Origin: Acidocella sp.
GTDB taxonomy: Bacteria > Pseudomonadota > Alphaproteobacteria > Acetobacterales > Acetobacteraceae
Assembly (NCBI GenBank): GCA_026224875.1
Contig: JAMFRU010000015.1
Span: 1 to 42,969 of the forward strand
DNA length: 42,969 nt
Reading direction: 5' to 3'
The notes under the pieces were generated by a model that was not told the origin of the DNA, did not search any database, and saw nothing but the letters and a program-made list of their open reading frames with translations. Below are positions 1 through 42,969 of the stretch, one piece after another. Numbering within the stretch: the stretch's first letter is position 1; each line of letters starts with the position of its first letter. Made by a program: the position numbers and the translations under genes.

Positions 1-125
1 CGCCAGCTGTCATCGGCTGGGTTGCCGCACAGGGCCCGGGCCGCATCCGTGGGGCTGATGGATTTACGCGCGCCATGGGCGTGCAACGTGTCGAGAATCG
101 CCTGTTCGGCCGGGTCCGTGCTCAT
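1..125 (-). CDS. DUF3253 domain protein, N-terminal part (cut by window edge)
   Basis: The reverse strand from an ATG at 125 reads MSTDPAEQAILDTLHAHGAR, then KSISPTDAARAL, and runs off the left edge after 41 residues. A short helix, then a lysine/serine-rich turn, then a P-[TS]-[ED]-x-AR-AL helix is the start of the DUF3253 domain, a small winged-helix-like family of unknown function found in many proteobacteria. Only the N-terminus is visible, so the rest of the protein and its operon partners cannot be judged. Family assignment is from pattern recognition of about 30 residues. Confidence 0.6.
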   Translation of the reverse strand, partial: MSTDPAEQAILDTLHAHGARKSISPTDAARALCGNPADDSW

Positions 126-183
126 GGGCAGGTTTATGGCGTAATCCGCGCCGCCTTGCCACCCGGGCGCATGTAACCTCGTT

Positions 184-206
184 TTACGAACGCCAGTTAC
201 GAACGC
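184..206. repeat. Short tandem direct repeat TTACGAACGC x2 upstream of the EF-hand gene
   Basis: The 10-mer TTACGAACGC occurs at 184-193 and again at 197-206, 13 bp apart start to start, in the divergent intergenic region between the DUF3253 gene and the EF-hand-like gene. Closely spaced direct repeats of this kind can be half-sites for a response regulator. No regulator can be named from sequence alone. Confidence 0.4.
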
Positions 207-290
207 GGGGGGAGCAAGGCATTGTTACCCGCTGGACAAACGACTGTTACTTCATGGTGCTAGAGTAGGGGCAACTGTGAGGAACCCCCG

Positions 291-623
291 ATGCGCCGCT
301 TGTTACCGATGATCGCTCTGGCCCTGCCGCTGGCGGCCCCGTTGTTTGCCCATGCCCAAACCATCCAGTCCCAGGCTTCGGCACAGACTCAGCCGCAGCC
401 AAGCGCGCGGCAGCAGAAATTCATCGCCAAGTTCAATGCCGCGAATACCACGCATGACGGGCATTTGACCCTCGCCCAGGCGCAGGCCGCCGGCATGACA
501 CGTATCGTGCAGAATTTCTCGAAAATCGATACCGGCAATAAAGACTATGTGACGCTGGCCGATCTCCAGGCTTGGCATGACGCGCATCATCACCAGGGCA
601 GCCCGCAGCCCCAGCCTAACTAG
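291..623 (+). CDS. Secreted EF-hand-like protein
   Basis: This is a 110-residue protein with a clear Sec signal peptide: MRRLL, then a hydrophobic stretch to about residue 20, with likely cleavage after A-H-A at 22. A Gln/Ser-rich linker follows, then two EF-hand-like units. The first (about 52-63) has a T-H-D-G-H-L-T loop. The second (about 80-91) reads D-T-G-N-K-D-Y-V-T-L. Several calcium-ligand positions are not acidic, so real metal binding is uncertain. The C-terminus is His/Gln/Pro-rich. The spacer before ATG contains GTGAGGAACCCCCG, a reasonable ribosome site. It is convergent with the EAL gene, and their stop codons lie in a shared palindrome. EF-hand resemblance is seen; a periplasmic role is inferred from the signal peptide. 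Confidence 0.75.
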   Translation: MRRLLPMIALALPLAAPLFAHAQTIQSQASAQTQPQPSARQQKFIAKFNAANTTHDGHLTLAQAQAAGMTRIVQNFSKIDTGNKDYVTLADLQAWHDAHHHQGSPQPQPN

Positions 624-651
624 CCCGGCTTAGGGCCAGTTTGGGCTAGTT
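618..651. terminator. Bidirectional hairpin enclosing both stop codons of a convergent pair
   Basis: AACTAGCCC at 618-626 and GGGCTAGTT at 643-651 are exact reverse complements with a 16-nt loop. The left arm contains the TAG stop of the EF-hand gene (621-623), and the right arm contains the TAG stop of the EAL gene (646-648). Both genes therefore end Asn-TAG-CCC. There is no long T-run on either side, so termination efficiency is uncertain. Confidence 0.55.
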
Positions 652-1509
652 ATGGGTAAACATGGCCGACATTTCGGCGGCGTCCACCGGAGGGCTGAAA
701 TACGGGCCCTGGCCTTCATCGGCGCCGATGTCCCGCAGGCGCAGAAACTGCTCTTCGGTTTCCACCCCATCGGCCAGCACGCGGCAGCCCAGCGCATGCC
801 CGGCCTCCACCGCGGCGCGCACAATGGCCACACCAGAGGTTTCGGACAGATTCTGGATCAGCGAGCGGTCGAGCCTTAGTGTCGAGAATTTTAGCCGTTT
901 GAGCGCGCTCAGCGAGGCATAGCCCGTGCCGAAATTATTCAACGCGAACGGCACGCCGAGGCCTTGCAACGCGCGCAGGGCAAAGATCGTGTCGTCATTC
1001 TCATCGAGCAGCATCGACTCGGTTATTTCCATGTGCAACCGGTCCGCCGGCAGGCCGCAGCGCGAGAGCGCTTCCAGCAGCTGGCGAACCAGCCGCCCGC
1101 TTTGCAGGTGGCGCTGCGACAGCGCCGTACTCAAGGCAAAATGCCCGGGCCAGCCGGCAGCCTCGGCGCAGGCGGTGTTCAGAATCCAGCCGGTAACGTC
1201 GATGATGACATCGGAACGCTCGGCGATGGGCATGAAATGCGCCGCCGGGATGAGCCCGCGCCTGGCATGCTGCAACCGGATGAGCGTTTCAGCACCACTG
1301 GCCAGCCCGGAGGTCAGGTCTACAATGGGTTGATAATGCAGCATAAAGCCGCCGGTGCATAAAGCCTGGCGCAGGCGCTGGGTGATGCGCCTGCGCTCGG
1401 TAATCTCGCGCCGGGCGGTGCGCTGGCGCAGCTCCTTGGGCGTGGGGAGCACAGGCGCGGAGCCGGATGCCGCCGGGGGCGGTTCAGAGGGAAATCTAAT
1501 CATTTGCAT
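646..1509 (-). CDS. Degenerate EAL-domain protein, probably non-catalytic
   Basis: A 287-residue protein from the ATG at 1509 (an in-frame TTG at 1518 is an alternative). After an Arg-rich N-terminal segment it carries a stand-alone EAL domain. The EAL motif is E-T-L (about 74-76). Catalytic and metal-binding positions known from active c-di-GMP phosphodiesterases are altered. The Asn of S-V-N-L-S is Ala (about 129), D-D-F-G-T-G is N-N-F-G-T-G (191-192), the K-I-D-R lysine is Arg (212) and A-E-G-V-E is A-D-G-V-E (247). The Glu of M-E-I-T-E-S and the Gln of D-E-G-Q-G are kept. By family knowledge such changes abolish hydrolysis, so a role as c-di-GMP receptor or protein-binding module is inferred. 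Convergent with the EF-hand gene. Confidence 0.85.
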   Translation of the reverse strand: MQMIRFPSEPPPAASGSAPVLPTPKELRQRTARREITERRRITQRLRQALCTGGFMLHYQPIVDLTSGLASGAETLIRLQHARRGLIPAAHFMPIAERSDVIIDVTGWILNTACAEAAGWPGHFALSTALSQRHLQSGRLVRQLLEALSRCGLPADRLHMEITESMLLDENDDTIFALRALQGLGVPFALNNFGTGYASLSALKRLKFSTLRLDRSLIQNLSETSGVAIVRAAVEAGHALGCRVLADGVETEEQFLRLRDIGADEGQGPYFSPPVDAAEMSAMFTHN

Positions 1510-1648
1510 GGCAGACAAGGCACGTCATGCGCATGAAACTGCGCCGTGGATATTAACGCATAGAAAACAGTTATTTGGATTATTTAGGTAAAGTTTCGCG
1601 GGTGGATTCGATGAGGTTTGTTGGGGAGGGGTTGGGAAGGGGAGAAAG

Positions 1649-1822
1649 TTAGTTGCGCGGCAGCCCGGCTGATTTTTCCATATGGAAAATGGCTTTGAGC
1701 GGGTTATGCGGCAGGGCCGCAGGGGCGGCGGCGAGTGAGACGATCACGCCCAGAACCAGGGCCTGCAATTTCGCGCGGTTAAACCGGCGCTTACGGAATA
1801 TCGGACGCTTGGACGACCTCAC
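1649..1822 (-). CDS. Small basic/hydrophobic protein (57 residues, GTG start)
   Basis: The reverse strand opens with GTG at 1822, preceded by AGAGAGG with 5-nt spacing, a good ribosome site. It encodes 57 residues. A strongly basic N-terminus (RSSKRPIFRKRRFNRAK) is followed by one hydrophobic helix (LQALVLGVIVSLAAAPAAL) and a short tail ending LPRN. This is the profile of a single-span inner-membrane or exported mini-protein. It lies in the same direction 126 bp downstream of the glycosyltransferase. No family is recognised. The evidence is coding geometry plus the RBS, so the call is tentative. Confidence 0.45.
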   Translation of the reverse strand: MRSSKRPIFRKRRFNRAKLQALVLGVIVSLAAAPAALPHNPLKAIFHMEKSAGLPRN

Positions 1823-1948
1823 TTGTGCCTCTCTTGCCCAGCGTTATGAACGCTGAATGACCAAATCGTCACCTTTATGGTGCAGGGCGGCAATTTAGGA
1901 AACGGGAAAATCTGTTTCGGTGTAATAAAATTTGCGTGACTGTTGGTG

Positions 1949-3175
1949 TCAGGCGTCCGACTCAGACCGCTGCCGTGCCGGGATGGCATTTTCGGGGTGC
2001 AAGGCTGCCGCCAGCGCGGCGAAACTGGCGTCCTGGCCGTAATGGCGGATGCAGTAATCCAACGCCACATCCGGCGGGGGCGGGTCGTTGACCAGGCGCC
2101 GCACGGCCTCCGCGAAGATGATGGCGCTGCCGGCCACGACGAAAGGGGCGGCGGCATCCGCCTGAAAACCAGCCAGAGCGGGCGGGGTGACGACCGTGGT
2201 GAGCCCGTGCCTGGCATAATCGAGCAGTTTAATTTTGAGCCCCGAGCCGGCGCGCAACGGGGCGATGGCGAGCGAGGCGCGGTGCAGAAAAGGTGCGAGG
2301 TCCGGCACCCGCCCATGCGCCAGCACGCCGGGGGGCAGGCGGCGCAATGCCGTGCCGCAATCGCCGATGATATCGAGCGTGATGCCGTATCCCGCCAGCA
2401 GCGGCCAGATTTCGGCCAGGAACCAGCGCATGCCGTCGAGGTTGGGCAGGCCGGCGCTGCCGACGAACACCAGCCGCCCAGGCACGCGCTGGATCGTGGG
2501 CGGGCAGGGCAAAGCCGGCATGGGGGTGGTGAACACATGCGCCGCGGGGCACATGGCGCCGATAATTTCGGCCTCCTCCGGCTGGATGGCGGCAATGCTG
2601 CGCGCCCGGCCCAGCAGCACGGCCTCGGCAGCGCGGGTGAGGTCGCGCGGCTGCACGCTGTAGCCGGCGGCCTGCATGGCCTGGGCGCGGCGGTGGAAAA
2701 TATCATGCGCGATGATGATGGAATTGCACGCCTTGAGCTCGGGCTCGGCCAGCAGCGGGCTGCGGAAAATAGTGTCGATCAGCACCGCCTCGGGAGCCAG
2801 GCGGGTAACGGCGCGGGTACACCAGCGGATGTCGTTGGGCGATGGGAAGCCGCCCAGCACCATATCCGCCCCGTGCCGCATCTGGCGCAGTTTGCGCTCC
2901 AGCTCCGCCGGCAAATAGCGCAACGCCGCGCGCCCCAACAGCCCGGCGATGGCAGTGGGGGAGGCGGCGTAAATGCGTTTGCCGAACTGCCGTATATGCG
3001 GCCCGGCCACAGCCCCGGCATATTGCTCCACGGGTCCGGCAAGCCTCGTCCCGGTAAGCAACAGCGTTACCTGGTGGCCTTGGCCCCGCAGCCAGGTGAT
3101 AATGGCGTGGTTGAAGGCCAGATGGCCGGCCGCCCCTGGTCTTGGCAGTTCATCGGTTACGAACAGGATGACCAG
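1949..3175 (-). CDS. Glycosyltransferase family 4-like protein, start uncertain
   Basis: The C-terminal half has the GT-B signature of GT4 enzymes: L-V-F-V-G-S-A-G-L-P-N donor-domain start, then A-P-L-R-A-G-S-G-L-K-I-K-L-L-D-Y with the usual nucleotide-sugar-binding segment. A proper first beta strand (L-V-I-L-F-V-T-D-E-L-P-R-P-G) and its helix are encoded upstream of the first conventional start (TTG at 3061), so the true N-terminus must lie near 3175. The only candidate there is CTG (3173-3175), eight bases after AAAGG; no ATG, GTG or TTG is in frame. The frame is the same as that of grxD, whose TAA lies four codons upstream. Read from CTG the length is 408 residues, normal for GT4. Substrate unknown. 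Confidence 0.75.
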   Translation of the reverse strand: MVILFVTDELPRPGAAGHLAFNHAIITWLRGQGHQVTLLLTGTRLAGPVEQYAGAVAGPHIRQFGKRIYAASPTAIAGLLGRAALRYLPAELERKLRQMRHGADMVLGGFPSPNDIRWCTRAVTRLAPEAVLIDTIFRSPLLAEPELKACNSIIIAHDIFHRRAQAMQAAGYSVQPRDLTRAAEAVLLGRARSIAAIQPEEAEIIGAMCPAAHVFTTPMPALPCPPTIQRVPGRLVFVGSAGLPNLDGMRWFLAEIWPLLAGYGITLDIIGDCGTALRRLPPGVLAHGRVPDLAPFLHRASLAIAPLRAGSGLKIKLLDYARHGLTTVVTPPALAGFQADAAAPFVVAGSAIIFAEAVRRLVNDPPPPDVALDYCIRHYGQDASFAALAAALHPENAIPARQRSESDA

Positions 3176-3187
3176 GGAGTGGTGCCT

Positions 3188-3523
3188 TTAAGCTGCGTTC
3201 TGGGTAACGCCCTTTTCGGTCAGCAGCGAGGTCAGCTCGCCGCTCTGATACATCTCGGTGATGATGTCGCAGCCGCCGACGAACTCGCCTTTAACGTAAA
3301 GCTGGGGAATGGTCGGCCAGTTGGAGAAGCTTTTAATCCCGTCGCGGATTTCGGGGTTTTCCAGCACATTCACGGAGGCGAACGGCACGCCGGAGTGTTT
3401 GAGGATCTGCACCACACGGGCGGAAAAACCGCATTGCGGGAATAAAGGCGTGCCCTTCATGAAGAGCAGAACTTCACTGCTGTCGATATGCTTCTGAATT
3501 TCAACGAAAACCGGGTTATCCAT
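3188..3523 (-). CDS. grxD: Monothiol glutaredoxin, Grx4/GrxD type
   Basis: This 111-residue protein has the C-G-F-S active site (F-P-Q-C-G-F-S) and the W-P-T-I-P-Q-L-Y and G-G-C-D-I-I glutathione-binding segments that define CGFS monothiol glutaredoxins. These bind a [2Fe-2S] cluster together with glutathione and work with BolA-family partners in iron-sulfur trafficking. The gene lies directly downstream of a BolA-family gene (14-bp gap), which fits a Grx4-BolA pair encoded together, as is common in alphaproteobacteria. Length and start (ATG at 3523) are typical. Confidence 0.95.
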   Translation of the reverse strand: MDNPVFVEIQKHIDSSEVLLFMKGTPLFPQCGFSARVVQILKHSGVPFASVNVLENPEIRDGIKSFSNWPTIPQLYVKGEFVGGCDIITEMYQSGELTSLLTEKGVTQNAA

Positions 3524-3537
3524 GGGAAGTAAAATCC

Positions 3538-3771
3538 TTATTCGGGTGCAGAGGTTTGCAGCGCCAGAGCGTGCAGGGCATTGCCCATGCGGCCTTCAAG
3601 GGCTGCATAAACCATCTGATGTTGACGGACGCGGGAGACACCGCGGAAGGCTTCAGAGACGACATTGGCGGCGAAATGGTCGTTATCGCCCGCCAGATCC
3701 TCGATCGCGATTTTCGCATCCGGGAAAGCGGCCCGGATCAGGGCTTCGATTTCACCCGCTGGCATAGCCAT
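3538..3771 (-). CDS. BolA family protein
   Basis: A 77-residue protein with the BolA/IbaG fold pattern: N-terminal helix (E-I-E-A-L-I-R-A-A-F-P), a D-N-D-H-F strand, V-S-E-A-F-R-G-V-S-R-V-R-Q-H-Q-M-V-Y and an M-G-N-A-L-H-A-L-A helix. The invariant His in R-Q-H-Q and the other His residues are candidates for shared cluster ligation with the CGFS glutaredoxin. ATG at 3771 follows AGGA with 6-nt spacing. Sandwiched between purL and grxD, the usual alphaproteobacterial order, so co-transcription with the purine genes is likely. Whether it is a cluster-transfer adaptor (IbaG/BolA-like) or also DNA-binding cannot be read from sequence. Confidence 0.92.
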   Translation of the reverse strand: MAMPAGEIEALIRAAFPDAKIAIEDLAGDNDHFAANVVSEAFRGVSRVRQHQMVYAALEGRMGNALHALALQTSAPE

Positions 3772-3783
3772 TTTAAGTCCTAT

Positions 3784-5952
3784 TCAGGCGAACCATGCCG
3801 GGAAAAATCCCTCATGGGCTTCGCGCAGCTGTGTCAAAGATATGGCAACAGCATTGTGGAGAGTCAATTTATTCCCATTAACGCTGGTGCCGATCTGCGT
3901 GGCGGGAATGGCTGCGGCTGCTGCGGCGGCCAATAGAGCGGGGGCGTTTTGCACGGCCAGAATGTAGCGCGCCTGGTCTTCGCCAAACCAGATTTCCGGG
4001 CCGGCATCCAGGGTTAAATCTACCCCCGTGCCGCCCGCGAGGGCCATTTCCGTGATGGCGACGAGCAGCCCGCCGTCAGCGATGTCGTGGCAGGCGGAAA
4101 CATGGCCGGAGAGGATTTGCGCGCGGACGAAATCGCCGTTTTTGCGCTCGGCGGCAAGGTCCATGGCCGGTGGTGCGCCGTCTTCGCGGCCAAGAATTTC
4201 CCGCAAATACAATGACCTGCCAAGCTCGCCACGAGTCTCGCCGATGACCACCAGCGTGAGGCCAGACGTAAGGCCGTAGCCGACCGCTTGCGCTGCATCC
4301 TCCAGCACGCCGACCGCGCCGATGGCTGGGGTGGGCAGAATCGGGCGGCCCTCGGTCTCGTTATAGAGCGAGACATTACCGGAGACGACCGGGAAATCCA
4401 GCGCAATACAGGCAGCGGACATGCCTTTGATGGCGCCGACGAACTGGCCCATGATCTCTGGTTTTTCGGGGTTGCCGAAATTCATATTATCCGTGATTGC
4501 CAAGGGCCTGGCGCCAGTGGCTGTGATGTTGCGCCAGGTTTCCGCGACCGCCTGGGCACCACCGGCTTCCGGGTCCGCGACGCAGTAACGAGGTGTGCAA
4601 TCCACAGTTATGGCCAAAGCCCGCTTGGTGCCTTCAAGCCGGATGATGGCGGCATCCGCCTGGGCCGGGCGTTTTACGGTCTGGCCGCCGACGGTGGAGT
4701 CATACTGATCAAAAATCCAGCGGCGTGAGCATAGGTCCGGGCAGCCGATCAATTTTTCGAGAGCATCTGCCAGCGTTATGGGATGCTCAACCTTGCCGAG
4801 AGGTGCTGGCTTCGCCGTCTCTACATACGGGCGGCGATACAAAGGCGCTGCCTCGGCCAGAGGGTCGAGCGCGATATCGGCTTCGACGATGCCCTTGTGT
4901 TTGACCACGATGCGGCCGGTATCGGTTATATGGCCGATGATGGCGTAGTCGAGGTCCCATTTTTCGATAATGGCCCGGGCCATCTCGCTGCGCTCGGGTT
5001 TGAGCACCAGCAGCATGCGCTCCTGGCTTTCGGACAGCATCATCTCATAGGCGGACATGCCGGTTTCGCGCTGCGGCACGTGGTCTAGGTCCAGCTCGAT
5101 GCCGACCCCGCCCTTGCCGGCCATCTCGACGCTGGAGGAGGTGAGGCCGGCCGCGCCCATATCCTGGATGGCGACGATGGCGTCCGTCTGCATCAGCTCC
5201 AGACAGGCCTCGATGAGCAGTTTTTCTGTGAACGGGTCGCCGACCTGCACGGTGGGGCGTTTGTCCTCGGAAGCGGCGTCGAATTCGGTGCTGGCCATGG
5301 TCGCGCCGTGGATGCCGTCGCGGCCGGTTTTACTCCCCACGTAAACCACGGGGTTGCCGATACCGGCGGCGGCGGAGAGGAATATCTTGTCCTGTGCCGC
5401 GATGCCGACCGTCATGGCGTTGACCAGCGGGTTGCCGTTATAGGCGGGATGAAAATTCACCTCGCCGCCCACGGTCGGCACGCCGACGCAATTGCCGTAG
5501 CCGCCGATGCCGCGTACCACGCCATCGACCACGCGCTTGGTTACGGGCAAGGCAGGGTCGCCGAAGCGCAGGGCGTTGAGGTTGGCGATGGGGCGGGCCC
5601 CCATGGTGAACACATCGCGCAAAATGCCGCCCACACCTGTGGCCGCACCCTGGTAGGGCTCAATAAAACTCGGGTGGTTATGCGACTCCATTTTGAAGAT
5701 CGCGGCCATGCCCTCGCCGATATCGATGACGCCAGCGTTTTCGCCCGGGCCGTGGATGACCCAGGGGGCTTTGGTGGGGAGTTCCTTCAGCCAGACGCGG
5801 CTGGATTTGTATGAACAATGTTCAGACCACATCACCGAGAAAATACCAAGCTCGGTCAGGCTCGGCGTGCGGCCCATGATGTCTAAAACTTTGCCGTATT
5901 CCTCGGCATTCAGGCCGAAGGATTTGGCGAGAGCGGCGTTAATCTCAGTCAT
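3784..5952 (-). CDS. purL: Phosphoribosylformylglycinamidine synthase subunit PurL
   Basis: The 722-residue small-type FGAM synthase catalytic subunit catalyses the ATP-dependent conversion of FGAR to FGAM in de novo purine synthesis, using ammonia delivered by PurQ through the PurS-bridged complex. Visible signatures: W-S-E-H-C-S-Y-K-S near the N-terminus, [13 protein letters not shown] and the [16 protein letters not shown] glycine-rich stretch, plus two AIRS-like halves. The length matches small PurL, not the 1,300-residue gammaproteobacterial fusion. Its ATG overlaps the purQ stop (ATGA), indicating translational coupling. Nothing looks truncated. Confidence 0.97.
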
Positions 5953-6614
5953 GCGGCTGCCAATGCGTCGAATAAGGGTTTGCCGTCGGTCCCGCCCATC
6001 AGCGGGTCAACCAGGTTTTCAGGGTGCGGCATCAAGCCGAGCACGCGCAGGTTGGGGGCAAAAATCCCGGCGATGTCCCGGGCGGAGCCGTTGCGGTTGC
6101 CGTCGGCATAACGGAAGGCGACGAGATTCTCGCCCTCCAGCCTGTCCAGCGTGGCGGAGTCGGCGGTGAAATTGCCGTCGCCATGCGCCATCGGGGCGCG
6201 GAACACGTCACCCTCGGCCCATTTATTGGTAAACACCGTATCCGTGCGCCCCACGCGCAGCATCGTGTCCATGGAGAGGAAGCGCAGGCCGGCGTTACGC
6301 AGCAGCGCGCCGGGCAAAATCCCGGCTTCAGTGAGAATCTGGAAGCCGTTGCACACGCCCAGCACATAACCACCGCGCGCCGCATGGGTTTTTACCGCCT
6401 GCATGATCGGGCTTTGCGCCGCCATGGCGCCGCAGCGCAGGTAATCGCCAAAGGAGAACCCGCCGGGGATAATGACCAGATCCGTGCCCGCGGGCAGGCC
6501 GGTTTCCTTATGCCAGACGATGGCGGGCTCATGACCAAAACTCTGGCGCACGGCAAGTTGCATGTCGCGCTCGCGGTTAATGCCAGGGAACAGCAGGATG
6601 GCGGCTTTCATCAT
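5949..6614 (-). CDS. purQ: Phosphoribosylformylglycinamidine synthase subunit PurQ (glutaminase)
   Basis: A 221-residue class I glutamine amidotransferase that supplies ammonia to PurL. The nucleophile elbow G-V-C-N-G-F-Q-I-L and a downstream P-H-P-E-N-L (catalytic His and Glu) are present. The start is placed at ATG 6614 (or the adjacent ATG 6611) because AGGAGG lies five bases upstream and the protein then begins [13 protein letters not shown], the family N-terminus. A longer open frame to 6713 reads through a repeat and is not credible. Overlaps purL by ATGA. Confidence 0.96.
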
Positions 6615-6715
6615 TTGCTCCTCCTGCCGGAACTGGGGCGGGGAGGCAATATGGTTGCGGGTAACCCCTGCTGTTTCATTATTGCCGGACTTGGCTCTTA
6701 TGCCGTCATGCATAT

Positions 6716-6740
6716 CGTCATACCCGCGAAAGCGGGTATC
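6716..6740. repeat. REP-like palindrome (CGTCATACCCGCGAAAGCGG...)
   Basis: A 25-bp element with a hairpin TACCCGC-GAAA-GCGGGTA, between purS and purQ. The same motif (with G/C instead of A/T at two stem positions) occurs inverted at 7138-7162, so the pair flanks purS. The substitution keeps the stem paired. CGTCATNCCCGCGAAAGCGGG-type repeats are widespread in alphaproteobacterial intergenic regions. Confidence 0.8.
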
Positions 6741-6837
6741 TTTTCACAACGGGGAAGCCGGAGATGCTCGCTTTCGCGATGGTGGCGGGGGAAAGGCTCA
6801 ACCTGCCAGGCCCGGCCTCGGGCGAGGGAGTTGCGGC

Positions 6838-7080
6838 TTAGGCCGCGATTTCGACTTTGAAGCTTTCGATGACCGTGTTGGCCAGCAGCTTCTTCGCCAT
6901 TTCCTCGGCGGCGGCCTTCGCGGCGGCGGGGTCGGTTTCGGTTAATTCCAGCTCGATGATCTTGCCGGCGCGGACTTCGCCGACCTGGGCGTAGCCGAGG
7001 TTGTTCAGGGCCTGGCCGATGGCTTTGCCCTGGGGGTCGAGCACGCCGTTTTTGAGCATGACGGTGACGATGGCTTTCAT
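6838..7080 (-). CDS. purS: Phosphoribosylformylglycinamidine synthase subunit PurS
   Basis: The 80-residue PurS structural subunit bridges PurL and PurQ. It begins M-K-A-I-V-T-V-M-L-K-N-G-V-L-D-P-Q-G-K-A, the family consensus, and contains L-G-Y-x-x-V-G-E-V-R-x-G-K. An in-frame extension upstream to 7158 encodes the REP repeat (M-P-A-K-A-G-I-P) and is rejected. The gene is flanked by two inverted REP-like repeats. It lies upstream of purQ with a 223-bp gap that holds one of these repeats, so local mRNA processing between purS and purQL is possible. Confidence 0.95.
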   Translation of the reverse strand: MKAIVTVMLKNGVLDPQGKAIGQALNNLGYAQVGEVRAGKIIELELTETDPAAAKAAAEEMAKKLLANTVIESFKVEIAA

Positions 7081-7137
7081 GAGCGGGCTTTCATGGGCAG
7101 GAAGCCGGGGCGGACTTCTGGGGCGGGGGAGTGAGGG

Positions 7138-7162
7138 GATGCCCGCTTTCGCGGGCATGACG
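7138..7162. repeat. REP-like palindrome, inverted copy upstream of purS
   Basis: The stem is GATGCCCGCTTTCGCGGGCA, the inverse of the 6716-6740 element. It lies between purC (ends 7198) and purS (starts 7080). The two copies together form a convergent pair around purS. Confidence 0.8.
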
Positions 7163-7197
7163 TGGAAGGCAGGCGTGACGTTAAGAAACGGGCAGAA

Positions 7198-7962
7198 TTA
7201 CTGCATCGTCTCCGGGCCCTTCATGTCGCGCGAGCCGGCTTCGGGGAGAATCCCTAAGCGGCGCGCCACTTCCTGATAGGCCTCTTCGATTTTGCCGAGG
7301 TCGCGGCGGAAACGGTCTTTGTCCATCTTCTCGTTGGTCTTGGAATCCCACAGCCGGCAATTATCCGGGCTGATCTCATCCGCGAGCACGATGCGCATGT
7401 CCTCGTTCTCGTACAGCCGGCCGAACTCGACCTTGAAGTCCACCAGCGTGATACCGACGCCGAGGAACAGGCCGGAGAGGAAATCGTTGATGCGCAGGGT
7501 CAGGTGAACAATGTCGTCCATGTCCGGGGGAGTGGCCCAGCCGAAGGCGGTGATGTGCTCTTCGGCGACGATCGGGTCGTTCAGCGCGTCGTTTTTGTAA
7601 TAGAACTCGATGATCGAGCGCGGCAGGCGGGTGCCCTCGGGGATGCCGAGGCGCTGGCTTATGGAGCCGGCGGCGATGTTGCGGACCACCACCTCGATGG
7701 GGATGATCTCGACCTCTTTAATTAACTGCTCGCGCATGTTGAGGCGGCGGATGAAATGGGTGGGGACGTTGATATCCGCCAGTTTCATCATCAGAAACTC
7801 GCTGATGCGGTTGTTGAGAACGCCCTTGCCGGTGATCGTGCCCTTTTTCTGGGCGTTGAACGCGGTCGCGTCATCCTTGAAATACTGCACGAGCGTGCCG
7901 GGCTCCGGGCCCTCGAACAGGATTTTCGCTTTGCCTTCGTATAACTGGCGGCGCCGGGCCAT
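7198..7962 (-). CDS. purC: SAICAR synthetase (phosphoribosylaminoimidazole-succinocarboxamide synthase)
   Basis: A 254-residue PurC that ligates aspartate to CAIR in de novo purine synthesis. Family motifs: Y-E-G-K-A-K near the N-terminus, [31 protein letters not shown] and [12 protein letters not shown]. The start is ATG at 7962 ([11 protein letters not shown]); the longer frame to 8091 is not homologous-looking. First gene of the - strand purine cluster (purC, purS, purQ, purL). It is divergent from the GGDEF gene. Confidence 0.97.
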
Positions 7963-8139
7963 GGTCTTGTACTTTCGAGATACAGTTGGGCGGAAATTCA
8001 GTGGAGCCGGTCTATACCAACCAAGCGCGCACAATGAAATGGCCCCCGCTTCAGGGCAGCTATCAACTGAGCCTGCGCGGAAACTGGACATAATTTAATG
8101 CGTTTCGGTTTGTTGGGAAAAATTTAAGAGTCGGGGTGC

Positions 8140-9108
8140 ATGATCCGCACAGCGGATATGACAGACCTTTTAGAGAACATCGCCGAACTGACCCATTTGC
8201 GTAACCGGCACGAGCTGGAGCTGGCGTTTGCAGCACTTGTTTACCAGCTGGCCGAGGCGACGGGGCTAACCATATGGCGCGTGGGGCGGCGGCGCGATGA
8301 GGTGCGGCTGCGCCAGCAGGTAACACTGCCGGCCTGCTTACCCGGGGGTGAAGTACGAACCATTCCGCCGGAATGCCTGAGCTGCCTGGACACGGCACAC
8401 CCCGTGCGCAGCCGGGTGGCGGGGAGCAAGACCGTACGGCATGTCTATCCCATCCATGACGGCAGCCGCGTAACCGGACTGCTGGAGCTGACCCGGCGCC
8501 AGAATTTCACCAGGCTGGAAGAACATATGATCGCCAGCGTGATCAAAGTGTACGGCAACCACGCTGGGCTGCTCGATTACGGCGAGCGCGACGAGCTGAC
8601 CGGCCTGCTCAACCGCCGCAGCTTCTCCACCCTCTTCAACCAGGCCTCAATGCGCACATGCGGCGTTATCGCCGTGGCCGATATTGATTTCTTCAAACGC
8701 ATCAACGATGAATTCGGCCACCCCTATGGCGATGAAGTGCTCATCCTGATGGGCCGGCTGATGGAACAGGTGCTGGATGCTGCCGATGGCGTGTTCCGCT
8801 TCGGCGGCGAGGAATTCGTGGTGTTGTTCGGCGGCGCCAATACGGATGAAGCCTGGCAGGCTATGGAAGATTTCCGCGCCACCGTGCAGGCCACCAAATT
8901 CCCGCAGGTCGGTCGCGTCACCATCAGCATCGGCCTGGCCGCATTCGGCCCCAGCGACACCGGCGCCTCCGCTTTCGGCCACGCCGACGAAGCCCTGTAC
9001 GTCGCCAAACAACGCGGCCGCAACCAAACCCAATGCCACGAATGGCTCACAGCCGAAGGCTGCCTCCCCGACACCCGCAAACCCGCCAACGTCGTCGAAT
9101 TGTTCTAA
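8140..9108 (+). CDS. Diguanylate cyclase with N-terminal sensory domain
   Basis: A 322-residue protein. Residues 1-150 look like a GAF-type sensory domain (helix, then strands with I-W-R-V and H-V-Y-P-I-H-D-G-S-R-V-T-G-L-L-E-L). The GGDEF domain begins D-E-L-T-G-L-L-N-R-R and carries F-R-F-G-G-E-E-F (GGEEF at 222-226), so catalysis is expected: two GTP to c-di-GMP. The usual inhibitory RxxD upstream of the motif is absent (D-A-A-D), suggesting no classical I-site product inhibition. The start could be ATG 8140 or ATG 8158. No membrane segment, so cytoplasmic. Convergent with the OYE gene through a 134-bp palindrome that begins at both stop codons. Confidence 0.93.
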   Translation: MIRTADMTDLLENIAELTHLRNRHELELAFAALVYQLAEATGLTIWRVGRRRDEVRLRQQVTLPACLPGGEVRTIPPECLSCLDTAHPVRSRVAGSKTVRHVYPIHDGSRVTGLLELTRRQNFTRLEEHMIASVIKVYGNHAGLLDYGERDELTGLLNRRSFSTLFNQASMRTCGVIAVADIDFFKRINDEFGHPYGDEVLILMGRLMEQVLDAADGVFRFGGEEFVVLFGGANTDEAWQAMEDFRATVQATKFPQVGRVTISIGLAAFGPSDTGASAFGHADEALYVAKQRGRNQTQCHEWLTAEGCLPDTRKPANVVELF

Positions 9109-9239
9109 CACCGGGGTTCTTGGGAGCTCCCACGGAAAAGGCCAGGGCTCTGCCCGCGACCCGCTGGGGCCTCAGGCCCCAGCGGGTCGAGGGCGGAGCC
9201 CCGCCTTTTCCGTGGAACGCCCCAGAACCCCCGGTGTTA
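9106..9239. repeat. 134-bp imperfect palindrome joining two stop codons
   Basis: Both strands read TAACACCGGGG from the stop codon, followed by GTTCT, a CCACGGAAAAGGC core, a GGGCTCTGCCC or GGGCTCCGCCC mini-hairpin and CGACCCGCTGGGGCCT at the centre. The element runs exactly from the TAA of the GGDEF gene (9106) to the TAA of the OYE gene (9239). As RNA it can form a long stem in either direction and is a plausible bidirectional terminator. It belongs to the repeat family also seen at 12916-13152, 17671-17738, 22999-23232 and 40182-40255. Confidence 0.85.
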
Positions 9240-10295
9240 GACCGTTTCGAGGGCGGGGTAGTCGGTGTAGCCTTCGGGGCCGGGGGCGTAGAAGGTCGAG
9301 ACGTTGAAGTCGGTTAGGGGGGCGTTGGTGCGGATGCGTTCTACCAGGTCGGGGTTGGAGATGAAGGGTTTGCCGAAGGCTACGGCGTCGGCTGTGCCGG
9401 CGTTTAGGGCTGCCTGGGCGGTGGAGCCGGTGTAGCCTTCGTTGGCGATGTAGGTGCCGCCGAACAGGCCGCGCAGTGTTGGGCCGATGGCATCCTCGCC
9501 TTCGTGTTCGCGGACGCAGAGGAAGGCGATGCCGCGGTCATCTAGTTCACGGGCGACGTAGGAGAAGGTGGCGAGTTTGTTGGAGTCGCTGATGTCGTGG
9601 CTGTCGCCGCGCGGGGCGAGGTGGACGCCGGTGAGTTCCGGGCCAAAGACGGAGGCAGCGGCGTCTGTGGCTTCGAGCAGGAGGCGGGCGCGGTTTTCGA
9701 TGGCGCCGCCGTATTCGTCGTCGCGGTGGTTGGTGCCGTCCTGCAGGAACTGGTCGAGCAGGTAGCCATTGGCGCCGTGGATTTCCACACCGTCGAACCC
9801 GGCCATTTGCGCGTTCATGGCGGCTTTGCGGTAGTATTCGACGATGCCGGCGAGTTCGGAGGTTTCCAGGGCGCGGGGGATGACGAATTCCGTCTTGGGC
9901 CGCACGATGCTGAGATGGCCTCCGGCTTTGATGGCGGACGGGGCGACGGGGAGTTCGCCGTTCAGGAACATCGGGTGGGAGATGCGGCCGACGTGCCAGA
10001 GCTGGGCCATGATGCGGCCGCCGGCGTTATGCACGGCGTTGGTGACGATTTTCCATCCCTCAACCTGTTCGGTGGACCAGAGGCCCGGGGTGTCGGCATA
10101 GCCCACGCCCATGGGGGCGACGGAGGTGGCCTCGGAGATGATGAGCCCGGCCGCGGCGCGTTGCACGTAATATTCGGCCATCAGCGCGTTGGGGATGCGC
10201 GCGGCCCCGGCGCGTGAGCGGGTGAGGGGGGCCATGATGATGCGGTTGGGCAGCTCAAGATCGCCGATGGTGATGGGGTCGAACAAATTGGGCAT
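9237..10295 (-). CDS. Old yellow enzyme family flavin oxidoreductase (NemA-like)
   Basis: A 352-residue FMN-dependent alkene reductase. The barrel begins M-P-N-L-F-D-P-I-T-I-G-D-L-E-L-P-N-R-I-I-M-A-P-L-T-R-S-R. The signature H-G-A-N-G-Y-L-L-D-Q-F-L-Q-D with N-H-R-D-D-E-Y-G-G is present, as is V-E-I-H (His/Asn substrate pair). OYE homologues reduce enones, maleimides or nitro-esters with NAD(P)H; the natural substrate is unknown. Translation start is three bases after the MFS stop, with AAGGA inside the MFS 3' end, so it is the last gene of an arsR-MFS-OYE operon. A response to an electrophile exported or reduced by these gene products is inferred. Confidence 0.95.
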   Translation of the reverse strand: MPNLFDPITIGDLELPNRIIMAPLTRSRAGAARIPNALMAEYYVQRAAAGLIISEATSVAPMGVGYADTPGLWSTEQVEGWKIVTNAVHNAGGRIMAQLWHVGRISHPMFLNGELPVAPSAIKAGGHLSIVRPKTEFVIPRALETSELAGIVEYYRKAAMNAQMAGFDGVEIHGANGYLLDQFLQDGTNHRDDEYGGAIENRARLLLEATDAAASVFGPELTGVHLAPRGDSHDISDSNKLATFSYVARELDDRGIAFLCVREHEGEDAIGPTLRGLFGGTYIANEGYTGSTAQAALNAGTADAVAFGKPFISNPDLVERIRTNAPLTDFNVSTFYAPGPEGYTDYPALETV

Positions 10296-10298
10296 GGG

Positions 10299-11453
10299 TC
10301 AGATCCTTTTGGCAAGCGGTTGGGCGAGAAGGCAGAGCGGCAAAGCGGCGAGGGCAAGCAGGGCCGCGGCGGGCGGTATGGCGATGAAGCCGAGATTATG
10401 CGCGATGACCAGCCCGCCGATCCAGGCGCCCAGGGCGTTGCCGGCGTTGAAGGCGGCGATGTTGAGGGTGGAGATGAGGTTGGGGGCGTTGCGGCCGAGG
10501 TTGACCAGGTTGATCTGCAGCGCCGGGATGGCTGAGAAGGAGCAGATGGCCCAGAACAGGAGGGTGATTTCGGCCGGGATGAGGTAGTGCGCCGTGTAGG
10601 TGAGCCCGGCCAGGATGATGGCGCTGCCGATGAACACCAGCACGAGGGTGGTGGTGATGCGCCAGTCCGCGAGTTTGCCGCCGAGGTAGTTGCCGATGGT
10701 GAGGCCGGTGCCGATGACGAACAGCGTGTAGCTGACGCCGCGCGGCGAGATATGGGTGACCTCGCCCAACAGCGGGGCGATGTAGGTGAACATGGCGAAG
10801 ATGGAGGCCGATGAGACCACGGTGACGCTCAGCGCGATCCAGACCGGGAGGGTCAGGCGTTTGAATTCGCCCAGCATGTTTGGTTTTTCGGTATGGGCTT
10901 CTTGGCGTGGCAGCAGGATATAGAGTGCGGCCAAAGCGATAACGCCGAGGACCGAGACGGCCCAGAAGGTGGTACGCCAGCCGAAAGCCTGGCCTAGGGC
11001 GGTGCCGAGGGGCACGCCCAGCACGTTGGCCAGCGTAAGGCCGGTGAACATAAGTGCGACGGCCTGGGCGCGCTTGTTGGGGGCGACGAGCGAGGCGGCC
11101 TCTACTGAGCCAATGCCGAAGAAGGCGCCGTGGCAGAGGGCAGTGACGATGCGCGCCAGCATCAGCGTCTCATAACCCGGGGCCAAAGCGCAGAGTACGT
11201 TGCCGACGATAAAAATGCTCATGAGTACCATGAGCGCGCTGCGGTGGGGGAGGGATTGCGTGGCGATGGCCATGATCGGCGCGCCGATGAACACACCCAG
11301 CGCATAGCCGCTGACCAGCCAGCCGGCGGTGGGGATGGAGACGGCGAGCGAGCTTGCGACCTGCGGCAGCAGCCCCATGATAACAAATTCCGTGGTGCCG
11401 ATGGCGAAGGCGCTGAGTGCCAGAGCCAGCAAAGGGAGGGGAAAAGATTTCAT
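10299..11453 (-). CDS. MFS transporter, DHA1-type efflux (AraJ/YdhP-like)
   Basis: A 384-residue protein with about 12 hydrophobic segments and the sugar-efflux/drug DHA1 signature F-A-I-G-T-T-E-F-V-I-M-G-L-L-P in TM1. A P-L-G-T-A-L-G-Q-A-F-G-W-R stretch sits in the antiporter motif C region. The ATG overlaps the arsR stop codon (ATGA). Co-transcription with an ArsR-type repressor and an OYE reductase points to inducible efflux of a small toxic compound; the substrate cannot be read from sequence. Inner membrane. Confidence 0.93.
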   Translation of the reverse strand: MKSFPLPLLALALSAFAIGTTEFVIMGLLPQVASSLAVSIPTAGWLVSGYALGVFIGAPIMAIATQSLPHRSALMVLMSIFIVGNVLCALAPGYETLMLARIVTALCHGAFFGIGSVEAASLVAPNKRAQAVALMFTGLTLANVLGVPLGTALGQAFGWRTTFWAVSVLGVIALAALYILLPRQEAHTEKPNMLGEFKRLTLPVWIALSVTVVSSASIFAMFTYIAPLLGEVTHISPRGVSYTLFVIGTGLTIGNYLGGKLADWRITTTLVLVFIGSAIILAGLTYTAHYLIPAEITLLFWAICSFSAIPALQINLVNLGRNAPNLISTLNIAAFNAGNALGAWIGGLVIAHNLGFIAIPPAAALLALAALPLCLLAQPLAKRI

Positions 11454-11770
11454 AAAGCTTCCTGCAAAAATTCCAGAAGCCGGGCGATCGCCGCTTCATC
11501 GCGTTTGTAAAAAATCCACTGGCCGCATTTTTTGGCCGTGACCAGCCCAGCCTGGTGCAGAACGGAGAGATGCGCGGAGACTGTGGATTGCGAGAGCCCG
11601 CAAGCTCCCTCGATTTTGCCGGCGCAGACACCCCATTCGTAAGGGTGGTCCTGGCCGGGGAAGTTTAGCTCGGGGTTTTTCAACTCGGCCAGGATTTTCC
11701 GCCGCACCGGGTTCGAGAGGGCTTTGAAGGCCTCGTCGTGGCTTTTGGGGGGCGGGGGCTGTATCGTCAT
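11450..11770 (-). CDS. ArsR-family winged-helix repressor
   Basis: A 106-residue regulator: F-K-A-L-S-N-P-V-R-R-K-I-L opening helix, recognition region L-S-Q-S-T-V-S-A-H-L-S-V-L-H-Q-A-G-L and a wing ending W-I-F-Y-K-R-D. A cysteine pair sits before the recognition helix (V-C-A-G-K and G-A-C-G-L-S), spaced unlike the classical E-L-C-V-C-D metal site. Sensing of thiol-reactive compounds is therefore as plausible as metal sensing; this is inference. First gene of an overlapping operon with MFS and OYE. An inverted repeat overlaps its start codon, suggesting autoregulation. Confidence 0.93.
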   Translation of the reverse strand: MTIQPPPPKSHDEAFKALSNPVRRKILAELKNPELNFPGQDHPYEWGVCAGKIEGACGLSQSTVSAHLSVLHQAGLVTAKKCGQWIFYKRDEAAIARLLEFLQEAL

Positions 11771-11800
11771 CTGGCGATATATGGTTCGGAGGATGACGAT
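11763..11800. promoter_or_regulatory. Inverted repeat over the arsR start, candidate operator
   Basis: ATCGTCATC at 11763-11771 and GATGACGAT at 11792-11800 are exact reverse complements with a 20-bp spacer. The right half contains the arsR start codon on the - strand. Position and symmetry suit autorepression by the ArsR-type protein. There is no strong Shine-Dalgarno for arsR here. Confidence 0.5.
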
Positions 11801-11901
11801 GTAAAGGGGTTACAGTTGCGCCCCGTTGGAGGTGATAAACCACTCTAGTGCATGTTGCTCACCTGCATATGTTCCGAATTGTTTCTGTCACGCAGGCGGT
11901 T

Positions 11902-12915
11902 TCAGGCGCCGCGCGGCGCGCTGCGCCCGGCGCGGGTGATGGTCACAACGCCGTCGCCGGCCTCCACCAATACGTCAGGGGCGGGGCGGGTGACGGTCTC
12001 GCCGCCCTTGCGGTTTATGGCCACTATGAACATGGTGCCGTCGGCCTCATGTTCGAGCTGGCCGATTGATTTGCCGGCGTTCTCGGCACTGGCCGCGGTG
12101 ATTTCCATTTCCAGCCCGAACCCGTGCAACCCTGCAGCCACGGTGCGCATGCGGCTGGAATCGGTGAGTTTCTGGGTCTGTGGAAACAGAATATGCTGGG
12201 CGATGCGCTCGGCACCAATATGGGTGGGCTCGACCACGGCATTGGCGCCGGCACGCAGCAGCTTGCTCTTGGTGCTTGTCGCCTCGCCACGGGCGATGAT
12301 GTCGATGTCCTTATTCAGGCTGCGCGCCGAAAGTGTAATGAAAACATTCACCGCATCGTTCGGCACCACGCAGGCCAGCGCGCGCGCTTTGTGGACCCCC
12401 ACAAGCTCCAGCACTGCCTCATCCGTCGCATCGCCCGCCCAGGTTAAATGCCCGCGCTCCGCGGCTTCGGCCAGTTTCGACTCCTCACGGTCGAGAATTA
12501 CAAAATCCACACCGCCCGCCTTCAACTCATCCGCCAGCATGCTGCCGATGCGGCCATAACCACACACAATCACATGCCCCGATAGCGTATTTATCTTGCT
12601 CTTCATCCGCCTGCTCCCCAGCAGTTGCTGCAGCTGCATGTAGGTAAAAAATTGCACCAGCGCGCCGGTGAGATAAATCACCCCGGTGCAGCCAAGCATA
12701 ATTGTCGATAACGTAATGAACCGCAATTCCGGCGTGACGATAGGATGAAGCTCGTCATACCCCACCGTGAAGATTGTATAGACAACGAAATAAAACGCGT
12801 CGCCCCAACTCCAACCCACATGCACATAAGCACAAGTGGCCAGCCCACTGACCACTGCCATATAAACCAGCCCCGCAATCAGATTGCGAAACGGGCTCTC
12901 GCGCCACGGGGTCAT
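11902..12915 (-). CDS. RCK-type potassium channel (two TM, TrkA-N domain)
   Basis: A 337-residue protein: two membrane helices around a pore, then V-I-V-C-G-Y-G-R-I-G, a Rossmann TrkA-N (RCK) domain, and a C-terminal TrkA-C-like part. The pore reads T-I-F-T-V-G-Y-D-E-L-H-P, so the canonical T-V-G-Y-G filter has Asp in place of the second Gly. The rest of the pore and the following helix (L-G-C-T-G-V-I-Y-L-T-G-A-L-V-Q-F) are intact, so this may be a subfamily trait. The start is ATG 12915 (M-T-P-W-R-E-S-P-F); an upstream in-frame stretch to 13035 translates a repeat and is rejected. Inner membrane; ion-flux gating by nucleotide or ion binding is family knowledge. Confidence 0.9.
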   Translation of the reverse strand: MTPWRESPFRNLIAGLVYMAVVSGLATCAYVHVGWSWGDAFYFVVYTIFTVGYDELHPIVTPELRFITLSTIMLGCTGVIYLTGALVQFFTYMQLQQLLGSRRMKSKINTLSGHVIVCGYGRIGSMLADELKAGGVDFVILDREESKLAEAAERGHLTWAGDATDEAVLELVGVHKARALACVVPNDAVNVFITLSARSLNKDIDIIARGEATSTKSKLLRAGANAVVEPTHIGAERIAQHILFPQTQKLTDSSRMRTVAAGLHGFGLEMEITAASAENAGKSIGQLEHEADGTMFIVAINRKGGETVTRPAPDVLVEAGDGVVTITRAGRSAPRGA

Positions 12916-12929
12916 GAGGAAGAAGGCGA

Positions 12930-12997
12930 GGGGCTTTGCCCCGCCGTGCCGGAGGCACGCCTTCGGCGTGACGACCCCCACTGGGCCTGAGGCCCAG
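12930..12997. repeat. Cluster of four GC-rich mini-hairpins
   Basis: Successive perfect stems with 3-nt loops: GGGGC-TTT-GCCCC (12930-12942), CGTGCC-GGA-GGCACG (12945-12959), ACGCC-TTC-GGCGT (12957-12969) and CTGGGCC-TGA-GGCCCAG (12981-12997). They lie on the channel-gene side of the long hairpin at 13011-13080 and belong to the dispersed repeat family. Confidence 0.7.
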
Positions 12998-13010
12998 GCC
13001 CCATTAGTTG

Positions 13011-13080
13011 AAGAGTTATAAAAGAGGCCTGCCATCTAGCTGTTGAAACAGCTTGGAGGCAGGCCTCTTTTATAACTCTT
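13011..13080. repeat. Nested 70-nt hairpin (copy A) downstream of citrate synthase
   Basis: Perfect 23-bp arms (13011-13033 and 13058-13080: AAGAGTTATAAAAGAGGCC, then TGCC) enclose an inner stem AGCTGTT-GA-AACAGCT. The inner part is shared with the hairpin at 23077-23152, but the outer arm sequence differs while remaining complementary. It follows the gltA stop by 73 bp on the - strand and could act as a terminator or stabiliser. Confidence 0.85.
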
Positions 13081-13093
13081 AAGTAGTGGGGGT

Positions 13094-13142
13094 CTGGGGC
13101 CTCAGGCCCCAGCGGGGGGCCAGGGGGCAGAGCCTCCTGGCC
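13094..13142. repeat. Outer modules of the repeat element next to gltA
   Basis: Contains TGGGGCC-TCA-GGCCCCA followed by CCAGGGGGCAGAGCCTCCTGG and CCTTTTTCC. Read on the - strand from the gltA stop the order is GGAAAAAGG, CCAGGAGGCTC, then GCTGGGGCCTGAGGCCCC and ACCCCCA. This is the same module order as in the tail of the polyprenyl synthase gene (23001-23076). Confidence 0.7.
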
Positions 13143-13152
13143 TTTTTCCTTA

Positions 13153-14466
13153 TTAACCCCGGTCGCCAAGTGCCACGTAGTCGCGCGCTGGGGCGCCGGT
13201 GTAGATTTGGCGGGGGCGGTTGATGCGGTTGGAGGGGTCTTCGATCATTTCTTTCCACTGGCTGATCCAGCCGACGGTGCGGGCCAAAGCGAAGATGGGG
13301 GTGAACATGGCGGTGGGGAAGCCCATCGCTTTCAGGATGATGCCTGAGTAGAAATCCACGTTCGGGTAGAGTTTGCGGCTGACGAAATATTCGTCGTGAA
13401 GTGCTATGCGTTCCAGCTCGATGGCGAGGTCGAGCATCGGCTCGTCCTTGATGCCGAGTTCGGCGAGGACTTCATGGCAGGTGGCCTGCATGATTTTCGC
13501 GCGCGGGTCGAAGTTTTTATAAACGCGATGGCCAAAGCCCATGAGTTTCACGCCGCTGTTCTTGTCTTTCACCTGTTCGATGAAGGCGGGAATTTTATCG
13601 ACGCTTCCGATTTCGGCCAGCATCTTCAGCACGGCTTCATTGGCGCCGCCATGTGCCGGGCCCCAGAGCGAGGCGATGCCGGCGGCGATACAGGCGAAGG
13701 GGTTGGCATCGGTACTGCCGGCCAGGCGCACGGTGGAGGTGGAGGCATTCTGCTCATGGTCGGCGTGCAGAATGAAGATGCGGTCCATGGCGCGGGTGAG
13801 GATCGGGTTCGGCTTGTAGTCCTCGGCAGGGACGGCGTGGAACATGTACAGGAAGTTCTCGGCGTACGAGAGGTCGTTGCGCGGGTACATGAACGGCTGG
13901 CCGATGTTGTATTTATGCGCCCAGGCGGTGATGGTCGGGATTTTGGCGATCATGCGGAAGGCGGAGATTTCGCGCTGGCGCGGGTCGTGGATATCGATGC
14001 TGTCCGGATAGAAGGCGGACATGGCACCCACGACGGAGCAGAGCATGGCCATCGGGTGCGCATCGCGGCGGAAGCCGGACCAGAAGCTGCGGATTTGCTC
14101 GTGCAGCATAGTGTGGCGGGTGACGCCTGTCTCGAAGATTTCCAGCTCAGGCTTGGTCGGCAGCTCGCCGTTCAGCAGCAGATAGGCGACTTCCAGGAAG
14201 GTCGATTTCTCTGCCAGCTGGTCGATCGGGTAGCCGCGATAGAGCAGAATGCCTTCATCGCCATCAATATAGGTGATGGCGCTTTCGCAGGAGGCGGTAG
14301 CACCATATGAGGGGTCGAAGGTGAAGATGCCGAGCTGGCTTTGCAGCTTGCGCACATCCACGCAATCAGTGCCGAGCGAGCCGCCGAGGACGGGCAGAGT
14401 GGCGGATTTATCGCCAAAGGTCAGCGTGGCGGTGCCGACCTGTTTGCTGGTTGCTGATGGAGCCAT
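13153..14466 (-). CDS. gltA: Citrate synthase (type II)
   Basis: A 437-residue citrate synthase condensing acetyl-CoA and oxaloacetate in the TCA cycle. Visible features: [11 protein letters not shown] and D-P-S-Y-G at the N-terminal strand domain typical of Gram-negative hexameric enzymes, catalytic-region [42 protein letters not shown] and the C-terminal R-P-R-Q-I-Y-T-G. Length and ends are normal. Transcribed alone or with the upstream phosphatase gene (142-bp gap). Downstream lies a structured repeat. Confidence 0.98.
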
Positions 14467-14608
14467 GTGGGTTCACCTTCTCTTGTGGTGTTGAGGGCGT
14501 TCGGAAGGTCAGGACAGAGCCGTCCTGACAGAGTGGTATACCCAAATAGGGTTATTCAATCCTAACTTTCCTGTAAAGCGCTTGCGCCGCGTTGCAGCAA
14601 ACAGGAGA

Positions 14609-15136
14609 TCAGATAAGATCCTTGGGTACAATGTAGCGTTGCAGTGCCGCGGGGGCTGCCCCCAGCCGGTGCCAGGGGGTGGTAACGAGGAATTCGGCCA
14701 TGGCCGCGGTGGGAAAACCGTCATCGAGGCGTTTGAATTCGGGTTTGGTGTTGGTGGGGCCCGCTTGGGCAGTGAGGGCGAGGGCGCAGTCGTGCAGGCC
14801 GGGGTTGTGGCTGATGACCATGGCGCTGCGCACGGTCTCCGGCAGGTTACGCAGCAGGTCGCGGATCTGGTTGCCGCTGGCCATATATAAAGCGGGCACG
14901 GCGTCGATATTAGGCCATTCCTCCCACACGTCCGCTGCTTGGAGCTGTTCGAGCGTGCCCTGGGTGCGGGCGGCGGTGGAGACCAGCACGACTTCCGGGG
15001 CGAGGCCGGCTTTTTTCATGGCCTGGCCGATGGCGGTCGCGGCGGCGCGTCCGGTGGCTGTCAAAGCACGGTCATGGTCTGTCCCCCTGCTTTCGGGAAC
15101 GGCCTTGGCGTGGCGGAGTAGAATCAATTGATGCAT
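14609..15136 (-). CDS. SixA-like histidine phosphatase
   Basis: A 175-residue branch-1 histidine phosphatase. It starts at ATG 15136 with M-H-Q-L-I-L-L-R-H-A-K-A, where R-H-A-K-A matches the SixA-type R-H-G-x-A catalytic motif. The second histidine sits in A-M-V-I-S-H-N-P-G-L-H, and a V-S-T-A-A-R-T-Q-G-T phosphate-pocket arginine is also seen. SixA proteins dephosphorylate phosphohistidine of phosphorelay or PTS proteins; the partner here is unknown. Located upstream of gltA in the same direction and divergent from the DUF6134 gene. Confidence 0.88.
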   Translation of the reverse strand: MHQLILLRHAKAVPESRGTDHDRALTATGRAAATAIGQAMKKAGLAPEVVLVSTAARTQGTLEQLQAADVWEEWPNIDAVPALYMASGNQIRDLLRNLPETVRSAMVISHNPGLHDCALALTAQAGPTNTKPEFKRLDDGFPTAAMAEFLVTTPWHRLGAAPAALQRYIVPKDLI

Positions 15137-15210
15137 GTGCCTATATTGCCATGGGGTAAAGCGCCTGTCGCCTCCGGGCAAGAGATTGAAACATAAAAGG
15201 GAGGTCGGGA

Positions 15211-15900
15211 ATGATGCACAGGCGGGATCTGGTTCTCGGTGGTTCCGCGCTTGCCGCGGTGGGGGCGGGAGCTACCCGGGCGGATGCGGTTACCGGCGCA
15301 ATTGCTGGCGCGCTGCCGGTGCCGGCATCGGGCGCCATCGGTTTCAAGGTTCTGCATTCAGGCACGCCGGTGGGCGAGCATCATCTGACATTCACGCAAA
15401 ATGGCGATCAGCTGCAGGTGGATATCAACGCTGCGCTGGTGGTGAAGGTGATGGGCGTTGCGGTGTTCCATTATGCCTGCACGGCCACGGAGCGCTGGTC
15501 CGGCGGGGAGTTTGTGGGGTTGGACAGCAAAGTGAACCATAACGGCACGCCGCTGGAGGTGCATGCCAGCCCGATTTCCGGCGGGTTTGCGGTGCAAAGC
15601 ACCAAAGCCGGGAATTACAGCTACACCGGGCCGCAGAAAATGCTGCCGCTGACCTATTGGAACAAGGCGATGCTGGGCGCCATGATCCTGAATATCGAGA
15701 CGGGGCGGCATTATCCCGCCATTGTCAGCTCGCCGGGCTGGAATAATCTTACAACGGCCGAGGGCGGGCAATTACTGGCGCAGCGCTTCGACGTGACCGG
15801 CAAATTGCATCTGTCCGTCTGGTACGATCAGTTCACGCAATGGGCGGGTTTGACGTTCAATGTCGCGGGGCCGGTGATGTTTCAAAAGTTCGTGAGCTAA
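15211..15900 (+). CDS. Exported DUF6134 family protein
   Basis: A 229-residue protein with a Tat-like signal, M-M-H-R-R-D-L-V-L-G-G-S-A-L-A-A-V-G-A-G-A-T-R-A-D-A. A beta-rich mature domain follows (I-G-F-K-V-L-H-S-G-T-P-V-G-E-H-H-L-T-F and later W-N-N-L-T-T-A-E-G-G). It resembles the DUF6134 family, whose members are periplasmic beta-barrel-like (lipocalin-type) proteins of unknown function; this is recognised by pattern only. An RBS-like GGGAGG lies upstream. Stand-alone gene, divergent from the SixA-like phosphatase gene. Confidence 0.7.
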   Translation: MMHRRDLVLGGSALAAVGAGATRADAVTGAIAGALPVPASGAIGFKVLHSGTPVGEHHLTFTQNGDQLQVDINAALVVKVMGVAVFHYACTATERWSGGEFVGLDSKVNHNGTPLEVHASPISGGFAVQSTKAGNYSYTGPQKMLPLTYWNKAMLGAMILNIETGRHYPAIVSSPGWNNLTTAEGGQLLAQRFDVTGKLHLSVWYDQFTQWAGLTFNVAGPVMFQKFVS

Positions 15901-15987
15901 CGCTTTAGGTCGGGTTGTTAGGGTGCGCTGTGGCTTACCGCGGGTGGAACGCGGGTGGATCGAGCCGGCGGGTGGTTCAGCCATGCA

Positions 15988-16035
15988 CAGCGCAGATGCA
16001 TGGCTGGCCGCCGTTCAACCTAACGCTGCGTTAGT
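15988..16035. other. Small hairpins in the DUF6134 / 95-residue gene junction
   Basis: CCATGCA at 15991-15997 pairs with TGCATGG nine bases further on, and TAACG pairs with CGTTA at the end of the stretch. They separate convergent genes and may contribute to 3'-end formation. Nothing else is seen between 15901 and 16034. Confidence 0.35.
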
Positions 16036-16322
16036 TAGCCGTATTGTTTTTCGGGGTGGCGGAGGTGCCAGAGGCGCTCGTGGGCTGCCACCAGGCTCTC
16101 GATGCTCTTGCGCCGGTTAACATCGGGCGGAACCGTCCGCCGGGTCAGCATGTTCTCCAAAATCTTAAGCAATTGCTCGGCTATTTCGTAATCGGCCTGG
16201 TCGCAGGCGTGGTGGAAGGCAAGTAGAATTTTGTCCGACAGGCGGCGGCTGTAACGCGGTGTACCGCCCCCCGTGCGTGCAGAGATGTCGGTGCCGTCCT
16301 CTGCGTCAGTACTCTCGGCCAT
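16035..16322 (-). CDS. Small conserved-looking helical protein
   Basis: A 95-residue soluble protein. A disordered acidic N-terminus is followed by R-Y-S-R-R-L-S-D-K-I-L-L-A-F-H-H-A-C-D-Q-A-D-Y-E-I-A-E-Q-L-L-K-I-L-E, a clear helix-turn-helix hairpin resembling a single TPR-like repeat. A basic stretch (R-R-T-V-P-P-D-V-N-R-R-K) and a final amphipathic helix come next. I have an impression of similar short proteins in alphaproteobacteria but no function. It follows nrdB in the same direction after about 250 bp of AT-rich non-coding DNA, so it is probably independently transcribed. Confidence 0.7.
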   Translation of the reverse strand: MAESTDAEDGTDISARTGGGTPRYSRRLSDKILLAFHHACDQADYEIAEQLLKILENMLTRRTVPPDVNRRKSIESLVAAHERLWHLRHPEKQYG

Positions 16323-16560
16323 GATAATTGAATCCGTTTAAAAACATTGGCGCTGCGTAAGCGTTTTTCTGGGTTACATTATGAGAAGCAATTTAAAGGA
16401 AAATTTGTCAAGAAATATTAGGAATAGTTTAGTTTGTGTTACCCCAGATACACGCAAGGTACTGGGGAAGCACAAAAATACAACCTTAACAAGAGTCTCC
16501 TGAAAGGTTGGCTGGTAAACTTTCCGTTATAATGCCCTGTATATGGTCTGTTACATCGCC

Positions 16561-16584
16561 CGCTATATGGCCCGTTATATAGCG
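16561..16584. terminator. Hairpin overlapping the nrdB stop codon
   Basis: CGCTATAT and ATATAGCG (16561-16568 and 16577-16584) form an 8-bp stem with an 8-nt loop across the nrdB TAA (16575-16577). The AT-rich region 16323-16560 beyond it holds no gene I can support; it includes another weak CCCCAG/CTGGGG pair at 16442-16467. Confidence 0.4.
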
Positions 16585-17645
16585 AGGGGCTCGGCATCGC
16601 CGGCGGGGGTAAACTCGGCGAAGGCGTCTTCCCAGCTGCCGGTGGTGGAGGCTTTGCTGTATTCGGTGGAGCGGTTTTCGAAGAAATTGGCGTGTTCGAC
16701 CGCGTTCAGCATCTCGTCCAGCCAGGGCAGCGGGTTTTTCTCGACATGGAAGAGCGAGTTCAGGCCGAGCTGGGCCAGGCGGCGGTCGGCGATGTAGCGG
16801 ATGTAGCGCTTCACCTCTTCGCCGGTCAGGCCCTCAATGGCGCCGAACTCGAACGCGAGGTCGATGAAGGCGTCCTCATGGTCCACGATGGTGGCGCAGG
16901 TGAGGTAGATGTCGCGGCGCAGCTCTTCGGTCCAGATTTCCGGGTTTTCCTGCACGAAGGTGCGGAACAGCTTGATGATGGACTCGCAATGCAGGCTTTC
17001 ATCACGCACGGACCAGGTGATGATTTGCCCCATACCCTTCATTTTGTTGAATCTCGGAAAATTCAGCAGGATGGCGAAGGAGGCGAAGAGCTGCAGGCCC
17101 TCGGTGAAGGCGCCGAAAGCGGCCAGGGTTTTGGCGATCTCATGCTTATTCTCGACCGAAAAGCCGTGCATGAAGTCGTATTTGTCCTTCATCTCCTTGA
17201 ATTTGAGGAAGGCGGAGTATTCGACCTCGGGCATGCCGACGGTGTCGAGCAGATGCGAATAGGCGGCGATATGCACGGTCTCGATGTTCGAGAAGGCGGA
17301 GAGCATCATCAGCACTTCGGTGGGTTTGAACACCTGGCTGTAGCGTTTCATGTAACAGTTGTTCACCTCGACATCCGCCTGGGTGAAGAAGCGGAAGATA
17401 TGGGTGAGCAGGTTACGCTCGCCCAGGGTGAGGTTCTTGTGCCAGTCTTTCACGTCATCGGCCAGCGGCACTTCCTCCGGCAGCCAGTGGACGCGCTGCT
17501 GGGTGAGCCAGGCGTCATAGGCCCAGGGGTAGCGGAACGGCTTGTAGACCGGGTTCTCGGTGAGGAGGTCGAATTTCTGCTCCACGTCCGCTGACGGCGT
17601 GATGATCTGTCCGCTCATAATAAATGCCTTCAAAGACTGGGCCAT
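16575..17645 (-). CDS. nrdB: Ribonucleoside-diphosphate reductase beta subunit (class Ia)
   Basis: A 356-residue NrdB holding the diferric-tyrosyl radical cofactor. The motif N-I-E-T-V-H-I-A-A-Y has Glu, His and the radical Tyr in the class Ia spacing (E-x-x-H-x-x-x-Y). The second iron-binding helix is seen in V-R-D-E-S-L-H-C-E-S. The C-terminal tail is short and acidic, for NrdA binding. The start may be ATG 17645 or the internal ATG 17618 (M-S-G-Q-I-I-T-P), which has GAAGG nine bases upstream. It is separated from nrdA by a small reading frame and three hairpins, which may uncouple its expression. Confidence 0.96.
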   Translation of the reverse strand: MAQSLKAFIMSGQIITPSADVEQKFDLLTENPVYKPFRYPWAYDAWLTQQRVHWLPEEVPLADDVKDWHKNLTLGERNLLTHIFRFFTQADVEVNNCYMKRYSQVFKPTEVLMMLSAFSNIETVHIAAYSHLLDTVGMPEVEYSAFLKFKEMKDKYDFMHGFSVENKHEIAKTLAAFGAFTEGLQLFASFAILLNFPRFNKMKGMGQIITWSVRDESLHCESIIKLFRTFVQENPEIWTEELRRDIYLTCATIVDHEDAFIDLAFEFGAIEGLTGEEVKRYIRYIADRRLAQLGLNSLFHVEKNPLPWLDEMLNAVEHANFFENRSTEYSKASTTGSWEDAFAEFTPAGDAEPLAI

Positions 17646-17670
17646 GTGCCCCGATCCTAACTAATGGGGT

Positions 17671-17738
17671 CCGGGCCTCAGGCCCGGGCGGGGATCCAAG
17701 GGGCGAGGCCCCTTGGCGGGTCCAGGGCAGAGCCCTGG
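17671..17738. repeat. Three tandem perfect hairpins between nrdA and nrdB
   Basis: CCGGGCC-TCA-GGCCCGG (17671-17687), CCAAGGGGC-GAG-GCCCCTTGG (17696-17716) and CCAGGGC-AGA-GCCCTGG (17722-17738) each have 3-nt loops. On the - strand they end GGCCCGGACCCCATTAGTTA, sharing the ACCCC(C)ATTA signature with the elements at 13002 and 23071. They are members of the dispersed repeat family. Confidence 0.75.
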
Positions 17739-17939
17739 CTAAGCGCCATGTATAGCGTCAAATTGCTGAATTGCTCTTTTGATCACCACGTTTTGCTGGC
17801 TCAGCTGCTCTATTAAAATATTGCTAGTAGCGTGAACCATTCGATCTTCGTTCTCTTCGAACTGAAGTTCTAAAAGGGTCCTGTGCCCTTCCCAAGTCGA
17901 GGAGGTTAAAGCAACAACTAGTGGCTGCCTTACTGACAT
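17739..17939 (-). CDS. Possible small protein between nrdA and nrdB
   Basis: Frame of 66 residues from ATG 17939, overlapping the last codons of nrdA and ending exactly at the hairpin cluster: M-S-V-R-Q-P-L-V-V-A-L-T ... D-R-M-V-H-A-T-S-N-I-L-I-E-Q-L-S-Q-Q-N-V-V-I-K-R-A-I-Q-Q-F-D. Composition is clearly AT-richer than nrdA and nrdB. The helical C-terminal half looks protein-like. No family is recognised and no good ribosome site is seen. It may equally be a remnant of inserted DNA that separated nrdA from nrdB. Confidence 0.35.
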   Translation of the reverse strand: MSVRQPLVVALTSSTWEGHRTLLELQFEENEDRMVHATSNILIEQLSQQNVVIKRAIQQFDAIHGA

Positions 17940-19804
17940 GCCAAGCACTCTTCATAATTTGTACCCGCCGCCGCGAGCGCCAACTCCTGGTTCTCCACCG
18001 GCACGGAGTGGAAATCCGCCGCCTTCTCGCGCTTCTCCGACACGTTATCGGCGCGTTGGATGGAGAGCGAGCGGCAATAATACAGCGACTTCACGCCGCG
18101 CTTCCAGGCCTGGAAATGGATCTGGTGCAGGTCGCGTTTGTTTACATTGGCCGGCAAGAAGATGTTGATCGACTGGCTCTGGCAGATGAAGGGGGTGCGG
18201 TCCGCGGCGTGTTCGATGATCCAGCGCTGATCCAGCTCGAAGGCGGTTTTGTAAACGTCCTTCTCGTGCTGGGTGAGGAAGTCGAGATGCTGGACCGAGC
18301 CTTTGGTGGTGGTGATGGAGGACCAGGTTTCCTCGTCATCGCGCCCGTATTTGGCCAGCAGCTTTTGCAGCGGCCGGTTGCGTACGGAGAAGCTGCCCGA
18401 GAGCGTCTTCTGCAGGAACACGTTTGCCGCGATGGGCTCGATGCCGGGCGAGGTGTTGCCGGTGATGATCGAGATGGAGGCGGTCGGGGCGATGGCCATT
18501 TTGTGGGAGAACCGCTCCATGATGCCGAAATCCTTGGCATCGGGGCAGGCGCCGCGCTCATGGGCCAGCTTTTTGGAGGCCGCATCGGCGCCGGCGCGGA
18601 TGTGCTTGAACATCTTGATGTTCCACACTTTCGCCATGACGCTTTCCCAGGGGATGTTCTGGTCCTGGAGGAAGGAGTGGAAGCCCATGACGCCCAGGCC
18701 GACGGAGCGCTCGCGGAAGGCGGCGTATTTCGCCTTCTCCATGGAGTCGGGGGCTTTTTTGATGAAATCTTCCAGCACGTTGTCGAGGAAGCGCATCACA
18801 TCTTCGATGAACTGCTCGTCCTTATGCCACTCGAACCAGGTTTCCAGGTTCAGCGAGGAGAGACAGCAGACGGCTGTGCGCTGCTTGCCGTACTGATCCA
18901 GACCGGTGGGCAGCATGATTTCGGCGCAGAGGTTGGAGGTTTTGACCTCCAGACCTGCGAGTTTGTGCTGCTCGGGGCGGGCGTTGTTCACATGGTCGGA
19001 GAAGATGAGGTATGGCTCGCCGGTTTCGATGCGGGCGGTGAGGATGCGGACCCAAAGGGCGCGGGCGGAGACGCTGCGCACGTGGGACTCATCTTTCGGC
19101 GATTTCAGGGACCACTGCTCATCGGCTTCCACCGCGCGCATGAATGCGTCGGAGAGCAGAATGCCGTGGTGCAGGTTGAGCGCCTTGCGGTTGGGGTCGC
19201 CACCGGTGGGGCGGCGGATTTCCAGGAATTCCTCAATCTCGGGATGCCAGACCGGCAAATACACGGCGGCTGAACCGCGGCGCAGATCGCCCTGGGAGAT
19301 GGCGAGGGTGAGGCTGTCCATAACGCGGATGAAGGGGATGATGCCGGAGGTTTTACCCGCACCTTTCACCTTCTCGCCGATGGAGCGCAGATTGCCCCAG
19401 TAAGAGCCGATGCCGCCGCCCTTGGAGGCGAGCCAGACGTTCTCGTTCCAGAGGCCCAGAATGCCGTCGAGAGAATCGGATGCTTCGTTGAGGAAACAGG
19501 AGATGGGCAGACCGCGATCGGTGCCGCCGTTGGAGAGCACCGGGGTGGCGGGCATGAACCACATTTTCGAAATGTAATCATACAGACGCTGGGCGTGTGC
19601 CTGATCGTCCCCATAATAAGAGGCAACCCGGGCGAAAAGGTCTTGATATGTCTCGCCGGGGAGGAGGTAGCGGTCATCGAGCGTGGCGCGGCCGAAATCG
19701 GTCAGCAGCTCATTCCGTGAGTTGTCCACCTGCACCTGATGGCGTCCGCGCATCTGGACGGCGGTATCGAGCAGGGCGGCTTCAGGTTTCGTCATCATGT
19801 TCAT
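17930..19804 (-). CDS. nrdA: Ribonucleoside-diphosphate reductase alpha subunit, without ATP-cone
   Basis: A 624-residue catalytic subunit that reduces NDPs to dNDPs with NrdB. Catalytic residues are all visible: N-L-C-A-E (radical Cys and Glu), P-I-S-C-F-L and A-V-C-C-L-S (redox pair), S-L-Y-Y-C (radical-transfer Tyr-Tyr) and C-terminal C-L-A-C for thioredoxin exchange. The N-terminus goes directly into the specificity domain, so the roughly 90-residue ATP-cone of E. coli-type NrdA is missing and classic dATP activity inhibition should be absent. The start is ATG 19804 after GAGAGG; the open frame to 19879 is not family-like. Candidate NrdR boxes lie 47-94 bp upstream. Confidence 0.96.
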   Translation of the reverse strand: MNMMTKPEAALLDTAVQMRGRHQVQVDNSRNELLTDFGRATLDDRYLLPGETYQDLFARVASYYGDDQAHAQRLYDYISKMWFMPATPVLSNGGTDRGLPISCFLNEASDSLDGILGLWNENVWLASKGGGIGSYWGNLRSIGEKVKGAGKTSGIIPFIRVMDSLTLAISQGDLRRGSAAVYLPVWHPEIEEFLEIRRPTGGDPNRKALNLHHGILLSDAFMRAVEADEQWSLKSPKDESHVRSVSARALWVRILTARIETGEPYLIFSDHVNNARPEQHKLAGLEVKTSNLCAEIMLPTGLDQYGKQRTAVCCLSSLNLETWFEWHKDEQFIEDVMRFLDNVLEDFIKKAPDSMEKAKYAAFRERSVGLGVMGFHSFLQDQNIPWESVMAKVWNIKMFKHIRAGADAASKKLAHERGACPDAKDFGIMERFSHKMAIAPTASISIITGNTSPGIEPIAANVFLQKTLSGSFSVRNRPLQKLLAKYGRDDEETWSSITTTKGSVQHLDFLTQHEKDVYKTAFELDQRWIIEHAADRTPFICQSQSINIFLPANVNKRDLHQIHFQAWKRGVKSLYYCRSLSIQRADNVSEKREKAADFHSVPVENQELALAAAGTNYEECLACQ

Positions 19805-19850
19805 TGGGCGGCCTCTCGTTCTCGTAAAGCGCATCGCAAAGCGGAGTGCA

Positions 19851-19898
19851 TAACAACATATAGTTAACCCATGCCGCAATCACTACTACATGTCCTGT
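19851..19898 (-). promoter_or_regulatory. Candidate NrdR box pair upstream of nrdA
   Basis: TAACAACATATAGTTA (19851-19866) matches the NrdR consensus ACACWATATATWGTGT at 11 of 16 positions, with nine of ten in the centre. CTACTACATGTCCTGT (19883-19898) matches at 10 of 16. Start-to-start spacing is 32 bp, the three-helical-turn spacing usual for NrdR pairs. They sit just upstream of nrdA. Confidence 0.45.
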
Positions 19899-20044
19899 GA
19901 CAAGTTTTTTGGCCTTGACGAGTCTGCGGCCGAGTCATGGCCTGCTGGCGGTCCCGTGTTGCCGGTATGTTCTAGTGTGGTGCCGGGCCGGGGCGGCGTC
20001 AAGCAGGTTCGGGGGCGTTCGAATCGGGCAAAACCAAGGCGACG

Positions 20045-21121
20045 TTACATTACCCGGCGGGCTAGGCGCTGGAGCGGCGCGTCGAACAGGAAGGCGGCGA
20101 GAGTGCTGGCGGCCAAGGCCATGAACAGCATCAGAAAAAAGGTGGGGAGGGGCGGGAAATGCACGCTGTCGGCCGGGTGGAAGAAGAGATGAGCGCCGAT
20201 AATGAAGCCGGCGCCGGAATGCATTAAATAAAGAGGGTAGGAGATGGCGCCTAAAAGCGCCCAGCGGCGGGAGAGGCGCAGGGTTCTGCTCCGCTCCAAT
20301 GCGCCCAAGGCAAAGATGACGGTGGCGAAGGCGGCGGCGGTGAAGGGCAGGCGAGGGTCGGGTGGGTAGAATGTGCCCCAGGCGTCGAGCCGCAGCAGTA
20401 ATGCCAGGGCCAGCAGGCTGGCGCCCAGGAGCGGCCAGAGCAAGGGGGCGCGCGGCTGCCAGCGGGCGAACACCCAGCCTGCGCCGAGGCCCCCGAAGAA
20501 CATGATGTTGTTAAGGGCGAGGAGATGCGCGGACACGCCCGGCGGGAGCCAGGGCAGCAGAGTGGTGGGGCCGCCCCAGCCGCGCAGATCGTGATACCAG
20601 GCGGCGGCCAGGAGCAGGAACCAGGCCGGCAGCAACACGCGCCGCGCGTAGGGCAGAAGGGCCAGGCCGAAGATGATATAGAAGAGTAACTCCGCACGCA
20701 GCGTCCAGGCCGGCGGGTTGAGCTCGGCGGTGGGGCCGGTGAAGGGCGCCAGAGTGAAGATTTTTAAGAGATAGGCGGTGGAGCAGCCATGCCAGAGCAC
20801 CACCAGCATCGGCACAAGCGAGAGCCAGTAGAGCGGGTAGATGCGCCAGGCACGCCGCCATATGTAATGGGGCAGGCGGGTAAGCTGCCCGGCATCCTGG
20901 TAATGCGCCGTGTAAATGACGAAGCCGGAGAGGGTGAAGAAGAACAGTACCGCGGCACTGGCCGGCATGGGGGGGAGCGGGGCCGGGCCGAGCTTGAACT
21001 CAGGGATGGTGGTGGAGAGATGTTCCAGCGCCACGGCAAATGCCGCGAGAAACCGGGCGATTTCCAGGCTGATGATTTTTGTTCCAGGCTGAATGCCGGC
21101 GGTCTGGCGGCTGGATGGCAA
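20045..21121 (-). CDS. Acyltransferase 3 family membrane protein (OafA-like)
   Basis: A 358-residue polytopic protein with about ten hydrophobic segments. Family signatures: S-L-E-I-A-R-F-L-A-A-F-A-V-A-L-E-H with the conserved Arg and His of TM1, F-F-F-T-L-S-G-F-V-I, R-R-A-W-R-I-Y-P-L-Y-W and W-T-L-R-A-E-L-L-F-Y. These enzymes O-acylate surface glycans or other exported sugars across the inner membrane. Acceptor unknown. It lies alone between nrdA and a methyltransferase gene; the roughly 240 bp before nrdA hold only the NrdR-like region and nothing else I can assign. Confidence 0.92.
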   Translation of the reverse strand: MPSSRQTAGIQPGTKIISLEIARFLAAFAVALEHLSTTIPEFKLGPAPLPPMPASAAVLFFFTLSGFVIYTAHYQDAGQLTRLPHYIWRRAWRIYPLYWLSLVPMLVVLWHGCSTAYLLKIFTLAPFTGPTAELNPPAWTLRAELLFYIIFGLALLPYARRVLLPAWFLLLAAAWYHDLRGWGGPTTLLPWLPPGVSAHLLALNNIMFFGGLGAGWVFARWQPRAPLLWPLLGASLLALALLLRLDAWGTFYPPDPRLPFTAAAFATVIFALGALERSRTLRLSRRWALLGAISYPLYLMHSGAGFIIGAHLFFHPADSVHFPPLPTFFLMLFMALAASTLAAFLFDAPLQRLARRVM

Positions 21122-21204
21122 ACTCGTTCCCTCGGTTAAGGCGGCGTAGTGCGGCTATGGCATTGTGCCATATATGACCGGTGTGAATACCACCATCCGG
21201 AGCG

Positions 21205-21924
21205 CTAAAAAGCGGCGCCATCGCGCAATATGGCCTGGGCTGCCGGGGTGATCCCGGTCTCGTCATGCAGCACAAGTCCGGGGTGGATTTTTGCCCCCGC
21301 ACGGCTGGCTTTGGTGGCGGTGATGATGACCATTTTGGCGGCCAACCCAATGCGGGGCCATAGAGGGATGAGGGTGATGCCCCCGCATTTTTGCGCGCGC
21401 AGCTGCGATGCCGCCTCGGCAAAGCTGGCGGCGGGGAGGATCAGGCTGACGCTGCCTTTGGGGCGCACAACACGCCCCAGTTCGCAGATCCAGGCTTGCA
21501 GAAGTTCCGGCGTGGCGCGGTGGGCGGCGTCGCGCTTGGAGTCCGGCGAGGCGGTACTGGCCTCGTTAAACCAGGGTGGGTTGGCCAGTACGTGATCGAA
21601 GGATTGGGAGGGAAAGGGCAAAGCGGCGGCGTCTCCCCGCACCACAGAAAATCCATGCAAGCCATTGATATTGAAATTTTCATTGGCCAGCGCCGCCAAA
21701 GCCGCCTCGCGCTCTATGCCGATGCCATGCAAGTCCGGCACACGCGTTCCCAGGCACAGCAACGCCGCACCCGCGCCCGTACCGGCTTCCAAAACCCGCT
21801 CCCCAGGGCGCGCCGGCACGACGGCCGCCAGCAAAACGGGCTCGAATCCGCTACGATGACCGTCTCGCAACTGCCTGTAATTAATGCGGTTTCCGAGCAA
21901 ACCGCCGTCCGTCACCCCCGCCAT
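21205..21924 (-). CDS. SAM-dependent methyltransferase, TrmN6 (YfiC)-like
   Basis: A 239-residue class I methyltransferase. The order is G-N-R-I-N-Y-R-Q-L-R-D-G-H-R-S-G-F-E-P, SAM-binding V-L-E-A-G-T-G-A-G-A-A, and N-P-P-W-F catalytic motif as in N6-adenine methyltransferases. E. coli YfiC methylates A37 of tRNA-Val; this protein may be a tRNA or other nucleic-acid methyltransferase of that group. The start is placed at ATG 21924 (M-A-G-V-T-D-G-G-L-L-G-N); the longer frame to 22140 overlaps the divergent prenyl synthase gene. The 75-bp gap to that gene holds both promoters. Confidence 0.88.
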   Translation of the reverse strand: MAGVTDGGLLGNRINYRQLRDGHRSGFEPVLLAAVVPARPGERVLEAGTGAGAALLCLGTRVPDLHGIGIEREAALAALANENFNINGLHGFSVVRGDAAALPFPSQSFDHVLANPPWFNEASTASPDSKRDAAHRATPELLQAWICELGRVVRPKGSVSLILPAASFAEAASQLRAQKCGGITLIPLWPRIGLAAKMVIITATKASRAGAKIHPGLVLHDETGITPAAQAILRDGAAF

Positions 21925-21999
21925 GCCAGGTTGCCCCTTTCGCAAATCCGATGGATATGGTGGTAACGCAAATGCGGGTAACAAGTTAGGGTATCTATC

Positions 22000-23001
22000 G
22001 TGGATGGTGCGACGACGGTAACGGCCGATGCGCTCAGCAGGCTCACCACCCTGCTGGAACGCGATCTCACGGCCACCAACCAGACCATCGTCGCCCGGAT
22101 GGACAGCCCGGTTGCCCTCATCCCGCAACTCGCAGCACATCTCGTCGCCTCCGGCGGCAAACGGCTGCGCCCGCTACTGACTTTGGCCTCGGCCAAGCTC
22201 TGCGGCTATGCCGGCGAGCGGCATATTAAACTCGCGGCCTGCGTCGAGTTTATTCATACAGCTACGCTGCTGCATGATGATGTGGTGGATGAATCGCAGC
22301 TACGGCGCGGCGCGGCCTCAGCCAATGCCGTGTTCGGCAATAAGCCCTCCGTGCTGGTCGGGGATTTCCTCTTCGCCCGCGCCTTTCAGTTGATGGTCGA
22401 GGACGGCTCACTCGACGTGCTGCGAATCCTCTGCGGGGCGTCGGCCACCATCGCCGAGGGCGAAGTGCTGCAGCTGACCACGCAGAACGATCTCACCACC
22501 TCCGAAGACCGGTATTTCCAGGTCATCCGCGGTAAAACCGCGGCTTTGTTCGCCGCCGCCTGCGAAATCGGCGGCATTATCGCCGAACGCAGTGCCGCCG
22601 AATGCGCCGCTCTCGCCCAGTTCGGCATGGACCTCGGCATGGCCTTCCAGCTGGTTGACGACGCGCTCGACTACGCCGCCGACCAGGACGAACTCGGCAA
22701 AGCCGTGGGCGACGATTTCCGCGAAGGCAAACTGACCTACCCCGTGCTCCTCGCCATAGCCGACGCCACCCCGGAAGAACACGAGTTCTGGGCCCGCACC
22801 ATCGAACACAACGAGCAAACCGACGAAGACCTGGCCCAGGCGCTGAAACTGATCAGCCGCCACAACACCATCGCCCGCACCATCGCGCGCGCCGAAAAAT
22901 TCGTAGCCAGCGCCACAACCGCCCTCGCCACCTTCCCCGACAGCGACATGCGCACCACCCTCACCGACGTCGCCCGCTTCACAACGGCACGCAGGTTCTG
23001 A
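22000..23001 (+). CDS. ispB: Long-chain trans-polyprenyl diphosphate synthase (IspB-like)
   Basis: A 333-residue synthase that elongates farnesyl diphosphate with IPP to make the ubiquinone side chain. First Asp-rich motif D-D-V-V-D at 93-97 (L-L-H-D-D-V-V-D-E-S), second D-D-A-L-D at 220-224. The K-R-L-R-P IPP-binding segment and G-K-T-A motif are present. Begins with GTG at 22000; no better start is in frame nearby. The residues upstream of the first DDxxD (I-H-T-A-T-L-L-H) lack bulky aromatic blocks, consistent with a long product. Product length (likely C40-C50) is inferred. Convergent with yajC across a structured repeat. Confidence 0.93.
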   Translation: MDGATTVTADALSRLTTLLERDLTATNQTIVARMDSPVALIPQLAAHLVASGGKRLRPLLTLASAKLCGYAGERHIKLAACVEFIHTATLLHDDVVDESQLRRGAASANAVFGNKPSVLVGDFLFARAFQLMVEDGSLDVLRILCGASATIAEGEVLQLTTQNDLTTSEDRYFQVIRGKTAALFAAACEIGGIIAERSAAECAALAQFGMDLGMAFQLVDDALDYAADQDELGKAVGDDFREGKLTYPVLLAIADATPEEHEFWARTIEHNEQTDEDLAQALKLISRHNTIARTIARAEKFVASATTALATFPDSDMRTTLTDVARFTTARRF

Positions 23002-23232
23002 GGGTTCGGGTGTTTCCACGGAAAAGGCGGGGCTCCGCCCTCGACCCGCTGGGGCCTGAGAGCCCCAGACCCCCATTACCTAAGAATTAAAGAGGGCCTG
23101 CCACCTAGTTGTTATAACAGCTGGGAGGCAGGCCCTCTTTAATTCTTAGGTAGCGGGATCCTAAGGGCCTGTGGCCCTTAGCGGGTCGAGGGCAGAGCCC
23201 TGGCCTTTTCCGTGGAAACGCCCCAGCACTCA
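22999..23232. repeat. Composite symmetric repeat between ispB and yajC stop codons
   Basis: From each TGA stop the outward sequences are similar (CTGAGNG...GGG.GTTTCC). The outer perfect arms GTTTCCACGGAAAAGGC at 23012-23028 pair with 23203-23219. Inside are a GGGGCTCCGCCC module, GCTGGGGCCTGAGAGCCCC, ACCCCCATTACC, the long nested hairpin at 23077-23152 and CTAAGGGCC-TGT-GGCCCTTAG. The most complete copy of the family. Confidence 0.85.
23077..23152. repeat. Nested 76-nt hairpin (copy B)
   Basis: Perfect 26-bp arms (23077-23102 and 23127-23152; TACCTAAGAATTAAAGAGGG, then CCTGCC) surround an inner stem AGTTGTT-AT-AACAGCT containing one G-U pair. Compared with copy A (13011-13080) the loop region and the GCCTGCC part are conserved, but the outer arm differs with compensating changes. 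Confidence 0.88.
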
Positions 23233-23583
23233 GGACTTGTCGTTGGCAGCCGCGGCGGGGGTGTCGGTGATGATGGTTGTGATGGTGCTGCGGACGATGG
23301 TGACGTTGATGTTGGGGGCGATTTCGACGTCTACGTTGTCGGAGCCATCGGCCGCCTTTTTGATCACGCCGATGATGCCGCCGGCGGTGACGACTTTATC
23401 GCCGCGTTTCAGGGAGCTGATTTTGGCTTTGAGTTGTTTCTGCTGCACTTGTTGTGGGCGCAGGAGGATGAACCAGAAGGCGCCGCCGATGAGGAGCCAT
23501 GGGGCGATCTGCATGATCATTCCGACGGCGGGGCTGGCAGCCAGGCCGGAGGCGGTCTGGGCGTATGCGGCTGAGATAAACAT
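23230..23583 (-). CDS. yajC: Preprotein translocase subunit YajC
   Basis: A 117-residue YajC: one membrane helix (I-A-P-W-L-L-I-G-G-A-F-W-F-I-L-L) followed by R-P-Q-Q-V-Q-Q-K, L-K-R-G-D-K-V-V-T-A-G-G-I-I-G-V and an acidic/variable tail. YajC associates with SecDF near the SecYEG translocon. The start is ATG 23583 (M-F-I-S-A-A-Y-A-Q). Unusually for alphaproteobacteria the next gene is not secD; the gene ends in a palindromic repeat and faces ispB. Divergent from the DUF815 ATPase gene, the typical alphaproteobacterial partner. Confidence 0.96.
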   Translation of the reverse strand: MFISAAYAQTASGLAASPAVGMIMQIAPWLLIGGAFWFILLRPQQVQQKQLKAKISSLKRGDKVVTAGGIIGVIKKAADGSDNVDVEIAPNINVTIVRSTITTIITDTPAAAANDKS

Positions 23584-23656
23584 TTTTAATCCTGGTTGCC
23601 GTTGTTCGCGGCGGACCATAGGGTGCGCCGCGTGACAGTCAACAGGACCACGACGA

Positions 23657-24505
23657 ATGAATGATGATTTGCTGCGCCGGATTGCCGAGGCATTGGAGCG
23701 TTTGGCGCCGCCGCCGGCTGTAACACCCGATTTGACGGCGGCGGATGCGTTCGTGTGGCAGCCCGAGCACGGGGTGCTGGTGCCTGTCCTCAAGGTTTCG
23801 CGCGTGGCGTTGGAACTGCTGCGGGGGGTTGAGCAGCAGAAGGCGATATTGCTGGAGAACACGCGGCGGTTTGCGGGTGGCTTACCGGCCAATAACGCGA
23901 TGCTGTGGGGTGCCCGGGGTATGGGCAAGTCCTCGCTGGTGAAGGCGGTGCATGAGGCGGTGAACCGGGAGGCGCCGGGGAGCCTGGCGCTGGTGGAGAT
24001 CCACCGCGAGGATATTCGCACGCTGCCCGCGTTGCTGAATTTGCTGCGGCCGGCGGCCAGGCGCTGCGTGATTTTGTGTGATGATCTGTCCTTCGAGAAG
24101 GAAGATGCGGATTACAAGGCGCTGAAATCGGTGCTGGATGGCGGCATCGAGGGGCGGCCGGAGAATGTGCTGTTTTATGCCACCTCGAACCGCCGGCATT
24201 TAATGCCGCGCGATATGATCGAGAATGAGCGCTCGACGGCGATTAACCCGGCTGAGGCGGTGGAGGAGAAAGTGTCGCTCTCCGACCGGTTTGGCCTGTG
24301 GCTGGGTTTTCACAACTCCAGCCAGGAGGTGTTTTTCGCGATGATCGACGGTTATGCGGCGGCGTTTGCACTGCCCATAAGCACTGAGGATTTGCATGCC
24401 GCGGCGGTGGAATGGAGCATGACCCGCGGCGGGCGCAGCGGGCGCGTGGCCTGGCAGTTCATTCAGGAGATGGCGGGCCGGCTCGGGGTGCGCTTGACCG
24501 GCTGA
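23657..24505 (+). CDS. DUF815 AAA+ ATPase
   Basis: A 282-residue AAA+ protein: Walker A G-A-R-G-M-G-K-S-S, Walker B-like C-V-I-L-C-D-D-L-S-F, sensor F-Y-A-T-S-N-R-R-H-L-M-P and the family-specific L-S-D-R-F-G-L-W-L-G-F. DUF815 proteins are cytoplasmic ATPases of unknown function often next to yajC. Starts at ATG 23657, 73 bp from yajC on the opposite strand. tRNA-Ser follows 27 bp after its stop. Confidence 0.92.
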   Translation: MNDDLLRRIAEALERLAPPPAVTPDLTAADAFVWQPEHGVLVPVLKVSRVALELLRGVEQQKAILLENTRRFAGGLPANNAMLWGARGMGKSSLVKAVHEAVNREAPGSLALVEIHREDIRTLPALLNLLRPAARRCVILCDDLSFEKEDADYKALKSVLDGGIEGRPENVLFYATSNRRHLMPRDMIENERSTAINPAEAVEEKVSLSDRFGLWLGFHNSSQEVFFAMIDGYAAAFALPISTEDLHAAAVEWSMTRGGRSGRVAWQFIQEMAGRLGVRLTG

Positions 24506-24532
24506 GCCGGTTGGGGGAAACGAGCAGCGCGA

Positions 24533-24622
24533 GGAAGGGTGGCCGAGTGGTTTAAGGCAGCGGTCTTGAAAACCGCCGTGCGTTAACGCGTACCGTGGGT
24601 TCGAATCCCACCTCTTCCGCCA
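24533..24622 (+). tRNA. tRNA-Ser (anticodon TGA)
   Basis: A 90-nt cloverleaf with class II long variable arm. Acceptor GGAAGGG pairs with CTCTTCC (one G-U), D-arm GCCGAGTGGTTTAAGGC, anticodon stem GCGGT/ACCGC around CTTGAAA (anticodon TGA, reads UCA codons), T-arm GGGTTCGAATCCC, and an encoded CCA end. It marks the left border of the low-G+C polysaccharide region. tRNA-Ser genes are frequent integration sites, but no repeated 3' end was found downstream. Confidence 0.97.
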
Positions 24623-24731
24623 GCAATCCCTTGAATAAATTAGATAAATATTAGAGTTGTGGCGAAGAACGGCTTGCCCAAAGAATTACCTTGATTTTAG
24701 CTGGGGCAATCTGGCCTCAATTCATCCTGAG

Positions 24732-24919
24732 GGGTCAGGGCAAGAGTCCGGAGGAAGGGGTTCTCTGCCAGCAACACGTTTCCAATCCAAGATGTTTGCT
24801 AAGCTCAAGGACTGGTGCCGTGTTGCCACCGGATACGACCGATGCGCCCACACATTCTTCTCAGCAATCTGCATCGCAGCCGCTGTAGCCTTCTATCTCA
24901 AAGAAAGAGCCCTGACCCT
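24732..24919 (+). mobile_element. Internally deleted IS5-type insertion sequence relic (188 bp)
   Basis: Inverted ends GGGTCAGGGC (24732-24741) and GCCCTGACCC (24910-24919) flank a segment that still encodes the C-terminus of an IS5/IS1031-type transposase in the + frame at about 24780-24900: M-F-A-K-L-K-D-W-C-R-V-A-T, then G-Y-D-R-C-A-H-T-F-F-S-A-I-C-I-A-A-A-V. The usual catalytic DDE parts are gone. The right flank reads CTAG and the left CTGA, which could be a mutated target duplication. The element is non-autonomous at best. Confidence 0.75.
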
Positions 24920-25334
24920 AGTTTCCATCTCTTCCTTAAGAATGCGATTGGAGATTCCACGAAGGGCCCGCCAATCCGGCTCTTGACCAACTCATGAGCT
25001 GGGTGAGAAGAGTATCGGCCATATATCTTGGAAATACCGCCCCAAAGATTATGGGGCGGCAGTATCCAGTGCGGCGGCACGAGCAAAGCCAGCAATAGCC
25101 TGGCACGGGGGACTGCTGGATTAAGGCCTGGACATACCAAATACAGCGTTGTTATTGCAATCAAAAGGATCATTTCAACGTCGCCACAATTTACACAATC
25201 CCGGACTTGCGGAGTTGGCAAGTTATCAATACAATGATTTTATTTAATTCTTTAGGGTAATAAACGGGTTATCGTTACGCACATGCAGTTTAAAAGGCCC
25301 TGGGCGCCCGTCGTTCGCGCTCAAATGCTATAGG
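24920..25334. other. Gene-poor low-G+C stretch upstream of the giant gene
   Basis: No gene with recognisable homology is seen. A - strand frame at 24898-25221 contains one hydrophobic segment (M-I-L-L-I-A-I-T-T-L-Y-L-V) but starts without an RBS and ends inside the IS relic, so it may be a fragment of a lost membrane protein. The AT-rich end (25230-25265) is a likely promoter region for the island gene. Confidence 0.4.
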
Positions 25335-25355
25335 TATCGGACGGAACGTCCGATA
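25335..25355. promoter_or_regulatory. 21-bp perfect palindrome in the leader of the giant gene
   Basis: TATCGGACG-GAA-CGTCCGATA, 9-bp arms with a 3-bp centre, ends 29 bp before the preferred ATG at 25385. As DNA it suits a dimeric regulator; as RNA it would be a very stable hairpin just upstream of the ribosome site. Confidence 0.65.
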
Positions 25356-25384
25356 TTTGAATTAAACCGGGAGAGATGTTGTTA

Positions 25385-28300
25385 ATGAGCTTCGACTTAG
25401 AGGGGCTGCCGCTCGAGCTTCCGGCTAATGATTACGTATCGCCAGGCCTGAAAATAGTCATCCCGGATGCCGCCTTCCCGAACATGATCGTTGGCGACAC
25501 CTCTGTGCCCAAATGGCCTTGGCTTCGCCGTTGGGTCGAACATAATTGGTATACAGACCGGCGCAACCCTAATGCAGGTTTTATCAGCCGGGACGAAGCT
25601 GCCATCCTTTACAACAGCGCCTTGCTTGTCCCAGACAAACCATGTCTCGAGATAGGTTGCTGGCGAGGTTGGTCCGCCGTGCATTTAGCTCTTGGAACGA
25701 ATTCGCTCGACATTATCGACCCTGTTTTTTCAAAGCCAGATTTCGCCGAGAGCATCCGTGCCTCCTGCAGAGCAGCGAACGTCATTGATAAAGTAACCTT
25801 TCATGAAGGTTATAGTCCTGGAGCAATCGATGCCTTGGCGCAAGAATCTGGTAAACGCTGGTCGCTAATCTTCATCGACGGCGAACATGAAGGCGATGGG
25901 CCGCGCCGGGACGCCGAGGCGGCCATGCGCCATGCTGACGAAACGGCGCTAGTGCTATTCCATGACCTTGCCTCGCCCTATGTTGCAGCAGGTCTCGATG
26001 CGATGCGAAATGCCGGCTGGCAGACGATGATCTATCAAACGATGCAGATCATGGGCGTTGCATGGCGCGGAAACATCGAGCCTGTCGAACATATTCCGGA
26101 TCCGCGCGTTTTTTGGACGCTCCCGCAGCATCTTTCCGGCTATCACGTATGTGGTTGGAAGCGCCCGAAGCTGCCTGTTACCGGTGCATGGTGGCCAAAC
26201 ATGACCCTCGAAGACCGCCGTCGCGCGGCAATGATGAGGGCGCAGGCCGCCGAGGATGACCGCACTTCCTCGTTGCTCGAGCGCGATGCCGCGTTCGCCG
26301 GGCGGGAGGCTGCGCTGCTTGAGCGAAATGCGATGCTGGCAGAGCGCGATGCTGCATTGGTTGAGCGCGATGCCGCGTTCGCTGGGCGGGAGGCTGCGCT
26401 GCTTGAACGAAATGCGATGCTGGCAGAACGTGAGACTGCATTGGTTGAGCGCGATGCCGCGTTCGCCGGGCGGGAGGTTGCGCTGCTTGAGCGAAATGCG
26501 ATGCTGGCAGAGCGCGATGCAGCATTGGTTGAGCGAGATGCCGCGTTCGCCGGGCGGGAGGTTGCGCTGCTTGAGCGAAATACGATGCTGGCAGAGCGCG
26601 ATGCAGCATTGGTTGAGCGAGATGCCGTACTAGCCGAGCGCAATGTTGCAGTGCTCAAGCGAGATACCGCGTTGACTGAACTGGCGCAGAGGACGGCCGG
26701 CCTGGAAGCGAGGCGCCATGCAGAAATGCTCGCTTTGGAGCTGAAAAATAAAAACCTATGTGCCGAGCGCGACGAGTTTCGGGAAGTTCTTTCTCGCCAA
26801 AACCTAAACTCTGCGATCATTGCTCTCTGCCGTTGGTTCGTAACAAAACATATATTGATTGCACTGTTGCGGCAGCCTGGCTCTGTCCGCGGAATGGCTC
26901 TTCGCAAACATGCCGAACTACTTGCGATCCCAGAGCTCATGTCCGACACAGTCGCTCACCTGTTGTGCAGACGGCGAATGCTCTTAGGGTTGCTGTGGCG
27001 ATCGACGCAGGCGGGCGAAGCCATCATAGTGCCTCTGCTTCAGCAAGCGGCCCAGATCTCCAATAATCCCCATGCCGGTGTGGCTGTGCAAATTTTACCG
27101 GCCCATGCCGGTGGAGTTGCGCAACTTCTACCGCGAAGCGATGAAACTGCTTTCGGATACACGTTGCCTTGGCGCTGGAGGGCTGGCGTTGCATGGAATG
27201 ACAGTCCGCCCGATCCGCAACTAGAACGCTACTTTCAGCAATTGGACGTGAATGGGGCCGCGGCGGCCAACTGGGCTAAACACGTAGCATCCTGCTGGCC
27301 GGTTCCGGAGGTTCGGGAGGGGCTGGAGGAAACGGTGACCCGGATACGCAATGACGGTTTATTCGATAGCCGTTACTATAGCGACCGGGCCGGCATAACC
27401 GGGCAGAATTTTGATCCAGCTCTCCATTACGCGCTCGTCGGCGAAGCGCTTGGTGTGTCGCCATCGGCCAGTTTCGACCCAATCTATTACGCCGATCGCA
27501 ATCCTGATGTATTGCGAGCGGGCCTGAATTTGCTTTTGCATTACTCTTACTCGGGACGCAGTGAGGGAAGATTGGCACTTCCGCCTAGCGTTTGGTACCA
27601 AAACCGCAAACAATTTAATCCGGACCGGGAGAATGTCATTGTCGTCGTTCATGATGCATCGCGGACCGGTGCACCGATACTTGGCTGGAACATCATCAAG
27701 CATCTCGCCGCAACGTACAATGTTTTTACGGTGATTCTGAACGGAGGCGCTCTCGTAGACGAGTTTCGGGTACTTAGCGCCGAGACTTTTGGCCCCTACC
27801 CGCGCGAACACCGTACCGAGATTGATCTGGAATTTGTCTTAAATCCGCTCTTCCAAAACCGAATTTTCCGTTATGCGATCATCAATAGTTCGGAATCACG
27901 CCAGATCATCGAAATCTGTTCGCTGCATTTGGTGCCGACCCTCTTCCTGATGCATGAGTTCGGTTCTTGCGTCGGGCCCGCAACGGATTTGTGCCGTGCT
28001 TTTGATCTGGCGACCGAAATCGTTTTTCCTGCGAGAATCGTCGCTGGCTCTTCCGAGGATCTTTACCCGCCTTTGAGACATCGCAACCTCAAAATTCTAC
28101 CGCAGGGAATGTCCGTGCTGCCTGCCGCGAATGCACCCTCTACGCCGCCCCCGGCTGTTAAGCTGGATGAGCTCTCAAAGTTACGCGCCTCTGGTGCATT
28201 TATTGTGCTGGGCGCGGGTACCGTGGATTTTCGCAAGGGCGTGGATTTATTTCTTGCCGCCGCATCGGCCGTACTGCGAACTCATCGGAGTTTGCGTCGT

Positions 28301-29803
28301 CCCGTCCATTTTGTGTGGGTCGGTCACGGTTATAATCCGACTTTGGACATGGGATTTTCCGTCTTTTTGCGAGAACAGATTTGGCGTTCGTCACTTGAAG
28401 GTAATGTTACCTTTCTTAATGAGGTCTCCGATCTCGAGCCGATTTATGCCTTGGCGGATGTTTTTTTCCTGGCTTCCCGGCTGGATCCGCTGCCGAACGT
28501 CTCTATCGATGCGGCGCATCGCGGTATTCCAATTGTGTGCTTTGAAAGCGCCAGCGGGACTTCCGAGCTCTTGAAGGCAAATCCGGGAACGGCTTTAGGT
28601 GTGGTCTCGTACCTCGATGCAAATGCAGCGGGTCAGGTCATCGCCCAGCTTGCTTCCGATAATACGATGCACAAAGCTCTTGGAGAGGCAACGGCCGCGC
28701 TTGCTCGTCGAACGTTCAACATGGAGCATTATGTAAACCAACTGGACGAACTTGGCCGGAATTGCGCAGTACGGATCTCGCAACGTCAACGCGATGCGGA
28801 AAGCCTCACCCGAAGCGATGGTTTCGATGTAGATTTATTTTTGGGTACAAAGCCAATTATCGAAGCTCGGGAAAAGACCATTGCAAGGTATCTCGCGTTT
28901 TCTGCGGGCGTGGGCGTAACTGGCCCCGAATCAATTGGCCGCCGGGCGTCTCCTGGCTTTGATCCGGGAAAGTGGGAAAGAGGGCATCCTGGCGGCCTGT
29001 CGTCCGGCGAGGACGCTTATGCGGCGTTTATACGTTCCGGTTCTCCGCCAGGTCCCTGGCAATCCCGTGTGCTTCATCCGCCTTCAAAACCATCAATGTT
29101 TTTTGGGGGGGATTTGCGAGTTGTTTTACACATACATCTCCCCGACGATTCTTCGGTAGACCGACTACTCACCAGGCTATCGTCCAATACCCTTGCCTGC
29201 GACTTACTCGTCACTACCGGTTCTGAAAACAATGCAAAACATATTTCTCGTGCCCTGAAAACCTACAATTTGGGCTCACTCGATGTTCGGGTTTTGCCGG
29301 GCAATTCTACCAGCATACTTCATTCGCTTGCAGAGGAACTGACCCATTACGACGTGATCGGGCATGTATATGCCTACGCCAGTAACGGGCAACCGGCCCG
29401 GCAGGATTTCCAATGGGAAACCCTGCTCGGTGGGAGACACCCGATGCGTGATTTGACGATCGATGCGTTTGCTCAAACACCGGCGCTTGGTCTTGTATTT
29501 CCCGCAATGCCACAAGTCGCAATCTGGAACGACGCGATCCGCGGCCATTTGGCCAGTCTCATTTCGTCTCATTGCTCTCCTGGCTGGAAGCTCGAAGAGG
29601 GTGATTATCCGCAAGAAGGCATGTTCTGGGTACGAGCGCCTGTTTTAGCACAATTGGCCGAGCTGGGTGAAATGAATGTGGAAGTGGATATCTGCGAGAA
29701 TGGCGACGACCTCAGCAGGGCATTCGAGCGTTTGCTGATTACGGCTAATAAGCAAGCCGGGCTTTCTCACGCTGTTGCACATGTTCCGGGTGTCATGTGG
29801 TGA
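25385..29803 (+). CDS. Giant methyltransferase / coiled-coil / GT4 / RgpF fusion
   Basis: A 1,472-residue protein. Start at ATG 25385, with GGGAGAG nine bases upstream (ATG 25376 is too close to it). Domains by position from 25376: class I methyltransferase (Methyltransf_24-like) at 1-255 with L-E-I-G-C-W-R-G-W-S and F-I-D-G-E-H-E-G-D-G; coiled coil about 300-465 of E-R-D-A-A-L-V heptads, partly four 28-residue repeats; an F-D-x-x-Y-Y ... N-P-D-V ... H-Y-S-Y-S-G-R-S-E-G-R module about 655-735; GT4 glycosyltransferase about 750-1110 with V-D-F-R-K-G-V-D-L-F and S-R-L-D-P-L-P-N-V-S; a short G-F-D-P-G ... G-P-W module; rhamnan-synthesis F (RgpF) domain about 1245 to the end. Likely builds and modifies a surface polysaccharide. 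The methyltransferase-plus-coiled-coil layout recalls WbdD, a chain-length-setting terminator; that role here is inference. Low G+C suggests transfer. Confidence 0.9.
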   Translation: MSFDLEGLPLELPANDYVSPGLKIVIPDAAFPNMIVGDTSVPKWPWLRRWVEHNWYTDRRNPNAGFISRDEAAILYNSALLVPDKPCLEIGCWRGWSAVHLALGTNSLDIIDPVFSKPDFAESIRASCRAANVIDKVTFHEGYSPGAIDALAQESGKRWSLIFIDGEHEGDGPRRDAEAAMRHADETALVLFHDLASPYVAAGLDAMRNAGWQTMIYQTMQIMGVAWRGNIEPVEHIPDPRVFWTLPQHLSGYHVCGWKRPKLPVTGAWWPNMTLEDRRRAAMMRAQAAEDDRTSSLLERDAAFAGREAALLERNAMLAERDAALVERDAAFAGREAALLERNAMLAERETALVERDAAFAGREVALLERNAMLAERDAALVERDAAFAGREVALLERNTMLAERDAALVERDAVLAERNVAVLKRDTALTELAQRTAGLEARRHAEMLALELKNKNLCAERDEFREVLSRQNLNSAIIALCRWFVTKHILIALLRQPGSVRGMALRKHAELLAIPELMSDTVAHLLCRRRMLLGLLWRSTQAGEAIIVPLLQQAAQISNNPHAGVAVQILPAHAGGVAQLLPRSDETAFGYTLPWRWRAGVAWNDSPPDPQLERYFQQLDVNGAAAANWAKHVASCWPVPEVREGLEETVTRIRNDGLFDSRYYSDRAGITGQNFDPALHYALVGEALGVSPSASFDPIYYADRNPDVLRAGLNLLLHYSYSGRSEGRLALPPSVWYQNRKQFNPDRENVIVVVHDASRTGAPILGWNIIKHLAATYNVFTVILNGGALVDEFRVLSAETFGPYPREHRTEIDLEFVLNPLFQNRIFRYAIINSSESRQIIEICSLHLVPTLFLMHEFGSCVGPATDLCRAFDLATEIVFPARIVAGSSEDLYPPLRHRNLKILPQGMSVLPAANAPSTPPPAVKLDELSKLRASGAFIVLGAGTVDFRKGVDLFLAAASAVLRTHRSLRRPVHFVWVGHGYNPTLDMGFSVFLREQIWRSSLEGNVTFLNEVSDLEPIYALADVFFLASRLDPLPNVSIDAAHRGIPIVCFESASGTSELLKANPGTALGVVSYLDANAAGQVIAQLASDNTMHKALGEATAALARRTFNMEHYVNQLDELGRNCAVRISQRQRDAESLTRSDGFDVDLFLGTKPIIEAREKTIARYLAFSAGVGVTGPESIGRRASPGFDPGKWERGHPGGLSSGEDAYAAFIRSGSPPGPWQSRVLHPPSKPSMFFGGDLRVVLHIHLPDDSSVDRLLTRLSSNTLACDLLVTTGSENNAKHISRALKTYNLGSLDVRVLPGNSTSILHSLAEELTHYDVIGHVYAYASNGQPARQDFQWETLLGGRHPMRDLTIDAFAQTPALGLVFPAMPQVAIWNDAIRGHLASLISSHCSPGWKLEEGDYPQEGMFWVRAPVLAQLAELGEMNVEVDICENGDDLSRAFERLLITANKQAGLSHAVAHVPGVMW
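26279..26614 (+). repeat. Four 84-bp tandem repeats encoding the coiled coil
   Basis: Units at 26279-26362, 26363-26446, 26447-26530 and 26531-26614, each 28 codons or four heptads (E-R-D-A-A-F-A, G-R-E-A-A-L-L, E-R-N-A-M-L-A, E-R-D-A-A-L-V), differ at only a few bases. A decayed continuation follows to about 26680. In-frame gain or loss of units would change coiled-coil length by four heptads. Confidence 0.95.
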
Positions 29804-30086
29804 GAAAGAACGGGTTAGAACGGATGTTTCCTGCCACCCCTGACGGCAAACTCATTGAAGTGTTCGCACGCGGCGTTTGGCTATCTCTGCCCTGCTGGGT
29901 TTCGAGTGGACGGTACAATCTGCCTGATAGCGGCGAGGGCAGGCTATAGGTTCTAAATAAATTGTTGTCAGAATGCGGAGCTCTTGCTGCGCATTGAAAT
30001 TTTACAACCCGAGAGGTTTGAGCGATTGCTCGATGGTCTTTCGTGTGCCAAGTCGCGCCTATCAAACTAATTCGAGGTATCGGCAA
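29804..30086. other. Spacer between the giant gene and the epimerase gene
   Basis: About 280 bp. A 42-codon + strand frame from ATG 29823 (M-F-P-A-T-P-D-G-K-L-I-E-V-F) ends at 29949; it has no recognisable family and may be chance or a relic. The rest holds no gene I can support. Confidence 0.35.
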
Positions 30087-31031
30087 TTGAGCGAACGTCA
30101 TCTGATTTTAGGCGGCGGCGGGTTTATTGGCCGCCATGTTGCTTTGCAGCTTGCACGGGACGGACACGATGTCCTGCTTGCCTGCCGCAGGCCAATGATC
30201 CAGGAGGTCCCCGCTGACCTTGCAGCGAAAATCAGCTGGCAGTTTACTGAGTTAGGTTCAGCGGACTGGGACACACTGATCGCTGAAATAGACGTGGTGC
30301 ACCACTATGCCTGGGGTTCGCTGCCGGCGAGTGCCAATGCAAATCCTGGCGGCGATTTGTTGACAAATGTCGGTGCCACGATTGACCTGCTCAACGCGCT
30401 GCACCGCCGTGGTGCCGGCCGCTTGATATTCTCGTCTTCCGGGGGCACCGTGTATGGCAAACTGAATAAAACGCCCGTTCCAGAAGATCATCCGATCGCC
30501 CCCATAAATGCGTACGGCGCTGGAAAAGCGGCTGCGGAAGTCTATATGAGTCTTTACCGTGCGATGCACGGTCTCGACTGCCGTATCGCGCGAATTGCCA
30601 ATCCTTTCGGAGCAGGTCAAAACTTGTCACATGGGCAAGGTGCCGCCACCACCTTCATTCATCGGGCTCTCAATGGGCTGCCCATTACGATATGGGGAAC
30701 TGGTGAGGTCGTGCGCGACTACGTCTATGTTACCGATGTTGCACAATGCCTTGTGATGCTGGCTGCCGCGCCGCGTAGTGACGAATTTACTTTCAATGTC
30801 GGCAGCGGTGTCGGCATCAGTCTGAATGATATCGTGGTTGAATTGGAAGCCCAGCTAGGCCACAAGCTGAATGTTACTCGTACAGCATCGCGCTCCATCG
30901 ACATCCCTGTAAGCGTTCTTTCGATCGAACGGGCACACAAGGTCCTGGGGTGGACGCCAATCGTATCTTTCTCGGAAGGCGTCGCCCGCACATTGGACGA
31001 TCTGCGGCGAAACGCAGATCGCTCAACATAA
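30087..31031 (+). CDS. NAD-dependent sugar epimerase/dehydratase
   Basis: A 314-residue extended SDR. The Rossmann motif L-I-L-G-G-G-G-F-I-G-R-H starts a few residues after TTG 30087, which has GAGG nine bases upstream; the open frame further up to 29973 is not family-like. Catalytic S-S-S-G-G-T-V-Y-G and Y-G-A-G-K (YxxxK) are present, followed by R-I-A-N-P-F-G and the substrate segment R-D-Y-V-Y-V-T-D-V. Such enzymes interconvert nucleotide sugars (UDP-glucose 4-epimerase and relatives). Placed next to the glycosyltransferase fusion, it probably supplies its sugar donor; the exact substrate is unknown. Confidence 0.88.
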   Translation: MSERHLILGGGGFIGRHVALQLARDGHDVLLACRRPMIQEVPADLAAKISWQFTELGSADWDTLIAEIDVVHHYAWGSLPASANANPGGDLLTNVGATIDLLNALHRRGAGRLIFSSSGGTVYGKLNKTPVPEDHPIAPINAYGAGKAAAEVYMSLYRAMHGLDCRIARIANPFGAGQNLSHGQGAATTFIHRALNGLPITIWGTGEVVRDYVYVTDVAQCLVMLAAAPRSDEFTFNVGSGVGISLNDIVVELEAQLGHKLNVTRTASRSIDIPVSVLSIERAHKVLGWTPIVSFSEGVARTLDDLRRNADRST

Positions 31032-31164
31032 AGACGGGAGCTGGCCTTTTTATACCCTATTTTTCTCATTCGCCGCGTTCCTGAATGATTGGGGGAGCAT
31101 TTAAGATTGATCAAATCGGTCGATTTTCTTGTCGATCTGCACATATATCCAAGCTTTATGCCGA
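31032..31164. other. AT-rich spacer after the epimerase gene
   Basis: No gene seen. A CTTTTTATACCC run follows the epimerase stop within 30 bases without a clear hairpin. Confidence 0.3.
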
Positions 31165-31308
31165 ATGAACCTAAGATTTCGCGGATCACAAATCAACGAT
31201 CGTGCGGTGGTCAATAACGTTTTGTCTCGAATTCCGTCATCCTTGGGGGCGCAATACGAAGTCGAGTTGTTGGTGATCGACGATTCTTCCACTGACGAAA
31301 CATTTTAG
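31165..31308 (+). pseudogene. Glycosyltransferase family 2 N-terminal relic
   Basis: A 47-codon frame reads M-N-L-R-F-R-G-S-Q-I-N-D-R-A-V-V-N-N, then V-L-S-R-I-P-S-S-L, then Y-E-V-E-L-L-V-I-D-D-S-S-T-D-E-T-F and a stop. The last part is the first half of a GT-A (family 2) nucleotide-binding region (viDDgSsDgT). The expected P-x-Y-N-E start is degraded and everything after the DDSSTDET motif is lost. I see no continuation in the next 190 bp, up to the glgX stop. Interpreted as a dead or truncated glycosyltransferase at the right edge of the island. Confidence 0.6.
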
Positions 31309-31497
31309 CGTGTACACGTAGGCTCGCGCGAGCTTAATCTGGTATTTCCCCTGCTTGCTCCAGCGTAAATGGATGACGCCAGTTTTCCGTGGCGCAAGCT
31401 TTCTACGCTCCATGTCAACCGGAGATGGACATTCACTCAGCATTCCACGAAAAATGCCCCGGGTCATGTGTGGAATCCGCCATCGAGGTCGCTGCCC

Positions 31498-33636
31498 TTA
31501 TGCCGCCGTGTTTGTCTCAAGCTCGAACGCGACGAAGGACCTCGCGGTTACGTCATAGGTATCGCCGGTAGAGAATTGCTCCCTTGTGTCGGCCTCCGGA
31601 GCGTTGGTGTCGAACAATAGCTTCCAGCCTGCCGCATCGACGTTATGGGGCAGGGTAAATTGCACTAGGTCGTGATGGGCGTTCAATATCAGGAGAACGC
31701 TGGTATCGGCGCCGCGCTGTTTTATCCCGGTTGCCTGCGCCCGGCCATCGATCATCATGCCAAAGCAGCGCATTTCTTCATCGGCCCAATCCTCATCGGC
31801 CATCGGGTTGCCGTTGGCGTTGATCCAGGTGAGGTCCCTGACTTCGAGTTCCTTGTCTTCATCGCCGGTTAAAAACCGGCTGCGGCGTAAAATCGGAAAA
31901 TCGCGCCGCAGTTTCGTCAGCTTTTGCACGAACCGGATAAGCTCCTGGCCTTTCTCCCGAATGTCCCAATTCACCCAGCTTATAGCGCTGTCCTGGCAAT
32001 AGGCATTGTTGTTGCCGTCCTGCGTACGCCCGAATTCATCGCCGGCGAGCAGCATGGGTGTGCCTTGAGAGAGCAGCAAAGTTGCCAGCATGTTGCGGAT
32101 TTGGCGTGCGCGCAGCTCGTTAATCTCAGGGTCGTCGGTGGGGCCTTCCGCGCCGCAATTCCAGGACTGATTATTGGAGCTGCCGTCGTTATTGTCTTCG
32201 TTATTCGCCTCGTTATGTTTTTCGTTGTAGCTCGCCCAATCGTTCAGAGTGAAACCATCATGTGCCGTAACGAAGTTCACGCAGGCCCATGGACGGCGCC
32301 CCTGGCTATTGAACAAATCCGCCGAGGCGCACATGCGTGATGCCATTGTTGCCGCGGCGCCATCGCCTTTCCAGAACTCGCGCGTCTGGTCGCGGTATTT
32401 ATCATTCCACTCGGCCCAGCCTGGGGGGAAGCCGCCTACCTGGTAGCCGCCGGGGCCGCAATCCCATGGTTCGGCCACGAGTTTGACGAAGCCGAGAACG
32501 GGATCCTGCGAGCAGGCTTTCAAAAAACCGCTCTGGTTGTCGAAGCCATTGGGCTCGCGCGCCAATATGGTTCCAAGGTCGAACCGAAAACCATCGACAT
32601 GTGTTTCCGTAACCCAATAGCGCAGACTATCGGTGACCATCTGGATCACCCGGGGGTGGCTTAGATTGACGGTATTTCCTGTGCCGGTGTCGTTAATGTA
32701 GAAACGCGGGTTGTCGGGCATGAGCCGGTAGTAGGAGGCGTTGTCGATTCCCTTGAAGGACAGGGTCGCACCGCGTTCGTTACCTTCGGCTGTGTGGTTG
32801 TACACCACATCCAGAATGACTTCGAGGCCGGCATCGTGAAAGCGGGCGACCATTTCCTTGAACTCACGAAGAGAATTGGCGCGGTCCGCGGCGTATCTCG
32901 GGTCCGGCGCGAAAAAGCCGATGGTGTTATAGCCCCAGTAATTGGTGAGCTTGTTTTCCAGCAGATGGGAATCATTGATAAAACTATGGATCGGCAGAAG
33001 CTCGACCGAGGTTACACCTAGGTCTTTGATGTGCCGTATAACCTCGGCCTGGCCGAGCCCGGCGTAGGTGCCGCGCAAATTCTCAGGGACACCTGGGTGC
33101 AGCTTGGTGAAGCCTTTGACATGGGTTTCGTAGAATATGGTACGATCCCAGGCGACGGGATGGCGGTTGGGCTCGCCTTTCCAATCGAAACCGGGATCGA
33201 CCACCACGCATTTGGGCATGAATTTCGCGCTGTCGCGTTCGTCGAAACTCAGGTCCTCGTCCGCTGAGCCGATGGTATAACCATAGCAGGCGGGGTCCCA
33301 TTTCAGCTCGCCGGTATGCGCGCGGGCGTAGGGGTCCAGCAGCAGCTTGTTGGGGTTGAAGCGGTGCCCGGCATCCGGTTCGTAGGGGCCGTGCACGCGG
33401 TAGCCGTAGGCATCGCCGGGGCCAATGCCTTCGATCCAGCCATGGAAGATCTGATCCGTGTATTCTGGTAATTCGATACGGTCGGTCTCAATCTCGCCGG
33501 AGGTGTCGAAGAGGCATAACTCCACTTTTGTGGCATGGGCGGAGAAGAGCGCGAAATTGACGCCTTTGCCATCCCATACCGCACCGATGGGGTGCGGTAG
33601 GCCCTCTCGAACGCGTCGCGATGATATGGCCGCCAT
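31498..33636 (-). CDS. glgX: Glycogen debranching enzyme GlgX
   Basis: A 712-residue GH13 isoamylase-type enzyme cleaving alpha-1,6 branches of phosphorylase-limited glycogen. It has an N-terminal CBM48-like domain (P-H-P-I-G-A-V-W-D-G-K-G-V-N-F-A-L-F-S) and a catalytic barrel with V-V-Y-N-H-T. The nucleophile is in D-G-F-R-F-D-L-G (about residue 350), the acid/base Glu in A-E-P-W-D (about 390) and the third Asp in T-A-H-D-G-F (about 460). Length and domains are normal. No other glycogen gene is in the window. High G+C returns here, so it is taken as the right flank of the island. Confidence 0.96.
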   Translation of the reverse strand: MAAISSRRVREGLPHPIGAVWDGKGVNFALFSAHATKVELCLFDTSGEIETDRIELPEYTDQIFHGWIEGIGPGDAYGYRVHGPYEPDAGHRFNPNKLLLDPYARAHTGELKWDPACYGYTIGSADEDLSFDERDSAKFMPKCVVVDPGFDWKGEPNRHPVAWDRTIFYETHVKGFTKLHPGVPENLRGTYAGLGQAEVIRHIKDLGVTSVELLPIHSFINDSHLLENKLTNYWGYNTIGFFAPDPRYAADRANSLREFKEMVARFHDAGLEVILDVVYNHTAEGNERGATLSFKGIDNASYYRLMPDNPRFYINDTGTGNTVNLSHPRVIQMVTDSLRYWVTETHVDGFRFDLGTILAREPNGFDNQSGFLKACSQDPVLGFVKLVAEPWDCGPGGYQVGGFPPGWAEWNDKYRDQTREFWKGDGAAATMASRMCASADLFNSQGRRPWACVNFVTAHDGFTLNDWASYNEKHNEANNEDNNDGSSNNQSWNCGAEGPTDDPEINELRARQIRNMLATLLLSQGTPMLLAGDEFGRTQDGNNNAYCQDSAISWVNWDIREKGQELIRFVQKLTKLRRDFPILRRSRFLTGDEDKELEVRDLTWINANGNPMADEDWADEEMRCFGMMIDGRAQATGIKQRGADTSVLLILNAHHDLVQFTLPHNVDAAGWKLLFDTNAPEADTREQFSTGDTYDVTARSFVAFELETNTAA

Positions 33637-33902
33637 CCTTGCCCCTCTCTCCGTTGCTGTTGGTCCTTACTGTGATGCCGAGGCGGGTGCGGTTGCTGTA
33701 TTTTTAATTGTCTGTCATGTTAAATCCTCGTTATTTCGGACGCAGGGGATACGATGGCGGGCAATCGTTGCGGCTTCGGCCTATATTTTCGCCATGCTGA
33801 TCACCAGGTGAGTGCTTCATGTTACTCATTGGAAGACATTATCATGGCTGATCTCTTCGGGTGGCTGGCCCGTTCCTGCGTTTGGCGGGAGGGTTACGGA
33901 AT

Positions 33903-34961
33903 ATGAAAATTTTCCAATGCCAGGCGTGCAGCGCGCCGATCTATTTCGAGAACCGTTTTTGTGGAGCGTGTGGCCATGCTCTGGGCTATTTGCCGGTTGC
34001 TGGCATACTGAGTGCCGTGGAGCCTGATGGCGGCGCGTACGTGGCGCTGGCGCCGGATAGACCGCGATTACGGTTCTGCGAAAACGCCACGCCGGATGCG
34101 TGCAACTGGATGATCGATGTTGACCAGGAGGACCCTTTCTGTCTGGCGTGTCAGCACAACCGCATGATCCCGGACCTTGCTCAAGGGCATAATCTTGAGC
34201 ATTGGCGGGATATGGAAATTGCCAAACACCGGCTGTTTTACAGCCTTATGGCGTTTCGCCTGCCGTTGCAGACGCGCGTGCAGAATCCGGCGCATGGGCT
34301 GGTGTTTGATTTTCTAGCTCAAGAAAATGCGGTGACGAAAATTCTGACCGGCCATGACGAAGGTATTATCGTCATTAATTTGAACGAAGCGGATGATGCG
34401 AAGCGCGCGAAGATGCGGGCTGATATGCATGAACCTTACCGCACGTTGCTGGGGCATTTCCGCCACGAGGTCGGACATTATTTCTGGGACGTTCTGGTCC
34501 GGGATGCGGGTAAAATCGACGCGTGCCGCGAAATATTCGGAGATGAAAGCATCGATTACGCGGAGGCGCTCAAGCAGCATTACGAGAATGGCGCGCCGGC
34601 CAATTGGCAGGAGAATTTTATCAGCACCTATGCCACATCGCATCCTTGGGAAGACTTTGCGGAAAGCTGGGCGCATTATCTGCACATCGTCGATACGCTG
34701 GAAACGGCGGTGGCGTTTGGCCTGCATATCCACCCCAAGGTGAGCAAGGATGAGGGTATGCATTCGGATATTGAATTCAGCCCCTACAGGGCGGATTCCG
34801 TGGAGCAGCTGATGTCGGCCTGGCTGCCGCTGACGCTGACGATGAATAATCTCAACCGGAGCATGGGCGAAAAAGATCTCTACCCGTTCGTGTTATCCAA
34901 TGCCGTGATCCAGAAACTTCATTTTATTCATGAGCTCATCGCAAGCGCGCGTGCGGCTTGA
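33903..34961 (+). CDS. Zinc-ribbon putative zinc-binding metallopeptidase
   Basis: A 352-residue protein with an N-terminal zinc ribbon (Cys pairs at 6/9 and 20/23: C-Q-A-C and C-G-A-C). It has additional cysteines in D-P-F-C-L-A-C-Q-H-N-R-M-I-P and a gluzincin-type H-E-V-G-H at 188-192 with a downstream F-A-E-S-W-A-H-Y providing a likely Glu ligand. This combination is the family annotated as putative zinc-binding metallopeptidases in proteobacteria; substrates are unknown. The start is ATG 33903 (M-K-I-F-Q-C-Q-A-C). Convergent with the decayed heme oxygenase, with only six bases between the stops. The 266 bp upstream to glgX hold no gene. Confidence 0.88.
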   Translation: MKIFQCQACSAPIYFENRFCGACGHALGYLPVAGILSAVEPDGGAYVALAPDRPRLRFCENATPDACNWMIDVDQEDPFCLACQHNRMIPDLAQGHNLEHWRDMEIAKHRLFYSLMAFRLPLQTRVQNPAHGLVFDFLAQENAVTKILTGHDEGIIVINLNEADDAKRAKMRADMHEPYRTLLGHFRHEVGHYFWDVLVRDAGKIDACREIFGDESIDYAEALKQHYENGAPANWQENFISTYATSHPWEDFAESWAHYLHIVDTLETAVAFGLHIHPKVSKDEGMHSDIEFSPYRADSVEQLMSAWLPLTLTMNNLNRSMGEKDLYPFVLSNAVIQKLHFIHELIASARAA

Positions 34962-34967
34962 TCTCCG

Positions 34968-36037
34968 TCAGTTTGTGCCGGCGAACCAGGATGTCAGGCA
35001 GGCGAAAGTCGCGGTTGCGCCGAGGTTGATTTCGCCGGCATCGGTGAAGGGCGCCGCGTCTAGCCGGGCGAGGAAATCGCGCCACATCAGCCCGGTCTGG
35101 TCGCCATAGCCGGCGAAATAACTGCCGCCTGACTCCCGCGCCAGTCCCAGCCGCGCGAGCTGGTTTTTTTCGATGACGTGGCCACCGAGCGTTGAGCCTT
35201 CCATGACATAGAATCGGCATGGGGCAGGCGGGGAGGGCGTCGATGGCCTCCGCCGTCATGCCGAGTGTTGTCAGGTCATTGGTCAGCAGGTGCAGACGCT
35301 GGCGCGGGCGGGTGAATGCAGCGTCATCCATGAGGCGCCCGGCGAGCGGCTGCCAGGCGCGCCAAAACCCATAAAATTTGCCGAGGATTTTTATGTAATC
35401 CTGCAGCCTCAGCCGTCCATCGAGCAGATCCGCGTGGCTGCGAGTTGCTGATGCGCTGGTCTGGTGGCCTCGCGCAGCTGCGCCAGCACAGAGCCTGTCA
35501 TGGCACGAATGCCGGCGGCGGTGCGTCTGGCGAGTTCCGCCAAATCGTTTCGGGTTCCGTTTAAACCGCGGAGGGCTTCCTCTAGCTGGCGGCCGGTGAG
35601 GAGCGGGTTCGCCACCTCCCGGTGGTGTGTGAACTTGGCCGGCACCAGCCCAGCATGCTCATGCACAGCAATATTCAGCGCCTCGGCACCCGGAAGCTGC
35701 AAAGTGAATTTCCAGGGGTGACACCGCGCAGACGGAAAACGCGCAGCCGCTGGCGCATTTCTTCGTCGAATGCGGGGCCGAACAATTCCGCCACATCATG
35801 GCCGAAGAGATTTTCCGCCACGGCGAAAGCGGGGAAATACCTATGCGCATTGGCGCTGACGACGGCGATTTTGAAGTTTTCGGCTGGGTCCAGCACCAGC
35901 AGGGCGCCGTGCGGCTGGATGGTGCCGGGCGTGGTTATGGGCTCACGGGCACAAAGCGTATCGGCATCGTTTGGCAGGTCTGGGGCGGTGCCTGCGAAGT
36001 TTTGGTCCTGTGGGGGCGTTGGGTTCCCCAAATACAA
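34968..36037 (-). pseudogene. Decayed bacteriophytochrome-heme oxygenase chimera (bphP'-bphO')
   Basis: Read from 36037 downward. A BphP PAS domain is first, with chromophore-type Cys (L-C-A-R-E-P-I) and P-G-T-I-Q-P-H-G-A-L-L-V-L-D. A one-base frameshift near 35695 leads to N-I-A-V-H-E-H-A-G-L-V-P-A-K and the start of the GAF domain (A-A-G-I-R-A-M-T-G). There, without a break in frame, it changes into a heme oxygenase N-terminus (V-L-A-Q-L-R-E-A-T-R-P-A-H-Q-Q-L). Two more frameshifts, near 35437 and 35222, are needed to continue through L-L-D-G-R-L-R-L-Q-D-Y-I and M-E-G-S-T-L-G-G-H-V-I-E-K. Most of the photosensor and any kinase are gone. BphO makes biliverdin for BphP; this light-sensing pair is evidently dead. 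Sequencing errors could explain single shifts, not the missing phytochrome core. Confidence 0.85.
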
Positions 36038-36121
36038 ACAGATGAACGGTTAACTCTACTTGTTCATGTTCGTAATGTCGAGCGCGCAGCAATTTATCGC
36101 ATTGCCTCCGCCTCCGGGCCG

Positions 36122-36146
36122 CCAGAGCGGCTTCTGAAACGGTCTC
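36122..36146. repeat. 25-bp dispersed repeat, copy 1 (after hemolysin III)
   Basis: CCAGAGCGGCTTCTGAAACG plus GTCTC, identical to 38755-38779. It begins directly at the stop codon of the hemolysin III gene (read on the - strand). Confidence 0.85.
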
Positions 36147-36803
36147 TTACACAAGCTGGGCGATCGCGCCAAACTGCAGGCCCGCACCACATAGCACCAT
36201 GACATGCCAGATGGCATTGTGAAACCGGACACCGCCCCAGGCATGAATGAGCGCGCCGAGCGAGTAGACGATGCCGCCAGATGCCAGCAGCAGCAAAGTG
36301 GTTTCGCTCACGGAGGAAATTAAAATTGGCAGAAACCCGAGGATGACCCAGCCCATGGCGATGTATAATCCGACGGAAAGATAGTTGGTGCGCGGGGTGA
36401 AAAATGTTTTGAGCATGATGCCGGCAACCGCCAGGAACCAGATAATGCCGAGCAGCAGATGGCCGGAAAAATCTGGAAAAGCAATCAGCGCAAATGGTGT
36501 GTAGCTGGCGGCGATCATCACGAAAATCATGGCATGATCCAGCCGGCGGAATCTGGCTTTGATGCGCCCGGTATGCGCCGAATTATAGAGGGCCGAAGCC
36601 GTTAACATGCAGAGCAGGCCGAAACCGTAGATGAGTATGGACGTGGTAAGTTTAGCGCCCGCCTGTGGGGGTATCCGCGAAATCAGCCAGGCCACACCGC
36701 CCAAAGCGCCGAGAATGCCGACGGCATGCACGGCCTGATCAGCCAGCAGTTCGGTACGATCATAATGGGGAAAATTATAGGGTTTTGGTACTGTGTCGTT
36801 CAT
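36147..36803 (-). CDS. Hemolysin III / PAQR family membrane protein
   Basis: A 218-residue, seven-helix protein. PAQR signatures: A-L-Y-N-S-A-H in the second helix, R-R-L-D-H-A-M-I-F-V-M-I-A-A-S-Y-T-P-F, and F-H-N-A-I-W-H-V-M-V-L with the C-terminal zinc-binding histidines; together they form the Ser/His/Asp/His metal site of the family. Bacterial members are annotated hemolysin III, but the true activity is probably hydrolase-like and unclear. Start ATG 36803 (M-N-D-T-V-P-K-P-Y-N-F-P); a longer frame to 36872 overlaps the upstream HAD gene. Same direction as the HAD gene, 43 bp apart, likely an operon. Confidence 0.92.
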   Translation of the reverse strand: MNDTVPKPYNFPHYDRTELLADQAVHAVGILGALGGVAWLISRIPPQAGAKLTTSILIYGFGLLCMLTASALYNSAHTGRIKARFRRLDHAMIFVMIAASYTPFALIAFPDFSGHLLLGIIWFLAVAGIMLKTFFTPRTNYLSVGLYIAMGWVILGFLPILISSVSETTLLLLASGGIVYSLGALIHAWGGVRFHNAIWHVMVLCGAGLQFGAIAQLV

Positions 36804-36846
36804 GGTCCATATCTTCTGAATTGGAGTTTGAGAGAATTGAGGGGCG

Positions 36847-37524
36847 TCATCTACGGTTGGCCAGGGCGGCAAGATCGTATTTCAGTAGATCGCCGACATG
36901 TTCGACCGTAAAATCGGCAGGGGGATATGCCGCCAATTGTTTTGGATCCGTGGCGTAATGGCCTTGCCGGGGGAACACGGTTGTTACGCGGTCGCCCCAG
37001 ACGCGCTTGATGGCATCCAGGATGCGCAGCTTGTCGTCGATCATCACATAGCGCCGTGCCGGGAAATGCGTCTCCACATCCACCAGTTCCAACTCCTTGT
37101 GGATGTAGATCAGCACGTTCTCGCCGAAGACCGGCCATAGACCTGATTTTTCAATTTTGCGCGGCTGGAACACGGCATCCCCGTCTGACAATATGGCAGT
37201 CACACCAACTTTCTGCGCGGCTTTCACCACTTCGATGGCATTGGGGTAGAGGCGCTCGCGAAAATTGTAGTCGATCAGCCAGTTGGCAATGCGCAGCAGT
37301 TTGGGGTGGTGCATGGCTTCGAGCCGGTAACGCTCCAATGTACCGAGATAATCGGCATAACCAAGTTCCGCGCGTAGCTGTTCGAAGATCGCCCAGAAGC
37401 GGTCGCGAACCTCGGTTCCATAACTATCGAGCAGATGCTTACCCAGATCGGCCTGGACGCGGTCGTTATCCAGCAGCGTGTTGTCCACGTCGAACAGGAA
37501 CACAATGTCCGCGGCTTCGGGCAT
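36847..37524 (-). CDS. HAD-superfamily hydrolase
   Basis: A 225-residue protein with the HAD nucleophile motif F-L-F-D-V-D-N-T-L-L-D-N-D at the N-terminus. Motif II is A-I-L-S-D-G-D, a Lys lies in F-Q-P-R-K-I-E-K-S-G, and motif IV is Y-V-M-I-D-D-K-L-R-I-L. The helical cap between residues 20 and 100 is of type C1. Likely a small-molecule phosphatase; substrate not predictable. First gene of a two-gene operon with hemolysin III, divergent from the aldo/keto reductase gene across a 258-bp spacer in which I see nothing else. Confidence 0.9.
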   Translation of the reverse strand: MPEAADIVFLFDVDNTLLDNDRVQADLGKHLLDSYGTEVRDRFWAIFEQLRAELGYADYLGTLERYRLEAMHHPKLLRIANWLIDYNFRERLYPNAIEVVKAAQKVGVTAILSDGDAVFQPRKIEKSGLWPVFGENVLIYIHKELELVDVETHFPARRYVMIDDKLRILDAIKRVWGDRVTTVFPRQGHYATDPKQLAAYPPADFTVEHVGDLLKYDLAALANRR

Positions 37525-37782
37525 GGGCTTGGTCTTTCACTGTGCGGCGAACTGAGGCGGGCAAACTAAAGCAACGGCGATCATAGGCCGCTGCCGTGTA
37601 TAGGAATATTGGTCCGCGGTAGACGATCATCAAGTTCCTGTTGTCAAACGGGGATAAGGCGCGGCGTGGGTTGGCGGGTGTCCTATTGGCCCGGGGCAAT
37701 GTCTCCTGGTACAAAACTACAAAGCCGGCCGGGTTATCGCTTTGCCAGCAGGAACGGATCACCGTGGGGGTTAAGGAAAGTC

Positions 37783-38745
37783 ATGAAATATCGCAAACTG
37801 GGTGACAGTGGCGTTACAATTTCGGAAATCGCGTTCGGCTCCTGGCTCACCACCTCCGGTGGCGTGCAGAAGGACCAGGCGATCGCCTGTGTCCACCGCG
37901 CCCTCGATTGCGGTATCACGCTGATCGACACGGCGAATGTCTATGGCCGCGGGGTTGCGGAAACGGTGTTGGGCGAGGCGCTCTCCGGGATCGCACGCGA
38001 GAGCTATGTGCTTGCGACCAAACTCTTTTTCCCGATGAGCGAGACCGACCGCGGCCTGTCGCGGGCGCAGATCCATAAGCAGATCGACGCCTCGCTGACG
38101 CGGCTGCGGGTTGATTATGTCGATCTGTACCAATGCCACCGCTATGACGACGCGACGCCGCTGGAAGAGACGATGACGGCGCTGAGCGAGATCGTGCGCG
38201 CCGGCAAGGCACGGCATATCGGCTTCTCCGAATGGCCGGCGGATAAGATCGAGGCGGCTTTGGCGCTGCCGGGTACGCTGCCGGGCATAACGAAATTTGT
38301 CTCCAGCCAGCCGCAATACTCGCTTTTGCACCGGGCACCCGAGCAGGCGGTTATCCCGCTCTGCGCCAAATCGGGGATTTCGCAGATTGTCTGGTCGCCA
38401 TTGGGGCAGGGGGTGTTGACGGGCAAATATTTGCCTGGCGCTGCCGTGCCGGCGGATAGCCGTGCCGCGAATGACAGTATGAAGGGGGCATTCCGCCAAC
38501 AATGGCTGGAGCCCAAGGTGCTGGCGGCGGTGCAGGCGCTGAAACCCCTCGCGGCACAGGTCGATCTCACAATCGCGCAGTTCGCACTGGCTTGGGTGCT
38601 GCGTGAACCCAACGTAGGTGCCGCGATTATCGGGGCATCACGTCCGGAGCAGATCGATGAGAATGTTGCTGCGTCGGGGCGCCAGGTGCCGCCGGAATTG
38701 TTCGTTGAGGCGGAGCGGATTATTAGCGGATCGCTGAGCCCGTAA
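37783..38745 (+). CDS. Aldo/keto reductase (potassium-channel-beta-like)
   Basis: A 320-residue NADPH-dependent oxidoreductase with an (alpha/beta)8 barrel: M-K-Y-R-K-L-G-D-S-G-V-T-I-S-E-I, catalytic Asp/Tyr in D-T-A-N-V-Y-G-R-G, Lys in L-A-T-K-L, and His in Y-Q-C-H-R-Y-D. The C-terminal cofactor segment I-I-G-A-S-R-P-E-Q-I-D-E-N-V marks the YghZ/Kv-beta branch. Start ATG 37783 after AAGGA; the open frame further upstream is not family-like. Substrate unknown. It precedes the P450 gene in the same direction, but a dispersed repeat and a hairpin lie between, so coupling is doubtful. Confidence 0.95.
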   Translation: MKYRKLGDSGVTISEIAFGSWLTTSGGVQKDQAIACVHRALDCGITLIDTANVYGRGVAETVLGEALSGIARESYVLATKLFFPMSETDRGLSRAQIHKQIDASLTRLRVDYVDLYQCHRYDDATPLEETMTALSEIVRAGKARHIGFSEWPADKIEAALALPGTLPGITKFVSSQPQYSLLHRAPEQAVIPLCAKSGISQIVWSPLGQGVLTGKYLPGAAVPADSRAANDSMKGAFRQQWLEPKVLAAVQALKPLAAQVDLTIAQFALAWVLREPNVGAAIIGASRPEQIDENVAASGRQVPPELFVEAERIISGSLSP

Positions 38746-38754
38746 GAGCCCGCC

Positions 38755-38779
38755 CCAGAGCGGCTTCTGAAACGGTCTC
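38755..38779. repeat. 25-bp dispersed repeat, copy 2 (after aldo/keto reductase)
   Basis: Exact copy of 36122-36146 in the same absolute orientation. Relative to the preceding gene it is inverted, starting nine bases after the aldo/keto reductase stop. Confidence 0.85.
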
Positions 38780-38879
38780 AAGGCGTTCGGCCGGGAACAC
38801 GGTATCGCCGGTGTGATGGGTTTATGGCTGGCCGCCATGGTCCGGCTTCGGTAGATTGACCGCAAATCCAACCAAGAAC

Positions 38880-38898
38880 GCCCGCCCAAGCTGCGGGC
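38880..38898 (+). promoter_or_regulatory. GC-rich hairpin just before the P450 ribosome site
   Basis: GCCCGC (38880-38885) pairs with GCGGGC (38893-38898). GGGAG of the ribosome site begins within a few bases and ATG follows at 38913. Could limit translation or be the end of an upstream terminator. Confidence 0.4.
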
Positions 38899-38912
38899 GC
38901 GGGAGAAAACGA

Positions 38913-40184
38913 ATGCCGGAGCAGCTTACACTCGACCAGATCCGCGTGGATTACGACGCGCCGGCGCATGTGCCGAAGGACCGGATCGTCGATCTGTCGT
39001 TTGCCATGGGCGGGGTGCCGAATGATCTGGTTGATCCGTATGAGCCGTTCGAATGGCTGGCCGGGCCGGAAATTCCGCGGCTGCTGTATAATGTGCCGGC
39101 GCAGAACGGCATGGCTGCTGTCTCCGGCATGGGCAAGGGCAATTGGGTGGCCACCCATTACGAGGATATCGACCGCATCTATACCGATAACGAGTATTTC
39201 TCGAACAAAGGTGCCGCGGAATTCCAGCGGCTGATCGGCGAGAGTTTCCGCTCGATCCCGCTTGGTGTGGACCCGCCGGAACACAGCAAATACCGCATGT
39301 ATCTGGTGCCGTATTTCTCGCCGGCACGCATTTCGCGCGACCTGGAGCCGGGTATCCGCGCGGTGGTGGTGGAGATGATCGAGGCCGCTAAAGCCAAAGG
39401 CGAGGTGGACATGGCCTGGGATTTTGCCCGCGTGTATCCGGTGCGTATTTTCATGAGTCTGATGGGCTTTCCGCCGCCGATGTTCGAGCAGTTTCTTGAT
39501 TGGGAATGGGATATTCTGCATTCCGGCAATATCGAGAAGATGCAGGGAGCGTTGAGCGGCGTGCTGGCGTTCCTGCGCGGCTTCATGGCCGAGAAAGAGA
39601 AGAACCCGGACGAGTTTCTGGTCTCCTCGATCGTTAACGGTAAAATCCAGGGCCGGTCGCCAACCGAGGAAGAGAAGATCGGCATGGTCTGGTTCCTCTG
39701 GCTGGGCGGGCTGGATACCGTGGCAGCGACCATCGCCCAGATGTTCCGCCGCATGGCGCTGCAGCCGGATATCCAGCGCCAGTTGCGCGCCGACCCCTCG
39801 CTGATCAACGGCGCGGTCGAGGAGTTTTTGCGCACCCAGCCGATCCTCAGCTCCGCGCGCTCGGCCGTGAAAGATTTCGAGTGGCACGGGGTGCAGATCA
39901 AAGCGGGGGACAGCTTCTCCTGCCTCAACCCGGCCGGCAATTTCGATCCCGCCCGGTTCGAAAACCCGCGCGTGTTCGACCCCACCCGCAAAGGCAACCG
40001 GCACTTCACCTTCGTGGGCGGTGTACATGCCTGCCTGGGCGCGCATCTCGCGCGGCGCGAACTGCGGCTGCTGCTGGAAGAATGGTTCAAGCGCATTCCG
40101 GAATTCCGCGTAAAGCCGGGCGCGGACACAACAGTATTCCCGGGCCTGCTCTCAATCCGCAACCTGCCGCTGGTTTGGGGCTGA
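38913..40184 (+). CDS. Cytochrome P450
   Basis: A 423-residue soluble bacterial P450. The I-helix reads L-W-L-G-G-L-D-T-V-A-A-T (oxygen-activation Asp-Thr), the K-helix E-E-F-L-R (ExxR), and the heme loop F-T-F-V-G-G-V-H-A-C-L-G-A-H with thiolate Cys at 374. Chosen start ATG 38913 (M-P-E-Q-L-T-L-D-Q-I-R); the frame before it is a TTG extension without support. No ferredoxin or reductase gene adjoins it, so electron partners are elsewhere; substrate unknown. Convergent with homospermidine synthase, the stops joined by a symmetric repeat. Confidence 0.95.
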   Translation: MPEQLTLDQIRVDYDAPAHVPKDRIVDLSFAMGGVPNDLVDPYEPFEWLAGPEIPRLLYNVPAQNGMAAVSGMGKGNWVATHYEDIDRIYTDNEYFSNKGAAEFQRLIGESFRSIPLGVDPPEHSKYRMYLVPYFSPARISRDLEPGIRAVVVEMIEAAKAKGEVDMAWDFARVYPVRIFMSLMGFPPPMFEQFLDWEWDILHSGNIEKMQGALSGVLAFLRGFMAEKEKNPDEFLVSSIVNGKIQGRSPTEEEKIGMVWFLWLGGLDTVAATIAQMFRRMALQPDIQRQLRADPSLINGAVEEFLRTQPILSSARSAVKDFEWHGVQIKAGDSFSCLNPAGNFDPARFENPRVFDPTRKGNRHFTFVGGVHACLGAHLARRELRLLLEEWFKRIPEFRVKPGADTTVFPGLLSIRNLPLVWG

Positions 40185-40255
40185 AGGCTGGGGGTGTTCC
40201 ACGGAACAGGCCAGGGCAGAGCCCCAGCCTTTTCCGTGGAACACCCCCGCCCTCA
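40182..40255. repeat. Symmetric repeat between P450 and homospermidine synthase stops
   Basis: From each TGA the outward reading is closely similar: TGAAGGCTGGGGGTGTTCC on the left and TGAGGGCGGGGGTGTTCC on the right. Then ACGGAA and AGGC pair across (40190-40212 with 40226-40248), with a GGGC-AGA-GCCC centre. Shortest intact copy of the family; a plausible bidirectional terminator. Confidence 0.85.
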
Positions 40256-41668
40256 AACCACGCGGAAGTTTTTGAATTGCCAGGGGTCGGTGTCTACGTC
40301 TTCGGCGAACAGTACGCCGCGTTCTAATAGCGGGGTCCAGTTGGAATATTCGCCGGCCATTGTGCCGAGATAGGGTAGGGCAATTTCCAGCACGCGGGCG
40401 TGGTTGATGTGGTCGGCTTCCACTACGCCGGCGCGCGGATTTTCCATCGCCCAGATTACGCCGCCCAGCACCGCTGCGGTTACTTGCAGGCTGGTGGCGT
40501 TGTTGTGCGGGCATAGGGCGCGGGCGTCGTCGATGGAGAGTTGCGAGCCGTACCAATAGGCGCCTTTGGCGTGGCCCATCAGCAGCACGCCGAGTTCGTC
40601 CACGCCGCTGATGATTTCATGCTGCATCAGGCGCTGGGTTTTTTGCGCTTCCCAGTTTTTGCCGGCGAGTTCGTGGATGGAGAGCACGGCGTCGTCGCAC
40701 GGGTGGTAGGCGTAGTGCACGGTCGGGCGGTAGGTTACGGTATTGTCTGCCCGGAGCGTGAAATAATCGGCGATGGAGATGGCCTCGTTATGGGTGATGA
40801 GGAAGCCGTGGAATGGGCCTTCCATGGGCGTCCAGGTGCGGACGCGCGTTGAGGCGCCGGGACGTTGCAGGTAGATCGCGGCGTCGCAGCCGGATTCGTG
40901 ATGCGCGCCGTCCGCCGGCAAAGTGGTTTCATGCGTGCCCCAGCCAAGTTCGGCGGGCTGGCAGCCTTCGCCGATGAAGCCGTCGATGGACCAGGTGTTG
41001 ACGAACTCGCCGCGCTGTTTGGGGATATTGGCGATTTGCGTGTCACGCTCGGCGATGTGGATGACTTTTACGCCGAGGTTCCGCGCCAGTTCGCCCCAGC
41101 CGGTGCGGGTTGCGGGTGCTTGCGTTTCCACGCTGGTGTCGCGCGCGAGGTTAAGCAGCGCCTGTTTGACGAAATGCGAGACCAGCCCGGGATTGGCGCC
41201 GTGGGCGACCACGGCGGTTGGTGCGCTGGCGTCATCCATCAGCGCCAGCGCGGTTTCGCGCAGTGCGTAGTTGGAGCGCTGCGAGGGGGTGAGCGAGAGG
41301 TCGGTATAACCGCCGGCCCAGGGCTCCACGCAGGTGTCTAGATAGAGCACACCCAGCGTGCGGCAGAGTTTTACCAGCGCCACCGAGGAGATATCGACGG
41401 ACAGGTTGAGCAGGAAATCGCCGGGGGCAAGGCGCATTGTCAGCTCGTCGATGTAGTTTTCCCGCGTGATGGGCAGGATTTCCTCGGCGATGCCGAATTG
41501 CGCCGCGACGGCGCTGCCGCGGGTGTCTGAGGTGAGGATGGAGATGTTTTCCAATGGCATGTCGATATGCCGCAGGAGCAGCGGCAGCACGCCCTGGCCG
41601 ATACTGCCGCAGCCCAGCATGAGCAGGCGGCCTGGAAAGGAGACATGTTTTATCGTGTTCGCGGCCAT
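40253..41668 (-). CDS. hss: Homospermidine synthase
   Basis: A 471-residue NAD-dependent enzyme making sym-homospermidine from putrescine (or spermidine plus putrescine). Rossmann start L-L-M-L-G-C-G-S-I-G-Q-G, then N-L-S-V-D-I-S-S, D-T-C-V-E-P-W-A-G-G-Y and V-V-A-H-G-A-N-P-G-L-V-S-H-F-V, all typical of the alphaproteobacterial enzyme. Length is normal, start ATG 41668. Single gene, divergent from the MYG1-family gene. Homospermidine as a main polyamine is common in alphaproteobacteria. Confidence 0.96.
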   Translation of the reverse strand: MAANTIKHVSFPGRLLMLGCGSIGQGVLPLLLRHIDMPLENISILTSDTRGSAVAAQFGIAEEILPITRENYIDELTMRLAPGDFLLNLSVDISSVALVKLCRTLGVLYLDTCVEPWAGGYTDLSLTPSQRSNYALRETALALMDDASAPTAVVAHGANPGLVSHFVKQALLNLARDTSVETQAPATRTGWGELARNLGVKVIHIAERDTQIANIPKQRGEFVNTWSIDGFIGEGCQPAELGWGTHETTLPADGAHHESGCDAAIYLQRPGASTRVRTWTPMEGPFHGFLITHNEAISIADYFTLRADNTVTYRPTVHYAYHPCDDAVLSIHELAGKNWEAQKTQRLMQHEIISGVDELGVLLMGHAKGAYWYGSQLSIDDARALCPHNNATSLQVTAAVLGGVIWAMENPRAGVVEADHINHARVLEIALPYLGTMAGEYSNWTPLLERGVLFAEDVDTDPWQFKNFRVV

Positions 41669-41791
41669 TCGTGTTTGCTCCTGAAAAGACAGGAAACCGT
41701 GTTTCAGCTGACGCGCGGATAAGCAAACGGCAGTTTTGTGACACTGGGGCTTATGGACGGGCGCACCGGCCTGTCGTAGGGCCTCTGCGCA

Positions 41792-42772
41792 ATGGCTTTA
41801 CGAATGGATGCCCCAGTTTTGACCGATACCGCCCCCCTGACGCTTGCCACCCATAGCGGGAAATTCCACTGCGATGAGGTGTTCGCCTATGTCGTGCTGC
41901 GCCAGGCGCTGGCCTTGGCGGCCCCCGGCGCCGACCACAATTTTGTGCGCACGCGCAAGGCGGAGTTGATTGAGGCGGCGGATATCGTCTGGGATGTCGG
42001 CGGGGTTTTCGACCAGGCCGCCAGCCGGTTCGACCACCACCAGCGCGGCGCGCCGTTGCGCGATGATGGCATTACGCCGTTTTCCTCGGCTGGGTTGATC
42101 TGGCAGGTGTATGGCGAGCGCGCCGTGGCAGCCTTGCTGCAACCCTCGGGGTCGGCGGCGTTTGCCGGGGCGATTGCGGCCGAGCTCGATGCCGGCATGG
42201 TCAAGCGCATAGACGAGCTGGATAACGGGATTTCGGCCGAGGGGCCGGTGGTGCGCGATAGTCTGGGCTTGGCAAGGCTGGTTGAGGATTGTAACCCGAC
42301 CTGGGACGATGCGGCCTCGAACGGGCCGACCGCTGGGGATGACGCGTTCCAGGAAGCGGCATCGCTGGTGGAGGGTGTGCTGCGCCGGCGGGTGGAGGGG
42401 ATGCGTGCCCGGCATGAGGCCGAAAGTATAATTCTCGCCGCGCATGGTAAAGCCGTTGACCCACGGGTTTTAGTGCTGGAGCGGGGCATGCCGTGGAAGA
42501 ATGTGGTGTTCCACCATGATCTGCCGGTGCTGTTCACCATTTCGCCGGCCTCCAACGGCAATTGGATGATTGATACCGTGCCGCCGGAACCCGGCTCCTT
42601 CGCGCAGCGCCTGCCGCTGCCGGAAAATTGGGCCGGGCTGCAAAATGCGGAGCTGGCGGCCGAGAGCGGTGTGGCCGATGCCGTGTTCGTGCATCTGCGC
42701 CGGTTTGTGGGTGCTGCTAAAACGCGCGAAGGCGCGCTGGAGATGGCGCGGCTAGCGTTGGCTGCCGCTTAA
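41792..42772 (+). CDS. MYG1 family (DHH-like) protein
   Basis: A 326-residue protein with T-H-S-G-K-F-H-C-D-E-V-F-A (about 20-32), a D-V-G-G-V-F-D strand, R-F-D-H-H-Q-R-G (about 78-85), and R-I-D-E-L-D-N-G. These are the metal-binding Asp/His clusters of the MYG1/UPF0160 group, related to DHH phosphoesterases. Eukaryotic MYG1 is a 3'-5' RNA exonuclease; the bacterial role is undefined. ATG 41792 or 41804 could be the start; neither has a strong ribosome site. Cytoplasmic. Confidence 0.9.
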   Translation: MALRMDAPVLTDTAPLTLATHSGKFHCDEVFAYVVLRQALALAAPGADHNFVRTRKAELIEAADIVWDVGGVFDQAASRFDHHQRGAPLRDDGITPFSSAGLIWQVYGERAVAALLQPSGSAAFAGAIAAELDAGMVKRIDELDNGISAEGPVVRDSLGLARLVEDCNPTWDDAASNGPTAGDDAFQEAASLVEGVLRRRVEGMRARHEAESIILAAHGKAVDPRVLVLERGMPWKNVVFHHDLPVLFTISPASNGNWMIDTVPPEPGSFAQRLPLPENWAGLQNAELAAESGVADAVFVHLRRFVGAAKTREGALEMARLALAAA

Positions 42773-42823
42773 TTTATAGAAGTTTTTGGTCTGCGAAGCG
42801 CGCGCCACTGGTTCGAGCGCGCG

Positions 42824-42969
42824 GAGTAGTGTCCCTTTTTTCAAAAAGCTCCGGTGGGTTCAACTGATGAGCGCAACATGATTGATTTCATGATGTTCTT
42901 TGGAGGTTGTTATGGCACGTACTGGTCGGCCTGGTTTATCGGCGGCGCAGAAGAAGGAGCTTTGGGCGC
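42824..42969 (+). mobile_element. IS30-family element, left end (cut by window edge)
   Basis: After the MYG1 gene the sequence GTAGTGTCCC-TTTTTTC resembles the left end of an IS30-family element. The first codons of a transposase follow from ATG 42912, with TGGAGG upstream: M-A-R-T-G-R-P-G-L-S-A-A-Q-K-K-E-L-W-A, the N-terminal helix of IS30 transposases. The exact left inverted repeat cannot be fixed without the right end. Confidence 0.7.
42912..42969 (+). CDS. IS30-family transposase, N-terminal fragment
   Basis: Only 19 residues are in the window (M-A-R-T-G-R-P-G-L-S-A-A-Q-K-K-E-L-W-A), the run-in to the DNA-binding helix-turn-helix. The ribosome site TGGAGG lies nine bases upstream of ATG. 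The catalytic DDE domain would lie beyond the edge. Confidence 0.65.
   Translation, partial: MARTGRPGLSAAQKKELWA

Follow-up and report, generated by a model that had tools for sequence, protein, structure and literature searches.

Can a single bacterial polypeptide build a glycan chain, cap it and measure it? The question is raised by a reading frame in the 42,969-nucleotide stretch of an Acidocella sp. contig that was analysed here (the window), in which a preliminary description saw a terminator-type methyltransferase, a coiled-coil ruler and polymerising transferases fused so that chain length could be set within one molecule. Our answer is a different one, to which we give a probability of about one half: the protein would be a membrane-held GT4 glycosyltransferase joined to an O-methyltransferase and active in a small pathway of epimerase and GT-C; its coil would be a spacer and its RgpF tail inactive. 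The fusion idea as such is known, since PMC11231755 already describes terminator, ruler and polymerase in one polypeptide for Klebsiella O12 WbbB and O7 ORF6; the present protein is a variant of it in having GT4 as its transferase, an RgpF tail that looks dead and a GT-C partner, and no paper describing exactly this protein was found among the top-listed open-licence papers.

Reading frame and catalytic modules

The frame (25376..29803; 1475 aa) is open throughout, and its translation probably starts at ATG 25385 (Met4), which gives 1472 aa and by eye is better spaced from GGGAGAG than ATG 25376; the features of the window described below are all on its plus strand. Pfam places Methyltransf_24 at residues 91-197 (6.8e-13), GT4 at residues 944-1095 (1.2e-14) and RgpF at residues 1247-1461 (2.5e-11; profile positions 270-501 of 503). 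These matches and the motifs read in the sequence bear out the order first described, namely methyltransferase, coil, F-D modules, GT4, GFDP segment and RgpF; the F-D modules and the GFDP segment match no Pfam or NCBIfam family at E 1, however, and a count of six working modules is too high, the RgpF domain being degenerate. An assembly error was considered as the origin of the fusion and dropped: the methyltransferase-GT4 joint is not an assembly accident because the two are likewise fused in the relatives L034 and L006 and lie in adjacent genes in L062. Structure prediction, from alignments with one relative, added one long helix (residues 299-427) in a model of residues 1-760 that is otherwise unusable (mean pLDDT 39); in the model of residues 740-1475 (mean pLDDT 50), strands and helices alternate over GT4 and the RgpF part is poor.

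The N-terminal SAM methyltransferase, residues 14-268 (25415..26179), stands as proposed. It is a class I O-methyltransferase of the Methyltransf_24 family by its Pfam match, by alignment with five relatives, in which the motifs E-I/V-G, I/V-D-P, D-G/A-x-H and F-H-D are kept, and by comparison of its profile with the PDB; the profile match comes with the SAM-site and the D-x-x-H and H-D motifs. Among the members in which it is joined to GT4, the domain is 71-75% identical. On its own, at E 1e-25, it matches 8 of 397 genomes of the family, that of the window among them, and is fused or adjacent to GT4 in four of them (G000, G407, G442 and G018), while the fetched flanks in the other four (G014, G138, G435 and G438) hold no GT4 like that of the fusion at E 1e-6. 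In G435 (L063), an ORF 1.8 kb from the methyltransferase reads, by eye, like a GT4. The same methyltransferase subfamily is also found behind a different N-terminal domain in L039 (8367-9959; GT8-like by eye, without a Pfam match and with no coil between) and behind a TylF-type (macrocin) methyltransferase in L064 (8883-10988).

Between the coil and the F-D modules lies a helical segment, basic and hydrophobic, whose repeats are of the RRxLLGLLRR type (residues 484-562; 26825..27061). It was absent from the preliminary description, and the alignment shows it to be common to the GT4 clade defined below. It is a possible membrane-contact region, and we call it the anchor for short; its hydrophobic moment is not outstanding in the window and is higher in L006, L033 and L037. 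The linker that follows it contains a 33-bp tandem repeat in two copies (27069-27133). The two F-D-x-x-Y-Y modules, read directly in the sequence, occupy residues 651-735 (27326..27580), the copies beginning at residues 661 and 699 and the second carrying N-P-D-V. The GT4 glycosyltransferase, residues 745-1130 (27608..28765), matches Glyco_trans_1_4 and Glycos_transf_1, keeps R-K-G and contains SRLDPLPNVSIDA and GAGTVDFRKG; the usual form of the GT4 signature is E-x7-E, in place of which SRLDPLPNVSIDA has D-x7-D, as in all six clade members. The segment after it, residues 1131-1232 (28766..29071), was recognised from the sequence and the alignment and carries GFDP at residue 1194.

Relatives and the distribution of the coil

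At E 1e-20, the whole fusion protein has matches in 13 of 100 genomes of the family, and at E 1e-35 in 10 of 395 of the order; both counts take in the window's own genome, and the latter rests on two candidates scored per genome, with misses possible. By its GT4 part, it belongs to a clade with L034, L006, L062C, L033 and L037, in which identities are 51-64%, compared with 31-43% between the clade and L036, L035, L038 and L028. The contig L006 comes from a Rhodospirillales MAG; its gene does not differ from the one in G018, whose genome belongs to the window's family. An archaeal GT4 match with 20% identity (L007) and nine family genomes matching the GT4 part at 27-37% (G004, G006, G020, G062, G067, G071, G079, G086 and G096) were left out of the comparison. 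Among 75 plasmid records with matches, none has a single place covering 80% of the query, and in the 25 of 75 listed, the match begins at residue 651 or later, so no methyltransferase is included.

Proteins with the full order of the fusion were found in part. L034 has methyltransferase, coil, anchor, F-D modules and GT4, and L006 the same without the F-D modules, both fused but without RgpF; in L062 the protein is divided after the anchor into two adjacent genes, methyltransferase-coil-anchor and GT4-RgpF, followed by an epimerase gene. L033 has coil, anchor, F-D modules, GT4 and RgpF without a methyltransferase, and L037, from the genus of the window, has only anchor and GT4. Outside the clade, L036 and L041 combine other methyltransferases with a coil and GT4, and L035, L038 and L028 consist of F-D modules, GT4 and RgpF only. 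The modules are exchangeable and freely mixed among relatives, which, together with the two-gene form of L062, is new here.

The coil of the window, residues 295-483 (26258..26824), is a stretch of 189 aa rich in Ala, Glu and Arg and free of proline, and the low-confidence model helix falls within it. We scanned the relatives for such stretches by a rule that was made after seeing the sequences (80 residues without proline, few glycines and aromatics) and obtained scores of either zero or 0.68-0.85, with none intermediate. For L040 and L064, whose ORF starts look wrong, the scan began at residues 341 and 211, respectively; L062C, also negative, was counted as the partner of L062N, and L042 was left out. 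A coil was found in the window, L034, L006, L062N, L036 and L041, that is, wherever methyltransferase and GT4 occur together in one protein or gene pair (6/6), and in 1/9 of the remainder, the exception being L033, with L037, L035, L038, L028, L040, L039, L063 and L064 negative (Fisher 0.0014, for related sequences and a post hoc rule). The distribution is indicative of a coil that tracks the joint presence of the two enzymes.

Possible chain termination, export and partner genes

In PMC11231755, a methyltransferase and a transferase at opposite ends of a long coil are characteristic of chain-terminating machines, and this layout, taken as layout only, is present in the window, in L034 and L006 and in the gene pair of L062. 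The first alternative to weigh is that the fusion is a chain terminator of the ORF6-O7, WbbB or O8-WbdD kind with its coiled coil as a ruler, in which the methyltransferase would cap a polymer made by GT4 and partner transferases, the coil would set its length and the Wzm/Wzt proteins encoded on contig C21 of the same genome would export it. The coil may control chain length; the alternative as a whole we consider unlikely.

The closest of these systems is K. pneumoniae O7 ORF6, in which, according to PMC11231755, an N-terminal methyltransferase, a central coil and C-terminal transferases share one polypeptide, a layout equal to that of the fusion. ORF6 differs in having a kinase and a predicted carbohydrate-binding domain after the methyltransferase and two GT2 modules (same source); in the fusion protein, no kinase family was matched up to E 1 in Pfam and NCBIfam, GT4 stands instead of GT2, the second transferase is degenerate and no exporter gene lies beside the clade. 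The kinase of O7 was also unannotated; a kinase belongs to the O9a system as well, but a chain terminator does not need one, since methyl-only termination exists in E. coli O8, whose WbdD has just a methyltransferase (PMC3482155). The E. coli O8/O9a WbdD proteins share the N-terminal methyltransferase and coil but lack a fused transferase and recruit WbdA (PMC3482155), and the profile of the fusion's methyltransferase matches catechol-type O-methyltransferases in the PDB, with WbdD not among the 60 of 84 matches listed. K. pneumoniae O12 WbbB likewise unites polymerisation, termination and coil in one polypeptide, but there a Kdo transferase terminates the chain and polymerisation falls to two C-terminal transferases (PMC11231755). 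According to the same paper, the N-terminal part of ORF6 has orthologues in Alphaproteobacteria, and a homologue is found in Gluconacetobacter diazotrophicus.

Within the bacterial family of the window, L036 and L041 speak for the ruler, as they carry proteins of the same methyltransferase-coil-GT4 order near exporter genes, L036 with F-D modules and RgpF as well. In L041, Wzm, Wzt with a Wzt_C domain and its methyltransferase-coil-GT4 protein stand in a row; L036 has nearby a permease of the LPS type (9qfx, E 2.3e-45) and an ABC gene in which Wzt_C is not matched. Their proteins differ from that of the window, however: the methyltransferase of L036 shares the Pfam family but has an identity of only about 28% and that of L041 is a Methyltransf_11, a S-T-S-W-K-x-T-R-P segment follows the coil, and the RgpF domain of L036 is high-scoring. 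An exporter-linked terminator is a reasonable reading for these two loci and a less likely one for the window.

A tblastn search with six Wzm and Wzt proteins found no such genes at E 1e-3 in the window or in the five other clade loci of about 20 kb (L006, L034, L033, L037 and L062), and the same search recovers the known exporter genes in L036, L041 and L051; a linked ABC exporter with a carbohydrate-binding domain is thus not seen in the six clade loci. Wzt_C occurs in 3 of 30 chosen genomes and in one of the five clade genomes, which is the window's own. There, contig C21 (L051:12277-19768) holds Wzm, Wzt with Wzt_C, GT2, an FkbM methyltransferase and GT4 in one cluster, so that an ABC route is conceivable. 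A helical tail of 80 residues, basic and hydrophobic at its end and without a heptad signal (327/1000 shuffles), makes the FkbM protein (15766-16902) resemble a short WbdD; because of this tail, the C21 exporter may own its methyl cap enzyme, a candidate nearer than the fusion. The variable coil length, 111-191 aa across relatives, and the tracking of methyltransferase and GT4 would suit a ruler, whereas the coil of L033 without a methyltransferase, the GT4 of L037 without methyltransferase or coil, and a polypeptide with a single clearly live transferase would not. Of the original chain-terminator proposal, the layout holds, and the second polymerising domain, RgpF, looks dead.

The conserved partners of the clade are an epimerase gene and a GT-C-like membrane protein, not an ABC exporter. 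The former, a NAD-dependent sugar epimerase/dehydratase (GalE-like; 29973..31031) by Pfam, NCBIfam, PDB and synteny, is a separate gene that follows the fusion across a gap and probably has its real start at a TTG near 30087. In L034 (72%), L006 (64%), L062 (65%) and L037 (55%), a relative of this gene stands next to the GT4 gene, making five of the six clade loci with the window, and in the outgroups L035 (57%) and L036 (55%) one is near it; none was found in the fetched flank of L033. The GT-C-like gene overlaps the end of the epimerase gene by 4 bases in L006, is next door on the opposite strand in L034 and stands about 5 kb past the GT4 gene on the same contig in G442; the homologue in the genome of the window (54% identical) is on another contig, C31, and in G377, too, GT-C and GT4 are on different contigs. 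Its assignment is weak, with Pfam PMT_2 at 28.4 bits in one homologue and below the cut-off in another, and the protein has no PDB match up to E 1 and no NCBIfam match. Of the 30 chosen genomes, 5 have the gene; these are precisely the ones that contain the clade, and it is missing from 17 further genomes of the genus to which the window belongs. The order sample shows it in 4/4 clade genomes (G000, G018, G377 and G407) and 1/391 others (Fisher 5e-9, which ignores kinship), the 395-genome draws for GT-C and for the fusion protein being taken as the same genomes from their equal size and listed handles. The sole exception to the co-occurrence is G159, with a GT-C homologue at C88:49810-51489 (L071) and no clade GT4 match.

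Coil, tail and proposed pathway

How the coil is built bears on a second alternative, that it is an oligomerisation rod or flexible tether and that the methyltransferase and GT4 act on short oligosaccharides with no length control or spacing rule. We regard this as rather unlikely, as the coil is absent in 8/9 of the scanned proteins that lack one of the two enzymes, and yet several features are in its favour. Coil sequences are dissimilar, that of the window being 26-39% identical to the others, and L033 has a coil with no methyltransferase to hold. A heptad, L-x-E-R-D-A-A, can be read in the window, where it forms a four-residue hydrophobic stripe without a clean a/d core, and its periodicity is marginal, being reached by 51/1000 shuffles; the corresponding numbers are 1 for L036, 173 for L062N, 156 for L033, 508 for L034 and 577 for L006, the last two not above shuffles. 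A long helix is likely in all six coil-bearing members scanned for heptads, and classical heptad periodicity is clear only in L036; of the coiled coil first described in the window, the long helix is retained and a classical coiled coil is plausible only.

Within the coil is an 84-bp tandem repeat (26279..26627) of 4.2 copies with 93% matches, whose copy number is uncertain in a draft genome and whose first four units have 74-82 of 84 nt identical in pairs. The array looks like recent slippage, which speaks for the tether. The unit encodes 28 aa, exactly four heptads, and its gain or loss would preserve the phase. An alpha-helix rises 0.1485 nm per residue, at which the unit would span ~4.2 nm and the whole helix ~28 nm. 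In WbdD, the coil keeps the enzymes some 20 nm away from the membrane (PMC5082667). An extension of the proposed pathway that we hold to be distinctly unlikely is that a coil-spaced methyl cap serves the epimerase/GT-C pathway rather than an ABC exporter whose domain reads the terminator and that length is tuned by slippage of the 84-bp unit, four heptads (~4.2 nm) per step. The coil of L062 (8830-10581) has an internal 39-residue repeat of its own, with 35/152 positions matching, unlike the 28-residue unit of the window.

The C-terminal RgpF domain, residues 1233-1475 (29072..29800), is present as described, with a PF05045 profile match above the cut-off (43.4 bits vs 25); a WsaF-like tail was considered and dropped, Pfam giving RgpF. 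A second polymerising transferase is another matter. The polar motifs common to L036, L035, L038 and L028, whose conservation suggests a catalytic role, are broken in the window, which lacks HYP of HxHFHYP, GRD of PNRGRD, HGKR of GHxHGKRS, N of NR, and DG and H of DGxxLHxxER, and keeps H-x-H, G-H, R of NR and E-R. The same cores are lost in L033 and L062C, hence in all three clade members that carry the domain, and L034, L006 and L037 have no such domain at all. Pfam gives the domain 43 bits in the window and 15.5 in L062C and lists no match at E 0.001 for L033, as against 180, 164 and 157 bits in L036, L035 and L038 outside the clade (L028 was left unscored), and identity of the window with L062C and L033 is 67/210 and 79/234 in RgpF (32-34%) vs 228/384 and 221/383 in GT4 (58-59%). 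The domain looks to be decaying, and with the motifs gone it looks inactive, leaving one clearly live transferase in the polypeptide. That RgpF instead still works as a second transferase through other catalytic residues, making a true two-transferase polymerase, could appeal to the remaining motif residues, the packing residues L-L-G-G and M-F-W and the 43 bits, but is very improbable given these losses and scores.

In the spacer reading that we prefer, the fusion would be a two-enzyme glycan-assembly protein in presumed contact with the inner membrane. The neighbouring epimerase would reshape a nucleotide sugar, from which GT4 would add a sugar to a lipid-linked glycan; the O-methyltransferase, held off on the long helix as a spacer between the two active sites, would methylate the GT4 product, perhaps as a cap, and the product would enter a pathway requiring the GT-C-like membrane transferase encoded on C31, with the RgpF tail as an inactive remnant. 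The membrane contact, the methylated substrate, the use of the product by the GT-C protein and the order of the steps are what we infer. Should the coil be a ruler after all, the clade would offer natural length variants (111-191 aa), one-gene and two-gene forms and an in-frame repeat in heptad steps, and would allow a direct test of the ruler idea beyond enteric bacteria; should it not be one, methyltransferase, coil and transferase alone would be no proof of a chain terminator. Either way, co-occurrence outlines an unnamed pathway of GT4, epimerase and GT-C.

Two further fusions were seen in passing. In L033, the methyltransferase-less coil-GT4 gene adjoins a gene (5219-8011) whose product joins a Methyltransf_23 domain and a rhamnosyltransferase of the WsaF type (WsaF_N and WsaF_C). 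On contig C27 of the window's own genome (G000), a 1255-aa protein (L042:8696-12463) has about four F-D/N-P-D-V copies followed by GT4 and a GT2-like part; the stretch before its GT4 resembles what we take to be a GH99-like domain, and the genes beside it are presumably rmlA-D.
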